From: Ancylobacter sp. IITR112
Lineage (GTDB): Bacteria > Pseudomonadota > Alphaproteobacteria > Rhizobiales > Xanthobacteraceae
Assembly: GCF_041415945.1 (NCBI RefSeq)
Contig: NZ_JBGCUS010000001.1
Coordinates: 3,876,501-3,940,500, forward strand
Reading direction: 5' to 3'
Length of the DNA: 64,000 nucleotides
Shown here: positions 1-64,000 of the stretch, piece by piece
How positions within the stretch are numbered: position 1 is the stretch's first letter
Layout of the letters: each line of letters begins with the position of its first letter
Translations under genes and position numbers: made by a program
Notes under the pieces: generated by a model
What the model was told of the DNA's origin: nothing
Databases searched by the model: none
The model's input: the letters and a program-made list of their open reading frames with translations, nothing else

Positions 1-65
1 GGGACGAAGGCCGGCCCGGCCGGGCGCCCCGCATGCGAGCCCCCATTTCAACGCGCTGCCGCCCG

Positions 66-162
66 CGTCATCCCGGAAGGACCGCAGGTCCTGTCCGGGA
101 TCGTGTCGGTAGCTTGGTGGACGATCCCGGCTCGAAGCCTTCGGCTGCGGCCGGGATGACGG
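66..162. repeat. REP-like palindromic repeat (CATCCCGG family)
   Basis: The stretch opens with CGTCATCCCGG and closes with CCGGGATGACGG, which are inverted, and it has inner GGACC/GGTCC and CGGCTGCGGCCG palindromes. The same outer arms recur near 4760-4862 and 27391-27501, and in the tandem array at 11.5-12.2 kb. It marks ordinary intergenic repeat sequence upstream of the accessory island. Nothing coding is seen in the first 200 bases. Confidence 0.6.
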
Positions 163-201
163 AGTTTCGGGGAAGACGCGCCTCGGTGCGGCCGTCACAG
201 C

Positions 202-297
202 AAGTTGGCTAAGGCTCAGTATTCAACTGGGGGGCCTTAAAGCGGCAGCTTCCGCTGCCGGAGTTATGAAAAGCCACTTCTAGTGGCCTAGTCTTTT
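202..297 (+). other. Cluster of RNA-like structures upstream of the DUF3800 gene
   Basis: Two crossing complementarities could form an H-type pseudoknot: AGTTG (203-207) with CAACT (224-228), and TAAGGC (210-215) with GCCTTA (234-239). They are followed by two perfect hairpins: CGGCAGC-TTCC-GCTGCCG (243-260), and GCCACT-TCT-AGTGGC (273-287), the latter flanked by AAAAG and CTTTT. The density of short perfect stems in under 100 nt suggests a structured RNA or the end of a mobile element. The strand is assumed from the downstream gene. No family was matched. Confidence 0.4.
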
Positions 298-475
298 GAC
301 ATTCACGTCATCCCCACTGTTCACCGCCTTTTCCTGCCCATTGCGTTCGGCGCTGGACTTGGTGCGCGAATCCCCTCTCGATTGCATAGCGGCTTCGTCA
401 CCGGACACCTTCAGACGCCATCTAGATTTGGGGATTTTTTCACGCACTCCACACTAGAGTTTGTGACGCAAGGTT

Positions 476-503
476 GACGTGTAGGCCGGAGTCGGACACC
501 GTC
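476..503 (+). other. Imperfect hairpin in accessory island
   Basis: GACGTGT (476-482) pairs with ACACCGTC (496-503) with one bulged base, and the inner CCG-GAGT-CGG extends the stem. It lies between the upstream structure cluster and the tRNA-like relic. Function unknown. Confidence 0.35.
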
Positions 504-537
504 TCTCGCATGGTTTGCTGAGTAGCACCCAAACAGA

Positions 538-566
538 GCCGCCCCGAACCTTGGGGAACGGGCGGC
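538..566 (+). other. 7-bp hairpin in accessory island
   Basis: GCCGCCC (538-544) is perfectly complementary to GGGCGGC (560-566), with a 15-nt loop that has its own CCCC/GGGG alternative. It sits immediately 5' of the tRNA-Ser-like sequence. Function unknown. Confidence 0.35.
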
Positions 567-570
567 CCAT

Positions 571-658
571 CGAGATGTGGCAGAGCGGTTTATTGCACGA
601 GATTTTGATTCCAGCGGGGAGGTGTTTTCAGATCGCCCGCCGTGGGGTCGAAACCAAG
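571..658 (+). pseudogene. Degenerate tRNA-Ser-like sequence
   Basis: The segment GTGGCAGAGCGGTTTATTGC has the layout of a class II (serine-type) tRNA D-arm: T8 at 578, GCA (580-582) paired with TGC (594-596), and GG in the D-loop. A TTTTGAT sequence follows at the anticodon-loop position. A variable arm GCGGG (614-618)/CCCGC (636-640) and a T-loop-like GTCGAAA come next. The acceptor stem, two of the five T-stem pairs and two anticodon-stem pairs do not form, so it cannot be a normal tRNA. It reads as a decayed tRNA-Ser copy, of the kind left at integration sites, or as a tRNA-like fold. The alignment to serine tRNAs was made from memory. Confidence 0.4.
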
Positions 659-773
659 GTCAAGATTGCATCAAGGACCACAGCGCCAATGTGTAACCCT
701 CGGCGGGATGTGAATGGGCTTCTCTGGTCGACATCGATATATTCTATTAACGAAGCGACTTGAGTTTCACGTT

Positions 774-779
774 TATAAT
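774..779 (+). promoter_or_regulatory. Candidate -10 box for the DUF3800 gene
   Basis: A perfect TATAAT lies 27 bases before the ATG at 807. No convincing -35 element is found at the usual spacing; TTGAGT ends only 8 bases upstream. The call is therefore tentative. Confidence 0.3.
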
Positions 780-806
780 TAAACGACGAAGATTCAGTTG
801 ATCCAG

Positions 807-1523
807 ATGAACGAATTTAGCGACGTTTACATAGACGAGTCGAGCCAAACCAAGCATCGATATTTGGCGCTCGGCGCTCTAATTATTCCAACGAATCAAG
901 CCTCGCTATTCGAGCAAGCCATGGCAGAGGTTCGGCACCCTGAATTGCCGTCGGGCGAATGCGCATGGGTTAAAGTGTCAAGATCAAAATTGCCAGCCTA
1001 TAAGAAAATCGTTGATTTATTCTTCAATAATCCCGTTAATATTAGATATATCGATTTTCATACAATAGTAGTTGATACATCTAAGATAAATGACGCGAAG
1101 TTCAATATGGGCTCGCGTGAAGCCGGCTTTAACAAGGAAATATATCAGCTCGCAATGAAGATGGGGCGTCTGTATAAGACTAACATGTTTCATTTATACC
1201 CTGACAGTCGAAAAACAAATTCATCGACCGAAGAACTAAGGCTTATATTGAACAGGGGATTAGCGAAGAGTGGTGACAAGAGGGATTGGCCATTCCGTCG
1301 CGTTCATTTTCGGGATTCGGCGCAATGCCAAGCAATTCAACTGGTCGACGTCATGCTAGGTGGTCTTGCGTTTCAACTGAACGGCCATCGCCTCAAGCCA
1401 GAAGCGTCGCCAGCGAAGTGTGAGCTTTCAGATTATATTCTGGATCGTGCTGGCATCAAAAATGCGCAAATAGACACTGCGATGCGGGGAAAGTTCACAA
1501 TATGGCATCGCCAGCTACGATAA
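807..1523 (+). CDS. DUF3800 domain protein
   Basis: This is a 238-residue protein of the DUF3800 family. The family signature is visible: an N-terminal VYIDESS motif followed by a hydrophobic strand (YLALGALII), acidic residues in the middle (VVDTS, YPDSRK), and a C-terminal QLVDVMLGGLAFQ helix with a conserved Asp. Three Asp residues spaced like this are compatible with an RNase H-like fold and metal-dependent catalysis, but that is inference. The ATG is preferred; an in-frame TTG nine bases upstream is possible. Base composition is unlike the window: bases 1021-1080 contain 15 G+C of 60, against a GC-rich background, and codons ending in A or T are common, so recent acquisition is likely. 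DUF3800 genes are often linked to defence or mobile loci and to structured RNAs. The flanking hairpins here fit that pattern. Confidence 0.75.
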   Translation: MNEFSDVYIDESSQTKHRYLALGALIIPTNQASLFEQAMAEVRHPELPSGECAWVKVSRSKLPAYKKIVDLFFNNPVNIRYIDFHTIVVDTSKINDAKFNMGSREAGFNKEIYQLAMKMGRLYKTNMFHLYPDSRKTNSSTEELRLILNRGLAKSGDKRDWPFRRVHFRDSAQCQAIQLVDVMLGGLAFQLNGHRLKPEASPAKCELSDYILDRAGIKNAQIDTAMRGKFTIWHRQLR

Positions 1524-1526
1524 TGG

Positions 1527-1600
1527 TCTCGCAACCCTAGACCCAAGGGTCGCCGTCTTGGACGGGTCCACTGCCGAGGCAGTGGCTTCAGGTTGCGAGA
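1527..1600 (+). ncRNA. Candidate structured RNA: three hairpins closed by a 10-bp stem
   Basis: TCTCGCAACC (1527-1536) and GGTTGCGAGA (1591-1600) are perfect inverted repeats. Between them lie three consecutive perfect hairpins: GACCC-AA-GGGTC (1540-1551), CCGTC-TTG-GACGG (1553-1565), and CCACTGCC-GA-GGCAGTGG (1568-1585). The whole would fold as a cloverleaf-like four-way junction of 74 nt. It starts three bases after the DUF3800 stop codon. No U-tract follows, so it is not a standard terminator, and tRNA consensus positions are absent. From memory, several conserved 'DUF3800' RNA motifs have been described next to DUF3800 genes; whether this one belongs to them is untested. Confidence 0.55.
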
Positions 1601-2176
1601 GTGAATCTAACGTAGTGCGCCGCAAGAACTGCGTCAACGGAAGACTCCGCGTTTTCATTTTGTCAAGTCCGAATACGCCAAATTCGTGAGTCGTCTTAAC
1701 AGGTTGGCCTTTTGTAATCATTTAGCTCCAACCCCCCCCCGCTTGCCCTTCCCCTCCCCTTGCGCTATTGCACGCGCGTGTCCGGGCCACCATCTTTTCG
1801 AGGCGGTCCATCGGGAGGGCCGGAGGCGCGGGATGCGCGCTCTCCGTCGCTTGGAGGCCTGTCCTCCGATTCCCGCCTCGCGGCTTGCCCCGGACCCACA
1901 CAGCTTTTCCCGGCGGCGTGCCTGGCGTCTCGGCTCCTTGAGAAAAGGGCCGCGCGTGGCGCCGACGCCGAACATGCGTTTACCTGGAGTGCGATCCGAT
2001 CCGATTGAACCCATCGAATCGGTAAATCGCCCTCCAAGCTCCAAGCCTTTTCTCCCGCGGCCAGCGCGCCGGGTTTGCCCTCACGGGCGGACAGCGCCGG
2101 GCCTGCCAGACCCGGCGTCCGTGGGAAAAGAGGCTCATTCAACCCCGTCCGGCGCAGATCCTGGCAAGGAGCATCT
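1601..2176. other. Gene-free stretch between the accessory island and rpsA
   Basis: No protein gene is supported here. A small hairpin, CGAAT/ATTCG (1670-1686), and a run of nine C residues (1732-1740) mark the change from mixed composition back to GC-rich sequence. The right part is presumably the rpsA promoter and long leader, but no clear -35/-10 pair was found. In many alphaproteobacteria rpsA follows cmk; no cmk is seen upstream in this window. Confidence 0.5.
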
Positions 2177-3883
2177 ATGTCCGCTACTCAAACGCTTGCC
2201 GCCGCGCGTGACGATTTCGCCGCCATGCTCGAAGAGAGCTTCGGCCAGTCCGAGCTCGCCGAAGGTTCCGTCGTCAAGGGCATCGTCGTCGCGATCGAGA
2301 AGGATCTCGCGATCATCGATATCGGCCTGAAGACCGAAGGCCGCGTGGCACTGAAGGAATTTGCCGGCCCCGGCCGCGACCAGGACATCAAGGTCGGCGA
2401 CGAGGTCGAGGTCTATCTCGAGCGCGTCGAGAACGCGCTGGGCGAAGCCGTCCTCTCCCGCGACAAGGCCCGCCGCGAAGAAAGCTGGGTCCGCCTCGAA
2501 AAGGCGTTCAACGCGCAGGAGAAGGTGACGGGCGTCATCTTCAACCAGGTCAAGGGCGGCTTCACCGTCGACCTCGACGGCGCCGTGGCCTTCCTGCCGC
2601 GCTCCCAGGTGGACATCCGCCCGATCCGCGATGTCGGCCCGCTGATGCACAACCCGCAGCCGTTCCAGATCCTCAAGATGGACCGTCGCCGCGGCAACAT
2701 CGTGGTGTCGCGCCGCACGGTTCTCGAAGAGACCCGCGCCGAGCAGCGCCACGAGCTGGTGCAGAACCTCGAAGAAGGTCAGGTCATCGACGGCGTGGTC
2801 AAGAACATCACCGATTACGGTGCGTTCGTCGATCTTGGCGGCATTGACGGCCTGCTGCACGTCACCGACATCGCCTGGCGCCGCGTGAACCACCCGACCG
2901 AGGTGCTCACCATCGGCCAGACGGTCAAGGTGAAGATCATCAAGATCAACCACGAGACCCACCGCATCTCGCTCGGCATGAAGCAGCTCCTCGGCGATCC
3001 GTGGGAGGGCATCGAGGCCAAGTACCCGGTGGAGGCCCGCTTCAAGGGTCGCGTCACCAACATCACCGACTACGGCGCGTTCGTGGAACTGGAGCCGGGC
3101 ATCGAAGGCCTGATCCACGTCTCCGAAATGAGCTGGACCAAGAAGAACGTCCACCCCGGCAAGATCGTCGCCACCTCGCAGGAAGTGGAAGTGGCGATCC
3201 TCGAGGTCGATCCGGTCAAGCGCCGCATCTCGCTCGGTCTCAAGCAGACCCTGCAGAACCCCTGGGACGCCTTCGCCGAGAAGTATCCGGCCGGTGCGGT
3301 GGTCGAGGGCGAGGTCAAGAACAAGACCGAGTTCGGCCTGTTCCTCGGCCTCGACGGCGATGTGGACGGCATGGTCCACCTCTCCGATCTCGACTGGAAC
3401 CGTCCGGGCGAGCAGGTGATCGAGGAGTTCAAGAAGGGCGACATGATCAAGGCGGTCGTTCTCGACGTGGATGTCGAGAAGGAGCGCATCTCGCTCGGCG
3501 TGAAGCAGCTCGGCGGTGACCCCTTCCAGGACGCCGGCGAACTGCGCAAGGGCGCCATCGTCACCTGCGAGGTGATCGACGTGAAGGATGGCGGCGTCGA
3601 TGTGAAGATCATCGGCTCCGACATGACCACCTTCGTCAAGCGCTCGGAACTGGCCCGCGACCGCGGCGACCAGCGCCCGGACCGCTTCGCCGTCGGCGAG
3701 AAGTTCGACGCCCGCGTCACCCTGTTCGACCGCAAGGCGCGCAAGGTGCAGGTCTCGATCAAGGCGCTGGAAATCGCCGAGGAGAAGGAAGCCGTGGCCC
3801 AGTTCGGCTCGCAGGATTCCGGTGCCTCGCTCGGCGACATCCTCGGCGCCGCGCTGAAGAAGCAGGCCGAGAAGGCGGATTGA
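2177..3883 (+). CDS. rpsA: 30S ribosomal protein S1
   Basis: S1 binds mRNA on the small ribosomal subunit and helps initiation on structured or weak-Shine-Dalgarno messages. The 568-residue product has the expected six S1 (OB-fold) repeats, recognisable as recurring blocks such as [20 protein letters not shown] and [20 protein letters not shown], each ending in R(I)SLG(M/L/V)KQ. The start MSATQTLAA is chosen because AAGGA lies six bases upstream; a longer open frame to 2075 has no such support. Length matches the alphaproteobacterial protein. The 3' end is unusual: the last codons and stop are followed by two tandem near-copies of the same 27-bp sequence. A strong terminator follows, and the gene appears monocistronic. 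Confidence 0.97.
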
Positions 3884-3945
3884 TCCGCCTCTCTGGAGAA
3901 GGCGGATTGATCCGCCTCTCTGGAGAAGGCCGAGTGATCGGCCTG
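3864..3945 (+). repeat. 27-bp tandem repeat spanning the rpsA stop codon
   Basis: The unit, beginning GAGAAGGCGGATTGATCC, contains the last rpsA codons (EKAD) and its TGA. It occurs about two and a half times; the third copy diverges to GAGAAGGCCGAGTGATCG. The unit length is a multiple of three, so each copy keeps a TGA in the rpsA frame. This looks like slippage duplication of the gene end. Confidence 0.75.
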
Positions 3946-3983
3946 ATCCGGTTGGCCTGACGGCTGATCGACAAAGCTAAAAG

Positions 3984-4016
3984 ACGGCCGGCGTGGCGAC
4001 ACGCCGGCCGTTTTGT
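3984..4016 (+). terminator. Rho-independent terminator of rpsA
   Basis: ACGGCCGGCGTG and CACGCCGGCCGT form a perfect 12-bp stem around a GCGA loop. The stem is followed by TTTGTTT and preceded by AAAAG, so it can also serve the converging acetyltransferase gene. Confidence 0.93.
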
Positions 4017-4050
4017 TTGCAAGCGTTGTTCGGAAGCGGCGCTCCTGCCC

Positions 4051-4644
4051 TCACCGCACCCGCGCCGGATTGCCCACCGCCGTCGCGCCCGCGGGAACGT
4101 CCCTCGTCACCACCGCCCCGGCGCCGATCACCGCATTGTCGCCAATGGTGATGCCCGGCAGGAGGATCGCCTTGCCGCCGATCCACACATTGCGGCCGAT
4201 GTTCACCGGCCGGCCATATTCCAGGCCGAGGCGGCGCACCTCCGCGTCGCGCGGGTGCTCGGCGGTGTAGATGTGGGTGCCGGGCCCGATCTCGGTGCCG
4301 TCGCCGATATGCACCGCCACCACGTCGAGGATCACGCAGTCGAAATTGAGAAACACCCCCGTGCCGAGATGGATGTTGAAGCCGTAATCGCAGTGGAAGG
4401 GCGGGCGGATGCCGGTGCGCTCGCCCACCGTGCCGAGTCCTTCCGCCAGCAGCGCCCGCCGCTCCGCCCGCGAGAGGGTGAGCGAGGCGTTGAAGCGGGC
4501 GAGCCAGGTGAAGCAGGCGCGCTCGGCGGCCTGAATCTCCGGATCGCTGGCGCGGTAGAGATCGCCCGCCAGCATGCGCTGCATCTCGCTGCGCGGATCG
4601 TCGGCGGCGGGAAGGCCGGGTTCGCGGCGTGCGGATGGGGACAT
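4051..4644 (-). CDS. Sugar O-acetyltransferase (Maa/NodL/LacA family)
   Basis: This is a left-handed beta-helix acetyltransferase that moves an acetyl group from acetyl-CoA to a sugar hydroxyl. The N-terminal mac domain is clear (SEMQRMLAGDLYRASDPE). Hexapeptide repeats follow, with the catalytic His in YTAEHPRD and the typical end VIGAGAVVTRDVPAGATAVG. The 197-residue length fits the family. The start MSPSARREPG was chosen; upstream codons continue open but do not resemble the family. The gene converges with rpsA. The substrate (maltose, a glycan or a Nod-factor-like sugar) cannot be told from sequence, so no symbol is given. Confidence 0.9.
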   Translation of the reverse strand: MSPSARREPGLPAADDPRSEMQRMLAGDLYRASDPEIQAAERACFTWLARFNASLTLSRAERRALLAEGLGTVGERTGIRPPFHCDYGFNIHLGTGVFLNFDCVILDVVAVHIGDGTEIGPGTHIYTAEHPRDAEVRRLGLEYGRPVNIGRNVWIGGKAILLPGITIGDNAVIGAGAVVTRDVPAGATAVGNPARVR

Positions 4645-5357
4645 GGGCGGCGCTCCGTGGCTGTCGCGGGACGCCCTGCTTGGGCGATAGGGCGGGGCGC
4701 GGCAACACACTTTGGGTTTCGCGAGGTGACAGAGGACCCGGCCACGCCGTCAGGATGCGTCATCCCGGTCGGCGCCGCGGGCGCCGCGCCGGGATCGGTT
4801 CCAGCGATGTGAGCGGGCGGGGAGCGATCCCGCATCGGCCTCCGGCCGTCCGGGATGACGCAAGCCCCCTTCGCCTTCGGCCGGTCCGAGGCCCGGGAAT
4901 GAGGGCGTGAAGGTGGGCCGCGCCTGCGTCCTTCGAGGCGCGCGTTGCGCGCACCTTGGGATGACGAGGGGCCACCTTTAGCCGTGCCGTCAGGCTGAGG
5001 AGCCGGCCGCCCCCCATTCTCCCTCATGGCCGGGCTTGACCCGGCCACCCAAAGACGGAAACCCGAGCCGTGGCGCGGGGAGGCTGGGTCCCCGAGTCGA
5101 GCCCGGGGATGAGGGCGTGAAGGTGGAGACGGCCTGCGTCCTTCGAGGCTCGCTGCGCTCGCGCCTCAGGATGACGGCGCGAGGATGTAGCGCTGAGGTG
5201 TTGCGTCGTCAGGCTGAGGTGCCGGCCGCCCCCATTCTCCCTCATGGCCGGGCTTGACCCGGCCACCCAAAGACGGAAACCCGAGCCGTGGCGCGGGTAG
5301 GCTGGGTCCCCGGGTCGAGCCCGGGGATGAGGGTGCGATGGTGGAGAGGGCGCCTTC
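4645..5357. repeat. Repeat-filled intergenic region
   Basis: No gene is supported. A CATCCCGG-type palindrome lies at 4760-4862. Two copies of a composite of about 95 bp that starts CCCTCATGGCCGGGCTTGAC and ends GGGGATGAGGG lie at 5021-5115 and 5239-5333. Each is preceded by a second element with the motifs CCTGCGTCCTTCGAGGC and CAGGCTGAGG (4925-5010 and 5128-5230). The paired arrangement shows that a block of about 220 bp was duplicated. Confidence 0.75.
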
Positions 5358-6443
5358 TTAAATCTCCACCCAGCCCTTCAGCTCGCGCGCGACCACCGCT
5401 GCCAGCACCTTGATGCCGCCGGGTGAGTCGTTCAGGCAGGGGATGAAGTGGAACTTCTCGCCGCCATTATGGTGGAAGATCTCGGCGTTCTCGCCGGCGA
5501 TTTCCTCCAGCGTTTCCAGGCAGTCGGCGACGAAACCGGGGGTGAGCACGGCGAGCCGCTTCACGCCGGATTTCGCCAGCGCCTCGATGGTCTTGTCGGT
5601 GTAGGGCTGCAGCCATTCGGCGCTGCCGAAGCGCGACTGGAAGGTGAGGCGCAGCTTGCCCTCCGGCCAGCCGAGCTTCTCGCGCACCAGCCGCGTGGTC
5701 TTGTAGCAATAGCAGTGATAGGGGTCGCCCTTGTCGAAATATTCCTTCGGAATGCCGTGGAAGGAGGCGATGACCAGCTCCGGCTCCCAGTCCAGCGTGG
5801 CGAGTTCCGAGGTGATGGAGTTGGCCAGCGCCTCGATATAGGCCGGCTCGTCCGGCCAGTGCGGGGCGACGCGCAGCACCGGCTGCCAGCGCATCTTCTT
5901 CAGGGCGTCGAAGGCGGCGTCGCACACCGTGGCCGAGGTGGCGGCGGCATATTGCGGATAGAGCGGCACGAGGAGCAGCCGCTCGCAGCCCTGCGCCTGC
6001 AGCGCCTCGATGCGCGAGGCGATGGACGGGTTGCCGTAGCGCATCGCCCAGTCGAAGACGAGCCGGTCGCTGCGCACGCCGAGCGCGGCGGCGAGCTTTT
6101 CCGACTGCGCGCGGGTGATGGTGCGCAGCGGGCCTTCATTGCGCTCATTGTTCCAGATCGTCGCGTAATCCTTGCCCTTCGCCTGCGGGCGGATGGACAG
6201 GATGATGACGTTGAGGATGAACCACCACAGCACGCGGTTGACCTCGATCACCCGCCGGTCGGAGAGGAACTCCTTGAGGTAGCGGCGCATCGACCAGTAA
6301 TCGGTGCCGTCGGGCGTGCCGAGATTGACGATGAGCACGCCGATCTTGCCGAAGGCCACCGGCGGGTGGCCGGCGGGCAGCCCGCCGCCCGGGGCGGGGG
6401 TGAGGGCCACGGAGGTGTCCTTGGCCGCAACAGGCTTGTTCAT
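5358..6443 (-). CDS. hemH: Ferrochelatase
   Basis: HemH inserts Fe2+ into protoporphyrin IX, the last step of protoheme synthesis. The 361-residue protein shows the family start (GVLIVNLGTPDGTDYWSMRR), the catalytic His in ASFHGIPKEYF, the KGDPYHCYCYKTTRL segment, and the conserved tail with GFVADCLETLEEI and FIPCLNDS. The start MNKPVAAKD is supported by GAGGAAG a few bases upstream; an in-frame extension toward 6968 has no family similarity. It is divergent from the ProC-like gene and separated by about 150 bp. The minus-strand run 3' of it is repeat DNA, so it seems to be transcribed alone. Confidence 0.96.
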   Translation of the reverse strand: MNKPVAAKDTSVALTPAPGGGLPAGHPPVAFGKIGVLIVNLGTPDGTDYWSMRRYLKEFLSDRRVIEVNRVLWWFILNVIILSIRPQAKGKDYATIWNNERNEGPLRTITRAQSEKLAAALGVRSDRLVFDWAMRYGNPSIASRIEALQAQGCERLLLVPLYPQYAAATSATVCDAAFDALKKMRWQPVLRVAPHWPDEPAYIEALANSITSELATLDWEPELVIASFHGIPKEYFDKGDPYHCYCYKTTRLVREKLGWPEGKLRLTFQSRFGSAEWLQPYTDKTIEALAKSGVKRLAVLTPGFVADCLETLEEIAGENAEIFHHNGGEKFHFIPCLNDSPGGIKVLAAVVARELKGWVEI

Positions 6444-6597
6444 CGCTACTTCCTCGACGGATCGCTGCCGGCAGAATGTGCCGTGCTTATAGGGTGAGGG
6501 GCGCCGCATTCCAACCGGACGAATGTCGCGGGCGCCGCAGCCGTGCCTGCCGCCTCCTGGTGTACGCTGGCCGGCGGCGGGAGGATCAGGAGGCGGG

Positions 6598-7404
6598 ATG
6601 GCGGTTCTCGGGCAGAGTGTGGGGCTGATCGGCGGCGGCCAGCTCGGCGGGGCGATCGGCACGGCGCTGCTGCGCGCGGGCGTGGTGAGGCCGGAGCATC
6701 TGTGGGTCGCCAACCGCTCCGGCCCGGCGGGGCCGCTCGCCGCTGTGCCGGGGGTGAACTGGAACGCGGATGTGGGGAGGCTGGCGGATCGCTGCGAGGT
6801 GATCCTGCTCGCGCTTCCCCCCGCCGCCGGGCGGGCGCTGCGCTTTGCCGGCGCGGGGCGGCTGGCGGTCTCGGTCATGGCCGGGGTGAGGGTCGACGAA
6901 CTCACGGCGATCAGCGGCGGGGCGCGGGTGGTGCGGGCGATGTCGAGCCCCGCCGCCGCGCTCGGCATGGCCTATTCGCCGTTTTTCGCCGGGCCGGGTG
7001 TGAGCGAGGGCGACCGGGCGGTGGTGCGGGCGCTGTTTTCCGCCTGCGGGACGCAGGACGAGGTGCCGGACGAGGGCCAGATCGACGTGTTCACCGCCAT
7101 CACCGGCCCGGTGCCCGGCTTCGTCGCCGCTTTCGCCGCCGCGGTGCAGGATTATGCCGAAGGCCAGGGCGTGGCGCCTGTCGTGGCGCGCCGGGCGGTG
7201 GGGCAGCTCTTCCATGCCGCCGGGGCGATGCTGGCGGGGAGCGAGCGGCCGGCGGCGGAATTCGTTCAGGAGATGGTGGATTATGCCGGCACCACGGCGG
7301 CGGGGCTGGAGGCGCTGCGGGCGGCGGGCCTCACCGAGGTGGTGGCCGAAGGGCTGGAGGCGGCGCGCCGGCGCTGCCTCAGCATCGGCCGGCCGGAGGG
7401 GTGA
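6598..7404 (+). CDS. Pyrroline-5-carboxylate reductase family protein (ProC-like)
   Basis: The product is a 268-residue NAD(P)-dependent reductase of the ProC family. A Rossmann motif opens the protein (GLIGGGQLGGAIGTAL). The C-terminal dimerisation domain is seen in ITGPVPGFVAAFAAAV, VVARRAV and the end of EFVQEMVDYAGTTAAGLEA. The canonical ProC signature normally has a TGSGPAY core; here it is TGPVPGF, so it may be a paralogue rather than the main proline enzyme. AGGAGG lies six to seven bases before the ATG. It is divergent from hemH and converges with homospermidine synthase; neither neighbour indicates a pathway. Confidence 0.8.
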   Translation: MAVLGQSVGLIGGGQLGGAIGTALLRAGVVRPEHLWVANRSGPAGPLAAVPGVNWNADVGRLADRCEVILLALPPAAGRALRFAGAGRLAVSVMAGVRVDELTAISGGARVVRAMSSPAAALGMAYSPFFAGPGVSEGDRAVVRALFSACGTQDEVPDEGQIDVFTAITGPVPGFVAAFAAAVQDYAEGQGVAPVVARRAVGQLFHAAGAMLAGSERPAAEFVQEMVDYAGTTAAGLEALRAAGLTEVVAEGLEAARRRCLSIGRPEG

Positions 7405-7425
7405 GCCTCCGGCCGTCGCTGCGCC

Positions 7426-8853
7426 TCACCGCACCAGAATGTTGCGGAACAGCCAGGGGTCGGAGGGGTCGATATCCTCCGGGAACAGGCCGGGGCGGCC
7501 GTCCAGCGGGGTCCAGTCGGTGTAGTAGCCCTTCACCGTGCCGAGATAGGGCTTCTGGATTTCCAGGCAGCGGCGGTAATCCATCTCGTCGGTCTCGACG
7601 ATGCCGGCTTCCGGGTTTTCCAGCGCCCACACCATGCCGGCGAGCACGGCGGAGGTGACCTGCATGCCGGTGGCGGTCTGGTAGGGGGCGAGGTTGCGCG
7701 CTTCCTCGATGGTGAGCTGCGACCCGTACCAATAGGCGTTCTTGGCGTGGCCATAGAGCAGCACGCCGAGCTCGTCGCGGCCGTCGACGATCTCGCCCTC
7801 GGTCAGGATGGTCCAGTCGCCCGAGAAGTGCCCCTCATTGCCGAACATCTCGTGCCAGGACAGCACCGCATCGTTGCACGGATGGTAGGCGTAATGGCAG
7901 GTCGGGCGATAGGCGACCTGCGCGCCATTGCGCAGGGTGAAATAGTCGGCGATCGAGATCGACTCGTTGTGAGTGACGAGGAAGCCGTGCTGGGCGCCGA
8001 GGCTCGGGCACCAGGTGCGCACCTTGGTGGCGGCGCCCGGCTGCATCAGATAGATCGCCGCGCCGGAGCCGAAATTATGCGTGTGCGCGTTGGCCGGCAT
8101 CCAGGTTTCGTGCGTGCCCCAGCCGAGCTCGGCCGGCTGAAGGCCCTCGGAGACGAAGCCTTCCACCGACCAGGTGTTGACGAAGGTGCCGAAGGGGCGG
8201 GGATCGCGGGCGCGCTGGGTGTCGCGCTCGGCGATGTGGATGCCCTTGACGCCGACGCGGGCCATCAGCTCCGCCCAGCCCTCGCGGGTGGTGGGCTCGG
8301 TGAAGTCGAGCCCGGTGTCGGTGGCGACATCAATGAGCGCCTGCTTGACGAACCACGACACCATGCCGGGATTGGCGCCGCAGCAGGAAACCGCCGTCGG
8401 CCCGCCGGGATTGGCGCGCTTGGCCTTGAGCATGGATTCGCGCAGCGCGTAGTTGGAACGGCTGGCGGGGGTGGCGTCCTTGTCGAAATAGAAGCCGAGC
8501 CAGGGCTCGACCACGGTGTCGATGTAGAGCGCGCCGCACTCGCGCGCGAGCGTCATGATGTCGACCGAACCGGTATCGACGGAGAGGTTGATGAGAAAGC
8601 CACGCCCGCCGGTGGTCAGCAGGGGCTTCAGCACCTCGATGTAGTTTTCCCGGGTGATGGCGAGCTGCAGGAAGCGGATGCCGCGCTCGTCGAGCAGGGC
8701 GCGGTTGTCGTCCACCGGGTCGATGACGGTCAGCCGTTCCTTGTCGAAATCGAAATGCCGCTCCAGCAGGGGCAGGGTGCCGCGACCGATCGAGCCGAAG
8801 CCGATCATCACGATGGGACCGTCGATTTTTCCGTAGACCGGCCAGACTGACAT
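7426..8853 (-). CDS. hss: Homospermidine synthase
   Basis: Hss makes sym-homospermidine from putrescine (or putrescine and spermidine) in an NAD-dependent reaction. This polyamine is typical of many rhizobial alphaproteobacteria. The 475-residue protein carries the N-terminal dinucleotide motif MIGFGSIGRGTLPLLERH, the INLSVDTGSVDIM and DTVVEPWLGFYFD segments, and the CCGANPGMVSWFVKQA block seen in bacterial Hss. AAAGGAG lies about 11 bases before the chosen ATG; a GTG four codons upstream would sit on the Shine-Dalgarno and is disfavoured. It is followed convergently by the ProC-like gene with only 21 bp between. Confidence 0.95.
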   Translation of the reverse strand: MSVWPVYGKIDGPIVMIGFGSIGRGTLPLLERHFDFDKERLTVIDPVDDNRALLDERGIRFLQLAITRENYIEVLKPLLTTGGRGFLINLSVDTGSVDIMTLARECGALYIDTVVEPWLGFYFDKDATPASRSNYALRESMLKAKRANPGGPTAVSCCGANPGMVSWFVKQALIDVATDTGLDFTEPTTREGWAELMARVGVKGIHIAERDTQRARDPRPFGTFVNTWSVEGFVSEGLQPAELGWGTHETWMPANAHTHNFGSGAAIYLMQPGAATKVRTWCPSLGAQHGFLVTHNESISIADYFTLRNGAQVAYRPTCHYAYHPCNDAVLSWHEMFGNEGHFSGDWTILTEGEIVDGRDELGVLLYGHAKNAYWYGSQLTIEEARNLAPYQTATGMQVTSAVLAGMVWALENPEAGIVETDEMDYRRCLEIQKPYLGTVKGYYTDWTPLDGRPGLFPEDIDPSDPWLFRNILVR

Positions 8854-9172
8854 TCTCGGGGACACTCCTTTGGTTCCGCAGGTTGGAAGACGGCCGCACC
8901 ATGGGGTGCAGCAGCCTGCCGCGTCAATGGTGACGCGCGCGTGACGGTGGCTCTCCGGGCGACGAAGGGTTCATGACGGGGCGTCGGGCGGGACGGCGGC
9001 ATCGCGGAGAGCGTCATGGCCGGGCTTGTCGCGGTCCTCCATGTCTTCAGGGACCGGGCGCGAGGCGGGGAAGGCGTGGATGCCCGGCCCGGGACCGGGC
9101 GTGACGGTGTGTTGGGCAGGGCGGGCGCCTGTCGGCAGAACGCCCGGCGGGGGTCAGGGCCCGCCCCGCGCC
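8854..9172. other. Intergenic region with degenerate repeat
   Basis: No gene is supported. Bases 9013-9106 are a decayed member of the palindromic repeat family, with GTCATGGCCGGGCTTGTC at one end and CCCGGGACCGGGCGTGAC at the other. The part next to the homospermidine synthase start holds its Shine-Dalgarno and presumably its promoter. Confidence 0.5.
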
Positions 9173-10402
9173 TCACGCATCGGCGGCGAGGATGTGGCTG
9201 CGCACCAGCGGATAGACCTGGCCCTTCCAGCGGCGGCCGGAGAACACGCCGTAATGGCCGACGCCGGCCTGCATGTGGTGGCGGCGCAGATGCGGGCGCA
9301 GGCCCGTGCAGATGTCCTGCGCCGCCACCGTCTGGCCGACGGCGCAGATATCGTCGCGCTCGCCCTCCACGGTGAGCAGCGCGGTGCGGCGGATGGCGCG
9401 GAAGTCGATGCGCTGGCCGCGATAGGTCAGCACGCCGCGCGGCAATTCGTGCTGCTGGAACACCTTGGCGATGGTTTCCAGATAGAACTCGGCGGCGAGA
9501 TCGAGCACGGCGAAATATTCATCATAGAAGGTCTTGGTGGTCGCCGCCTTGTCGTGCTCGCCCATGGCGAGGTTCTCATAAAGCCCGACATGCGCCTTCA
9601 CATGGCGTTCCAGATTCATCGCCATGAAGGCGCCGACCTGGATGAAGCCGGGATAGACCCGCCGCCCCGCGCCCTTGAAGCCGGGCGGCACGGTGGCGAT
9701 GAGGTTCTGCGCGAACCAGTCGATCGGCTTGGAGGTGGCGAGTTCGTTCACCTTGGTCGGGTTGATGCGGGTATCCACCGGCCCGGCCATCAGCGTCATG
9801 GAGAGCGGCTGGGCGGGGTTGTTGTCCTGCGCCATGACCGCCCCGGCGGCGAGCACCTGCACGCAGGGCTGGCACACGGCCAGCACATGCCCCCCCGGCC
9901 CGATCTCTTCCAGAAAGCGGATGACATGGGCGACATAATCGTCGAAGCCGAAGCCGCCCTCGCTGAGCGGCACGTCGCGGGCATTGTGCCAGTCGGTGAT
10001 GTAGACATCGTTTTCCGGCAGCAGCGTCTTCACCGTGTCGAGCAGCAGCGTGGCGAAATGGCCCGACAGCGGCGCGACGACGAGCAGGCGCGGCTGCTTC
10101 TGCTCGACATCCTTGGCGAAATGCAGCAGCGAGCCGAAGGGCAAGGCCAGCGCCACCTCCTCGCGCACCTCCACCTCGCGATTGCCCACCATCACCGTGC
10201 CGATGGCGAAGGGCGGGCGCTCATGGCTCAGCCCGGCGCGCTCGATCATCTCGAAGCCGGCCGAGAGGTTGCGCAGCAGCGGCGTGTCGTGGAGGCCGCC
10301 CATCGCCTCACCCATCGTGCCGAGCATCTGCCGCGACAGCCTGGCCGCGAGGCGGAGCGGATCGAACAGGTCGGACTGGGCCTGATAGGCGGCATAGAGC
10401 AT
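9173..10402 (-). CDS. phaZ: Intracellular polyhydroxyalkanoate (PHB) depolymerase
   Basis: This enzyme hydrolyses stored PHB granules in the cytoplasm to release 3-hydroxybutyrate units. The 409-residue protein matches the intracellular PhaZ family: MLYAAYQAQSDLFDPLR at the N-terminus, the lipase-box-like AVCQPCVQVLAAGA with a Cys nucleophile, DPT-like turns (MAGPVDTRINPTKVNEL), and a C-terminal GVGHYGVFSGRRW holding the catalytic His. The ATG at 10402 gives the usual start. It is transcribed in the same direction as homospermidine synthase but is separated from it by about 320 bp of repeat-bearing DNA, so co-transcription is doubtful. Confidence 0.94.
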   Translation of the reverse strand: MLYAAYQAQSDLFDPLRLAARLSRQMLGTMGEAMGGLHDTPLLRNLSAGFEMIERAGLSHERPPFAIGTVMVGNREVEVREEVALALPFGSLLHFAKDVEQKQPRLLVVAPLSGHFATLLLDTVKTLLPENDVYITDWHNARDVPLSEGGFGFDDYVAHVIRFLEEIGPGGHVLAVCQPCVQVLAAGAVMAQDNNPAQPLSMTLMAGPVDTRINPTKVNELATSKPIDWFAQNLIATVPPGFKGAGRRVYPGFIQVGAFMAMNLERHVKAHVGLYENLAMGEHDKAATTKTFYDEYFAVLDLAAEFYLETIAKVFQQHELPRGVLTYRGQRIDFRAIRRTALLTVEGERDDICAVGQTVAAQDICTGLRPHLRRHHMQAGVGHYGVFSGRRWKGQVYPLVRSHILAADA

Positions 10403-10524
10403 GGGCGGGCGATCTTCCGGCAGAAGGAGCGGCGGGCGGGGCGCGCGCGGCGATGCGGGATCGGCAGGTCTGCCGGCGCCATCCTAGAGCGGATGCAATG
10501 ACGCTGCCAAGGAGGTTGCCGGGT

Positions 10525-10572
10525 AGGTCGCCAAGTAGGTCGTCAAGCAGGTCGTCAAGCAGGTCGTCAAGG
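10525..10572 (+). repeat. 12-bp tandem repeat
   Basis: Four near-identical units AGGTCGTCAAGC follow one another in the gap between phaZ and the GST gene; the first is AGGTCGCCAAGT. The rest of this gap of about 300 bp shows no gene. The repeat may be a slippage-prone site. Confidence 0.7.
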
Positions 10573-10700
10573 CGATTACGAAGGAGGTGAAAGGCGCCGG
10601 GGCGCCCGGCGCGCTGTCACAGCCCTGTCAGGAATGGCACGAAGTGTGATTGCCTCTTGCGGGCTGCACACTGAACGCCCCGCCGAACAGGACGCCTGCC

Positions 10701-11459
10701 ATGCCCTCCGCGACCGCCATGCCCAAGCCTGCCACCGCTCCGGCCCGCAAGAGGGCGCCGGCAAAGGCGGCCGCGAAGGTGAAGGCCCCGCAGGAGCCGG
10801 GTGTTCCGGCGGCGGTGCTGACGCTGAGCAGCAAGAACTACTCGTCCTGGTCGCTGCGCGGCTATCTGCTGTGCCGGCTGGCCGGCCTGCCTTTCACCGA
10901 GGCGCGCGTCTCCGCCGACGATCCGGCGATCCGGGCGGAGCTGCTGCTGCAATCCTCCTCCTTCCTGGTGCCGCGCCTCGACCATGAGGGGCTGCGCATC
11001 TGGGACACGCTGGCCATCGCCGAATATCTGCACGAATGGGCGCCAGAGGCCGGACTTCTGCCCAGGGATCGGGCAGCGCGGGCGCATTGCCGCTCCATTT
11101 GCGGCGAGATGCATTCGGGCTTCGCCAATCTGCGCTCGGCGCTGCCGATGAACATCAAGGCGCACCATCCCGGCTTCAAGGTGTGGGCGGGCGCGCATAG
11201 CGACATTCTGCGCATTGTCACCATCTGGACGGAATGCCTCGCCGCCTCCGGCGGGCCCTATCTGTTCGGCGCGGCGCCGACCATGGCGGACGCGATGTAC
11301 GCCCCCGTCTGCTCGCGCTTCACCACCTATGACGTGCCGCTGGACCCGGCGAGCCGCGCCTATTGCGCCACCATGCTGGCCCTGCCGGCGATGCAGGAAT
11401 GGATGGACGCCGCCCGCGCCGAGCCCGACGAGATGGAAGAGCTGGACGTGGAGTTCTGA
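10701..11459 (+). CDS. Glutathione S-transferase family protein
   Basis: The 252-residue protein has an N-terminal thioredoxin-like GST domain (TLSSKNYSSWSLRGYLLCRL, then LVPRLDHEGLRIWDTLAIAEYL) and an all-helical C-terminal domain (SICGEMHSGFANLRSALPMNI, PYLFGAAPTMADAMYAP). The KNYSSWSLR pattern is that of the bacterial GST subgroup often linked to maleylacetoacetate isomerase-like enzymes, with Ser near the glutathione site. The first 35 residues are Ala/Lys/Pro rich and lie outside the domain. The true start could therefore be later, or upstream at an in-frame TTG. It stands alone, with repeats on both sides. Substrate unknown. Confidence 0.88.
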   Translation: MPSATAMPKPATAPARKRAPAKAAAKVKAPQEPGVPAAVLTLSSKNYSSWSLRGYLLCRLAGLPFTEARVSADDPAIRAELLLQSSSFLVPRLDHEGLRIWDTLAIAEYLHEWAPEAGLLPRDRAARAHCRSICGEMHSGFANLRSALPMNIKAHHPGFKVWAGAHSDILRIVTIWTECLAASGGPYLFGAAPTMADAMYAPVCSRFTTYDVPLDPASRAYCATMLALPAMQEWMDAARAEPDEMEELDVEF

Positions 11460-11480
11460 GGAACCGGCGGTCGTTCCGCC

Positions 11481-12251
11481 GCCACCCTGCCCCTCATGGC
11501 CGGGCTTGACCCGGCCTCCCAGCCTGCGGACCGAGGCGGGGAGGATGGGCTGGATCCCCGGATCAAGCCCGGGGATGAGGGGTGTTACCAGAGGAGCGGC
11601 GGCAAGCGGCGCACGATCCCGGCTCTCGCGGCGCTCGGCCGGGATGACGATGAGGGCTGGCCGCGTCCGCCGCCACCCTGCCCCTCATGACCGGGCTTGA
11701 CCCGGCCTCCCAGCCTGCGGACCGGGGCGGGGAGGATGGGCTGGATCCCCGGATCAAGCCCGGGGATGAGGGGCGTTACCAGAGGAGCGGCGGCAAGCGG
11801 CACGCGATCCCGGCTCTCGCGCCGCTCGGCCGGGATGACGATGAGGGCTGGCCGCGTCCGCCCCTCAATGCGCCTCATGGCCGGGCTTGACCCGGCCACC
11901 CAGCCTGCGGACCGAGGCGGGGAGGATGGGCTGGATCCCCGGGTCAGGCCCGGGGATGAGGGGCGTTACCAGAGGAGCGGCGGCAAGCGGCACGCGATCC
12001 CGGCTCTCGCGGCGCTCGGCCGGGATGACGATGAGGGCTGGCCGCGTCCGCCGCCACCCTGCCCCTCATGGCCGGGCTTGACCCGGCCTCCCGGCCTCCC
12101 AGCCTGCGGACCGGGGCGGGGAGGATGGGCTGGATCCCCGGGTCAGGCCCGGGGATGAGGGGCGTTACCAGAGGAGCGGCGGCAAGCGGCGCACGATCCC
12201 GGCTCTCGCGTCGCTCGGCCGGGATGACGATGAGGGCTGGCCGCCGCCCAC
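11481..12251. repeat. Tandem array, four copies of a 190-191-bp unit
   Basis: The CTCATG arm recurs at 11493, 11684, 11874 and 12065. Each unit has one palindromic element (CCTCATGGCCGGGCTTGACC ... GGGGATGAGG), a GGCGTTACCAGAGGAGCGGC linker, and a CATCCCGG-type half (ATCCCGGCTCTCGC ... CGGGATGACGATGAGGG). Copies differ at a few positions. The third copy carries 16 bp (CCCCTCAATGCGCCTC, 11861-11876) identical to the end of polA at 12252-12267, so the array probably grew from the polA 3' flank. The approximately 800-bp gap holds no gene; short open frames across it are repeat translations. Confidence 0.9.
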
Positions 12252-12255
12252 CCCC

Positions 12256-15240
12256 TCAATGCGCCTCGTCCCAGTTCAACGCCGCGCGGGCGTCGACCTT
12301 CAGCGGCACCTTCAGCGCCACCGCCGGGAAGGGGGCGAGTTCCATCACCTCACGGACCACGGGAAGCGTGGCGGCGACCTCCTCGTCCGGCACCTCGAAG
12401 ATCAGTTCGTCATGCACCTGCAGCAGCATGCGGGCGGACAGCCGTGCCTTCTCCAGCGCCCCATCCATCCGCACCATGGCGCGGCGGATGATGTCGGCGG
12501 CCGAACCCTGCAGCCGTGCATTGATCGCCGCGCGCTCATTGAAGGCGCGGATCGAGGGGTTCTTGGCATTGATGTCGGGGTAGTGGCAGCGCCGGCCGAA
12601 CAGCGTTTCCACGTAACCATGCTCGCGGGCGAAGGCGCGGGTCTCGTCCATATAGGCGCGGATGCCGGGGAAGCGCTCGAAATAGCGCTTGATATAGGCG
12701 CCCGCCTCCTCGCGCGGGATGGAGAGCTGGTTGGCGAGGCCGAAGGCGGAAATGCCGTAGATGATGCCGAAATTGATCGCCTTGGCCCGCCGGCGCACCT
12801 CGCCCGGCATGCCCTCGATCGGCACGCCGAACATTTCCGAGGCGGTCATGGCGTGAATGTCGAGCCCGTCCTGGAAGGCCTGGCGCAGCGAGGGCGTGTC
12901 GGCGATCTCGGCGAGCAGGCGCAGCTCGATTTGCGAATAATCGGCCGAGATCAGCTTGTGGCCCGGCGCGGCGATGAAGGCCTTGCGGATCTTGCGCCCC
13001 TCTTCCGAGCGCACCGGGATGTTCTGCAGATTGGGCTCGGAGGAGGAGAGCCGCCCGGTGGTGGTGGCGGCGAGGGCGAAGGAGGAATGCACCCGGCCCG
13101 TCTCGGGATGGACATAGGAGGGCAGGGCGTCGGCATAGGTGGATTTCAGCTTCTGAAGCTGGCGCCAGTCGAGAATGCGGCGCGGCAGCTCGTGCCCCTG
13201 CTCCGCCAGCTCCTCCAGCACGTCGGCGCCGGTGGACCAGGCGCCCGTCGGCGTCTTGCGCCCGCCGGGAATCTGCATCTTGCCGAACAATATGTCGCCG
13301 AGCTGCTTGGGCGAGCCGGGGTTGAAGCTCTCCCCCGCCATCTCGGAAATATCCGCCTCCAGCCGGCCCATGCCTTGCGCGAACTCGCCGGACAGGCGCG
13401 AGAGCATCTGCCGGTCGATCATGATGCCGCGCGCCTCCATGCGGGCGAGCACGGCGACGAGCGGGCGCTCCAGCGTCTCATAGACGGTGGCCTTGCCCTC
13501 GCTGGCGAGGCGGGGTTTGAGCACCCGCCACAGCCGCAGCGTGACATCGGCGTCCTCGGCGGCGTATTCGCTTGCCCGGTCGAGCGGGGCGCGGTCGAAG
13601 GTGATCTGCCCCTTGCCCTTGCCGCACACCTCCTCGAACTTGATCGGGGTGTGGCCGAGCCAGCGCATGGAGAGCGGGTCCATGCCGTGCGGCGAGGCGC
13701 CGGCGTCGAGCACATAGGAGATCAGCATCGTGTCGTCATAGGGCGCCACCTCGATGCCGAGGCGCCTCAGCACCAGCCAGTCATATTTCAGGTTCTGCCC
13801 GACCTTGAGCACGGCCGGGTCTTGCATCAGCGGCTTGAGCGCCGCGAGTGCCTCGCGCAGCGAAATCTGGTCCGGCAGCAGCCCCTCGCTGAACAGGCCC
13901 TCATCGCCGCCCTTATGGGTGAGCGGGACATAGCAAGCCTCGTTCGGCCCGGTGGCGAGCGAGAAGCCGACCAGCTCCGCCTGCATCGGGTCGAGGCCGG
14001 TGGTCTCGGTGTCGACGGCGACGGTGCCGGCCGCGCGGGCGCGGGCGATCCACTCCTCCAGCCGGGCGAGTGTGCGCACCGTCTCGTAGCGGGTGCGGTC
14101 GACCGGGGTGGCGGTGGCTTCCGCCTGCCGGGCGGCGGCGAGGGCGAGAGGCGTGAAGCCGGCGTCTCCCATTGGCGCGCCCTCATCCCCGGGCTTGACC
14201 CGGGGACCCAGCCCGTCGCCGGCGGCCTCCGCTGTCTGGATGGCCGGGTCAAGCCCGGCCATGAGGGAGGGCCCCCCCGCCTTGAGGTCGGGATCGGGCT
14301 CGATGGCGGCGACATCGACCTCATAGGCCTCGGCCACGCGGCGGGTCAGCGTGGTGAACTCCATCGCCTTGAGGAAGGCGACGAGGCGGGTGGCCGACGG
14401 CTCCACCACGGCGATGTCGTCGAGCGGCACGTCGAGCGGCACGTCGCGCTTCAGCGTCACGAGCTGGCGCGAGAGCCGGGCCTGGTCGGCGAACTCGATC
14501 AGGTTCTCGCGCCGCTTCGTCTGCTTGATCTCGCCCGCGCGGGCGAGCAGCGTGTCGAGGTCGCCATAGTCGGCGAGCAACTGCGCGGCGGTCTTGATGC
14601 CGATGCCGGGCACGCCGGGCACATTGTCGACGGAATCGCCGGCGAGCGACTGCACGTCCACCACCTTGTCCGGGGCGACGCCGAATTTCTCGAACACTTC
14701 CTCGACGCCGATCGCCTTGTCCTTCATCGGGTCGTACATGCGCACGAGGCCATCGACGAGCTGCATCAGATCCTTGTCGGAGGAAATGACGGTGACGCGG
14801 GCGCCGCGCGCCTTGGCCTGCTCGGCATAGGTGGCGATGAGGTCGTCGGCCTCGAAGCCGGCCTGCTCCACACAGGCGAGGTCGAAGGCGCGGGTGGCCT
14901 CGCGGATCAGCGGGAATTGCGGGCGCAGATCCTCCGGCAGCTCCGGGCGCTGAGCCTTGTAGAGCGGGTAGATATCCTTGCGGAAGGTCTGTTCGGATTT
15001 GTCGAACACCACGGCGAGATGGGTCGGCCGGGGCGCGAATCCGCCGCCATTCTGCCCGGCGCGCACCAGCTTCCACAGCATGTTGCAGAAGCCCGCCACC
15101 GCGCCGACGGGCAGCTTGTCGGAGGTGCGGGTGAGCGGCGGCAAAGCGTGATAGGCGCGGAAAATATAGGCCGAGCCGTCGATCAGGACGACATGGTCGC
15201 CGGTGTCGACAGTCTCGTGATGGGCATCGTTGGCGGGCAT
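12256..15240 (-). CDS. polA: DNA polymerase I
   Basis: PolA processes Okazaki fragments and fills repair gaps. The 994-residue protein has all three domains: an N-terminal 5' nuclease (LIDGSAYIFRAYHALPPL, VISSDKDLMQLV, GVPGIGIKTAAQLL, to about residue 290), a 3'-5' exonuclease with an intact DTETTGLD and DYTM-like acids, and the C-terminal polymerase with SADYSQIELRLLAEI, the finger motif RRRAKAINFGIIYGIS, and VHDELIFEVP. The start MPANDAHHETV has GGAG eight or nine bases upstream. Between the 5' nuclease and the proofreading domain, about residues 325-353 (bases 14181-14267) are encoded by an intact copy of the palindromic intergenic repeat (LMAGLDPAIQ ... PRVKPGDEG). The insertion keeps the frame and sits in an interdomain linker. 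Confidence 0.97.
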   Translation of the reverse strand: MPANDAHHETVDTGDHVVLIDGSAYIFRAYHALPPLTRTSDKLPVGAVAGFCNMLWKLVRAGQNGGGFAPRPTHLAVVFDKSEQTFRKDIYPLYKAQRPELPEDLRPQFPLIREATRAFDLACVEQAGFEADDLIATYAEQAKARGARVTVISSDKDLMQLVDGLVRMYDPMKDKAIGVEEVFEKFGVAPDKVVDVQSLAGDSVDNVPGVPGIGIKTAAQLLADYGDLDTLLARAGEIKQTKRRENLIEFADQARLSRQLVTLKRDVPLDVPLDDIAVVEPSATRLVAFLKAMEFTTLTRRVAEAYEVDVAAIEPDPDLKAGGPSLMAGLDPAIQTAEAAGDGLGPRVKPGDEGAPMGDAGFTPLALAAARQAEATATPVDRTRYETVRTLARLEEWIARARAAGTVAVDTETTGLDPMQAELVGFSLATGPNEACYVPLTHKGGDEGLFSEGLLPDQISLREALAALKPLMQDPAVLKVGQNLKYDWLVLRRLGIEVAPYDDTMLISYVLDAGASPHGMDPLSMRWLGHTPIKFEEVCGKGKGQITFDRAPLDRASEYAAEDADVTLRLWRVLKPRLASEGKATVYETLERPLVAVLARMEARGIMIDRQMLSRLSGEFAQGMGRLEADISEMAGESFNPGSPKQLGDILFGKMQIPGGRKTPTGAWSTGADVLEELAEQGHELPRRILDWRQLQKLKSTYADALPSYVHPETGRVHSSFALAATTTGRLSSSEPNLQNIPVRSEEGRKIRKAFIAAPGHKLISADYSQIELRLLAEIADTPSLRQAFQDGLDIHAMTASEMFGVPIEGMPGEVRRRAKAINFGIIYGISAFGLANQLSIPREEAGAYIKRYFERFPGIRAYMDETRAFAREHGYVETLFGRRCHYPDINAKNPSIRAFNERAAINARLQGSAADIIRRAMVRMDGALEKARLSARMLLQVHDELIFEVPDEEVAATLPVVREVMELAPFPAVALKVPLKVDARAALNWDEAH
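14181..14267. repeat. Palindromic repeat inserted in frame inside polA
   Basis: Arms CCTCATCCCCGGGCTTGACC and GGTCAAGCCCGGCCATGAGG are inverted relative to each other, the same structure as the intergenic copies at 15.3 and 16.3 kb. Being 87 nt, it adds about 29 residues without a frameshift. Confidence 0.9.
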
Positions 15241-15322
15241 TGCGGGCTCCGTTTGCGGCCGCACGATGCCCCCGGCGCCGCGCCGGGGCAAGGGGGCGTG
15301 GAGAGGGGGCTGCCCCCTCCTT

Positions 15323-15409
15323 CCCTCATCCCCGGGCTTGACCCGGGGACCCAGCTGCTGTCGGACGCGGCGAAAGACTGGATGCCCGGGTCAAGCCCGG
15401 GCATGAGGG
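15323..15409. repeat. Palindromic intergenic repeat
   Basis: CCCTCATCCCCGGGCTTGAC at one end and GTCAAGCCCGGGCATGAGGG at the other. It lies in the gap between polA and truA and would be transcribed ahead of neither gene in an obvious way. Confidence 0.85.
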
Positions 15410-15482
15410 CGTGACGGGGGCATGCCACCCCCACAGGTGACGCGGGCGCCGCCGGGCGCTACAGAGCGCGCAGGAAAACACC

Positions 15483-16235
15483 ATGCCGCGCTACAAGCTC
15501 ACCATCGAATATGACGGCACCCCCTTTGTCGGCTGGCAGGTCCAGGCGGCGGGGCTGAGCGTGCAGGGCGTGCTCGCGGAGGCGGTGCGCCGCTTTTCCG
15601 GCGAGACGGTGCCGGTCCACGGCGCCGGGCGCACCGATGCCGGGGTGCACGCCACCGGGCAGGTGGCGCATGTCGAACTCGCCCGCGACTGGAAGCCGGA
15701 CACGGTACGCGACGCCATGAACGCGCATCTGCGCCCGCATCCCGTCGCGGTGCTGGCGGCGGAAGAGGTGGCGGAGGATTTTCACGCCCGGTTCTCGGCG
15801 ACGGGGCGGCGCTATCTCTACCGCATCATCGCCCGCCGGCCGGACCTCGTGCTGGAACGCGACCGCGCGTGGCGGGTGCTGCGCCCGCTCGACGCGCAGG
15901 CGATGGCGGAAGGCGCGGCCCGGCTGATCGGCCGGCATGACTTCACCACCTTCCGCGCCATTGGCTGCCAGGCGGCCTCGCCGGTGAAGACGCTCGACCG
16001 GCTGGAGGTGGAAACCGTGCCGCTCACCGGGCCGGGCATGGAGATCCGCGTGCACGCGCAGGCGCGCTCCTTCCTGCACCATCAGGTGCGCTCCATGGTC
16101 GGCACGCTGGTGAAGCTGGGCGAGGGGGCGTGGACCCCGGACGACGTGACCGCCGCGCTGGAGGCGAAGGACCGCACGCGCTGCGGCCCGATGGCGCCCT
16201 CGGCCGGGCTCTATCTGGCCGAAGTGACCTATTGA
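15483..16235 (+). CDS. truA: tRNA pseudouridine(38-40) synthase
   Basis: TruA converts uridines 38-40 in the anticodon arm of tRNAs to pseudouridine. The 250-residue protein begins with the family pattern [16 protein letters not shown], has the catalytic Asp in [15 protein letters not shown], and ends with [17 protein letters not shown] and the [12 protein letters not shown] segment. Length is standard. It is divergent from polA with 242 bp between, and converges with dihydroorotase across another repeat. Confidence 0.96.
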
Positions 16236-16264
16236 GAGTGCCGTCATGGCGAGGACCCGCGAGG

Positions 16265-16342
16265 TCCTCATCCCCGGGCTCGACCCGGGGACCCAGTGGC
16301 GTGAAAGCCTGGATGGCCGGGTCAAGCCCGGCCATGAGGGAG
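16265..16342. repeat. Palindromic intergenic repeat
   Basis: CCTCATCCCCGGGCTCGACC and GGTCAAGCCCGGCCATGAGG are inverted. A CATCCCGG-like half follows (16370-16424). It fills the gap between the converging truA and pyrC genes. Confidence 0.8.
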
Positions 16343-16431
16343 GACGAGGCAAGCGCAGCGGAGAGCCGGGATCGTCGTTCGGATTGCGACCCCGGATCGG
16401 CCTGCGGCCGTCCGGAATGACGGTCTGAGCC

Positions 16432-17766
16432 TCACCCCCGCGCCAGCGTTTCCAGAAAGCGGATCGCCTCGCCCTTGGCCGGCGTCACCAGTTCGCCTTC
16501 CCACATCACCCGCTTGCCGCGAATGAGCGTGCCGACCGGCCAGCCCGTCACCTCGACCCCGTCATAGGGCGTCCAGCCGGCCTTGGAGGCGATCCACTCA
16601 TTGCGGATGGTTTCGCGGCGCTTGAGGTCGACAATGGTGAAGTCGGCGTCATAGCCCACCGCGATGCGGCCCTTGGTGGCGATGTTGAAGATGCGCGCCG
16701 GGCCAGCGCTGGAAAGGTCGACGAAGCGCTCCAGCGTCAGCCGGCCGGCATTCACATGGTCGAGCATGGTCGGCACGAAGGTCTGCACCCCGGTCATGCC
16801 CGAGGGGCTGGCCGGATAGGGCTTGGCCTTCTCTTCCCGCGTGTGCGGGGCATGGTCGGAGCCGAGCACGTCGACCACGCCCTCCGCCAGCCCGCGCCAC
16901 AGCGCCGTCCTGTGCCGCGCCTCGCGCACCGGCGGATTCATCTGCACCAGCGTGCCATGGGTGGCGTACCAGGAAGCGTCCATGGTGAGGTGATGCGGCG
17001 TCACCTCGACGGTCGCGACATCCTTCTGGCCGCGCAGATACTCGATCTCTTCCTGTGAGGTGATGTGCAGCACATGCACGCGCTTGCCCTCGCTGCGGGC
17101 GAGGTTGACCAGCCGCGTGGTGGCGGTCAGCGCGGCGATCTCGTCGCGCCACACCGGGTGCGAGGAGGCGTCGCCCGGCACGCGCAGGCCCTTGCGCTCC
17201 TCCAGCCGCGGCTCGTCCTCGCAATGGAAGGCGGCGCGGCGGCGGATCACCTTGAGGATGGCGCGCACGCCGGGATCGTCGGCCACCAGCAGCGAGCCGG
17301 TGGAGGAGCCGATGAACACCTTCACCCCCGGCACGCCGGGCAGCATTTCCAGCTCGGGCAGATCGTTCACATTGTCATGCGTGCCGCCGACGAAGAAGGC
17401 GAAGTCGCAATGCATGCGGTGATGGGCGCGGGTGAGCTTGTCTTCCAGCGCCCCGGCGGAGGTGGTGAGCGGGTTGGTGTTGGGCATTTCGAACACGCCG
17501 GTGACGCCGCCCATGACGGCGGCGCGCGAGCCGGATTCGAGGTCTTCCTTATGGTCGAGGCCGGGTTCGCGGAAATGCACCTGGGTGTCGATGACGCCGG
17601 GCAGCAGATGCAGGCCGGTGCAGTCCACCGTCTCGCCCGCCTGCGCCGCGTCGAACGCGCCGAGGCCGGCAATGCGCCCGCCGCGAATGCCGACATCGCG
17701 CGCGGCGATGCCGTCCTGGTTCACCACCGTGCCGCCCTTGAGGAGAAGATCGAAGGTCTCAGTCAT
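16432..17766 (-). CDS. pyrC: Dihydroorotase
   Basis: This amidohydrolase closes carbamoyl-aspartate to dihydroorotate in pyrimidine synthesis. The 444-residue protein is of the long type I form: metal-binding DTQVHFREPG, an EMPNTNPLTT loop, HVLHITSQEEI, VEVTPHHLTMD and the catalytic GSDHAPHTREEK. It ends with the DADFTIVDL composite domain. Allantoinases are related, but the EMPNTNP and HFREPG patterns and the HAPHTREEK loop favour dihydroorotase. No aspartate carbamoyltransferase gene lies beside it; many alphaproteobacteria have pyrB-pyrC pairs, so this may be a second or relocated copy. Confidence 0.87.
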   Translation of the reverse strand: MTETFDLLLKGGTVVNQDGIAARDVGIRGGRIAGLGAFDAAQAGETVDCTGLHLLPGVIDTQVHFREPGLDHKEDLESGSRAAVMGGVTGVFEMPNTNPLTTSAGALEDKLTRAHHRMHCDFAFFVGGTHDNVNDLPELEMLPGVPGVKVFIGSSTGSLLVADDPGVRAILKVIRRRAAFHCEDEPRLEERKGLRVPGDASSHPVWRDEIAALTATTRLVNLARSEGKRVHVLHITSQEEIEYLRGQKDVATVEVTPHHLTMDASWYATHGTLVQMNPPVREARHRTALWRGLAEGVVDVLGSDHAPHTREEKAKPYPASPSGMTGVQTFVPTMLDHVNAGRLTLERFVDLSSAGPARIFNIATKGRIAVGYDADFTIVDLKRRETIRNEWIASKAGWTPYDGVEVTGWPVGTLIRGKRVMWEGELVTPAKGEAIRFLETLARG

Positions 17767-17869
17767 GCTGTCCCCGCCGGTGATGAGAGAGGGTGCCGCC
17801 GCGCCGGCGCCGGCTCGCTCTTACGCCAAAGCGCGGCGCAGGTGAACGCCTTCCGTCCCCGTCGGCGGC

Positions 17870-19045
17870 TTACACCAGCGCGAACTGCACCCGCACGGCG
17901 GTGCCGCGGCTGGGCTCGACCCGGTTGGCGAGTTCCACCTTGCCGCCGAGCTGGGAGGCGAGGCTCTGGATGATGCGCCAGCCGAGCCCGTCGCTGCGCG
18001 AGAGGTCGGCGCCGGGCGGCAGGCCGCGCCCGTCATCGGCGATGGTCATCTCGTAGCGGCCGGCCGCGGCGGGCAGCACGGTGATGACGATGAGGCCGGT
18101 CTCGGCGCCGACAAAGGCGTGCTTGAGGGAATTGGTGACGATCTCCGCCACCAGCATGGACAGGGTGGTGAGCTGCGCCACATTCAGCGGCAGGTTCGGC
18201 GCGTCCACCGTGCAGCCAATGCCGGGCGTGCCGGAGGCGGTGACGAGATCGCAACAGAGCTGGCGCAGGAACTGGTCGGTGGGCAGGTCCAGCCGCTCGG
18301 GGGCGTAGAGCTGGCGGTGGATGCGGGCGATGGTGTCGAGCCGCGAGCGCGCCTCGTCCAGCGCGGTGATCGCCTGGCCCGCATCCTGCCCCACCTTGCG
18401 CTTCTGCAGGCTGAGCAGGGCGGCGACGAACTGCATGTTGTTGGCGACGCGGTGCTGCAGCTCCTGGAACATGGTGCGCTGGTTCTCATAGAGCCGGGCG
18501 GTGGTCTCCTTCTCGCTTCGCAGCCGATCGGCGGCGCTGAAGGTGAAGTGGATCAGCGTGATGTCGATGGCGGCGATGACGACGAAGAAGCCCAGCGCCA
18601 GCAGGCTCTGGCCGTCGATCCGCATCCCGTTGGCCGGACCGATGAAGAAGAACCAGGCGGCGAAGGTGGAGAGCACCGCGCAAGTGATGCCCGGCCGCAG
18701 CCCGCAGAAGAAGGTGGTGAGGATCACCGCCGGGAAGAAGGTGAGGAAGGGGAAGCCCGGCGGCAGCACATCGTCCACCGCGAAGCGCAGCGCCAGGGCG
18801 AAGCCGAACATCGCCACCCCCACCGCGTCCGGCAGCCAGGGATGGCGGCGCAGCGGCTGGGCGGCCTGCACCAGCGACCAGAAGAACGAACGGTCCACGC
18901 TGTCGCGCCCGGTCGCGTCGTCCCGCGTGGGGGTGTCGTCTCGTGCCGCACGCCCATCGCCTGCCGTCGCTTCGCCGTGCGCGGCCGGATCGGTCGTGCC
19001 GCCGGTGCGCGCGGCCTCCCGCTGACGGGCCAAACCGTCCATCAT
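17870..19045 (-). CDS. Membrane sensor histidine kinase (DUF4118 plus HisKA_2)
   Basis: The 391-residue protein starts with about 50 polar residues, then three to four close membrane segments (PDAVGVAMFGFALALRF, FLTFFPAVILTTFFCGL, CAVLSTFAAWFFFI, LALGFFVVIAAIDITLI) in the DUF4118 pattern seen in KdpD. A HisKA_2 domain follows with the phosphoacceptor His in FQELQHRVANNMQF, then an ATPase domain with N-box EIVTNSLKHAF and G-boxes DDGRGLP and SDGLGWRI. Such kinases often feed the general stress response or CheY-like partners. No response regulator is adjacent. It is divergent from the Crp/Fnr regulator gene across about 220 bp, which suggests shared control. The signal is unknown. Confidence 0.88.
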   Translation of the reverse strand: MMDGLARQREAARTGGTTDPAAHGEATAGDGRAARDDTPTRDDATGRDSVDRSFFWSLVQAAQPLRRHPWLPDAVGVAMFGFALALRFAVDDVLPPGFPFLTFFPAVILTTFFCGLRPGITCAVLSTFAAWFFFIGPANGMRIDGQSLLALGFFVVIAAIDITLIHFTFSAADRLRSEKETTARLYENQRTMFQELQHRVANNMQFVAALLSLQKRKVGQDAGQAITALDEARSRLDTIARIHRQLYAPERLDLPTDQFLRQLCCDLVTASGTPGIGCTVDAPNLPLNVAQLTTLSMLVAEIVTNSLKHAFVGAETGLIVITVLPAAAGRYEMTIADDGRGLPPGADLSRSDGLGWRIIQSLASQLGGKVELANRVEPSRGTAVRVQFALV

Positions 19046-19262
19046 GGGCGAAAGGTCGAGGGGCGGGCGGACGCCGGCCGGTTGCGGAGAGGCGCCCCGT
19101 CGCGCGCCGTGGAAGTCGCAAGCATCAGATCAGGACTCCCCATCGCGCGCCCCCGTGACGGTGCGCGAGTGTGCCCGTTTGTACCCAACTCGTCACCTCG
19201 GTTCTGTCCCTTTGTGAACATTTCCCCATGCGGTGCGTTGATAGGGAAACGGGGACCGGACC

Positions 19263-20078
19263 ATGCGCCTCAACGAGGAAGACCAGACGGGCAGCAGCGG
19301 CGGGGCGGTAGCCTCGTCGGGCGGCAACAACCTGCTGGGCGCGCTGCGCCCGGCCGATTTCGCGCTGCTGCGCGCGCATCTCAAGCGCATCGACCGGCCG
19401 GCCGGCGCCGTGCTCTACGAGCCGGGCGACGATGTGCGCCATGTCTATTTCCCCTGCGGGCAGACGCTGGTCTCCTTCATGGTGCTGCTGGAGGACGGAA
19501 AGCAGGTGGAGATCACCAGCATCGGCCGCGAGGGCGCGGTCGGCGGCATTGTCAGCCAGGGAAGGCTGCCGGCCTTCGCCCGCGCCGTGGTGCAGATGGA
19601 AGGCCCGCTGCTGCGGCTCGACGGCGGCGAGCTGGAGCGGGCGAAGGAGATATCGCCGCCGCTGCGCAACCTGTTCGCCCGCTATGCCGACTGCCTGCTG
19701 GCGCAGGTTTTCCAGTCGGTCGCCTGCAACGCCACCCATTCCATCGACCAGCGCACCGCCAAATGGCTGCTCGCCGCCCATGACCGCACCGGCGACGACA
19801 CGCTGCGCCTGACCCAGGAACAGCTCGCCGCCATGCTGGCGGTGGGCCGCCCCTATATCAGCCGGGTGCTCGGCGAGATGAAGGCGGCCGGCGCCGTCGA
19901 GCCGCGCCGCGGGCGCATCCGCATCACCGATTCCGAGCGGCTGCGCGGCCTGTGCTGCGGCTGCCATGCGGCGGTGAAGCGGCATTTCGACGAGGTGCTG
20001 AGCGGCGTCTATCCCCGCGCCAATGAGGTGGCCGGCCACGGCATGGTCATCACCAACGGCCCGTCCTTCCGCCCGTGA
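19263..20078 (+). CDS. Crp/Fnr family transcriptional regulator
   Basis: The 271-residue protein has an N-terminal cyclic-nucleotide-like sensor domain (AGAVLYEPGDDVRHVYFPC, EITSIGREGAVGGIVSQG) and a C-terminal winged helix-turn-helix (LTQEQLAAMLAVGRPYISRV, then RRGRIRITD). FNR-type iron-sulfur cysteines are absent from the N-terminus. The Cys-rich end LCCGCHAAVKRHFD is typical of a rhizobial subgroup whose effectors are not known to me. It is divergent from the histidine kinase gene. The next gene starts within about 70 bases, so they may share a transcript. Confidence 0.9.
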   Translation: MRLNEEDQTGSSGGAVASSGGNNLLGALRPADFALLRAHLKRIDRPAGAVLYEPGDDVRHVYFPCGQTLVSFMVLLEDGKQVEITSIGREGAVGGIVSQGRLPAFARAVVQMEGPLLRLDGGELERAKEISPPLRNLFARYADCLLAQVFQSVACNATHSIDQRTAKWLLAAHDRTGDDTLRLTQEQLAAMLAVGRPYISRVLGEMKAAGAVEPRRGRIRITDSERLRGLCCGCHAAVKRHFDEVLSGVYPRANEVAGHGMVITNGPSFRP

Positions 20079-20149
20079 GCAGGAGGGAGGAAGGTTCCCG
20101 CAGCCCTGCCCTGCCGGCGCGGGCCTTGTGCGCGGCGCGCGGAAATGGC

Positions 20150-21040
20150 ATGCGCGCCGTCATGGAACACGACAACATCCCGCCCGTCATCTCCTCCTTC
20201 GCCACGCTGGCGCCGCGCTACGATCTCGTCCTGTGCGACGTGTGGGGCGTGCTGCATAATGGCGTCGCCGGTTCCCCGGCGGCGGCGGATGCGCTGCGGC
20301 GCGCGCGGGCGGGCGGGACGACGGTGATCCTCGTCTCCAACGCCCCGCGCGAGCCGGAGGGTGTCGCCCGCATTCTCGACGGCTTCGGCATTCCGCGCGA
20401 CGCCTATGACGCCATCGTCACCTCCGGCATGGTCACCAGCGCGCTGCTGGCGCAGCGGCCGGGGGTGAAGATGTGGCATCTCGGCCCGGAGCGCGATCTC
20501 GGCATCTATAAGGGGCTCGACCTCACCCTCGCCTCCTTCGACGAGGCGGAGCTGATCGTCTGCACCGGCCTGTTCGACGACACGGTGGAGACGCCGGACG
20601 ACTATGCCGACACGCTGGCGGCGGCGCGCGGCCGGGGCCTGCCCTTCATCTGCGCCAACCCGGATATCGTGGTCGAGCGCGGCGGCGACCTGATCTGGTG
20701 CGCCGGCGCCATCGCCGAGGCCTATGCGGAACTCGGCGGCGAAGTGGTGTTCTGCGGCAAGCCGCACCGCCCCATCTACGAGACCGCCTTCGCCACGGCG
20801 GCGAGGCTGCGCGGCGCGCCGGTGGAGAAGGCGCGCGCCATCGCCATTGGCGACGCGCTGCGCACGGATCTCGCCGGGGCGCTGGGCCATGGCATTGACT
20901 GCCTGTTCGTCGCGGCCGGCATCCATGCCGGCGAACTCGGCCTCGAACAGGGCGCCGAGGTGGATGTGAAGGCGCTGGCCCGCCTGCTTGCCGACGGGCC
21001 GGGGCGCCCGGCGGCGGTTACCACGCGCCTCGCCTGGTAG
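20150..21040 (+). CDS. HAD superfamily hydrolase, subfamily IIA
   Basis: This is a 296-residue phosphatase-like HAD protein. Motif I is LCDVWGVLHNG, motif II is ILVSNAPREPEG, the Lys is in FCGKPHRPIYE, and motif III/IV is AIGDALRTDLAGA. A large C2-type cap lies between motifs II and III, as in NagD-like proteins. It resembles the TIGR01459 family of alphaproteobacteria, whose substrate is not established. The ATG chosen gives MRAVMEHDN; an ATG four codons later is equally possible. A GTG overlapping the preceding stop would add an unlikely low-complexity leader. ribF follows in the same direction about 95 bp on, an arrangement common in related genomes. Confidence 0.87.
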   Translation: MRAVMEHDNIPPVISSFATLAPRYDLVLCDVWGVLHNGVAGSPAAADALRRARAGGTTVILVSNAPREPEGVARILDGFGIPRDAYDAIVTSGMVTSALLAQRPGVKMWHLGPERDLGIYKGLDLTLASFDEAELIVCTGLFDDTVETPDDYADTLAAARGRGLPFICANPDIVVERGGDLIWCAGAIAEAYAELGGEVVFCGKPHRPIYETAFATAARLRGAPVEKARAIAIGDALRTDLAGALGHGIDCLFVAAGIHAGELGLEQGAEVDVKALARLLADGPGRPAAVTTRLAW

Positions 21041-21134
21041 GCGCCCGGATTGACGGCGGCGCGGGACGGGGCCACTTAAGCAGCCGCCTCTCCCGACGCC
21101 TCCAGGGGCGCCCCTCCCGTTGCGTTGCGCTGAC

Positions 21135-22085
21135 ATGACCCACGCCGCCGCCTCCCCGCACCCTTTCCCCATCCTGCGCGAGGGTGACGCGCTGCCCCCG
21201 GCCCTCGCCCGGCCGGTGGTCGCCATCGGCAATTTCGACGGCGTGCATCGCGGCCACCGGGCGGTGATCGGCACCGCCATCGACCAGGCGCGCTCGCTCG
21301 GGCGCCCGGCGCTGGCGCTGACATTCGAGCCGCATCCGCGCGCCTATTTCCGCCCGGCCGAGCCGATCTTCCGCCTGACGCCGGAGCCGATGAAGCTCAA
21401 GCGCCTGAGCGAGACCGGGCTCGACGGCGCTGTCGTGCTCGCCTTCGACGCCACCATGGCCGGGCGCGAGGCGGAGGATTTCGTCGCCGCCATCCTCGTC
21501 GCCCGGCTCGGCGTCGCCATGGTGGTGGCGGGCTATGATTTCCATTTCGGCAAGGGCCGGGGCGGCTCGCCGCTATTCCTGCGCGAGGCCGGCAAGCGCC
21601 ATGGCTTCGGGGTGGAGATCGTGCCGCCGCTGCTCGACGAGGGCGCGCAGATCTCTTCCAGCGTCATCCGCGCCGCGCTGGCGCAGGGCCGCGTCGAGCA
21701 GGCCGCCCATATGCTGGGCGCGCCCTTCGCCATCGAGGCCGAGGTGGTGCATGGCGACAAGCGCGGGCGCGAACTCGGCTACCCCACCGCCAATATGCGG
21801 CTCGACCCGGCGGTGACGCTGGCGCACGGCATCTATGCGGTGACGGTGGAGATCGACGGCGTGCGCCACAAGGGCGTGGCGAGCTTCGGCCGCCGCCCGA
21901 CCTTCGATGACGGCGCGCCACGGCTGGAGACCTTCATCTTCGACTATGCCGGCGACCTCTATGGCCGCGTGCTCACCGTCGCCTTCCATGCCTGGCTGCG
22001 GCCGGAGCTGAAATTCGATGGCATCGACGCGCTGATCGCGCAGATGGACATCGACAGCGCCCGGGCCCGCGCGGCGCTGGGGTAG
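21135..22085 (+). CDS. ribF: Bifunctional riboflavin kinase / FAD synthetase
   Basis: RibF phosphorylates riboflavin to FMN and adenylates FMN to FAD. The 316-residue protein has the N-terminal nucleotidyltransferase (VVAIGNFDGVHRGHRAVIG, FEPHPRAYFRP, DFHFGKGRGGS, ISSSVIRAAL) and the C-terminal kinase with GRELGYPTANM, HGIYAVTV and DLYGRVLTVAF. The stop codon TAG is the first part of a rhizobial repeat that begins TAGAGCGTTTTCGAGCGAAG, so the gene end and the repeat coincide. It is in line with the HAD gene. Confidence 0.95.
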   Translation: MTHAAASPHPFPILREGDALPPALARPVVAIGNFDGVHRGHRAVIGTAIDQARSLGRPALALTFEPHPRAYFRPAEPIFRLTPEPMKLKRLSETGLDGAVVLAFDATMAGREAEDFVAAILVARLGVAMVVAGYDFHFGKGRGGSPLFLREAGKRHGFGVEIVPPLLDEGAQISSSVIRAALAQGRVEQAAHMLGAPFAIEAEVVHGDKRGRELGYPTANMRLDPAVTLAHGIYAVTVEIDGVRHKGVASFGRRPTFDDGAPRLETFIFDYAGDLYGRVLTVAFHAWLRPELKFDGIDALIAQMDIDSARARAALG

Positions 22086-22138
22086 AGCGTTTTCGAGCGA
22101 AGTGGATACCGGTTCGCGGGAAGAAAACGCGACAAAAG
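22083..22138 (+). repeat. Rhizobial intergenic repeat (TAGAGCG...GGATACCGG type)
   Basis: The core TTTCGAGCGAAGTGGATACC, then GGTTCGCGGGAAGAAAACGC, is a repeat widespread in Rhizobiales genomes (from memory). A second copy in reverse orientation lies at 42155-42211. This copy supplies the TAG stop of ribF. Confidence 0.8.
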
Positions 22139-22150
22139 AAAGAGTTAGCA

Positions 22151-23056
22151 TCAAAGCTCGGCGCTGCCGGGAAGTTCGGCGGCGAGCGCGTCGAGGGCGA
22201 GGCGCAGTTTCATCGGCATATGCGGCGCCGCCGGCCACAGCGCATGGGTGGCCAAGACCTGGCGCGGTACGTCCGCCAGCAAGGGCACCAGCGCGCCGCT
22301 GTGAACCCGCGCGCGGATGAGCCAGCAGGGCAGCCAGGCGAGGCCGTGCCCCGCCTCGGCGGCATCGGCGATCGCCTCAAGGTCGTCAAAGCGTAGCCGG
22401 CTCGGCGGCGTCACCGCCACCGGCGCGCTGTCGCCGTGGGGAAACTCCCACGGCCGCACCCGGCCGTCGCGGGCATAGGTCACGGCATGGTGGCGGTGAA
22501 GGTCGTCGAGATGCCGGGGCACGCCCGCCACCGCGAGATAGGCGGGGGCGGCGCAGACGGTCATGCGCTGCAGCCCGACGGTGCGGGTCATCAATCCGTG
22601 GCCTGACCCGATGGCGCCATTGCGGATGGCGAGATCGAACCCGTCCTCGACCAGATCGACCAGCCGGTCCGACAGGGCGAGATCGAGTTCGAGCCGGGGA
22701 TGGCGGGCGGCAAGTTGCGCCAGCACGGGCGCGACGCAGCGCCGCCCGAACAGCAGCGGCGCGCTCACCCGCAGGCGGCCCGTGGCCTCGCGCCGCCCGC
22801 TCTCCAGCGTCGCCCGGCCGGCGCGCAATTCGCCCAGCGCCCGCACGCAATGCTCGTAATAGCGTTGGCCGTCCTCGGTGAGGCTCAGCGCGCGGGTGGT
22901 GCGGTGGAACAGCCGCACCGAGAGCCGGCCTTCCAGCCGCGCCACCGTCTTCGCCACCGCCGACCGGGTCAGGCCGAGGCGGGCGCCCGCGGCCGAGAAG
23001 CTGCCAGTGTCCACCGCCGCGACGAAAGCGTCCACGCCTGCCAGAACCTCGCTCAT
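22151..23056 (-). CDS. LysR family transcriptional regulator
   Basis: The 301-residue regulator has an N-terminal winged helix-turn-helix (VDAFVAAVDTGSFSAAGARL, then AVAKTVARLEGRL and LFHRTTRALSLT) and a type 2 periplasmic-binding-like effector domain starting around GRLRVSAPLLFGR. It resembles the PecT/DsdC-like cluster that controls a divergent oxidoreductase. The start MSEVLAGVDAF is the family start; open frame further upstream crosses the intergenic region and is rejected. The neighbouring oxidoreductase gene is divergent, and a symmetrical site lies between them, consistent with the classical LysR arrangement. Confidence 0.93.
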   Translation of the reverse strand: MSEVLAGVDAFVAAVDTGSFSAAGARLGLTRSAVAKTVARLEGRLSVRLFHRTTRALSLTEDGQRYYEHCVRALGELRAGRATLESGRREATGRLRVSAPLLFGRRCVAPVLAQLAARHPRLELDLALSDRLVDLVEDGFDLAIRNGAIGSGHGLMTRTVGLQRMTVCAAPAYLAVAGVPRHLDDLHRHHAVTYARDGRVRPWEFPHGDSAPVAVTPPSRLRFDDLEAIADAAEAGHGLAWLPCWLIRARVHSGALVPLLADVPRQVLATHALWPAAPHMPMKLRLALDALAAELPGSAEL

Positions 23057-23079
23057 GCCGCTCTCCGCTCGCTCTGCCG

Positions 23080-23106
23080 GTATTGGCGCCAAATAGTCGC
23101 CAATAC
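23080..23106. promoter_or_regulatory. Candidate LysR operator between divergent genes
   Basis: GTATTGGC (23080-23087) and GCCAATAC (23099-23106) form a perfect 8-bp inverted repeat separated by 11 bases, and an inner TTGGCGCCAA palindrome overlaps the left arm. It lies 24 bases upstream of the regulator start, in the 129-bp divergent gap, where LysR-type binding sites are expected. Confidence 0.6.
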
Positions 23107-23185
23107 GGTGAGAAACTAGCGCGACCGGAGACACACCTTCAACCTTACAACGCTCCGAGACGTTTTCGCTCACGGAGCAAGGACC

Positions 23186-24226
23186 ATGAACGCAGACACG
23201 ATTCCCGCCACGATGCGGCGCTGGGAGATGGACGGTTTCGGCCGCGCGGCGCTGGAACTGCGCGAGGTGCCGGTGCCCCGGCCCGGCCCGGGCGAGGTGC
23301 TGGTGAAGGCGGCGGCGGTGGCGCTGAACTACCGCGACCTGCTCATCATCGCCGACGGCATGGGCGCGCCGCTCGCCTTTCCCTTCACGCCCGCTTCCGA
23401 TCTCGCCGGCACCGTCGTCGCCACCGGCGAGGGCGCGGCGCGCTTCGCGACCGGGGCGCGGGTGATCTCCACCTTCTTTCCCGGCTGGATCGACGGGTTG
23501 CCGCAAGGCGATTCCGCCCGTCTGCCCTATCAGGCGCTGGGGGGCGCCTATCCCGGCGTGCTCGCCGACTATGTCGCGCTGCCCGAGGCCTGGCTGTCGG
23601 CGGCGCCGGCGGCGTGTCCGCTTGAGGACGCCAGCACCCTGCCCTGCGCCGGGCTCACCGCCTGGTTCGGGCTGGTCGAGCGCGGCGGGCTCCGGGCCGG
23701 CGACACCGTGCTGGTGGAAGGCACCGGCGGCGTCGCGCTGTTCGGGGTGCAGATCGCCAAGGCCATGGGCGCGCGCGTCATCGTGGTTTCCGGCAGCGCC
23801 GCCAAGCGGGAGCGCGCCCGCGCGCTCGGCGCCGACATCCTCATTGACCGCACGCAGGGCGACTGGGTGGACGCGGTGCGGGCGGCGACCGGCGGACGCG
23901 GTGCCGACCATGTTCTCGCGCTGGCCGGGGGCGCCGCGCTCGGCCGGGCGGTGGAGGTGGCGGCGATCGGTGGGCGCATCGCCCAGATCGGCGTCATCGA
24001 GGGCTTCGAGGCGTCGCTGCCGCTCGGCCCGCTGATGCTGAAGCAACTCACCGTCAACGGCATCGGCGTCGGTCATCGGCGGGCGCTGGAGGATCTTGTG
24101 CGGGCGGTCGACGCGACGGGGCTGAGGCCGGTCATTGATGGCCGCTACCGGCTGGCGGAGCTGCCGGCGGCTCTCGACCATCTCGCGCGCGGCGCCTTCG
24201 GCAAGATCGTGGTGACGCCCGGCTGA
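23186..24226 (+). CDS. Medium-chain dehydrogenase/reductase, quinone oxidoreductase-like
   Basis: The 346-residue protein is an NAD(P)-dependent MDR enzyme. It has the GroES-like domain (VPVPRPGPGEVLVKAAAVAL, then NYRDLLIIADG) and a Rossmann domain with VLVEGTGGVALFGVQIAKAM. The catalytic zinc Cys of alcohol dehydrogenases is replaced (LNYRDL), which points to a zinc-independent quinone reductase-like activity, although databases often call such proteins 'zinc-dependent alcohol dehydrogenase family'. It is divergent from the LysR gene, which probably controls it, and ileS follows after about 80 bp. Substrate unknown. Confidence 0.87.
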   Translation: MNADTIPATMRRWEMDGFGRAALELREVPVPRPGPGEVLVKAAAVALNYRDLLIIADGMGAPLAFPFTPASDLAGTVVATGEGAARFATGARVISTFFPGWIDGLPQGDSARLPYQALGGAYPGVLADYVALPEAWLSAAPAACPLEDASTLPCAGLTAWFGLVERGGLRAGDTVLVEGTGGVALFGVQIAKAMGARVIVVSGSAAKRERARALGADILIDRTQGDWVDAVRAATGGRGADHVLALAGGAALGRAVEVAAIGGRIAQIGVIEGFEASLPLGPLMLKQLTVNGIGVGHRRALEDLVRAVDATGLRPVIDGRYRLAELPAALDHLARGAFGKIVVTPG

Positions 24227-24304
24227 ACGGCCGCATCCCCCGCCCTCCCTTGCACGCGCCCGGCGCTGCGCTTAAACCGGGCGCGAAGGCTTAAGGAGCG
24301 CGTC

Positions 24305-27300
24305 ATGACGAGCCGCAACAGCGATGGTCGCAACGGGAACGAAGCGTCGGTTGAGCCGGCCGGCGAGGGCACGGCGCACGACTATTCCGCGACCCTGTTC
24401 CTGCCGCAGACCGATTTCCCCATGCGCGCCGGCCTGCCGCAGCGCGAGCCGGAGCTGCTGGCGCGCTGGGAGCGGATCGACCTTTATGGCCAGCAGCGCA
24501 AGGCCGGCGAGGGCCGTCCGCGCTTCGTGCTGCACGATGGCCCGCCTTACGCCAATGGCAACATCCATATCGGCCACGCGCTCAACAAGATCCTCAAAGA
24601 CGTGGTGGTGCGCTCCCAGGGCGCGCTCGGCCATGATTCCAACTATGTGCCGGGCTGGGACTGCCACGGCCTGCCGATCGAATGGAAGATCGAGGAACAA
24701 TACCGCGCCAAGGGCAAGAACAAGGACGAGGTGCCGGTCGTCGAGTTCCGCCAGGAATGCCGCGCCTTCGCCGAGGGCTGGATCGACGTGCAGCGCGCCG
24801 AGTTCAAACGGCTCGGCGTCGAGGGCGACTGGTCGCACCCCTATGTGACCATGAGCTATGACGCGGAAGCGCAGATCGCCCGCGAGATCATGAAATTCGC
24901 CGGCAATGGGCTGCTCTATCGCGGCTCCAAGCCGGTCATGTGGTCGGTGGTGGAGCGCACCGCGCTGGCCGAGGCCGAGGTCGAGTATCACGACCACCAG
25001 TCGACCACGATCTTCGTCAAGTTCCCGGTGACGGGCTATCGCAAGAGCGCCGCCACCGCCGGCGGCCTGCCCAAGGGGCTGGAACCGCCGGAGGACGCCG
25101 CCGACATCCATTTGTTCCCCTCCTATGAGGGCGCCAGCGTGGTGATCTGGACCACCACGCCCTGGACCATTCCCGGCAACCGCGCCATCGCCTTCTCGCC
25201 CAATGTCACCTATGCCGTCTATGAGGTGACCGAGGCGCCGCACGACAACTGGGCCAAGGTGGGCGAGCATTTCATCCTCGCCGACAAGCTGGCGGAAGAG
25301 GTGTTCAAGGCCGCGCGCGTCACGGCTTACGAGCGCCATAAAGAGGTGGACCCGACGCATCTCGTCTGCGCCCATCCGCTGAACGGCGTCGAGGGCGCGC
25401 AGGGCTATTTCGATTTCCGCGTGCCGGTCGTGCCCGGCGATTTCGTCACCGACGACACCGGCACCGGCTTCGTCCACATCGCCCCCGGCCACGGCGCCGA
25501 CGACTTCAATCTCTTTATGTCCGCCCATCTCGGCGAAGTGCCGCACACGGTCGGCCCCGACGGGCGCTATTACGACCATGTGCCGCTGTTCGCCGGCGCC
25601 CGCGTCATGGATGACAAGGGCAAGGATGGCGACGCCAATGACGCGGTGATCAAGGCGCTGATGGCGGCCGACAAGCTGCTGGCGCGCGGAAGGCTGAAGC
25701 ACCAGTACCCGCATAGCTGGCGCTCCAAGGCGCCGATCATCTTCCGCAACACGCCGCAATGGTTCATCGCGATGGACAAGGACATCGCGGCGGTGGACGG
25801 TTCCACCACGGGCGGCGACACGCTGCGCGCCCGCGCGCTCGGCGGCATCGCCGGGGTGCAGTGGGTGCCGGCCTCCGGCCAGAACCGCATCACCGGCATG
25901 ATCGAGAACCGCCCGGACTGGGTGGTCTCGCGCCAGCGCGCCTGGGGCGTGCCGATCGCCGTCTTCGTCAAGGACAAGGGCGACGGCACGGTCGAAATCC
26001 TGCGCGACGACAAGGTGAATGCCCGCATCGCCGAGGCCTTCGCCACCGAGGGGGCGGACGCCTGGTACAAGGAAGGCGCCGCCCAGCGCTTCCTCGGCAC
26101 CGACTACAGCGCCAATGAGTGGAGCAAGGTCGACGACATTCTCGACGTGTGGTTCGATTCCGGTTCCACCCACGCCTTCACGCTGGAAGTGCGCGCGGAC
26201 CTGAAGGCCGACCGCGCCTTCAATGGCGGGCCGGACCGGGTGATGTATCTCGAAGGCTCGGACCAGCACCGCGGCTGGTTCCATTCCTCGCTGCTGGAGA
26301 GCTGCGGCACGCGCGGGCGCCCGCCTTATGACGTGGTGCTGACCCATGGCTTCGTGCTCGACGAGCAGGGCCGCAAAATGTCGAAATCGGTCGGCAATGT
26401 CGTCGCCCCGCAGGAGGTGATCAAGAACTCCGGCGCCGACATTCTGCGCCTGTGGGTGTGCGCCTCCGACTATTCCGACGATCTGCGCATCGGGCCGGAA
26501 ATCCTGAAAACCACGGTCGAGACCTACCGCAAGCTGCGCAACACGCTGCGCTGGCTGCTCGGCTCGCTGCATCATTACCGAGAGGCCGAGCGCGTCGCCT
26601 TCGCCGACATGCCGGCGCTGGAAAAGATGGTGCTGCACCGCCTCGCCGAACTCGACGGCGTGGTGCGCGAGGCCTATGCCGCCTTCGACTTCAAGCGGGT
26701 GAACGCGGCGCTGACCGCCTTCATGACCAGCGAGCTCTCGGCCTTCTACTTCGACGTGCGCAAGGATGCGCTCTATTGCGACCCGCTGTCCTCGGTGACG
26801 CGGCGGGCGTGCCTGACCGTGCTCGACGAGGTGTTCAACCGGCTCGTCGTCTGGCTGGCGCCGATCCTGCCCTTCACGGCGGAGGAGACCTGGCTGGCGC
26901 GCTTCCCCTCCGAGACCGGCTCGGTGCATCTGGAAACCTTCCCCGACACGCCGGCCAAGTGGCGCGACCCGGTGCTGGCGGATGAGTGGCGCAAGATCCG
27001 GCTGGTGCGGCGCGTCGTGCTCGGCGCGCTGGAAGTGGAGCGGGCGGCCAAGCGCATCGGCTCCTCGCTGGAGGCGGCGCCGGTGGTGCATGTGAGCGAT
27101 CCCAACCTGTTCGCGGCGGTGAGCGCGGTCGATCTCGCGGAAGTGTGCATCACCTCCGACGCGCATCTGATGCCGGACGAAGGCCCGGCCGACGCCTTCC
27201 GCCTGCCCGACGTGCCGGGCGTGGCGGTGGTGCCGAACCGGGCGCAGGGGCACAAATGCGCCCGCTCCTGGAAGATCTCGCCGCTGGTCGGCACCGATCC

Positions 27301-27376
27301 CGACTATCCCGACGTGACCCCGCGCGACGCCACCGCGCTGCGCGAACTGGCCCATGCCCGCCGGGCGGCGGAGTGA
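24305..27376 (+). CDS. ileS: Isoleucyl-tRNA synthetase
   Basis: IleS charges tRNA-Ile. The 1023-residue class I enzyme has the HIGH motif ([19 protein letters not shown]), the editing domain ([34 protein letters not shown]), [12 protein letters not shown], and KMSKS in [11 protein letters not shown], followed by the anticodon-binding domain. The C-terminal zinc-ribbon region is reduced: only one Cys remains near HKCARSWK, as is common in alphaproteobacteria. The start MTSRNSDGR follows AAGGAGCG. An inverted-repeat element, then lspA, follow downstream. Confidence 0.97.
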
Positions 27377-27390
27377 GCCGGGCGATTCCA

Positions 27391-27501
27391 CGTCATCCCG
27401 GAACGGCCGCGAGGCCGTATCCGGGATCGCGTGACGGTGGTGGCCGCCCTTTCCAACGCAAAGCGATCCCGGCGCGCGCGTGCCGCGCGTCCGGGATGAC
27501 G
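27391..27501. repeat. CATCCCGG-type intergenic repeat
   Basis: CGTCATCCCGGAACGGCCGC pairs with later CCGGGATCGCG and CCGGGATGACGG arms. It separates ileS from lspA. Confidence 0.65.
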
Positions 27502-27518
27502 GCTCAGGCAGAATCCTC

Positions 27519-28016
27519 ATGACGCTCCGCCTCGCCGGTCCCCACACCCTGTTCGGCGCCCTGTTCGCGCTCGCCGCGCTGGCGATCGACCAGGGCTCCA
27601 AGCTCGCCGTGCTGCACGGGGTGGAGTTCGGTCCCGACGGCCTCGTGCAGGTGGCGCCCTTCCTCGATATCGTCTGGGCGTGGAACACCGGCATCAGCTA
27701 CGGCCTGTTCTCGCTGGGCGCCGAGGGCTGGTGGGTGCTCGGCGGGGTGAAGCTGGCGGCGGCGGTGCTGTTCTGGCTGTGGCTGGCGCGGACCGACAAC
27801 CGGCTGGAAGCCGCCGCTCTGGGGCTGCTGATCGGCGGCGCGCTCGGCAACGCCATCGACCGCGCCGCCTATGGCGCCGTGTTCGACTTCGTCTCGCTGC
27901 ACGCTTTCGGCTTCTACTGGTATGTGTTCAACCTCTCGGATGTCGCCATTGTTGCCGGTGTGGGCCTGCTTTTGTATGCTTCCTTTTTCGGGAGCGCCGC
28001 AAAATCGCCGCCCTGA
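27519..28016 (+). CDS. lspA: Lipoprotein signal peptidase
   Basis: LspA removes the signal peptide of prolipoproteins in the inner membrane. The 165-residue protein has four membrane segments and both catalytic Asp motifs: IGGALGNAIDRAAYGAVFDF and YVFNLSDVAIVAGV, plus the family start ALAIDQGSKL. The start MTLRLAGPH is chosen; an open frame upstream runs through the repeat. It is followed after 83 bp by the DUF3035 gene and two M16 peptidase genes in the order usual for alphaproteobacteria. Confidence 0.95.
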   Translation: MTLRLAGPHTLFGALFALAALAIDQGSKLAVLHGVEFGPDGLVQVAPFLDIVWAWNTGISYGLFSLGAEGWWVLGGVKLAAAVLFWLWLARTDNRLEAAALGLLIGGALGNAIDRAAYGAVFDFVSLHAFGFYWYVFNLSDVAIVAGVGLLLYASFFGSAAKSPP

Positions 28017-28099
28017 AGTGAGATCGGACCTTCCGCACGCTTGAGCGGTCGCGTGGGCGGGGCTTTCCCGCCCCCCACGGGCCGGCAGGAGACGACCGG

Positions 28100-28786
28100 A
28101 TGACGACACGAGTTCATGCCACCCGCGCCGCGCTGCTTGCCGGCGTTCTGACGTGCGCCGGCTTTGGCGCGCTCGGCCCCGCACCGGCGCTGGCCGAGGA
28201 TTCGCCGGACATGAATCTGACCGGCCAGCTTCTCACCGGGCTCGGCCTGGTGCCGCCGCCCCCGCCCGACATCGACTACCGCGAGCGCGCCCCGCTGGTG
28301 GTGCCGCCGACCGGCGACATTCTTCCCCCGCCGCGCGACGCCTCGGCGATTTCGGAGAACCCGGCCTGGCCGAAGGACCATGACGCGGTCGCCCGCGAGG
28401 CGGCGGCGAAGACCAACTGGGCCGAGTCCTGGGAATCCGTCGCCCGTGACGGCACCACCAGCGGCCGCTCGCTCACCCCGGCCCAGCTCGAAAAGGGCTA
28501 CAAGTCCGGCAAGGTGACGGGTTCCGGCTTCAAGAACCAGAAAGCCAATGACGACAACCGCCTCTCGCTGAACCAGTTGGACTTCTTCGGCTGGGGCAAC
28601 AAGAAGAGCGCGGAGGAACAGGCGATCCCGTTCGAGGGCGAGCCGGACCGTGAATCGCTCGTCCAGCCGCCGCCCGGCCTGCAGACACCCGCTCCCGGCG
28701 CCAAATATGGCGTCGTCGCCGACCGGCCGGAGGACAAGGAGTGGAAGATGCCGAGCTGGTTCGACCGGACCCAGAAGAACCAGTGA
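28100..28786 (+). CDS. DUF3035 (BamF-like) envelope protein
   Basis: The 228-residue exported protein has a Tat/Sec-like signal (RAALLAGVLTCAGFGALGPA, cut near ALA-ED). It also has the DUF3035 hallmark YRERAPLVVPPTGD, shared with proteins described as BamF in Caulobacter, which belong to the outer-membrane beta-barrel assembly complex. A Cys in the signal (LTCAG) is compatible with lipidation, but it is not a clean lipobox. The position between lspA and the M16 peptidases is conserved in related bacteria. Its role in BAM here is inferred. Confidence 0.7.
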   Translation: MTTRVHATRAALLAGVLTCAGFGALGPAPALAEDSPDMNLTGQLLTGLGLVPPPPPDIDYRERAPLVVPPTGDILPPPRDASAISENPAWPKDHDAVAREAAAKTNWAESWESVARDGTTSGRSLTPAQLEKGYKSGKVTGSGFKNQKANDDNRLSLNQLDFFGWGNKKSAEEQAIPFEGEPDRESLVQPPPGLQTPAPGAKYGVVADRPEDKEWKMPSWFDRTQKNQ

Positions 28787-29039
28787 CCGATCCCGCGCGC
28801 CCGCCCCAGCCGGGCGCGCTGCTTTTTTGCCGAGGCGCGGCGCCCGGTGCAGCCTGCCGCGCGCGCCGTGCCGGCCCTGCCCCCTCTGCCCCTCACTTCG
28901 CGGTGAAGCCCGCCGCCCGCGCATCGCGCCGCGCCCGCTTCGTCGCTACATTGCCCTGCGCTACCGCCCTGCGCGGCCCGGGCCTCGGGCCATGCGCTCT
29001 CCCGATCTCCTCCGGGCGGCCGCCGAAACGGATGAAGCT

Positions 29040-30446
29040 GTGACTGGAAGATTGATGCCCGCTCTCATGCTGCTCGCCGGCGCCGCCGCCGGCCTCGCCA
29101 CCGCCCCCACGCGCGCCGGCGCCGCCGAAGTGGCGGAGTTCACCCTGGAGAACGGCATGCAGGTGGTGGTGGTGCCCGACCATCGCGCCCCGGTCGTCAC
29201 CCACATGGTGTGGTACCGCGTGGGTTCGGCCGACGAGCAGCCCGGCAAGTCCGGCATCGCCCATTTCCTCGAACATCTCATGTTCAAGGGCACGGACAAG
29301 CACCCGGCCGGCGAGTTCTCGCAGGTGGTGGCCAAGCTCGGCGGGCAGGAAAACGCCTTCACCTCGCAGGACTACACCGCTTATTTCCAGCGCGTCGCCA
29401 AGCAGAACCTCGCGACCGTGATGGGCTTCGAGGCCGACCGCATGACCGGGCTGGTGCTGACCGACGAGGTGGTACTGCCCGAGCGCGACGTGGTGCTGGA
29501 AGAGCGCCGCATGCGCACCGATAACGACCCCGCCTCGCAGCTCTCCGAGGCCGCGCAGGCGGCGATGTTCGTCAACCACCCCTATGGCCATCCGATCATC
29601 GGCTGGGAAGACGAGATCAAGCAGCTCAACCGGCAGGACGCGCTTGATTTCTACCGCCGCTTCTACACGCCGAACAACGCCATTCTGGTGGTGGCGGGCG
29701 ATGTCGAGCCCGACGAGGTGAAGAAGCTGGCGGAAGACACCTATGGCAAGATCGCCCCGCGCGCGCCGACGGCGGAGCGCGTGCGGCCGCAGGAGCCGGC
29801 GCCGCGCGCCGAGCGCCGGCTCGTCCTCGCCGACAGCCGCGTCGGCCAGCCGAGCCTCTCGCGCAGCTATCTCGTCCCCTCCTATCGCGGCGACCGCGAG
29901 GAGAGCGTCGCGCTCGACGTGCTCGCCCAGGTGCTGGGCGGTGGCTCCACCGGCCGGCTCTACCGCTCGCTGGTGATCGACAAGGCGGTGGCCGCCAATG
30001 CCGGCGCCTGGTACCAGTCGACCGCGCTAGACGACACGCGCTTCGGCCTCTCCGTCACCCCGCGCCCGGAGGTGACGATGGAGGCGGTGGAGACCGCGCT
30101 CGACGAGACCCTCGCGGCGCTGGCCACGGACGGGCCGGATGCGGCCGAGCTGGAGCGGGCCAAGACCCGGCTGGTGGCCGAGGCGATCTACGCCCAGGAC
30201 AACCAGGCGACGCTGGCGCGCATCTATGGCGCCGCGCTCGCCACCGGCTCCACCGCGCAGGACGTGAAGATCTGGCCGGAACTGGTGAAGTCCGTCACCG
30301 CCGAGCAGGTGCGCGACGCCGCCCGGCGCTGGCTGCGGCCCGCCCGCGCCGTCACCAGCCAGCTTCTGCAGGTCAAGCCCGCCCCCGCCGCCGCTTTGCC
30401 CGAACCGGGCGCGGAGCAGGCGAGCCCCGGGGAGGACCGTTCGTGA
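29040..30446 (+). CDS. M16 family zinc metallopeptidase, catalytic subunit-like
   Basis: This pitrilysin-family protein of about 468 residues carries an intact inverted zinc motif: HFLEH in KSGIAHFLEHLMFKG, with the distal Glu in LEERRMRTD. A signal-like segment (ALMLLAGAAAGLATAPTRAG) suggests a periplasmic location. The GTG start is chosen because it adds a basic N-region to the signal; ATG codons at 28992 and at 29055 (the latter preceded by GGAAG) are alternatives. Its stop overlaps the start of a second M16 gene (GTGA), so the two very likely form a heterodimeric pair. Confidence 0.88.
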   Translation: MTGRLMPALMLLAGAAAGLATAPTRAGAAEVAEFTLENGMQVVVVPDHRAPVVTHMVWYRVGSADEQPGKSGIAHFLEHLMFKGTDKHPAGEFSQVVAKLGGQENAFTSQDYTAYFQRVAKQNLATVMGFEADRMTGLVLTDEVVLPERDVVLEERRMRTDNDPASQLSEAAQAAMFVNHPYGHPIIGWEDEIKQLNRQDALDFYRRFYTPNNAILVVAGDVEPDEVKKLAEDTYGKIAPRAPTAERVRPQEPAPRAERRLVLADSRVGQPSLSRSYLVPSYRGDREESVALDVLAQVLGGGSTGRLYRSLVIDKAVAANAGAWYQSTALDDTRFGLSVTPRPEVTMEAVETALDETLAALATDGPDAAELERAKTRLVAEAIYAQDNQATLARIYGAALATGSTAQDVKIWPELVKSVTAEQVRDAARRWLRPARAVTSQLLQVKPAPAAALPEPGAEQASPGEDRS

Positions 30447-31831
30447 GCGGCCGCGCCGCCGGCCGGCGCCCCCGCCTTCTCCGCCCCTTCCTCTCGCTCG
30501 CCGCGGCCACGCTCATGACCCTCGCCCTCGCCCCCGCCTCCCCCGCCCAGTCCGAGACCACGCGCATCCAGCGGGTGATCAGCCCGGGCGGCATCGAGGC
30601 GTGGCTGGTGCACGACACCACCCTGCCGCTGGTGGCGATGGAAATCGCCTTTCTCGGCGGCGCGGCGCAGGACCCGGCCGACAAGCCCGGCGTCGCCAGC
30701 CTCACCTCCTCGCTGCTCGATGAGGGCGCGGGCGATCTCGATTCCCGCGCCTTCCAGGACCGTCTGGCGGAAAAGGCGATCGAGCTGCGCTTCGACGCCT
30801 CGCGCGACAGCCTCGGCGGCTCGCTGCGCACGCTGTCGGAGAATGTCGACGACGCTTTCGCGCTGATGGGGCTGGCGGTGAACGCGCCGCGCTTCGACGA
30901 CGAGGCGGTGGAGCGCATCCGCCAGGGCCAGCTCGCCCAGCTACGCCGGCGGCTGAACGATCCCTCCTCGCTGGCGAGCCTCGGCTGGTCGGCCGCCGCC
31001 TTCCCCAACCACCCCTATGGCCGCCCGGTGGCCGGCACGCTGGCGAGCGTGCCCACCATCAGCCGCGACGACCTCAAGAGCTTCGTCGCCCGCAACCTCG
31101 CCCGCGACAATCTGAAGATCGCGGTGGTCGGCGACATCACGGCGGAGAAGCTCGGCCCGGCGCTCGATGCCATGTTCGGCGCCCTGCCGGCCAAGGCGGC
31201 GCTGACCCCGGTGCCGGATGTGGAGCCGCAGGGCCTCGGCACCGATGTGGTGAAGACGCTCGCCGTGCCGCAGACCTCCATCGTCTTCGGCGGCATCGGC
31301 CTCAAGCGCGACGACCCGGATTTCATCCCCGCCTTCGTGCTCAACCACATTTTCGGCGGCTCGGCCTTTTCCTCCCGCCTGTTTAGGGAAGTGCGGGAGA
31401 AGCGCGGCCTCGCCTATTCCGTCTACAGCCATCTCGCCCCGCTCGACCACACGGCGCTGATCCTCGGCGGCACCGCCACCAAGAACGACCGGGCGGCGGA
31501 GAGCGCGGCGCTGATCCGGGCGGAATATGAGCGCCTGCTCACCGTGGGGCCGAGCGAGGAGGAACTGGCGGACGCCAAGAGCTATCTCATCGGCTCCTTC
31601 GCCCTGCGCTTCGACAGCTCGGCCAAGGTCGCCTCGCAACTGCTGCAGATCCAGATCGACAATCTCGGCATCGACTATATCGACATCCGCAACGAGCTGG
31701 TGGCCAAGGTGACGCTGGAGGATGTGAAGCGGGTTGCCGCCCGGCTGAACGCGCATCCCGCCCTTCTGTTCAGCCTGGTCGGCGAGCCGGCCGGCCTTGC
31801 GGCGACGCCCGCCGCCGGCAATGGCGGCTGA
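30443..31831 (+). CDS. M16 family peptidase-like protein lacking the zinc motif
   Basis: The 462-residue protein has an M16 fold but no HxxEH: the equivalent segment reads SLTSSLLDEGAGDL. It keeps the C-terminal RLFREVREKRGLAYSVYS, the Arg/Tyr pair that in M16B enzymes completes the active site of the partner. This fits the usual catalytic/non-catalytic pairing. A signal-like N-terminus (LRPFLSLAAATLMTLALAPA) points to the periplasm. The GTG start overlaps the stop of the first subunit, which indicates translational coupling. Confidence 0.9.
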   Translation: MSGRAAGRRPRLLRPFLSLAAATLMTLALAPASPAQSETTRIQRVISPGGIEAWLVHDTTLPLVAMEIAFLGGAAQDPADKPGVASLTSSLLDEGAGDLDSRAFQDRLAEKAIELRFDASRDSLGGSLRTLSENVDDAFALMGLAVNAPRFDDEAVERIRQGQLAQLRRRLNDPSSLASLGWSAAAFPNHPYGRPVAGTLASVPTISRDDLKSFVARNLARDNLKIAVVGDITAEKLGPALDAMFGALPAKAALTPVPDVEPQGLGTDVVKTLAVPQTSIVFGGIGLKRDDPDFIPAFVLNHIFGGSAFSSRLFREVREKRGLAYSVYSHLAPLDHTALILGGTATKNDRAAESAALIRAEYERLLTVGPSEEELADAKSYLIGSFALRFDSSAKVASQLLQIQIDNLGIDYIDIRNELVAKVTLEDVKRVAARLNAHPALLFSLVGEPAGLAATPAAGNGG

Positions 31832-32007
31832 GGCGGCGCACCGGCGCCGGGGCGCAAGGGCAGGCTTGACGGGACCGCCACAGGACAGGTTTCCTGTGCG
31901 CGGTGGCCTGCTATAAGAGCGTCCGGTAAAGCGGATCCAGGATCACCGGCCGGCCGGCGCTTCGGGGGAAGGCGCCACGGCTCATCCAGCCCGGGACGGC
32001 GGGGAGT

Positions 32008-33096
32008 ATGCGTATGGGTATCGGGGACGTGCGGAAGCGGCCGGTCGGCCGGGCGGAACGCAGGCAGGGGCACGGGGGACGCGCGCCGGCATGGCTCGCG
32101 GTTCCGGTGCTGGCGCTGCTGCTGGCGGGCTGTGCCGGCGCCGGCATTGGCGGCGGCAATGGCAATGAGGGGCCGATGGGTTCCGGCGATGCCGGCGACC
32201 AGGGTTTTCTCGGCTCCAGCATGCAGACCACCACGGTCTCGCCGACGGCGGCCGGCGGCGCCACCAGCGGCGCCGGCACGGCGGCGGTGACGCCCGGGGC
32301 GCCCGATGCTTCCGAGTTCACCTGCCCGCCGGTGCAGGTGCGCGCGGGGGCGGCGGCCTGGCAGGTGACGGAACCCTCCGATGGCGGCGTGCGCTACCAG
32401 GCGACGCTCGGCCAGTTCTCCCGCGAATGCCGCTTCTCCGCCCCCGACATGACCATGCGCGTCGGCATTCAGGGCCGGGTGCTGCTCGGGCCCAAGGGCG
32501 GGCCGGGCAAGCTGACCGTGCCGATCCGCCTCGCCGTGGTGGAAGAGGGCCCGGCGCCGAAATCGGTGTGGACCAAGTTCTATGCGGTGCCGGTGGAAGT
32601 GGGCCCCAATGTCATGCAGGTCGATTTCGGCCTGGTGGCGGACGATGTGACCTTCCCGCGGCCGTCGCCGGACCTGTCCGAGCGCTATGTGCTCTATGTC
32701 GGCTTCGACCCCCAGGGCAAGGAAGAGAAGCCCGCGCGCACCCGCCCGGCGGCACCGCGCACCCAGCCGCAGGCGCAGCGCCCGGCCCCGGCCGCGACGG
32801 CGCCCCGCCCCGCCCCGGTGGTGACGCCCGCGCCCACCGCGACGCCGCGTCAGGTGTCGCCGACCGTGACGCCGGCCACCAGCGCCGCGCCGCGCACCGC
32901 CCCGGCGGCGCCGAGCACGACGGTGCAGACCGCGCCCGCCACCCCGGCGCCCGCCGCCACCGCACCGGCGGCCGCGACGCCCGCGCGCACGATCACCCCG
33001 GCACCGGCGGCCAGCACGCCCGCCCCGGCCCCGGACAACAGCCAGACCCAGTGGATCGGTGCCCCGGCGCCCTCGACCGGCGGCTTCTCGCAGTAG
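32008..33096 (+). CDS. Predicted lipoprotein with Ala/Pro-rich tail
   Basis: The 362-residue product has a basic N-region, a hydrophobic stretch and a lipobox LLAGC, so it is likely a lipoprotein processed by LspA. A Gly/Thr/Ala-rich spacer follows. Residues 105-230 form a globular part with two Cys (FTCPPVQV, SRECRFS) and a GIQGRVLLGPKGGPGKLTV strand pattern. The last 120 residues are low-complexity Ala/Pro/Thr, like a cell-wall-spanning linker. Function is not recognised. GGGGAG before the ATG supports this start. A second ATG is two codons in. A strong terminator follows. Confidence 0.75.
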   Translation: MRMGIGDVRKRPVGRAERRQGHGGRAPAWLAVPVLALLLAGCAGAGIGGGNGNEGPMGSGDAGDQGFLGSSMQTTTVSPTAAGGATSGAGTAAVTPGAPDASEFTCPPVQVRAGAAAWQVTEPSDGGVRYQATLGQFSRECRFSAPDMTMRVGIQGRVLLGPKGGPGKLTVPIRLAVVEEGPAPKSVWTKFYAVPVEVGPNVMQVDFGLVADDVTFPRPSPDLSERYVLYVGFDPQGKEEKPARTRPAAPRTQPQAQRPAPAATAPRPAPVVTPAPTATPRQVSPTVTPATSAAPRTAPAAPSTTVQTAPATPAPAATAPAAATPARTITPAPAASTPAPAPDNSQTQWIGAPAPSTGGFSQ

Positions 33097-33122
33097 ACGC
33101 GCCGCACCGGCCGCGTTTCAGC

Positions 33123-33150
33123 AAAAAGCCCCGGGAAACCGGGGCTTTTT
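33123..33150. terminator. Bidirectional Rho-independent terminator
   Basis: AAAAAGCCCCGG and CCGGGGCTTTTT form a perfect stem around GAAA. With A and T runs on both sides, it serves the lipoprotein gene and the converging DUF3422 gene. Confidence 0.95.
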
Positions 33151-33185
33151 CACGCGCGCTGCCGCGAGCGGCGGGGCGGGCGCCC

Positions 33186-34511
33186 TCAGCTTTCGGCGTG
33201 GCCGCGGCGGATGCGGCGGACCACCGTCCAGATCGTCAGCACCACGATCGGCACGGCGATGGCGGTGGCGGTGCCGACATCGTAGTGCAGCCCGGCTTCC
33301 TCGGCGCGGGCGTGCAGCCCTTCCAGCGCATAGTGCAGCAGGCTGACGACATAATAGGAAATGGCGGCGACGGAGAGCCCTTCGACCGTCTGCTGCAGGC
33401 GTAGCTGCATGCGCGCGCGCTTGTTCATGCTCTGCAGCAGGTTGCGGTTCTGCTGTTCCAGCTCGACATCGACGCGGGTGCGCAGCAGGTTGGCGGCGCT
33501 GGTCAGCTTGACCGACAGGTTGGCCTGGCGCTGCTCGATGGCCTGGCAGGTGCGCATGGCCGGCTGCAGCCGGCGCAGCAGGAATTGCTGCCAGGTGGGA
33601 TAGCCGGAAATCGGCCGCTCGCCGATGGTGCGCAGCCGCGAGGAGACGATCTCCTCATAGGCCCGGGTGGCGCCGAAACGGAACAGCGAGGCGGCGGCGT
33701 CGGCTTCGAGCTGCGCGGCGAGGCCGGTGAGCGCGTCGAGCAGCTTGTGGTTGGCGGCCAGCCCCTCGGTCTGGCGCATCTGCTCGGTGAGCGCGGACAA
33801 TTCGTTCTCGCTATGCGCCACAGTGGGGGCGAGGCGCTGCGCCTCCGGCAGGCCGAGCAGAGCGAGGGTGCGGTAGGTCTCGATTTCCAGCACACGCTGC
33901 ACCAGCGCGCCGGCGGCGTCGTCGGTCATGCCGCGATCGCGCACCAGAATGCGCACGAAGCCGGACGGGTCGGGCTGGAAATCGGTGGCGATCTCGGCGA
34001 AGCCGTCCTCGACATCCGACCGCGCGAGGCTGGTGCGGTCGAACAGCCGGTCGAGCGGCAGCGCGTCCGCCGTGTCGGTGACGAGGTGCAGGTCCACCGC
34101 CACCAGCAGCGGGCCGGGCTGCGGCAACTGGGTGAGCACATCCATCAGGCTGGCGGCGGAGGGCTGGAAGGGCAGGCCACCCTCGACCACATCCTCGGCC
34201 GGCAGCTCCCAGGTATAGGTGGTGAATTCGGCGTGGCGCTCCCAGCGCACGACGAAGCGGCCAAAGGCGGCACGGTGCTGCTTGGCCTCGCGGTCCGGAG
34301 CCGGCTGGCCGCGCGCCATGCACAGGCTGGCGAAGGCGGCGCGGTCGGCGATGGCCTGCGCGCGGTCGACGAGAAAGGCGACGTGCAGGATGCGCGCCGG
34401 CGTCGACACCGCGACGAAGGGCCGGGCGTGCAGCTCCGCCATCACCGGGGCGCGCAGGGGGTGGTCGTAGAAGGCCTTGCCGGCAGCCTTGGCCGTCGCG
34501 TTCGTCGTCAC
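33186..34511 (-). CDS. DUF3422 family membrane protein
   Basis: This 441-residue alphaproteobacterial protein opens with the family pattern HPLRAPVMAELHARPFVAV. It has a central helical region and two C-terminal membrane segments (LSVAAISYYVVSLLHYAL and ATAIAVPIVVLTIWTVV). Arg/Gln-rich helices before the membrane part (NRNLLQSMNKRARMQLRLQQ) could form a coiled coil. The GTG at 34511 is preferred because AAGGAG lies nine bases upstream; a GTG six codons earlier overlaps that site. Biological role unknown. Confidence 0.85.
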   Translation of the reverse strand: MTTNATAKAAGKAFYDHPLRAPVMAELHARPFVAVSTPARILHVAFLVDRAQAIADRAAFASLCMARGQPAPDREAKQHRAAFGRFVVRWERHAEFTTYTWELPAEDVVEGGLPFQPSAASLMDVLTQLPQPGPLLVAVDLHLVTDTADALPLDRLFDRTSLARSDVEDGFAEIATDFQPDPSGFVRILVRDRGMTDDAAGALVQRVLEIETYRTLALLGLPEAQRLAPTVAHSENELSALTEQMRQTEGLAANHKLLDALTGLAAQLEADAAASLFRFGATRAYEEIVSSRLRTIGERPISGYPTWQQFLLRRLQPAMRTCQAIEQRQANLSVKLTSAANLLRTRVDVELEQQNRNLLQSMNKRARMQLRLQQTVEGLSVAAISYYVVSLLHYALEGLHARAEEAGLHYDVGTATAIAVPIVVLTIWTVVRRIRRGHAES

Positions 34512-34829
34512 CGAAGCTCGCTCCTTCACCTCCCCGGGGCGTCGCGCCGCGCCGGGGAACTCCGCGCGCCCCAGTGGGTTGCATGCTCACGGCGCGCTGG
34601 CAAGAGGGCAAACCGGCGCCGGCGCGCTCCCCGGCACAGCGGCCGAACCCGCCCCTTTCGGCACCGGGGCGGGTGTCGCGGCCCGGCGGTGACGCTGGGT
34701 TGAGCCGGGATCGGGAAACTGTTGCGCCTGCGCATCAGGGCGCTGGCAAAGCGGGGACGATCTAGAATCTGTTTGCAAGGGTCAGGTCGCCAGAGCATGA
34801 AGTCAGATGGTTATTTCGGGATTTGTGAC

Positions 34830-35684
34830 ATGAAGTTCTCGCGGATCTGGGCCGGGTGCCTCGCTGTCGTCGCCGTGCTTGCCCTCGCCCTTGCCGCGCC
34901 GGCCCAGGCGCAAGCCAAGCCGAACCCGAACCAGCCGCGCGTCTATCTGCTGCGCGGGCTTGCCAACATCTTCTCGCTCGGCATGGACGATCTCGCCGCC
35001 AAGCTGCGCGCGCGCGGCATCGAGGCCAGCGTGCATTCCTATGTCGACCTCGACACGCTGACCCGCTACGCCATCGAGCAGGCCAGCACGGGCAAGCGCC
35101 GCCCCTCTCCGGTGATCATCATCGGCCATTCGCTCGGCGCCGATGCCGCCGTCACCATGGGCAACCGGGTGAGCGCCGCCGGCGTGCCGGTGCCGCTGGT
35201 GGTGACCTTCGACCCCGTGACGGCGATGACCGCCTCGCCGAAGATCGGCAAGGTGGTGAATTATTACCAGGCCGGCGGCTCCGGCAAGCCGGTTTCCGGC
35301 CCCCGCGTGGAGAATATCGACCTGACGGGCTCCGGGGCCCTGAGCCATTTCAACATCGACAAGGCAGCCGAACTGCACAACAAGGTCATCGGCATGATCC
35401 AGCGGGCGCCGCGCCCGCGCGCCGTGGCGGCGACGCCGAAGCCGAAGCCGGTGGAGGCCCCGGCGGCCGACGCGGCAACCGCGCCTGCTGCCACCCCCGC
35501 TGCAACTCCCGCCATCGCCCCTGCCGCCACTCCCGCGGCGACGCCCGCCGTGGCGCCGGCCGCGCCGAGCGCTCCCGTCCCCGCCTCCCAGAGCGGCGCC
35601 GCTGCCCCGCTCGCCGGCGCGGAAACCGCCGCCGCCCCGAGCGCGGTGCCGACCGCGCCGGCCGGGACCGGCACCTCGAACTGA
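34830..35684 (+). CDS. Secreted alpha/beta hydrolase-like protein with Ala/Pro-rich tail
   Basis: The 284-residue protein starts with a signal peptide (MKFSRIWAGCLAVVAVLALA, then AQA). A compact alpha/beta hydrolase or thioesterase-like domain follows, with VYLLRGLANIFSLGMDDLA and the nucleophile elbow IIIGHSLGADAAV. The final 85 residues are low-complexity Ala/Pro/Thr. The catalytic Asp may be in VTFDPV and the His in LSHFNI. An ATG 11 codons upstream is the alternative start. The tail resembles that of the lipoprotein 2 kb away. Substrate unknown. Confidence 0.72.
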   Translation: MKFSRIWAGCLAVVAVLALALAAPAQAQAKPNPNQPRVYLLRGLANIFSLGMDDLAAKLRARGIEASVHSYVDLDTLTRYAIEQASTGKRRPSPVIIIGHSLGADAAVTMGNRVSAAGVPVPLVVTFDPVTAMTASPKIGKVVNYYQAGGSGKPVSGPRVENIDLTGSGALSHFNIDKAAELHNKVIGMIQRAPRPRAVAATPKPKPVEAPAADAATAPAATPAATPAIAPAATPAATPAVAPAAPSAPVPASQSGAAAPLAGAETAAAPSAVPTAPAGTGTSN

Positions 35685-35755
35685 TATCCTTGCCTCGATC
35701 GAAAACGGCGCGGACCCGCGAGGGCTCCGCGCCGTTGGCGTTTTAGGCCGCGCGA

Positions 35756-36187
35756 TCAGGCCGGCTCGACCGAGAACACGACGAAAGTGTGCATCTCGCC
35801 CTCCTCGTCGCGCAGCGAGACATATTCGCCCGGCACGAAGGCGTGGTCGCCGAAGCGATAGCCGGTCTCGTCGTCGTCACTGGCCTCCGCCTCATAGTCG
35901 AACACCCAGCTCGATCCGCCGACCCCGCCGGCGCGGTGCACCAGCCGCCCCTGCTCGGGCGCCTCATGAGCCCAGAAGCGGGTGACGGTGCAGGCGGCGC
36001 GCTGGCCCTTCCACGCCTCCGGGTCGATGCGGCCGGCGCCGTCCAGCGGGGCGACGAATTCATAGCCATGGCGGGCGCTGCCCTCGGGAAACTCCTTCGA
36101 GCGGGCGAGATGCAGGCGGATGCGGCTGAGCGCGTCGGCGGCGCCCTCGCTGGCGGTGTCTTCGCTGCGGCCCGTGATCTCGTTCAT
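35756..36187 (-). CDS. Conserved hypothetical protein (143 aa)
   Basis: The protein is acidic and soluble, with no signal or membrane segment. It reads as a single beta-rich domain: RFWAHEAPEQGRLVHRAGGV, WVFDYEAEASDDDETGY, then HAFVPGEYVSLRDEEGEMH and TFVVFSV. The start MNEITGRSE is preceded by AGGGAG. I do not recognise the family. It converges with the hydrolase gene and is divergent from glcD. Confidence 0.6.
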   Translation of the reverse strand: MNEITGRSEDTASEGAADALSRIRLHLARSKEFPEGSARHGYEFVAPLDGAGRIDPEAWKGQRAACTVTRFWAHEAPEQGRLVHRAGGVGGSSWVFDYEAEASDDDETGYRFGDHAFVPGEYVSLRDEEGEMHTFVVFSVEPA

Positions 36188-36280
36188 GCGCGTCTCCCTG
36201 TGTGCGGCGGCCGGCATGCGGCGCGGCCTTGGCACCGGCCTTAGGCGACGAAGCTGCGCCGCGCCTTGATCGCGCGCAAG

Positions 36281-36319
36281 AGCGCCGGGCAACGGCGCCG
36301 GGCAACGGCGCCGGGCGAG
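36281..36319 (+). repeat. 13-bp tandem repeat
   Basis: GGCGCCGGGCAAC occurs about three times in a row in the gap upstream of glcD. Confidence 0.6.
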
Positions 36320-36371
36320 AGCGCCGCGTCAGGACCGGCAAAGCCGGGGCCGGACACGACATTTTCATGCG

Positions 36372-36390
36372 TGGTCTAGTTTTTTTACCA
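36372..36390. promoter_or_regulatory. Possible GntR-type operator upstream of glcD
   Basis: TGGT and ACCA flank an 11-base T-rich centre. GntR/FadR-type regulators of glycolate genes bind TGGT...ACCA-like sites, but the spacing here is longer than usual, so the call is weak. Confidence 0.2.
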
Positions 36391-36495
36391 TAGGAAGCGG
36401 CCGCGCTTTTCCCTAGAATGGCTCGAAAGCGGGAAGCTTCGCGTCGGCCGGGTCCGGCCGCGCGGGCCGCACAAGACGCATCAGGGAGAAATGCC

Positions 36496-37992
36496 ATGTC
36501 CGGTCTCGTCATGCCGGCGCCGAAGGCGGATGTGCTGGACCGCCGCGCCCAGATCGTCGCCGATCTGCGCGCCATCGTCCCGGGCGAGGGGGTGATCGAC
36601 ACCGAGGCGGAGATGCGCCCGTTCGAGAGCGACGGGGTGACGGCCTATCGCCAGCTCCCGCTCGTGGTGGTGCTGCCTTCCACCACCGAACAGGTGTCGC
36701 AGGTGCTGGCCTATGCCCATGCCAATGGCATTCCCGTGGTGCCGCGCGGGGCGGGCACCTCGCTCTCCGGCGGTGCGCTGCCGCTGGAAGACGGCATCCT
36801 GCTCGGCATGGGCAAGTTCAACCGCATTCTCGACATTGATTTCGCCAACCGCACCGTGGTCGCGCAGCCCGGCGTGACCAATCTCGGCATCACCACGGCG
36901 GTGGCGCATGAGGGCTTCTATTACGCGCCCGACCCGTCCTCGCAGATCGCCTGCACCATTGGCGGCAATGTCGGCGAGAATTCCGGTGGGGTGCACTGCC
37001 TCAAATACGGCCTCACCACCAATAATGTGCTCGGCGTCGAGATGGTGCTGATCACTGGGGAGATCGTCCGTATCGGCGGCAAGCATCTCGATTCCGGCGG
37101 GCTGGACCTGCTCGGCCTCATCGTCGGCTCGGAAGGCCTGCTCGGCGTGGTGACGGAAGTCACCGTCCGCATCCTCAAGAAGCCGGAGACGGCGCGGGCC
37201 GTGCTGCTGGGCTTTCCCTCCTCGGAAGCGGCGGGCGCCTGCGTCGCCGCCATCATCGCCGCCGGCATCATCCCCGGCGGCATGGAGATGATGGACAAAA
37301 TGATGGTGCATGCTGCCGAGGCGTTCCTCGGGGCCGGCTACCCGCTCGATGTCGAGGCGCTGCTGATCGTCGAGCTCGACGGGCCGGAAGCGGAGGTGAA
37401 CCACCTCATCGAGCGCGTCGCCGAGATCGGCCGCGGCCTCGGCTGCATGACGCTGCGCGCCTCCACCAGCGAGGAGGAGCGCGTCGCCTTCTGGGCCGGT
37501 CGCAAGGCGGCCTTCCCGGCGGTGGGGCGGATTTCGCCGGATTATCTCTGCATGGACGGCACCATTCCGCGCAAGGCGCTGCCGCTGGTGCTGAAGCGCA
37601 TGGAGGAGATGTCGGAGAAATACGGCCTGCGCTGCGGCAATGTCTTCCATGCCGGCGACGGCAACCTCCACCCGCTGATCTGCTACGACGCGAACCAGCC
37701 CGGCCAGCTTGAGAAGGCGGAAGCCTTCGGCGCCGATATTCTCCTGCTCTGCGTCGAGGTCGGCGGCGTGCTCACCGGCGAGCACGGGGTGGGCGTCGAG
37801 AAACGCGACCTCATGCCTTCGATGTTCGACGAGACCGACCTCGCCCATCAGCAGCGGCTGAAATGCGCTTTCGACCCTGACGCGCTGCTCAACCCCGGCA
37901 AGGTTTTTCCGGTGCTGCACCGCTGCGCCGAGCTGGGGCGCATGCATGTCTCGGGCGGCAAGCTGCCCTTCCCCGACCTGCCGCGCTTCTGA
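36496..37992 (+). CDS. glcD: Glycolate oxidase, FAD-linked subunit GlcD
   Basis: GlcD is the larger flavin subunit of the membrane-associated glycolate oxidase, which makes glyoxylate. The 498-residue protein has the VAO-type FAD domain (VPRGAGTSLSGGALPLED; TIGGNVGENSGGVHCLKYG) and the C-terminal substrate domain with GNVFHAGDGNLHPLI and VLTGEHGVGVEK. AGGGAGAA lies just before the ATG. The stop overlaps the start of the deaminase gene by one base. It is the first gene of a tight four-gene operon. Confidence 0.95.
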   Translation: MSGLVMPAPKADVLDRRAQIVADLRAIVPGEGVIDTEAEMRPFESDGVTAYRQLPLVVVLPSTTEQVSQVLAYAHANGIPVVPRGAGTSLSGGALPLEDGILLGMGKFNRILDIDFANRTVVAQPGVTNLGITTAVAHEGFYYAPDPSSQIACTIGGNVGENSGGVHCLKYGLTTNNVLGVEMVLITGEIVRIGGKHLDSGGLDLLGLIVGSEGLLGVVTEVTVRILKKPETARAVLLGFPSSEAAGACVAAIIAAGIIPGGMEMMDKMMVHAAEAFLGAGYPLDVEALLIVELDGPEAEVNHLIERVAEIGRGLGCMTLRASTSEEERVAFWAGRKAAFPAVGRISPDYLCMDGTIPRKALPLVLKRMEEMSEKYGLRCGNVFHAGDGNLHPLICYDANQPGQLEKAEAFGADILLLCVEVGGVLTGEHGVGVEKRDLMPSMFDETDLAHQQRLKCAFDPDALLNPGKVFPVLHRCAELGRMHVSGGKLPFPDLPRF

Positions 37993-39413
37993 TGGCGAGC
38001 CTCCTCGTCCGCAACGCCACGGTGCTCGTCACCATGGACGGCGCCCGCCGCGAAATCGCCGGCGGCGGGTTTTTCGCACGCGATGGCTTCATCGAGCAGG
38101 TGGGGCCGAGCGAGACCCTGCCGGAAAGCGCCGACGCGGTGCTCGACCTCTCCGGCCATGTGGTGCTGCCCGGTCTGGTGAACTGCCACCACCATCTCGA
38201 CCAGACGCTGACCCGCGCCTTGCCGGCGGCGCAGAATGTGAACCTGTTCCGCTGGCTCGGCGCGCATTACCGGCTGTGGGCGGCGCGGACGCCGGAAGCC
38301 TCGCGCACGGCGACGCTGGTGGGACTGGCGGAACTCGCGCTGTCGGGCTGCACCACCTGTTTCGACCACGCCTATGTCTTCCGCAATGGCTGCGCGGTGG
38401 ACGACCAGATCGCCGCCGCCCGCGAGATCGGGCTGCGCTTCATGGTCTCGCGCGGCTCCATGTCGCTCGGCCAGTCCAAGGGCGGCCTGCCGCCGGACGA
38501 CTGCGTGGAGGACGAGGACGCCATCCTCCAAGACAGCGAGCGCGTCATCGCCCGCTATCACGACGCCGCGCCCGGCGCGCTGCTGCAGATCGCCCTCGCC
38601 CCCTGCTCGCCCTTCTCGGTGACGCCGGAACTGATGCGGGCGAGCGCGGCGCTGGCGCGGGAGAAGGGCGTGCGGCTGCACACCCATCTCGCCGAGACGG
38701 TGGATGAGGAGCGCTACACGCTGGAGCGCTTCGGCAAGCGGCCCGTGGCCTATATGGAAGAACTTGGCTGGCTCGGCGGCGATGTGTGGTTCGCCCATGC
38801 AGTGCATGTGAACGCGCATGAGATCGGGTGCTTTGCCGGCGCAGGAGTGGGCGTCTGTCATTGCCCCTCTTCCAATATGCGCCTCGCCTCCGGCATCGCC
38901 CCGGTGCGGGCCTATTCCCGCGCGGGCGTGAAGGTGGGCCTCGGCGTCGACGGCTCGGCCTCCAATGACGGCAACAATCTGCTCACCGAAGCGCGCCAGG
39001 CCATGCTGCTGGCGCGGCTGCAGATAAGCCTGCGCCCGCCCGAGGGGCCGGACACCACGCTCTCGACCGCCGACCCCGCGCGCGACCATGAATGGATGAG
39101 CGCGCGGCAGGCGCTGGAACTCGCCACGCTGGGCGGGGCGGCGGTGCTGGGGCGCGCGGATATCGGCGCGCTGGAACCCGGCAAATGCGCGGATTTCTTC
39201 GCGCTGCGGCTCGACGATGTCGCCTTTGCCGGCGGCCTCGCCGACCCGGTCGCCGCCGCATTGTTCTGCACGCCGGGCCGCGCCGCCTTCACCTATGTCC
39301 ATGGAAGGCCGGTCGTCGCCCATGGCGAGGTGGTGACGGTCGACCTGCCGGCGGTCGTCGCCGAACACAACACGCATGCCGCGCGGCTCGCCGCGCTTTC
39401 GGGAGTGGCTTGA
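37992..39413 (+). CDS. 8-oxoguanine deaminase (amidohydrolase)
   Basis: The 473-residue protein is a metal-dependent amidohydrolase of the cytosine/8-oxoguanine deaminase type, converting 8-oxoguanine to urate. Key features are VNCHHHLDQTLTRAL (metal His pair), the HTHLAETVDEERYTLERFG segment, the metal His in WFAHAVHVNAHEIG, CHCPSSNMRLASG, and the catalytic Asp in LGVDGSASNDGNN. Related enzymes include atrazine-type hydrolases and guanine deaminase. The CHHHLDQTLTRA motif is what favours 8-oxoguanine deaminase, but activity is not proven. The ATG overlaps the glcD stop (TGATG), and glcE begins one base after its stop, so it is translated within the glycolate oxidase operon. Confidence 0.82.
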   Translation: MASLLVRNATVLVTMDGARREIAGGGFFARDGFIEQVGPSETLPESADAVLDLSGHVVLPGLVNCHHHLDQTLTRALPAAQNVNLFRWLGAHYRLWAARTPEASRTATLVGLAELALSGCTTCFDHAYVFRNGCAVDDQIAAAREIGLRFMVSRGSMSLGQSKGGLPPDDCVEDEDAILQDSERVIARYHDAAPGALLQIALAPCSPFSVTPELMRASAALAREKGVRLHTHLAETVDEERYTLERFGKRPVAYMEELGWLGGDVWFAHAVHVNAHEIGCFAGAGVGVCHCPSSNMRLASGIAPVRAYSRAGVKVGLGVDGSASNDGNNLLTEARQAMLLARLQISLRPPEGPDTTLSTADPARDHEWMSARQALELATLGGAAVLGRADIGALEPGKCADFFALRLDDVAFAGGLADPVAAALFCTPGRAAFTYVHGRPVVAHGEVVTVDLPAVVAEHNTHAARLAALSGVA

Positions 39414-39414
39414 G

Positions 39415-40743
39415 ATGAGCGAGAGGCTGTGTCCGCGCGACGAGGCGGAGGTGGTGGAGGCGGTGCGCTGGGCGGTGTCCAACGGGCGCACCCTCGATGT
39501 CGCCGGCTCCGGCTCCAAGGCGGGGCTCGGCCGGCACATCCAGACCGACGCCACGCTGGAGCTGAAGGGCCTTTCCGGCGTCACCCTCTATGAGCCGGAA
39601 GAGCTGGTGCTGAGCGCGAAGGCGGGCACGCCCGTGGCGGAGATCGAGGCGCTGGTCGCGGCCTCCAACCAGATGCTGGCCTTCGAGCCGATGGATTTCG
39701 GGCCCCTGCTCGGGGTCGCGCCGGGCGGCGGCACGCTGGGCGGGCTGATCGCGTGCAACCTCGCCGGGCCGCGCCGGCCGAGCGCGGGGGCGGCGCGCGA
39801 CCATGCGCTCGGCATCCGCGCCGTTTCCGGCCGGGCGGAAGCGTTCAAGGCCGGCGGGCGGGTGGTGAAGAACGTCACCGGCTATGATCTGCCGCGCGGG
39901 CTGGCGGGCTCCTATGGCACGCTCGCCGCCTTCACCGAACTCACCATCAAGGTGCTGCCCCGCCCGGAGACGGTGGAGACGCTGCTGCTGCTCGGCCTCG
40001 ATCCCGCCGCCGCGAGCGCGGCAATGAGCGCGGCGGTCGGTTCCTATTACGATGTGTCCGGCGCCGCGCATGTGCCGGAAGCGGTGGCGGCCGCGATTCC
40101 CGCCGTGGCCGGGACGGGCACCTCGGTGACCGCGCTGCGGCTGGAAGGGGTGGCGCCCTCGATCCGCCACCGCCGGGGCAAGCTGGAAGAGATGCTGCGC
40201 GGGCGCGGCACGCTGTCCTTTCTCGACGCGGAGGCGTCGCTCGCCTTCTGGCAGGCGGTGCGGGACGTGACGCCGTTTGCGGCGCCCCTTCCGGCCTTCC
40301 TCATGGCCGGGCTTGACCCGGCCACCCAGAGTGAAGCCGTGCCGGGGTCCAAGAGTCTGGATCCCCGGGTCAAGCCCGGGGATGAGGAAGCGCGTTTGGA
40401 GAATCTCCCCGCTCTCTGGCGCGTCTCGGTGGCGCCGATGGCGGGGGCGGGTGTCGGCGCGGCGCTGGCGGGGCTGGGCGCGCGCTGCCTTTACGACTGG
40501 GCCGGCGGCCTCGTCTGGGTGGAGATGCCCGGCGCGGAACCGCAGACGGCGGCGGTGCGCGCGGCGGTGACGGCGGCGGGCGGTGGCCATGCGACGCTGA
40601 TCCGCGCCAGCGCGGCGGCACGGGCGGCGGAAGAGGTCTTCCAGCCGCTCGACCCGATCACCGGCGCGCTGATCGCCCGGATGAAGAACGGCTTCGACCC
40701 CGGGCGCGTGCTGAGCCCCGGGCGCATCTATGCGGGAGTGTGA
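39415..40743 (+). CDS. glcE: Glycolate oxidase, subunit GlcE
   Basis: GlcE is the shorter FAD-binding partner of GlcD. The 442-residue protein begins at MSERLCPRDE and keeps the FAD site (LDVAGSGSKAGLGR; GVAPGGGTLGGLIACNLAGP) and KNVTGYDLPRGLAGSYGTLA. Bases 40298-40390, about residues 295-325, are an in-frame copy of the palindromic intergenic repeat, translated as LMAGLDPATQ ... DPRVKPGDEE. The frame and the downstream conserved end (PGRVLSPGRIYAGV) are intact, so the subunit is probably still made, with an added loop. glcF starts three bases later. Confidence 0.93.
   Translation: MSERLCPRDEAEVVEAVRWAVSNGRTLDVAGSGSKAGLGRHIQTDATLELKGLSGVTLYEPEELVLSAKAGTPVAEIEALVAASNQMLAFEPMDFGPLLGVAPGGGTLGGLIACNLAGPRRPSAGAARDHALGIRAVSGRAEAFKAGGRVVKNVTGYDLPRGLAGSYGTLAAFTELTIKVLPRPETVETLLLLGLDPAAASAAMSAAVGSYYDVSGAAHVPEAVAAAIPAVAGTGTSVTALRLEGVAPSIRHRRGKLEEMLRGRGTLSFLDAEASLAFWQAVRDVTPFAAPLPAFLMAGLDPATQSEAVPGSKSLDPRVKPGDEEARLENLPALWRVSVAPMAGAGVGAALAGLGARCLYDWAGGLVWVEMPGAEPQTAAVRAAVTAAGGGHATLIRASAAARAAEEVFQPLDPITGALIARMKNGFDPGRVLSPGRIYAGV
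40298..40390. repeat. Palindromic repeat inserted in frame inside glcE
   Basis: CCTCATGGCCGGGCTTGACC and GGTCAAGCCCGGGGATGAGG are inverted ends around a central AGTGAAGCCGTG spacer. The structure is identical to the polA-internal and intergenic copies. Confidence 0.9.
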
Positions 40744-40746
40744 GCC

Positions 40747-42066
40747 ATGCAGACCAATTTCTCCCTCGCCCAGCTCGCCGATCCGCAGACCGCGCGCTCC
40801 GAGCAGGTGCTGCGCGCCTGCGTCCATTGCGGCTTCTGCACCGCCACCTGCCCGACCTATGTGCTGCTGGGGGATGAACTGGATTCCCCGCGCGGGCGCA
40901 TCTACCTGATCAAGGACATGCTGGAGAACGACCGGCCGGCGACGCAGGAAGTCGCCAAGCATGTCGACCGCTGCCTGTCCTGCCTCTCCTGCATGACCAC
41001 CTGCCCCTCCGGCGTGCATTACATGCACCTGATCGACCATGCCCGCGACCATGTGGAGGAAACCTATCGCCGGCCGCTGATGGACCGGCTGACGCGGGCG
41101 CTGCTGGCGCGGGTGCTGCCGAGCCGCACGCTGTTCCGCCTCGCCATTGGCGGGGCGATGGTGGCCAAGCCCTTCGCCGGCCTGTTCGATTCCATCCCCG
41201 GTCTCAAGCCGGTGGCCGCCATGCTGCGCCTCGCCCCCGCCCGGCCGGCCACGCGCTCGGCAGATGAGGGCGTGCGGCGCTTTCCCGCGCAAGGCACCCG
41301 CCGCGCCCGCGTCGCCCTGCTCGATGGCTGCGCCCAGCCAGTGCTGCGGCCGGAGATCGACGCGGCGGCGATCCGCCTGCTCACCCGGCTGGGGGTGGAG
41401 ATCGTCCGCCCCGTGGGCGGGGGCTGCTGCGGCTCGCTCACCCATCACATGGGCAAGGAGGAATTGGCGCTGGCCAATGCCCGCGCCAATGTCGATGCCT
41501 GGATGCGCGAGATCGAGGGCGAGGGGCTCGACGCCATTCTCGTCACCACCTCGGGCTGCGGCACCACCATCAAGGATTACGGCCACATGCTGCGCACCGA
41601 CCCGGCCTATGCCGAGCGCGCGGCCAAGGTGTCGGCGCTGGCCAGGGATGTGAGCGAGTTCCTCGCCGCGCAGGAGCTTCCCGCGCCGGTGATCGCGCCC
41701 GGCATCCGCGTCGCCTATCACTCCGCCTGCTCGCTGCAGCACGGCCAGCGCGTGCGCACCGCGCCGAAGACGCTGCTGGCCGGTGTCGGCTTCACCGTGC
41801 TGGAGCCGGCCGAGGGGCATTTGTGCTGCGGTTCGGCCGGCACCTACAATATTCTCCAGCCGGAGATCGCCGGGCGCCTGCGCGCGCGCAAGGTGGCCAA
41901 TATCGAGCGTACCGATCCGCAGGTGATCGCCGCCGGCAATATTGGCTGCATGACGCAGATCGGCGGCGGCACAAGCGTGCCGGTCGTCCACACGGTGGAA
42001 CTGCTGGACTGGGCGACCGGCGGGCCGATGCCGGCCGAGCTGGCGGGGCTGCGCGCGGCGGCGTGA
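40747..42066 (+). CDS. glcF: Glycolate oxidase, iron-sulfur subunit GlcF
   Basis: GlcF carries electrons from the flavin subunits to the quinone pool. The 439-residue protein has two 4Fe-4S motifs (ACVHCGFCTATCPTY and CLSCLSCMTTCPSGV) and the CCG domains (GGCCGSLTHHMG, HSACSLQHGQR, LCCGSAGTYNIL). Length is standard. It ends the operon; no terminator with a U-tract follows, but a 37-bp palindrome lies 44 bp downstream. Confidence 0.96.
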   Translation: MQTNFSLAQLADPQTARSEQVLRACVHCGFCTATCPTYVLLGDELDSPRGRIYLIKDMLENDRPATQEVAKHVDRCLSCLSCMTTCPSGVHYMHLIDHARDHVEETYRRPLMDRLTRALLARVLPSRTLFRLAIGGAMVAKPFAGLFDSIPGLKPVAAMLRLAPARPATRSADEGVRRFPAQGTRRARVALLDGCAQPVLRPEIDAAAIRLLTRLGVEIVRPVGGGCCGSLTHHMGKEELALANARANVDAWMREIEGEGLDAILVTTSGCGTTIKDYGHMLRTDPAYAERAAKVSALARDVSEFLAAQELPAPVIAPGIRVAYHSACSLQHGQRVRTAPKTLLAGVGFTVLEPAEGHLCCGSAGTYNILQPEIAGRLRARKVANIERTDPQVIAAGNIGCMTQIGGGTSVPVVHTVELLDWATGGPMPAELAGLRAAA

Positions 42067-42109
42067 CGGGCTGACAGCGTTAGGGGGGGCGGCGCGGCGG
42101 CGAGGGCTG

Positions 42110-42146
42110 GATCATGTCACTGTTTCACGGAAATAGTGACATGATC
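42110..42146. repeat. 37-bp palindrome downstream of glcF
   Basis: GATCATGTCACT (42110-42121) and AGTGACATGATC (42135-42146) are perfect arms, and the inner GTTTC/GAAAT extends the stem to about 17 bp. It abuts the second copy of the rhizobial repeat and may be part of that element. Confidence 0.75.
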
Positions 42147-42154
42147 TCATTCGT

Positions 42155-42211
42155 TGTTCTGGCGCGTCTTCGTCACGCGGACCGGTATCCACGTCGCTCG
42201 AAAGCGCTCTA
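42155..42211 (-). repeat. Rhizobial intergenic repeat, reverse copy
   Basis: Read on the minus strand, it runs CTAGAGCGCTTTCGAGCGAC then GTGGATACCGGTCCGCGTGA, the same family as the copy after ribF. It lies just upstream of the asparaginase gene. Confidence 0.8.
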
Positions 42212-42246
42212 GGGTGATGTTCCCATCCGGCGTCTCAGGTTCCCTC

Positions 42247-43236
42247 ATGTCCCTTCCCCGTCTCCTCGTCCTCTCCCTCGGCGGCACCATCACCATGACG
42301 GCGACGGCCGAGGGCGGCATCCTGCCCACTCTCGGCGCGGCCGAACTGGTGGGTGCCGTGCCGGGCCTCGCCGAAGTGGCTGACATCAAGGCCCGCTCGC
42401 CGATGAAGGTCGGCAGCGCCTCGCTCACCCCGGAGAATATCGCGGCGGTGGCGGGGGAGATCCGCGCGGGATTCGCGGGCGGTTTCGACGGCGCCGTCGT
42501 CATCCAGGGCACCGACACGATCGAGGAAACCGCCTTCCTGCTCGATCTTCTGGTGCGCGATGAGCGGCCCGTGGTGGTGGTCGGCGCCATGCGCGGCCCG
42601 CAGCAGCCGGGCGCCGACGGGCCGGCCAATCTTCTCGCCGGCGCGCGCGTCGCCGCCAGCGTGGCGGCACGCGGGCTGGGCACGCTGGTGGTGCTGAACG
42701 ACGAGATCCACGCCGCCCGCTTCGTGCGCAAGGCGCATACGGCGCTCACCTCCGCCTTCGTCTCCGACATGGCCGGCCCGCTCGGGCTGGTGGCGGAGGG
42801 GCGGGTGCGGATGCTGGCAGGGGTGGCGCGTCCGGCGCTGCCCGCGCTCGACCCCGGCGAGGGGCCGCTGCCGCCGGTGGCGCTGCTCAAGATCGCGCTG
42901 GGGGAGGACGGGCGGCTGCTGCGCGCCGTGCCCGATCTCGGCTATGCCGGCCTCGTCATCGAGGGAGCGGGGGCGGGCCATGTGCCCGGCGCCGTGGCGG
43001 CGCTGGTCGGCGAGGTGGCCACGCGGCTGCCGGTGGTGATGGCCAGCCGGACGCTGGCCGGGCCGGTGTTCGAGCGAACCTATGGCTATCCCGGCTCGGA
43101 GATCGACCTGCTCGGGCGCGGCGTGCTGTCCGCCGGGTTGCTCACCGGGGTGAAGGCCCGCCTGCTGCTGAGCCTCGCTCTGGCGGCCGGCTGGGACCGC
43201 GCGGCGCTGGCCGACGCCTTCGCCGCCTATGGCTGA
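42247..43236 (+). CDS. L-asparaginase family protein
   Basis: The 329-residue protein resembles bacterial L-asparaginases, which release aspartate and ammonia from asparagine. The first catalytic Thr is in [13 protein letters not shown] and the second in [14 protein letters not shown]. The [20 protein letters not shown] segment carries the conserved Asp and Gly-Pro features. No signal peptide is evident, so a cytoplasmic type is likely, although the sequence is rather divergent. The ATG chosen opens [11 protein letters not shown]; an upstream ATG at 42217 is possible. Upstream is a repeat; downstream is the chemoreceptor gene. Confidence 0.85.
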
Positions 43237-43358
43237 ACCGCGCCGCCCGCGGCGACCCGGCGCCACAACTCCCGGCAGGCCCGGCTCGGCCGGGCAAGTC
43301 TGGCGCAAGCCACATGTCCTTCTGTGCCGCAAGGTCAATGGACAGGTGGAGGTCCCCC

Positions 43359-45383
43359 GTGGGTACGATGCGTCTCGGCATCGCGATGAAGCTCGGTATT
43401 GCGTCCGTGCTGCTCGTGCTTCTCTCGTGCGGTGTGTTGGTCAGCCGGCACTTCGCGATGACGAGCATCGAGGAGGCCAATGCGGCCGCCGACCGGCAGG
43501 CCGCGATCCTCAGCCAGAGCGAGGAAGTGGGCAACCTGCTGACCCGCATCCAGCTCAACGCCACCGAAATGCGGCTGTCCTTCGCCAATCCGGCCAATGC
43601 TGCGCTGCTCGGCGCAGTGAGCGGCGATGTCGAGGCCGCCCAGGGCCGGCTCGACCGGCTGATGGAGCTGGAAACCCATGACGATGATCGCGCCGATTTC
43701 ATCAAGCTGAAGCAGTTGCTCGGCGATTTCGGCGCCGTCACGGCCGAGGTGCATGCCTCCGAGGCAACGCAGCAACGTCTGGTCGAAGCCCGCCCGGCCC
43801 TCGCCATGCGTGCGCGCACCCATTTCTCCACCCTCACCGGCCAGATGCTCGAACTCGGCCAGACCGACATGGCGAGCAATCTGCAGCCGCTGGAGCAACT
43901 GGTCGACAACATCAATCTCGCCGCCTCCACCTATATGCTGGAAGGCGACGCCAAGCAGCTCAAGCGGCTGGCGTCCATGCAGAACCGCGTGGTCACGATC
44001 CTCACCGATGTGCGCCAGCAGCTCGGCGACAACGCGCAGGTGGCCGAGACGGTGGAAGTGGCGCTGAAGGATTTCGACGCCTACAAGAAGCTCATCGACG
44101 CCAATCTCGCCGAACTCGCCAACCGCACCGCGCTGGTCAATGACCGCAGCGAGCCGCTGATGCGCGAGGCCAAGCTCGTGCTTCATCGTGTGTCGGTGGA
44201 GACGGCGGATCAGGCCGAGGAAGCCCGGCTGGCGGCCAAGCAGGCGCTGGCCGACGGCATGATGCGGATCATGGTGTTCTCCGCCATCGCCATTCTCGCG
44301 GCGGTGCTGGCCGGCGCCTATTCCTTCTTCGGCATTGCCCGGCCGGTGCGCGAGGTGAGCGCGGCGATGGAGCAGGTGTCCGCCGGCGATCTGGAAACGG
44401 CCATCCCCCATGCCACCCGCGCGGACGAGATCGGCGAGCAGGCGCGCGCGCTGACCGTGTTCCGCGACGGGCTGCGCGAGGCCGAGCGGCTGCGCGAGGA
44501 GGGGCGTCTCGCCGCCCAGCGTGCGGCCGAGAACCGCCATGCCGAGATGCGCCAGCTCGCCGACCAGTTCGAGGCCGCCGTCGGTGCGGTGGTCGACATG
44601 GTCGCCACCGCCGCCAACGACCTGCAGGCGGCGTCCGAAGCGCTCAACGCGACGGCGGAGGATGCCACCAGCCAGGCCGAAGCCGTGGCGGCGGCGGCGC
44701 AGCTCGCCACCTCCAATGTGCAGACCGTGGCGTCGGCGATGGAGGAGCTTTCCGCCGCCGCGCAGGAAATCGGCGACCGGCTGCAGCATTCCACCGTGAT
44801 GACCGAGCGGGCGGTGGGCGAGGTCGCCGCCACCAGCAGCCAGATGAACCAGCTCAAGGCCTCGGCCGAGCAGATCGGCACCATTACCGGCCTGATCGAC
44901 TCGATCGCCGGCCAGACCAATCTGCTGGCGCTGAACGCTACCATCGAATCCGCCCGCGCCGGCGAGGCCGGGCGCGGCTTCGCCGTGGTGGCGCAGGAGG
45001 TGAAGGCGCTGGCCAGCCAGACCGCCGAGGCCACCGCCGGCATTTCCGAGCGGATTTCCGGCATTCAGGACTCGACGGGCGGGGTGCAGGGAGCCATTGC
45101 CGGCTTCAGCCACACCATCACCGAGCTGCGTAACGCCGCGGCGGCGATCTCCGCCGCCATGACCGAGCAGCACGCCACCACCTCGGAGGTCGCGCGCTCG
45201 ATCCAGCAGGCCGCGAGCGGGACGCAGGAGGTGACCACCAACATCTCCGCCGTCCAGCGCACGGCGCAGGCCTCCGCCGCCGCCGCGCACCGTGTGCTGA
45301 CCTCGGCGCGCGACCTGTCGCTGCAGGCGGTGACGCTGCGCCGCGAGGTGCACAGCTTCGTCGACATGGTGCGGGCGGGCTGA
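43359..45383 (+). CDS. Methyl-accepting chemotaxis protein
   Basis: The 674-residue protein has an N-terminal membrane segment ([18 protein letters not shown]) and a long helical periplasmic domain of about 270 residues. A second membrane segment ([20 protein letters not shown]), a HAMP domain ([20 protein letters not shown]) and the cytoplasmic signalling helical hairpin follow. The highly conserved tip reads [20 protein letters not shown] then [17 protein letters not shown]. The GTG start is preferred because TGGAGG lies six bases upstream; the ATG three codons on is 15 bases away. No CheA/CheW genes lie nearby, so it is an orphan receptor. Ligand unknown. Confidence 0.93.
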
Positions 45384-45417
45384 GCGGCCGGGTGCTGCCC
45401 GGGTCAGCGATGCCCGG

Positions 45418-46374
45418 TCACGAACTGCCGATGAGGATGCCGGCCGCCAGCACCAGCAGGCCGCCGAGCACCACCTGCACCAGCGCCGAGCCGAAGGGCG
45501 TTTCCATATAATGGGTGCGCACATAGGCGATGGCGGCGAGCTCGACGGCGACGACAACGCCGGCGACCGCCGTGGCGGTCCAGAAATCGGGGATGAGATA
45601 GGGCAGGGTGTGGCCGAGCCCGCCCAGCATGGTCATCACCCCGCAGGCGAGGCCGCGCGGCCACGGGCTGCCCCGCCCGGTGATGGCGCCGTCATCCGAC
45701 AGGCCCTCGGTGAGGCCCATGGAGATGCCGGCGCCGATGGAGGCCGCGAGCCCGACCAGAAAGGCGGCCCAGGAATCCTGGGTGGCGAAGGCGGCGGCGA
45801 AGATCGGCGCCAGGGTGGAGATCGAGCCGTCGATGAGCCCGGCGAGGCCCGGCTGGACGATCTGCAGCACGAAGACGCGGTGGGCGGCCTCGTCCTCATG
45901 CACGCGGGCGCCGCTGGTCTCGATCTGCCCGCCCAGTTCCTGCGCCAGGGTCTCATGCGCGCTCTCGGCTTCCGCGAGATCGGCGAGAAGCTGGCGGGTG
46001 GCGGCGTCATGGGCGCGGGCGGCGGCCTTGATGTAGAATTGCTGCGCCTCGTATTCCATCACCTCGGCCTGCCGGCGCACCGCGTCGATGCGCAGCGTCT
46101 CCAGCAGCCAGAGCGGGTTGCGCTTGAGGAAGCCCTTCACGTCCTGCCGTGTGATGTAGGGCAGCGCCTCGCCGAAGCGGGCGACATAGAGCTGGTGCAG
46201 CGCGTGGCGATGGCCGTGCTCCTCCTGCGCCATGCGCTCGAACATCGCCGCCGTGGCGGGATAGTCGGCTTTGAGCCGGCTGGCGAACTGGAGGTAGATG
46301 CGGGCATCCTCCTCCTCATTGGAGATGGCGAGAGCGAGAATTTCCGCCTCGCTGAGGTCGGAGAAGCGTTTCAT
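45418..46374 (-). CDS. mbfA: Membrane-bound ferritin / iron exporter MbfA
   Basis: MbfA joins a ferritin-like (erythrin) domain to a VIT1-type membrane domain, and exports iron in rhizobia. The 318-residue protein shows the di-iron helices (ISNEEEDARIYLQFASRL, QEEHGHRHALHQLY, EVMEYEAQQFYIKAA, AEAESAHETLAQEL) and then a VIT1 part with LIDGSISTLAPIFAAAF, ASIGAGISMGLTEGLSDDG and two further hydrophobic segments. An Irr-type ICE box sits about 20-40 bp upstream. This matches the known Irr repression of mbfA in Bradyrhizobium and Agrobacterium. The neighbours are unrelated. Confidence 0.92.
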   Translation of the reverse strand: MKRFSDLSEAEILALAISNEEEDARIYLQFASRLKADYPATAAMFERMAQEEHGHRHALHQLYVARFGEALPYITRQDVKGFLKRNPLWLLETLRIDAVRRQAEVMEYEAQQFYIKAAARAHDAATRQLLADLAEAESAHETLAQELGGQIETSGARVHEDEAAHRVFVLQIVQPGLAGLIDGSISTLAPIFAAAFATQDSWAAFLVGLAASIGAGISMGLTEGLSDDGAITGRGSPWPRGLACGVMTMLGGLGHTLPYLIPDFWTATAVAGVVVAVELAAIAYVRTHYMETPFGSALVQVVLGGLLVLAAGILIGSS

Positions 46375-46393
46375 GGCAGGCCCCCGGAGATAA

Positions 46394-46412
46394 GATTAGA
46401 AAGGTTCTAATC
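46394..46412. promoter_or_regulatory. ICE-type box (predicted Irr binding site) upstream of mbfA
   Basis: GATTAGAA-AGG-TTCTAATC is a perfect 8-bp inverted repeat with a 3-base spacer. It contains TTAGAANNNTTCTAA, the core of the iron control element bound by Irr. Its position just upstream of the mbfA start suits repression when iron is low. Confidence 0.88.
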
Positions 46413-46661
46413 CTAAGGCACGGGAGGTGTCGATTGCCTGACAGGCGCAGCAGCCCTGCCCGCCGCGCACGGGTTCGCGCGGTGCTCGCGGGTACGTCGT
46501 CCGGCGGTGGCATGCTTCGAGGCCGGCCTGCGGCCGGCACCTCAGCATGACGGTGTACGAAGGAAGAGAACCGCCAAGCCAAGAGCCACCTCCTCCTGAG
46601 GTGCGCGCAGGGCGCGCCTCGAAGGATGTCGCTCACAGCGTCGTTGCGGGCGGTTCCGCCC
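46413..46661. repeat. Gene-free gap with TCGAGG/CCTCAG repeat
   Basis: Bases 46515-46628 carry the element also seen at 4925-5010 and 5128-5230 (CTTCGAGGCC ... CACCTCAGCATGACG, then CTCCTGAGGTGCGCG ... CGCCTCGAAGGATG). No gene is supported between mbfA and pnp. Confidence 0.6.
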
Positions 46662-46692
46662 AAAAGAAAACGGGGCGCCAAGGGCGCCCCGC
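46662..46692 (-). terminator. Rho-independent terminator of pnp
   Basis: On the minus strand CGGGGCGCC-CTT-GGCGCCCCG is followed by TTTTCTTTT. It ends the rimP-to-pnp cluster. Confidence 0.93.
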
Positions 46693-46722
46693 TCACAATC
46701 CTCAACCGCGTGAAGCGGCGGA

Positions 46723-48879
46723 TCACTCCGCCGAAGCGGCCTCGCCTTCCTCGGCCTTGGCCTTGGCTTCGAGGTCCTCGCCGGTCGCCTGGTCGACGAC
46801 CTTCATCGACAGGCGGGTCTTGCCGCGCTCGTCGAAGCCGAGCAGCTTCACCTTCACCTTGTCGCCTTCCTTGACGACATCGGAGGGCTTGGCCACGCGC
46901 TCCTTGGCGAGCTGCGAGACGTGCACGAGGCCGTCCTTGGCGCCGAAGAAGTTCACGAAGGCGCCGAAATCGACGACCTTGACCACCGTGCCCTCATAGA
47001 TGTGGCCGATCTCCGGCTCGGAGGCGATGGACTTGATCCAGTTCAGCGCCGCCTTGATCGACTCGCCCGAGGCGGAAGCGACCTTCACCGTGCCGTCGTC
47101 CTCGATGTTGATCTTGGCGCCGGTCTTCTCGACGATCTCGCGGATCACCTTTCCGCCCGAGCCGATCACTTCGCGGATCTTGTCGACCGGGATCTGGATC
47201 ACCTCGATGCGCGGGGCATGCTCGCCGAGCTCGGAGCGGGCGCCGGTCAGCGCCTTGCTCATCTCGCCGAGAATGTGGTGACGGCCATCCTTCGCCTGGG
47301 CGAGGGCGACCTTCATGATCTCCTCGGTGATGCCGGCGATCTTGATGTCCATCTGCAGGGCGGTGACGCCCTTGTCGGTGCCGGCCACCTTGAAGTCCAT
47401 GTCGCCGAGATGATCCTCGTCGCCGAGGATGTCGGAGAGCACGGCGAACTTCTCGCCCTCAAGGATGAGGCCCATGGCGATGCCGGCCACCGGGCGGCGC
47501 ATCGGCACGCCGGCGTCCATCAAAGCGAGCGAGGTGCCGCAGACGGTCGCCATGGAGGAGGAGCCGTTCGACTCCAGGATCTCCGAGACGGCGCGCAGCG
47601 TGTAGGGGAACTCATGCGCCGGCGGCAGCAGCGGACGGATGGCGCGCCAGGCGAGCTTGCCATGGCCGATTTCGCGGCGGCCGGGCGAACCCATGCGGCC
47701 GGTCTCACCCACCGAGAAGGGGGGGAAGTTGTAGTGCAGCAGGAAGCGCTCCTTATAGGTGCCTTCCAGGCTGTCGATGAACTGCTCGTCCTCGCCGGTG
47801 CCGAGGGTCGCGACCACCAGGGCCTGCGTCTCGCCGCGGGTGAACAGGGCGGAACCGTGAGCGCGCGGCAGAACGCTCGCCTCGGCGACGATCTGGCGGA
47901 CGGTCTTGGTGTCGCGGCCGTCGATGCGGATCCCGTCGTCGAGGATGTTCCAGCGCACGATCTTGGCTTCGAGCTCCTTCAGCACCTCGGAGAGGGTCTG
48001 GGAGTCCGGCACGTCCTTGCCTTCGGCGGCCAGCGCAGCGTAATGCGCCTTGGCCTTCGCCTTGGCGGCGTCGACGGCGGCGTAGCGGTCCTGCTTGCGG
48101 ACGATCTTGTAGGCCTCGCGCAGATCGGCGTCGATCAGCGTGCGCACCTCGGCTTCCAGCGCCGAATGGTCGGGAGCGCTGAACTCACGCGGCTCCTTGG
48201 CGGCCTTCTCCGCGAGGCGGATGATGGCGTCGATCACCGGCTGGAAATGGCGGTGGCCGAACATCACGGCGCCGAGCATCACCTCTTCGGAGAGCTCCTT
48301 GGCTTCGGATTCGACCATCAGCACGGCGTCGGCGGTGCCGGCGACCACGAGGTCGAGCGCCGATTCCTTCAGCTCGTCGAGCGTCGGGTTCAGCACATAT
48401 TCATTGTCGACGAAGCCGACGCGGGCGCCGCCGATCGGGCCCATGAACGGCACACCGGACAGGGTGAGGGCGGCGGAGGCGGCGACCATCGCCACGATGT
48501 CGGGGTCGTTCTCAAGGTCGTGCGAGAGCACGGTGACGACGACCTGGGTGTCGTTCTTGTAGCCTTCGGCGAAGAGCGGGCGGATCGGACGGTCGATCAG
48601 GCGGGAGACGAGGGTCTCCTTCTCGCTCGGGCGGCCTTCGCGCTTGAAATAGCCACCGGGAATGCGGCCGGCCGCGTAGGTCTTTTCCTGGTAGTTGACG
48701 GTGAGCGGGAAGAAGTCCTGGCCGGGCTTCGGCGCCTTGGCGGAAACGGCGGTGGCGAGCACCGTGGTGTCGCCATAGGTCGCGAGCACGGCGCCATCAG
48801 CCTGGCGCGCCATACGGCCGGTCTCGAGGGTCAGCGTGCGCCCGCCCCAGTCGAGTTCCTCGCGGTGAATATCGAACAT
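46723..48879 (-). CDS. pnp: Polynucleotide phosphorylase
   Basis: PNPase degrades RNA 3'-to-5' by phosphorolysis and is part of the degradosome. The 718-residue protein has two RNase PH domains ([24 protein letters not shown]-like core with [13 protein letters not shown] and [20 protein letters not shown]), and C-terminal KH ([20 protein letters not shown]) and S1 ([20 protein letters not shown]) domains. The start [16 protein letters not shown] is the family start. It is the last gene of the cluster, 246 bp after rpsO, with a strong hairpin between. Confidence 0.97.
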
Positions 48880-49082
48880 GTCTGTCTCTGGCTTTCCGAA
48901 GCGGGGCCATGGGCAAGACGGCGAGAGACTCTGGGGTTTCACGGTGGCGAGGCCACGGACCCGTGAGTCTCCGGCGATCCTGCCATGGCGCGCCGCTTCA
49001 CTATCGGTCGCGGCGAGCCCCATGCCCGCCGCATCATGCGTCTTCAGCGCGGCGGGTCCTCCGCCCGCGCCGTCTTCAATGC

Positions 49083-49115
49083 GCGCGAGGCCCGCGCCTG
49101 TGGGGCGCGAGCCTC
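49083..49115 (-). other. Hairpin between rpsO and pnp
   Basis: GCGAGGC (49083-49089) pairs with GCCTCGC (49109-49115), with one mismatch or wobble, and then CGCGCC with GGCGCG around a 5-base loop. No U-tract follows. In enterobacteria a comparable site is cut by RNase III for PNPase autocontrol; here that is only an analogy. Confidence 0.5.
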
Positions 49116-49125
49116 GCGTGTTGCC

Positions 49126-49395
49126 TCAGCGGCGGATGCCCAGGCGCTGGATCAGCGACTTGTAGCGGGCTTCCTCGGTCTTCTTGAGGTAGTCGAGAAG
49201 ACCACGGCGCGCCGACACCATCTTGAGCAGGCCGCGACGGGAATGGTTGTCCTTCGCGTGGCCCTTGAAGTGGCCGGTGAGGTTGGTGATCCGCTCGGTG
49301 AGGATCGCCACCTGCACTTCCGCCGAACCGGTATCGCCCGGCTTGGTGGCGTATTCCTTGATGAGCTCCTGCTTGCGCTCGGGAGTGATCGACAT
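49126..49395 (-). CDS. rpsO: 30S ribosomal protein S15
   Basis: S15 is a primary binder of 16S rRNA in the small-subunit platform. The 89-residue protein reads through the family pattern: [59 protein letters not shown], then [27 protein letters not shown] precedes the ATG. It lies between truB and pnp as in most bacteria. Confidence 0.98.
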
Positions 49396-49615
49396 CGGGC
49401 AAGTCCTTTCGTGACTTCAGGTGAGAAGGCGGCGCCGGGCCGGTAGGCCGGAAGGGCGCGCCGGGTTCCGCAGATTGGCCGGGCCGGGATGTCGTCCAGC
49501 GCGGTCAAAGAACTACGGTCGCGCGGACAGGGGGTCCGCGACGCGCGCGCACCATACACGAAAACGCCGGAGGTGCCAGCGTGATGTGCGGGGCGCGCGG
49601 CAGGCGTGAGCGGCG

Positions 49616-50623
49616 TCACCGGCCCGAATGGAAGATCCGCTTCGGGTGGATCTCGCCGGCTTCGGCCTCGCCGAGGGCGACGAGGCGCCCGCCCATGGTG
49701 ATGGCGACCGGGCCTTCCAGCACCGGCGCGTCGCGCCCGCGCAGGATGATCGGCTGGCCATGGGCGAGGCGGGCGGCATCCGAGGAAGAGACGCGCAGCG
49801 CCGGCAGGCTGTCGAGGCCGATCTCCACCGGGCGCAGCGCGAACAGCGGCGGGGCGTCATCCATGGATTCGGAGACCTCACGCAGCTTCGCCAGCGGCAC
49901 CAGCTCCTCTTCCGCGAAGGTGCCGACGCGGGTGCGGCGCAGGGCCGCGATGTGACCGCGCGCGCCGAGCGCCCGGCCGAAATCGCGGGCCAGCGAGCGC
50001 ACATAGGTGCCCTTGCCGCATTCCGCCTCGAACACGGCGTGGTCGGCGTCGGGCTGCTCGACCAGCTCCAGCGAATGGATGACCACGGTGCGGGCGGCGA
50101 GCTGCACCTCGATGCCGTCGCGGGCGAGGTCATAGGCGCGCTCGCCATTGATCTTCAGCGCCGAATAGGCCGGCGGCACCTGCTCGATCTCGCCACGAAA
50201 GCTGGGGAGCAGGGCGAGAATGGCCTCACGGGTCGGGCGAAGGTCCGAGGTTTCGACCGGCTGGCCCTCGCTGTCGTCGGTGTCGGTCTCGATGCCCCAG
50301 CGCACGGTGAAGCGGTAGACCTTGCGTCCGTCCATGACGAAGGGAACGGTCTTGGTCGCTTCGCCCAGCGCGATCGGCAGGCAGCCGGAGGCGAGCGGGT
50401 CGAGCGTGCCGGCATGGCCGGCCTTCTTGGCCTGGAACAGCCATTTCACCGCGCCGACCGCCTGGGTCGAGGTCATGCCGACCGGCTTGTCGAGCAGCAC
50501 CCAGCCATCGACATCGCGCTTGGGCCGGCGCTTGCGCGGGGCCTCGCGACCGGTCTCCACCGGTGCCGCCGACGGCAGCTCGGCGTCCTCGGTCGGGTGG
50601 GTGGAATCGAGCGGGGCGCTCAT
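49616..50623 (-). CDS. truB: tRNA pseudouridine(55) synthase
   Basis: TruB makes pseudouridine 55 in the T-loop of tRNAs. The 335-residue protein has [17 protein letters not shown] and the catalytic motif [21 protein letters not shown] Lys/Arg-rich N-terminal extension of about 40 residues precedes the domain. Its ATG overlaps the rbfA stop (ATGA), so the two are coupled. The 220-bp gap before rpsO contains a 7-bp hairpin (CGCGGAC/GTCCGCG, 49522-49540). Confidence 0.97.
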
Positions 50624-51051
50624 GCCTCGTCCTCTCGGCTGTCAGGAGTGTCGGTGTCGGCGCCGTCGAGGTCGCGCTGCACCTGCGGCAGGCGCAGCAG
50701 CGCGTCGATGCGCGCGCCCTCCTCGAACGAGGTGTCGATGCGGAAGCGCAGCTCGGGGACGAATTTCAGCTCGACGCGGCGGGCGATCTCGCCGCGCAGC
50801 GGCTTGGCATTGGTCGCCAGCGCCTCGATCGCCGCCTTCGGGTCCTTGCCGCCGAGCGGCATGACATAGCAGGTGGCGATCTTCAGGTCCGGGCTCATCC
50901 GCACTTCCGGCACGGTGATCAGCACCTTGGCCAGCGCCGGATCGGGCAGGTCGCCCCGGGCGAGAATGTCGGAGAGCGCATGGCGCACCAGCTCGCCCAC
51001 GCGAAGCTGGCGCTGGCTCGGGCCGGAGCCCGAACTCGCTTTATTCTTCAT
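50620..51051 (-). CDS. rbfA: Ribosome-binding factor A
   Basis: RbfA assists maturation of the 16S rRNA 5' end. The 143-residue protein has the KH-like fold pattern [39 protein letters not shown], then [20 protein letters not shown]. The usual order infB-rbfA-truB holds. The C-terminal [12 protein letters not shown] tail overlaps the truB start. Confidence 0.96.
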
Positions 51052-51197
51052 GTTTTCAAACCTTCAGGGCCCCGTCCGCCGCGCGGGCGCAGGGGCCGAC
51101 CGCAACCGGAGCGCTCGGGTTTGGACCGCGCACTCCCGTGGAAAGGCCGCGCCCGCGTGCGGGAGCGGCCTGAACAGCGTGTCGGCGAGGCGCCGGC

Positions 51198-54128
51198 TCA
51201 GAGCGTGCGCTGCACGACCTCGACGCGGTAGCACTCGATGACGTCGCCGGCGCGCATGTCCTGGTAGTTCTCGAAGGACATGCCGCATTCCTGGCCGGAA
51301 TGCACCGTGTTGACCGCATCCTTGAAGCGGTTGAGCGTCGCCAGCTTGCCTTCGTGAATGACCACGTTGTCGCGGATGAGGCGGACATGCTGGCCGCGCT
51401 CGACAATGCCGTCGGTGACGAGGCAGCCGGCGACCTTGCCCACCTTGGAGACCGCGAAGATCTCCTTGATGAGCGCGTTGCCGAGCATGGTCTCGCGGTT
51501 GACCGGGGCGAGCAGGCCACCCATCGCCGCCTTCACGTCATCCACGAGGTCGTAGATGATGTTGTAGTAGCGGATTTCGATGCCGGCACGCTCGGCCGCG
51601 TCGCGCGCTTCCTTGTTGGCGCGGACATTGAACGCGATGATCGCCGCGCCGGCCGTCTCGGCCAGCGTCACGTCGCTCTCGTTCACGCCGCCGGCGCCGG
51701 AGTGGATGATGCGGGCCTGCACCTCGTCGGTGCCGAGCTTTTCCAGCGAGGTGATGATCGCCTCGACCGAACCGGACACGTCGCCCTTGATGATGAGCGG
51801 GAATTCCTTGCGGCCCGAGGTCTTGGCCTGGCTCATCATCTGCTCCAGCGAGCCGCGGACGGTGGCGGAACGGGCCGCCGCCTTCTCGCGCTTCTGGCGC
51901 TGGCGATAGTCGGTGATCTCGCGGGCGCGGGCTTCGTTCTCGACCACGGCGAGACGGTCGCCCGCCTCCGGCGTGCCGTTGAAGCCGAGCACCTCGACCG
52001 GGAAGGACGGGCCGGCATCGCTGACATTGGCGCCCTTGTCGTCGATCAGGGCGCGCACGCGGCCCATCTCGGCGCCGGCGACGACGATGTCGCCGACATG
52101 CAGCGTGCCGCGCTGCACCAGCACCGTGGCGACGGGGCCACGGCCGCGGTCGAGCTTGGCCTCGATGACGGTGCCTTCCGCGACGCGGTTCGGGTTCGCC
52201 TTGAGATCGAGCACTTCCGCCTGCAGGCTGATCAGCTCCAGCAGCTTGTCGAGATTGGTCTGCGCCTTGGCGGAGACCTCGACTTCCAGCGTGTCGCCGC
52301 CGAGGCTTTCCACCTGAACTTCGTATTGCAGCAATTCGCTGCGCACGCGCTCGGGCTTGGCGTCCGGCTTGTCGATCTTGTTGATCGCCACGATGAGCGG
52401 CACCTTGGCGGCGCGGGCGTGATTGATCGCCTCGATCGTCTGCGGCATGACGCCGTCATCGGCAGCCACCACCAGCACCACGATGTCCGTCACCTTGGCG
52501 CCGCGCGCGCGCATCGCCGTGAAGGCGGCGTGGCCGGGCGTGTCGATGAAGGTGATCTTGCCGCCGAGCGGCGAGGTCACCTGATAGGCGCCGATATGCT
52601 GGGTAATGCCGCCGGCCTCGCCGGAGACGACATTGGCCTTGCGGATGGCGTCGAGCAGCGAGGTCTTGCCGTGGTCGACATGGCCCATGATGGTGACGAC
52701 CGGCGGACGGGTTTCGAGGTTCTCCTCGGTGTCCGCCGTGTCGAACAGGCCTTCTTCCACGTCCGATTCGGCGACGCGGCGCACGCTGTGGCCGAGTTCC
52801 TCGGCGATGAGCTGGGCGGTGTCGGCGTCGATCACGTCGGTGATCTTGACCATCTGGCCCTGCTTCATCAGCAGGCGGATCACGTCGACCGCGCGCTCGG
52901 CCATGCGGTTGGCCAGCTCCTGGATGGAGATGGTCTCCGGCACGGTCACTTCGCGGGCGATCTTTTCCTTCGCCTCGACATGGCGATGGCCGCTCATGCG
53001 CTGGGTGCGGCGGCGGAACGAGGCGACGGAGCGCTGGCGCTCGTCATCGGCCGACTGGGCGTTGACGACGGTGAGGCGGCCACGGCTCTTTTCCGGACCG
53101 GCCGGGCGGGTGGGCTTGGCCGGGGCGGCGGGACGCGCGGGGGCGCCGCCGGGGCCGCGACGGGCCGGACGGCGATCGTCCTCCTCGGCATCCATCGGGC
53201 CGCGCGGCGTGGCGACACGCGGCGCGCCGGGAGCGGCGGCCGGGGTCTGTGCCGGGCTGGCGGGGGTGGCGGCGCGGGGCGCGGCGGCGGCCGGAGCCGC
53301 GGCGGCCGGCTGGTCCTCGCCGAAGCGCTTGCGCGCCTCCTGCTCGGATTTGCGCTTGGCTTCCTCGTCAAAGGCGCGGCGCGCTTCTTCCTCGCGCTTG
53401 CGGGCTTCCGCCGCCTCGCGCTCGATCTTCTCGCGCGCCTCGCGCTCGGCGCGGCGGCGGGCTTCCTCTTCGGCGCGCTTGCGCTCCTCCACCTCGCGGA
53501 TGCGGGCATCCTGCAGGGCGGCGGCGCGGGCGCGGGCCTCTTCCTCCGTCAGCGTGCGCAGCACCACGCCGCCCGGGCGGCTGCCCTGCGGCGCCGGGCG
53601 CGGGCCGGAGAGATTGGCGCCCGGAGAGGGCTGGGTGCGCAGCGGCGGCCGGCCGGCCGGCTGGCCGGCGGCCGCACGGGCGGGAGCGCCAGCACCAGGA
53701 CGAGCGGGAGCGGCCGCGGCCGCGGCCGCGGCCGCGGCCGGGCGTGCGGGGGCGGCTGGCGCGGCGGGGCGCGGCACGGCCGGAGCCGCCGGAGCTGCCG
53801 CCGCCGGTGCGGCGGGTGCCGCCGGGGCGCTGGGAGCGGCCGGACGCGCGGGCGCTGCCGGAGTGGCCGGCGCCGGGCGGGCGGCCTGCGCCGCGGGGGG
53901 AGCGGATGCCGGCGGCGAAGCGGGCGCGACCGGTGCCGGCGCCTCGGGCTTGTCGCCCGGGCCGAGTACACGGCGCTTTACCTTCTCCACCACGACGGAC
54001 TTGGACCGCCCATGGCTGAAGCTCTGGCGGACGACGCCCTGCTCGACAGGTCGCTTGAGCGTGAGGGTGGTCTTGCCGCCCTGTCCGACGCCCATCGTCT
54101 TCTCGCCCGGGTTCTTCGTATCGGTCAT
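51198..54128 (-). CDS. infB: Translation initiation factor IF-2
   Basis: IF-2 is the GTPase that brings initiator tRNA to the small subunit. The 976-residue protein has a long Ala/Pro/Glu-rich N-terminal region. It includes a poly-Ala tract from a GCGGCC hexamer run (53711-53740) and a charged [18 protein letters not shown] coiled segment. The G domain follows ([42 protein letters not shown]). Domain IV ends [18 protein letters not shown]. The start [18 protein letters not shown] is the alphaproteobacterial form. rbfA follows after about 145 bp. Confidence 0.97.
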
Positions 54129-54193
54129 TCGGTATCCGTTCCTGTACCTTCCCGCCTCATGCGGAAAGGCCCCACTATCGTCGGCCAGCCTGC

Positions 54194-54901
54194 TTATTCC
54201 GCGCGCCAGCCTTCGAGCCGTTTCATTCGCGCGAGGAACCCCGCGCTCGTCGGATGCGCGAGCAGCGCAGCATGTACCACATTTGCCCGCCCAAGCGCCA
54301 AGTCCAATTGTTGCCCTGGCAAGCTGTCCAGCCGGGCAATTTCCCGTCCGTCAGCCTCGCCGATCCGCCGGGCCAGCGCGTCGAGCTTTGCCGCCCCGTC
54401 CGGGGCGGCGTCGCTCGCATGCAGCAGCACGACGACCTTGCCGCTCTGCAGCGCCTCGATGACCTTGGCGTTGCCTGTCACGACCTGCCCCGCCTTCTTG
54501 GCCATGCCGAGCGCGGCGAGGGCATCCTTCTCCAGAAGCTGGCCGACAAGATCGGACAGTTCCGGCCCGGCACGTCCCTTTCCCCGGAAGGCGCGGGAAA
54601 ACGCCTTCCGCTTCAGCGCCTCGGCGAGCACGGTGCGCCGTGCCGTCACCCAGGCGCCGCGCCCGGGCAGCCGGGCGTGGATGTCCGGCACCACCGTGCC
54701 GTCGGGCGCCACGACGAAGCGCAGCAGTTCCGCCACGGGGCGCACCGTCCGGCTGGCGATGCACAGCCGGGCCGGGGCGCGGCCCGCATCGGGCAGGCCG
54801 GCATCGGTGAGTTCCACCTCCGCCTGATCGGCGTCCGTGAAGCCCGCTTCAGAGCCGGTGTCCGCCGGTGCTGCCCCGTGAGAGGCCGTCTCGTCCGTCA
54901 C
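54194..54901 (-). CDS. YlxR-type RNA-binding protein with L7Ae-like domain
   Basis: The 235-residue protein has a 40-residue acidic leader. A YlxR (DUF448) domain follows ([36 protein letters not shown]), and then an L7Ae-like RNA-binding part ([40 protein letters not shown]). This fusion, sometimes named NusA-downstream RNA-binding protein, sits between nusA and infB in alphaproteobacteria. YlxR proteins are reported to bind RNase P RNA or act in transcription. Its exact role here is unknown. The start is GTG, with AAGGGAAG upstream. Confidence 0.88.
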
Positions 54902-54942
54902 CGTCGTCTTCCCTTCGGTCGCGCCGCCTTCGGCCCGGCCTC

Positions 54943-56558
54943 TCAGGCCTCGGCCTCGCCGGCCTCGTCCGTCTCGCCCGCCTCGTCATCGGCCGGGCCG
55001 GCCAGTTCTTCCGGCGTGATCCAGCCGGCCTTGACGCGGGCCTGCATGATCAACTGCTCGGCGTCCTCGCGCGACAGTTCGAACCCGTCCAGCGCGCCGG
55101 CGACACGGACGACCTCGCCGTCCTTGCGCTCGGTCCAGCCGGTGAGATCGTCGGTGGCGCAGCCGGCGAGATCCTCGACCGTCTTGATGTCGTTTTCGCC
55201 GAACGCCACCAGCATGGGCGAGGTGACGCCCGGCACGTCGCGCAGCGCGTCCTCGACCCCGAGTTCGCGGCGGCGGGCGTCGAAGGCGGCTTCCACCTGC
55301 GCCAGATGGGCGAGGGCGCGGTTCTGCAGTTCCTGCGCCGTGTCCTCGTCGAAGCCTTCGATGCTCGCCAGCTCGTTCAGCGGCACATAGGCGATTTCTT
55401 CCACCGAGGCGAAACCTTCGGAGGCGAGAAGCTGGCCCATCATCTCGTCGAGGTCGAGCGCCTCGGCGAACATGGTGGTGCGCTCGGCGAAGTCCTTCTG
55501 CCGCCGCTCGCTTTCCTCCGCCTCGGTCATGATGTCGATGTCCCAGCCGGTAAGCTGGGAGGCAAGGCGCACATTCTGGCCGCGGCGGCCGATGGCAAGG
55601 CTTAGTTGGGCATCGGGGACCACGACTTCAATACGCTCGCGGTCCTCGTCCAGCACCACCTTGACCACTTCGGCCGGGGCGAGGGCGTTGACGATGAAGG
55701 TCGCGACATCCGGCGACCACGGAATGATGTCGATCTTCTCGCCCTGCAGCTCGTTCACCACCGCCTGCACGCGCGAGCCGCGCATGCCGACGCAGGCGCC
55801 GACCGGGTCGACCGAGGAATCGCGCGAGGTGACGGCGATCTTGGCGCGCGAGCCGGGATCGCGGGCCACCGACTTGATCTCGACGATGCCGTCATAGATT
55901 TCCGGCACTTCCTGCGCGAACAGCTTGGCCATGAACTGGGGATGGGTGCGCGACAGGAAGATCTGCGGCCCGCGCTGCTCGCGGCGCACGTCATAGACAT
56001 AGGCGCGGATGCGGTCGCCGGGCTTGAACACTTCGCGCGGCAGCAACTCGTCGCGGCGCAGCGAGGCTTCGCCACGGCCGAGATCGACGACGACATTGCC
56101 GTATTCGACGCGCTTGACCGCGCCGTTGACGATTTCGCCGATGCGGTCCTTGAACTCGTCATACTGACGGTCGCGCTCGGCCTCGCGCACCTTCTGCACG
56201 ATGACCTGCTTGGCGGACTGCGCGGCGATGCGGCCGAAATCGAAGGGCGGCAGGGTGTCGGCGATGGAATCGCCGATCTGCGCCGCCGGGTTCAGCCGGC
56301 GCGCGCCGATGAGGTCGATCTCGACCGCGGGGTTGTCGACCTGCTCGACCACGAGAAGGTGGCGGGCGAGGCGCAGCTCGCCGGTGCGCGGGTTGATCTC
56401 GGCGTGGATGTCGGTCTCCGCGCCGTAGCGCGAGCGGGCCGCCTTGGCGATCGCATCTTCCATCGCGGCGATCACGATGCCCCGGTCGATCGTCTTTTCC
56501 CGCGCGACCGCGTCGGCGATCTGCAGGAGTTCAAGCCGGTTGGCGCTGACGACGGCCA

Positions 56559-56559
<1 letters not shown>
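54943..56559 (-). CDS. nusA: Transcription termination/antitermination factor NusA
   Basis: NusA binds RNA polymerase and nascent RNA and tunes pausing, termination and antitermination. The 538-residue protein has the N-terminal domain ([20 protein letters not shown]), S1 ([20 protein letters not shown]), two KH domains ([40 protein letters not shown]), and C-terminal acidic repeats ([27 protein letters not shown]) typical of alphaproteobacteria. Its ATG overlaps the rimP stop by one base. Confidence 0.97.
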
Positions 56560-57535
<976 letters not shown>

Positions 57536-57603
57536 GTCGGGCACCCGGCGAAGCGCCGCCGCGCCGGCTTGCCGCCGGCCGGCGCGCGTCGCATAAGCGC
57601 GCC

Positions 57604-58491
57604 ATGCCTGCCGCTCAACCCCGCGAAACCCTGCTGCACGAACGCGCGCCCGCCAAGGTGAACCTCACCTTGCGGGTGCTCGGCCGGCGCGCGGACGGCT
57701 ATCACGACCTCGCCAGCGTCGTCGCCTTCGCCGGCGCGGGCGACCGGCTGTCGCTGCTCCCCGGGCCGGAACTGACGCTCGCCCTTGAAGGGCCGGGGGC
57801 GCCGCTGCTGGCGGGGGAGGCGGACAATCTGGTGCTGAAGGCGGCGCGGGCGCTGGCGGCGCATGTCCCGGGGCTGGTGCTCGGGCGCTTCACCCTCGCC
57901 AAGCGCCTGCCGGTGGCGGCGGGGCTCGGCGGCGGCTCGGCCGATGCGGCGGCGGCGCTGCGGCTGCTGGCGCGGGCCAATGGGCTGGCCATGGACGATG
58001 AACGGTTGTTCGAGGCGGCGCTGGAGGCGGGCTCGGACGTGCCGGCCTGTCTTTTTGGCCATTCCTGCCTGATGGCCGGGCGTGGCGAGGCGATCTCCCC
58101 GCTCGTTTTGCCGCGCTTCGGCGCCGTGCTGGTCAATCCGCGCGTGGCGGTGGCGACGGCCGATGTGTTCCGCGCATTGGCGCTGGTCCCGGGCACGTCT
58201 TTCGGTCCGAGCGGACCGGCCTTGCCATCGGCGCCGTCCCGGGCGGCGCTGCTGGCGTGGCTCGCCGCCGAGCCGAACGATCTCGAACCGCCCGCCCGCG
58301 CGCTGGCGCCGGTGCTTGGCGAGGTCGAGGCGGCGCTGGCGGCCACACCGGGCGCGCGGCTGGTGCGTATGTCCGGCTCCGGCGCGACGATGTTCGCGCT
58401 CTATGACGATTGCCGCGCCGCCGCCGCGGCTGCCCGGCAGGTGGCGGGGGCGTATTCGGGCTGGTGGGTGAAATCCACCGTGCTGGGTTAG
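57604..58491 (+). CDS. ispE: 4-diphosphocytidyl-2-C-methyl-D-erythritol kinase
   Basis: IspE phosphorylates CDP-methylerythritol in the MEP route to isoprenoids. The 295-residue GHMP kinase has [20 protein letters not shown], the ATP motif [28 protein letters not shown] with the catalytic Asp, and the C-terminal [12 protein letters not shown]. The start MPAAQPRET is chosen; an open frame from 57142 crosses the rimP operon promoter and is rejected. It is divergent from the rimP operon. The polyprenyl synthase gene 350 bp away uses the products of this pathway. Confidence 0.96.
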
Positions 58492-58502
58492 GAGAGGCGC
58501 TG

Positions 58503-58826
58503 GTGCACACCGCCCTGTTCTTCGCCCTCGCGGCCTTGCTGGAGATTGCCGGCTGCTTCGCCTTCTGGGCGGTGATTCGCAACGGGGCGAGCGCACTGTG
58601 GCTGCTGCCGGGCGGGCTCAGCCTCCTCGCCTTCGGCCTCGCCCTGACGCAGATCGAGGCCGCCGCGGCCGGGCGCGCCTTCGCCGCCTATGGCGGGGTC
58701 TATGTCGCGGCGTCGCTGCTGTGGCTGTGGGCGGTGGAAGGCTTCCGCCCCGACCGCTGGGACCTGATGGGCGGAGCGGTGTGCCTCGCCGGCGCCGCGC
58801 TGATCATCTTCGCGCCACGCGGCTGA
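58503..58826 (+). CDS. YnfA family membrane protein
   Basis: This small four-helix membrane protein of 107 residues has [60 protein letters not shown], and the end [17 protein letters not shown]. The match to UPF0060/YnfA is clear. The GTG start has AGGAGAGG upstream, 11 bases after ispE. Some homologues act in multidrug efflux; the function here is unproven. Confidence 0.92.
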
Positions 58827-58840
58827 ACGCGATTCACGCG

Positions 58841-59905
58841 CTAACGAACGCGGGCGACGCAGAAATCCACCACGTCGAGCAGCGCGTCGCGCGCCGGGCT
58901 GGGGGGGAACACATCGAGCGCCTGCTTGGCCGCCGCGCCATAGAAGCGGGCGCGCTCCACCGTCTCGGCGATGGCGCCGTGCCGCACCAGCAGCGACATC
59001 GCCTGATCGAGATCGCCCGGGCCGATCTCGCCCCGCTCCAGACAGCGGCGCCAGAAATCGCGCTCGCCCTCGTCGGCGCCGCGTAGCGCCAGCACGATGG
59101 GCAGCGTGATCTTGCCCTCGCGGAAATCGTCGCCGACATTCTTGCCGAGATCGGCCTGCGAGCCGCCATAGTCGAGCGCGTCGTCGACGAGCTGGAAGGC
59201 GATGCCGAGATTCATGCCATAGGCGCGGCAGGCGGCCTGTTCTTCCGGCGTGCGCCCGGCCAGCACTGGCCCGACCTCGCAGGCGGCGGCGAACAGTTCC
59301 GCCGTCTTGCCGCGAATCACTCCGAGATAGGCCTCCTCGTCGGTGCCGATATTCTTGGCGGCGGCGAGCTGGGCGACCTCGCCCTCGGCGATGACAACGG
59401 CGGCGGTGGAGAGAATGTCGAGCGCCCGCATATTGCCGACCTCGATCATCATGCGGAAGGCCTGGCCGAGCAGGAAGTCGCCCACCAGCACGCTCGCCTC
59501 ATTGCCCCACAGCATGCGGGCGGCGAGCTTGCCACGGCGCATCTCGCTGTCGTCGACCACGTCGTCATGCAGCAGCGTCGCCGTGTGCATGAACTCGACG
59601 GAGGCGGCGAGCTTCACCGTGCCCTCGCCCTCATAGCCGGAGAGCGCCCCTGTCGCGAGGGTCAGCATGGGGCGCAGGCGCTTGCCGCCGGACGAGATCA
59701 GGTGCTGCGCCACCTCCGGTATCATCGCCACCTCGGAACCGGTGCGCGACAGGATCAGGGCGTTCACACGGTCCATATCGGCCCGCACAAGCGCGACGAT
59801 GCCCTCCAGCGAGGCTTCGGTCGCGCTCACGGCGGGATTGAAGGAGTAGGCAACGGACAAAGGAGGCTCCCTCAGCAAGGCGACGGCGACCCGACGGGTT
59901 CTCAT
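58841..59905 (-). CDS. ispB: Polyprenyl diphosphate synthase (octaprenyl/decaprenyl type)
   Basis: This trans-prenyltransferase makes the ubiquinone side chain. The 354-residue protein has GGKRLRPMLTLATGAL, the first Asp motif HDDVVDDSEMRRGK, GKTAELFAAACEVGPVLAG and the second motif FQLVDDALDYGG. Product length (C40 or C50) cannot be read from the sequence. Many alphaproteobacteria make Q10, so the true activity may be decaprenyl. The ATG gives an MRTRRVAVALLRE leader; a later TTG before SVAYSFNP is possible. It converges with the YnfA gene with 14 bp between. Confidence 0.92.
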   Translation of the reverse strand: MRTRRVAVALLREPPLSVAYSFNPAVSATEASLEGIVALVRADMDRVNALILSRTGSEVAMIPEVAQHLISSGGKRLRPMLTLATGALSGYEGEGTVKLAASVEFMHTATLLHDDVVDDSEMRRGKLAARMLWGNEASVLVGDFLLGQAFRMMIEVGNMRALDILSTAAVVIAEGEVAQLAAAKNIGTDEEAYLGVIRGKTAELFAAACEVGPVLAGRTPEEQAACRAYGMNLGIAFQLVDDALDYGGSQADLGKNVGDDFREGKITLPIVLALRGADEGERDFWRRCLERGEIGPGDLDQAMSLLVRHGAIAETVERARFYGAAAKQALDVFPPSPARDALLDVVDFCVARVR

Positions 59906-60030
59906 AGCTTACCGCGCCGGACGGCGAAAGTTTTCATGGTTCACGGTGCGCGCGCCGGCCGTGCCGCGGCCGGGCGGGGGCCGCCAACCCCGGGGCGGGC
60001 GAAACCGGCTGTTGCGGAGATGACGCCGAT

Positions 60031-61128
60031 TTGCCAGAAATCGCCATCCGTCTTTTGCCCGAGGTTTCGGACTTGGCCGTGTTTTCGAAAGTCCGGAAGG
60101 AGCTTGGACGCTGGCGCGCCAAGCTGCGCAGCGCTCCATGGATGTTTCTCGGCGGGTTGAAGCGCCGCGAATACGACGCCCGCCGCGCCGAGAGCGTCAC
60201 GATTACGCCCGGCCGGCAGGCGGCCGCCGACGAAATCGCGATTCTGGTGATCTTTCCGCGCGACGGCATACCCGGCTCCACCCTTGCCACACTCGACCAT
60301 TTCGCCCGCAACGGCTTTGCCTGCGTCGTCGTGTCCAATGCCCCGCTGCGCGAGGAAGACCGCGCGCGGCTCGCCCTGCATACGCATCTGGTGATCGAAC
60401 GGCCCAATATCGGCTATGATTTCGGCGGCTTCCGCGAGGGCATCCTCACCCTGGACGAGCGCGGCGTGCGTCCGCGCCGGCTGGTGGTGATGAATGACAG
60501 CCTGTGGTTTCCGCTGCGGACCGACTGCGACGCGCTGGCGCGCTGCCGGGCGGCGCCGGAGGACGTGTTCGGCTTCCTGCTCAATGGCGTACCGCGCTTT
60601 GGCGTCAGCCGGGACTATGTGCAGTCCTATTTCCTCTCCTTCTCGCCGCGTCTGCTGGCCAGCAAGGATTTCCTCGCCTTCTGGCGCGACATGCCGCTGA
60701 TCGACAACAAGCATCTGGTGGTGCGGCGGCTGGAGCGCGGCCTGTCGCGCCATTTCGCCCGCCGGGGCTACACGCTGGGCGCGCTGGTGCACTGGCGCGC
60801 GGTGATCGACCGGCTGATGGCGCTGGAGGACGCCGACAAGCTCGGGCGCATCTTCGCCTATCAGTGCCGGCTGAACCCGAAGGACAAGGCGATGCTGCAG
60901 CCGCTGCTCGACAAGGGCTGGTCGCCACTGCGCATCCGCGACGCGCTGGCTGGCCGCATCCGCGCCAAGCGGCTCTTTGCCTCCTTCCCGATGATGCACC
61001 CGGAATTCGTGCTCGATCTCGGCTTCCCCGTGCTCAAGCGCAAATTGACCATCCAGTACCGCGAACTGGTCCGTCTCGGCCTCGATGAGGATTTCGACCC
61101 CGCCGTGCGCGCGGAAATGCGGCTGTGA
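60031..61128 (+). CDS. RgpF-like rhamnan/polysaccharide synthesis protein
   Basis: The 365-residue protein carries the RgpF domain: VIFPRDGIPGSTLATLDHF, ERPNIGYDFGGFREGILTL and VVMNDSLWFPLR, as in rhamnan synthesis protein F. Such proteins act in surface polysaccharide synthesis and look like unusual glycosyltransferases. No other glycan genes lie nearby, so it is an orphan. The start is uncertain: the frame opens with TTG (GGAG 11 bases upstream); an internal GTG at 60079 or ATG at 60142 are alternatives. Confidence 0.78.
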   Translation: MPEIAIRLLPEVSDLAVFSKVRKELGRWRAKLRSAPWMFLGGLKRREYDARRAESVTITPGRQAAADEIAILVIFPRDGIPGSTLATLDHFARNGFACVVVSNAPLREEDRARLALHTHLVIERPNIGYDFGGFREGILTLDERGVRPRRLVVMNDSLWFPLRTDCDALARCRAAPEDVFGFLLNGVPRFGVSRDYVQSYFLSFSPRLLASKDFLAFWRDMPLIDNKHLVVRRLERGLSRHFARRGYTLGALVHWRAVIDRLMALEDADKLGRIFAYQCRLNPKDKAMLQPLLDKGWSPLRIRDALAGRIRAKRLFASFPMMHPEFVLDLGFPVLKRKLTIQYRELVRLGLDEDFDPAVRAEMRL

Positions 61129-61184
61129 GCGACATGGCGACCCGCCGCCTTGCCAGCGGCGCGGCTTGCTGCCTCATATAGGCG

Positions 61185-61409
61185 ATGCGCGAAATCCTGC
61201 GGACCAATGACGTCGTCCTCCTTTCCGCCATCGCCGCCCTGCTGGAGAGCGCGGGGATCGGTCATCTCGTGCTCGACCAGCATATGAGCGTGATGGAGGG
61301 CTCGATCGGCCTGCTGCCGCGCCGGCTGCTGGTGGAGGAGGAGCGCGCGGACGCGGCGCGGGCGCTGCTGGAAGGCGCCGGCTTTGGCGCCGCGCTCGTC
61401 GCGCCATGA
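61185..61409 (+). CDS. DUF2007 protein
   Basis: The 74-residue protein matches the DUF2007 'signal transducing' family: MREILRTNDVVLLSAIAALL, ESAGIGHLVLDQHMSVMEG, then LPRRLLVEEERADAARALLE. Function is unknown. Its stop overlaps the start of the methyltransferase gene (ATGA), so the two are coupled. This pair is commonly found together in Rhizobiales. Confidence 0.88.
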   Translation: MREILRTNDVVLLSAIAALLESAGIGHLVLDQHMSVMEGSIGLLPRRLLVEEERADAARALLEGAGFGAALVAP

Positions 61410-62215
61410 GCGTCGGGACCGAGGCTGCGCCGGTGGCGGCGTCGGGCGACGCTGCGGCCGAGGACGCCCTGACCGACGACGCCTTTCTCGGCGGGCGGCT
61501 GCACCTGCTGCAACCCTGTCGCGGCCACCGTGCCGGGCATGACGCGATGCTGCTGGCGGCCAGCGCGCCGGAGGCGACGCAGGTGGTCGATCTCGGCGCC
61601 GGGGTCGGCGCGGCCGGCCTTGCCTATGGCGTGCGGGTGCCGGCGGCGCAGGTGACGCTGGTCGAGATCGTGCCGGAACTCGCCGCGCTTGCCCTCCGCA
61701 ACGCCGCCCGCCAGTCGCCCGACCTTTCGGAGAGGGTGCGGGTGGTTGAGGCCGATGTCGCCGCGCTCGGGCGCCCATCGTGGCCGGCGGAGCCGCCCGC
61801 CCGCGCCGCCGACCTCGTGCTGATGAACCCGCCCTTCAACGATCCCGCCCGCCATCGCCTCTCGCCGCATGCCGGCCGCGCCCTCGCCCATGCCGTCGCC
61901 GATGCCGATGTCACGATCTGGCTGCGCGCGGCGGAGCGGCTGCTGCTGCCGGGCGGCCGTCTGGCGCTGATCCACCGGCCGGAAGCTGTCGAAGCGCTGC
62001 TGGCGGGGCTGAAAGGTCGTTTCGGTGCTGTGACGATCCGCCCGGTGCACCCCGCCCCCGGGGCGCCGGCGCACCGGCTGCTGATCGGGGCGGTGAAGGG
62101 CCGGCGCACGCCGCCCGCCTTCCTGCCCGGCCTCGTGCTCGCCGAAGCGGATGGCCGGCCGAGCGCGGCGGCGGAACAGGTGCTGCGCGAGGGTCGTGCG
62201 ATCAGCCCTGACTAA
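61406..62215 (+). CDS. N6-adenine-specific methyltransferase (TrmN6/YfiC-like)
   Basis: The 269-residue SAM-dependent enzyme has motif I VVDLGAGVGAAGLAYG and the adenine-type catalytic motif LVLMNPPFND. The segment LTDDAFLGGRLHLLQPCRGH, then RAGHDAMLLAAS, is shared with TrmN6, which methylates A37 of tRNA1-Val. Modification of another RNA is possible. It overlaps DUF2007 and is followed by the S49 peptidase gene. Confidence 0.85.
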   Translation: MSVGTEAAPVAASGDAAAEDALTDDAFLGGRLHLLQPCRGHRAGHDAMLLAASAPEATQVVDLGAGVGAAGLAYGVRVPAAQVTLVEIVPELAALALRNAARQSPDLSERVRVVEADVAALGRPSWPAEPPARAADLVLMNPPFNDPARHRLSPHAGRALAHAVADADVTIWLRAAERLLLPGGRLALIHRPEAVEALLAGLKGRFGAVTIRPVHPAPGAPAHRLLIGAVKGRRTPPAFLPGLVLAEADGRPSAAAEQVLREGRAISPD

Positions 62216-62278
62216 CGCAGCGTCACAAGCCTGCGTGCGGTCATTGAGCAAATCCCGCGCGCACCCTATCTGTGGTCC

Positions 62279-63184
62279 ATGGCCACATCATCGCTGATTT
62301 CCGATCTCCGCCGCCGTCTCGATCCCTTCCTGCCCGCCAGGCTGCGCGGCGGAACCCCCGTGGTGCCGGTGGTGCGGCTCACCGGGGCGATCGGCATGGC
62401 CAGCCCTTTCCGCCCCGGCATCACCTTCGCCAATACGGCGAAAGCCCTCGACCGCGCCTTCGCGGTGAAGGGGGCGAAGGCGGTGGCGCTGCTGATCAAT
62501 TCGCCCGGCGGCGCGCCGACCCAGTCGCATCTCGTCTATAAGCGCATTCGCGCGCTGGCGGCGGAGAAGCAACTGCCGGTGATCGCCTTCGTCGAGGATG
62601 TCGCGGCGTCGGGCGGCTATATGCTGGCCTGCGCGGCGGACGAGATCGTCGCCGATGATTTCTCCATTCTCGGCTCCATCGGCGTGGTCAGCGCCGGCTT
62701 CGGCTTTCCCGCCGCGCTGGAGAAGCTCGGCATCGAGCGCCGGGTCTACACCGCCGGCACCCGCAAGGTGATGCTCGATCCGTTCCAGCCGGAGAAGGCG
62801 GAGGATGTCGAGCGGCTGAAAGCCCTGCAGCAGGAAATCCATGCCGCCTTCGTGGCGCTGGTGAAGGCGCGGCGCGGCGATGTGCTGTCTAGCGACGACG
62901 ACACGCTGTTCTCCGGCGAATTCTGGGCGGCGCCGCAGGCGCAGGAGCTGGGCCTGGTCGACGCCATCGGCGATCTCAGAAGCTTTTTGCGCGCCCGCTA
63001 TGGCGAGAGCGTCCGCACCCCGCTGATCGAGGTGAAGCCCGGCCTGTTCGGCCGTCGCTCGCCCGGGCTGGGTATCGCGGCAGCGCTGGGCGAGGGGCCG
63101 GCAGCCGAGATTGGCGCCGGCGCGGCGCAGGCCCTCATTTCCGCCGCAGAGGAGCGGGCATTATGGGCCCGTTTCGGGCTCTGA
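62279..63184 (+). CDS. S49 family serine peptidase (SppA/SohB-like)
   Basis: This 301-residue S49 peptidase has the nucleophile Ser in FVEDVAASGGYMLACAADE, the INSPGGAPTQS loop, the Lys base near TAGTRKVMLDPFQP, and a Gly-rich oxyanion region (ILGSIGVVSAGFG). No clear signal peptide or membrane segment is seen, unlike classic SppA, so it may act at the inner face of the membrane. In related genomes it follows the N6-methyltransferase, as here. Confidence 0.93.
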   Translation: MATSSLISDLRRRLDPFLPARLRGGTPVVPVVRLTGAIGMASPFRPGITFANTAKALDRAFAVKGAKAVALLINSPGGAPTQSHLVYKRIRALAAEKQLPVIAFVEDVAASGGYMLACAADEIVADDFSILGSIGVVSAGFGFPAALEKLGIERRVYTAGTRKVMLDPFQPEKAEDVERLKALQQEIHAAFVALVKARRGDVLSSDDDTLFSGEFWAAPQAQELGLVDAIGDLRSFLRARYGESVRTPLIEVKPGLFGRRSPGLGIAAALGEGPAAEIGAGAAQALISAAEERALWARFGL

Positions 63185-63211
63185 CGCCGACGCCCTTTCG
63201 GAAAACCGCCC

Positions 63212-63406
63212 ATGCCGCCGCTCGTCATTCTCGCCCTCGGTGCCCTCGGCACCGCCGCTCTGGTCAAGGTGCTCGGCCGCGAGGCGCGCCGGGTGAATGC
63301 CGAGCTCGACGCCCAGCGCCGGGCGGAGAAGGCCGGCACGCTCGACCCGCGCGCGACGCTTCGCCGCGACCCCGCCACCGGCGAATACCGGCCCGGCGAT
63401 TCCTGA
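63212..63406 (+). CDS. Small membrane-anchored conserved protein
   Basis: The 64-residue protein has one N-terminal hydrophobic segment (MPPLVILALGALGTAALVKV) and a charged, Arg-rich tail with RAEKAGTLDPRATLRRDPAT. Proteins like this follow the S49 peptidase in other Rhizobiales. Function unknown. The S49 gene ends 28 bp upstream. Confidence 0.7.
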   Translation: MPPLVILALGALGTAALVKVLGREARRVNAELDAQRRAEKAGTLDPRATLRRDPATGEYRPGDS

Positions 63407-63506
63407 CCCGGCCGGGCCGCCCGCAGGGTCCATCATTACCGCGAATTCACTTTGATCGCCGGGACTTGAGCCTTACCCCTTGAGGTGCCGAGGAGGGCCG
63501 GGCGCG

Positions 63507-64000
63507 ATGCTGCAGAAGGCGGAAACAGGCTGGACGGGAGAGAGGACGACGCGCCGCCGGCGCCGTCGCCGCTGGCCGTGGCTGCTCGCCGCCCTGCTGC
63601 TCGCCGGCGCTGGCTATGCCGCCTATACCCGCATCGAGACCCCGGAGGCGGCGCCCGCCTTCCAGACGGCGGTGGTCGCGCTCGGCGATATCGAAACCAG
63701 CGTCAACGCCATCGCCAAGATGCAGCCCAAGACCTATGTCGATGTGGGCACGCAGGTTTCCGGCCAGTTGCGCACGATCCATCCCGATGTCGGCGACCTC
63801 GTGAAGAAGGGCGATCTTCTGGCCGAGATCGACCCCACGGTCTACCAGACCCGCGTCGCCGCCGACCGCGCCAGCCTCGACAATCTGCGCGCGCAACTGG
63901 CGCAGGCGCAGGCGCAGCTCACCCTCGACCGGCTGCGCGATGAGCGCGCCCAGCAATTGCTCAAGAACCAGTCCGGCAGCAAGGACGCGGCCGACGCCGC
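63507..64000 (+). CDS. Efflux RND/MacA-type periplasmic adaptor, 5' part
   Basis: The first 164 codons run off the window. An Arg-rich cytoplasmic start ([20 protein letters not shown]) leads into one membrane anchor, and then into the HlyD/MacA adaptor domain: VVALGDIETSVNAIAKMQPK, VDVGTQVSGQLRTIHPDVGD, LVKKGDLLAEIDPTVYQTRV and a coiled-coil start (LRAQLAQAQAQLTLDRLRDE). AGGAGG precedes the ATG. MacB-type ABC transporter genes are expected downstream but lie outside the window. Confidence 0.9.
   Translation, partial: MLQKAETGWTGERTTRRRRRRRWPWLLAALLLAGAGYAAYTRIETPEAAPAFQTAVVALGDIETSVNAIAKMQPKTYVDVGTQVSGQLRTIHPDVGDLVKKGDLLAEIDPTVYQTRVAADRASLDNLRAQLAQAQAQLTLDRLRDERAQQLLKNQSGSKDAADA

Follow-up and report, generated by a model that had tools for sequence, protein, structure and literature searches.

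Structured RNA motifs beside DUF3800 genes were known before, and their function is a standing question. In the window (the whole stretch of 64,000 nucleotides analysed here), a cloverleaf-like structure lies at the 3′ end of such a gene, with three bases separating the stop codon (1521-1523) from the start of the closing stem (1527). Is this structure a conserved RNA, from which strand would it be made and what could it do beside a predicted nuclease? The features concerned, with the RNA placed on the strand argued for below, are as follows:

807..1523, plus strand: DUF3800 gene, 238 aa from the ATG at 807, stop TAA at 1521-1523; predicted RNase HII-like nuclease
1526..1602, minus strand: cloverleaf RNA, 5′ end predicted at 1602, placed by the R2 match, the fold and the pair counts of 11 loci
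1590-1600 with 1527-1537, minus strand: cloverleaf stem P1
1579-1585 with 1568-1574, minus strand: cloverleaf stem P2
1561-1565 with 1553-1557, minus strand: cloverleaf stem P3
1548-1551 with 1540-1543, minus strand: cloverleaf stem P4

The preliminary description had reported a 10-bp closing stem around three hairpins just past the DUF3800 stop, and both sequence and folding bear this out. On the gene strand, 1520-1610 folds at -42.1 kcal/mol into the 10-bp closing stem and three hairpins, against a mean of -28.5 (sd 3.75) for 200 dinucleotide shuffles, one of which is equally stable (z -3.62). On the complementary strand, the closing stem in the window has 11 pairs, the eleventh being G-U. 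Stem P2 is palindromic, and the linkers between P1 and P2 (GAAG-type) and between P4 and P1 (UAG-type) are kept. Across loci, the RNA has a predicted length of about 75-90 nt, which varies mainly in hairpin P4, both ends being kept. The R2 covariance model, of which the window is a training row, scores the window RNA at 81.5 bits on the minus strand. A tRNA identity was considered and rejected, ARAGORN finding no tRNA in the window and Rfam giving no tRNA match there either.

The cloverleaf stands at the 3′ end of a DUF3800 gene in 11 loci, the window and ten others. The ten others come from genome contigs (L001-L003), from virus contigs (L011-L014, with L012 excluded from the RNA count as its contig ends at the DUF3800 stop codon), from genomes of the window's order (L016, L017) and from genomes of the order of the Sphingobium locus L003 (L204, L205). 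Identity to the DUF3800 protein of the window is 59% in L011, 52-56% in seven loci, 35% in L205 and 33% in L014. In a sequence-only alignment of 8 loci (A4), double changes affect 17 of the 27 pairs and 34 cells; shuffling gives means of 8.3 pairs and 10.0 cells, and none of 500 shuffles reaches either observed value. Further pair types, one of the five measures, show no excess in A4 (94/500 shuffles). In A8, a model-fitted alignment of the opposite strand of all 11 loci that is biased towards the structure of that strand, 92.9% of 295 stem cells pair, and double changes are found in 21/27 pairs and 62 cells, a level that 0/500 shuffles reach; sliding the partners by 1-3 columns lowers pairing to 35-47%. 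R1, built on 8 loci, recovers the held-out L014, L205 and L204 at 46.3, 46.7 and 33.0 bits, and DUF3800 adjoins every R1 or R2 match at E<=0.001. On this comparative evidence, the cloverleaf is confirmed as a real, conserved structured RNA tied to the DUF3800 gene. The check on compensatory stem changes had been set beforehand, and a lack of such changes, or of the inverted repeats beside close DUF3800 homologues, had been named as the result that would speak against the structure; neither outcome occurred, because compensatory change is strong and the repeats are present beside the homologues of the ten other loci.

RNAs beside DUF3800 are an already known kind, of which the cloverleaf is a variant that matches no Rfam model. 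The motifs DUF3800-I and DUF3800-IX are listed in one source (PMC11701678), and ncRNAs with DUF3800 are noted in another (PMC10910872). Like the Rfam families (DUF3800-I, RF02969; DUF3800-IX, RF02968; and their sisters), the cloverleaf is a structured RNA beside DUF3800, but it matches none of their models in the loci scanned. Rfam gave no match at the gathering threshold in the 64-kb window, seven unrelated matches and none to a DUF3800 family at E<=10 in window positions 600-2200, and five tRNAs only in 20 loci including L011, L014, L204 and L205. At E<=2, the DUF3800 models matched nothing in the loci of 9/11 RNAs, a negative without a positive control, since RF02969 is in the library yet matched 0/14 control genomes. 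Because no model matched, the RNA is distinct as far as Rfam 15 models can tell, in line with the earlier proposal that it might differ from the known DUF3800 motifs.

Strand and promoter of the RNA

The preliminary description placed an RNA partner directly after the DUF3800 gene and so implied a reading on the gene strand. The conserved, linked RNA has stood, but the implied reading has not: the evidence puts the RNA opposite DUF3800 and convergent with it in 10/11 loci, the exception being L011, where it is on the strand of DUF3800. Three lines lead to this assignment: the asymmetry of base pairs, the energies of folding and a promoter that is conserved. Mismatches in gene-strand stems are mostly C-A, which correspond to G-U on the other strand, and the opposite strand of the 11 loci has 17 G-U against 5 A-C in the stems of a sequence-only alignment (A6) and 17 against 3 (one-sided binomial P 0.0013) in A8, with the bias stated above. 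The opposite strand folds better in 8/11 loci, as in L002 (-37.8 vs -24.7 kcal/mol), and the gene strand has the lower energy in the window (-41.4 vs -40.0 kcal/mol for the complementary strand), L011 and L013. The earlier observation that no U-tract follows the cloverleaf holds for the gene strand of the window; on the opposite strand, some loci have a T-rich stretch 3′ of P1 (9 T in the first 10 bases in L016, 6 in L011 and 6 in L205).

The predicted promoter in the window consists of two elements:

1609..1614, minus strand: -10 element TACGTT, 6 nt before the RNA start
1632..1637, minus strand: -35 element TTGACG of the same predicted RNA promoter, spacer 17

This promoter has a shuffle p of 0.004. 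A sigma70-type promoter, with a TTGAC-like -35 element, a spacer of 16-17 and the -10 element 6-7 nt before the RNA start, is found in 8/11 loci (p 0.000 to 0.021 each), with imperfect -10 elements in L002 (TCAACT) and the window (TACGTT); L014, L204 and L205 have no outstanding RNA promoter (p 0.55, 0.07 and 0.86). The summed score on the opposite strand is 73.1, against 0.6 +/- 9.7 for shuffles, 0/1000 of which reach it, whereas the gene strand has no comparable excess (-6.8 vs -17.0 +/- 10.3; reached by 172/1000 shuffles). In L011, the whole RNA unit is inverted relative to DUF3800 together with its promoter, and this, with the promoter pattern, makes the RNA look like a separate gene. The sequence comparisons thus make it very probable that the cloverleaf is an independent RNA gene on the opposite strand, and it does not resemble a 3′ extension of the DUF3800 message.

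Linkage to DUF3800, the protein partner elsewhere, and mobile elements

The DUF3800 protein is predicted, from structural modelling, to have an RNase H-like fold and is a candidate RNA-cutting nuclease; the predicted fold is RNase HII-like, with Argonaute chains among the weaker matches. Residues D10, E11, D133 and D181 are invariant in 25/25 sequences and may correspond to the RNase HII site. An RNase H fold had earlier been named for RlfA/NamA, and that source regards NamA-domain proteins as likely RNA-cleaving toxins (PMC3710099).

RNA and gene occur together. Among 397 genomes of the order, R1 matches three (G000, G406, G643) under strict filters by which some weak matches are lost, and close DUF3800 relatives (E<=5.5e-108) occur in the same three; in G635 and G678, the DUF3800 genes are distant and no RNA accompanies them. 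The RNA occurs as a single copy in the window's own genome and in each of those of L001-L003. Six of 246 genomes from the order of the Sphingobium locus have DUF3800 at E<=1e-15, three with the RNA (that of L003 itself, L204, L205) and three without (L206-L208), the RNA being sought at the loci only. Nine of 249 genomes of the phylum match DUF3800, adding six new loci (L209-L214), none with the RNA. The close DUF3800 group is sporadic at E<=1e-30, in 1/69 genomes of the G406 family and 1/12 of the G643 family. A protein search gave 602 DUF3800 relatives at E<=0.001, with 120 among the matches listed, as proteins without DNA context. In a protein tree of 45 rows, 13 on the RNA side (L012 counted by kinship) and 32 others, the RNA-side rows plus L018 are separated from the remaining 31 by a branch of 97/82. 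Comparison shows that the RNA goes with one of the two sides of the DUF3800 tree; as judged from sequence, it probably works with the DUF3800 protein.

The other side of the family has a protein partner. The window DUF3800 protein matches PADLOC PDC-M04A (E 1.5e-31), as does RlfA of phage P1 (1e-95), and P1 RlfB and the Phyllobacterium neighbour protein match PDC-M04B. To look for this partner B, 44 DUF3800 loci (for the window, bases 1-4000) were searched with a profile made from the proteins of P1, of Phyllobacterium and of the 12 virus loci L225-L236. B is found in 0/12 RNA-bearing loci at E<=1 (the eleven loci and a Moorella phage variant), of which L013 has 281 bases of sequence after the stop, so that a B gene there could lie partly beyond the sequence. 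B lies downstream in 28/32 DUF3800 loci without the RNA at E<=1e-6. Sampling is uneven, since the Moorella protein served as query in collecting the 12 virus loci; 14 of the 28 had gone into the profile, and among the 18 loci that had not, 14 have B. The four exceptions are L007, L010 (E 0.04), L018 and L223. R2 finds no RNA at L225-L236, nor at L220-L224. The pair shares component A (DUF3800) with PDC-M04, as in P1 RlfA/RlfB, but component B was found in 0/12 RNA loci, and comparison shows the RNA in the slot that RlfB (PDC-M04B, a candidate defence protein) fills elsewhere. One source scores the P1 RlfA and RlfB genes as nonessential for the phage (PMC10695390). Searches of open-licence papers turned up nothing on the strand of the cloverleaf, on a promoter of its own, on its IS1595 neighbours or on B being excluded. 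In Phyllobacterium zundukense (L224 2492-3648), DUF3800 and B separate the S and R subunit genes of a type I restriction-modification operon. In Moorella phage MCACPph1, an RNA-like structure of two hairpins (L221, about 2724-2800, minus strand; z -6.6) lies downstream of a DUF3800 gene whose protein is 32% identical. The structure shares the GAAG linker, and its closing stem is followed by a T-run.

The suggestion of a mobile-element association holds for some loci. A transposase of the IS1595 family (Pfam PF12762, all at E<=2.9e-28) faces DUF3800 in 3/11, namely L001, L002 and L195 (the L011 contig), with the RNA between the two genes. Terminal repeats of 35 nt (89%) in L002 and 23 nt (83%) in L001 enclose the RNA, which is internal and not at the element edge; none was found in L195 with the core used. 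The DNA searched at the other 8/11 RNA loci, the window included, has no IS1595 transposase. An IS1595 transposase (PF12762) is also the neighbour of L018, a shortened DUF3800 relative that lacks the RNA, and in L012 and L013 the DUF3800 gene lies at a virus contig end. Five loci also keep a small protein of 50-95 aa, divergent from DUF3800, with no Pfam match above cut-off in the three tested:

L001 2010-2198, minus strand: small conserved protein
L002 2825-3040, minus strand: small conserved protein
L003 1351-1503, minus strand: small conserved protein
L195 3772-3975, minus strand: small conserved protein
L018 1282-1566, minus strand: small conserved protein

Proposed role and its rivals

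Sequence and analogy give roughly even prospects to a mobile two-part module, made up of the DUF3800 (RlfA) nuclease and a structured RNA that would bind it and keep it inactive. The small RNA would be transcribed from a sigma70-type promoter of its own, in most loci towards the nuclease gene, and would fold into the cloverleaf; the DUF3800 protein would recognise it, as would fit the conserved unpaired linkers and freely covarying stems. Much as RCd22 neutralises AbiF, the RNA would then keep the enzyme silent until a trigger arrives, and the pair could serve in addiction or abortive infection. By that analogy, the RNA may be an antitoxin-like inhibitor of the nuclease, a reading we hold tentatively, at somewhat short of even chances. 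Inhibition is taken as the most likely role, and that of an active cofactor as its main rival, because AbiF-RCd22 is the nearest tested precedent found.

AbiF is a HEPN protein, whereas an RNase H fold is predicted for DUF3800. In type III toxin-antitoxin systems of the ToxIN kind, the RNA gene consists of tandem repeats of the RNA unit, while the cloverleaf has one unit per locus; the small RNA gene beside a nuclease gene that marks a type III-like RNA antitoxin is present here at the level of sequence. RCd22, a small RNA (~100 nt) of a Clostridioides difficile prophage, has its own vegetative promoter and binds and neutralises AbiF, according to its source (PMC12373285). Both cases set a small structured RNA, which has a separate promoter (here a predicted one), beside a nuclease gene of mobile elements. 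That source places RCd22 upstream of abiF and co-transcribed with it, and gives it abiF motifs (RF03085) (PMC12373285), whereas the cloverleaf RNA is convergent at the DUF3800 3′ end and matches no abiF motif.

Rather unlikely, though the main rival to inhibition, is an active cofactor, which would make the pair a ribonucleoprotein nuclease needing its RNA for activity or target choice, as other nucleases of RNase H fold need crRNA or omega RNA; the RNase HII-like fold with Argonaute chains among its weaker matches, the linkage of RNA and DUF3800 gene across genomes and the IS1595 transposase beside three loci would all suit it. In TnpB/IscB systems, carried by insertion sequences, an RNase H-like nuclease has an omega RNA from its 3′ end, which runs past the end of the transposon and takes its guide from the flanking DNA. 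The present pair resembles them in having an RNase H-like nuclease with an RNA at its 3′ end, in some loci on insertion sequences, but DUF3800 is another protein family and the RNA has its own opposite-strand promoter. No obvious variable guide segment is seen, length varying mainly in P4 with both ends kept, and the IS1595-type elements of L001 and L002 have the RNA between DUF3800 and the transposase, enclosed by the terminal repeats, so flanking DNA cannot be the guide source there.

If the RNA acted instead as a type I-like antisense regulator, its convergent transcript would pair with the 3′ end of the DUF3800 message, as the arrangement in 10/11 loci and an overlap of 14-22 bases with the 3′ end of the coding region in L003, L014, L017 and L205 would allow; this is improbable, for the L011 RNA is on the strand of DUF3800 with its promoter kept, antisense pairing does not call for conserved hairpins, and pairing with the translation start shows no excess (own -51.6 vs swapped -52.6 kcal/mol on average, the own pairing ranking first only in L014 and second in L205). 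The inverted L011 orientation, the palindromic P2 and the transposases adjoining some loci would agree with repeats recognised as double-stranded or cruciform DNA, for example by the transposase or nuclease. Such a DNA element is very improbable, since G-U pairs kept mainly on one strand are an RNA signature, the promoter is on one side only and the DNA searched at 8/11 loci, the window among them, has no IS1595 transposase. A convergent terminator or 3′-end stabiliser of the DUF3800 mRNA, having no separate RNA role, would explain the position at the gene's 3′ end and the T-rich stretch after P1 on the opposite strand of some loci (9/10 T in L016), yet it has next to no likelihood: the gene strand in the window has no T-run after the structure, which goes far beyond what a terminator needs, as had been argued from the outset, and promoter and covariation are as in an RNA gene.

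The pattern of partners invites a further reading, which we consider possible but doubtful: in one branch of the DUF3800/RlfA nucleases, the cloverleaf RNA may have replaced RlfB, or the reverse, so that the nuclease would be run by an RNA in one clade and by a protein in the other. The RNA form would then be a compact ribonucleoprotein that serves defence or addiction and is spread by prophages and by transposons of the IS1595 family. Protein B shows a weak RelE/colicin-like resemblance; if B is a toxin, the partner swap is no proof that the RNA is an inhibitor. For one DUF3800 RNA, the case yields predictions of promoter, start and transcribed strand; it also gives the DUF3800 nuclease a predicted fold and names a candidate protein that fills the RNA's place in sister systems, which reduces the question of DUF3800 RNAs to ordinary co-expression tests. 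If the RNA does control the nuclease, a member with an RNase H fold would join the RNA-controlled nucleases (AbiF, ToxN), and protein and RNA control of one enzyme could be compared in nature.

Surroundings of the gene in the window

The DUF3800 region of the window lies in a spot of variable content (window -206 to 1739), where four genomes of the same genus share the flanks and differ between them; the same-genus genome G789 has 868 bases of other sequence there. A gene at about 2177, downstream of the spot, is presumably ribosomal protein S1-like. Before the DUF3800 region, window 572-655, noted together with L215 1896-1994, looks by eye like a decayed class-II tRNA gene, cut at the T arm near 655, where the similarity to G789 also ends. 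At the corresponding place in G789, ARAGORN reports a tRNA-Leu (caa); it calls no tRNA in the window, where an Rfam scan of 500-720 was likewise empty. Dispersed repeats at window 66-162, 306-498 and 1984-2045 have many copies among the matches listed in 30 genomes of the same genus.
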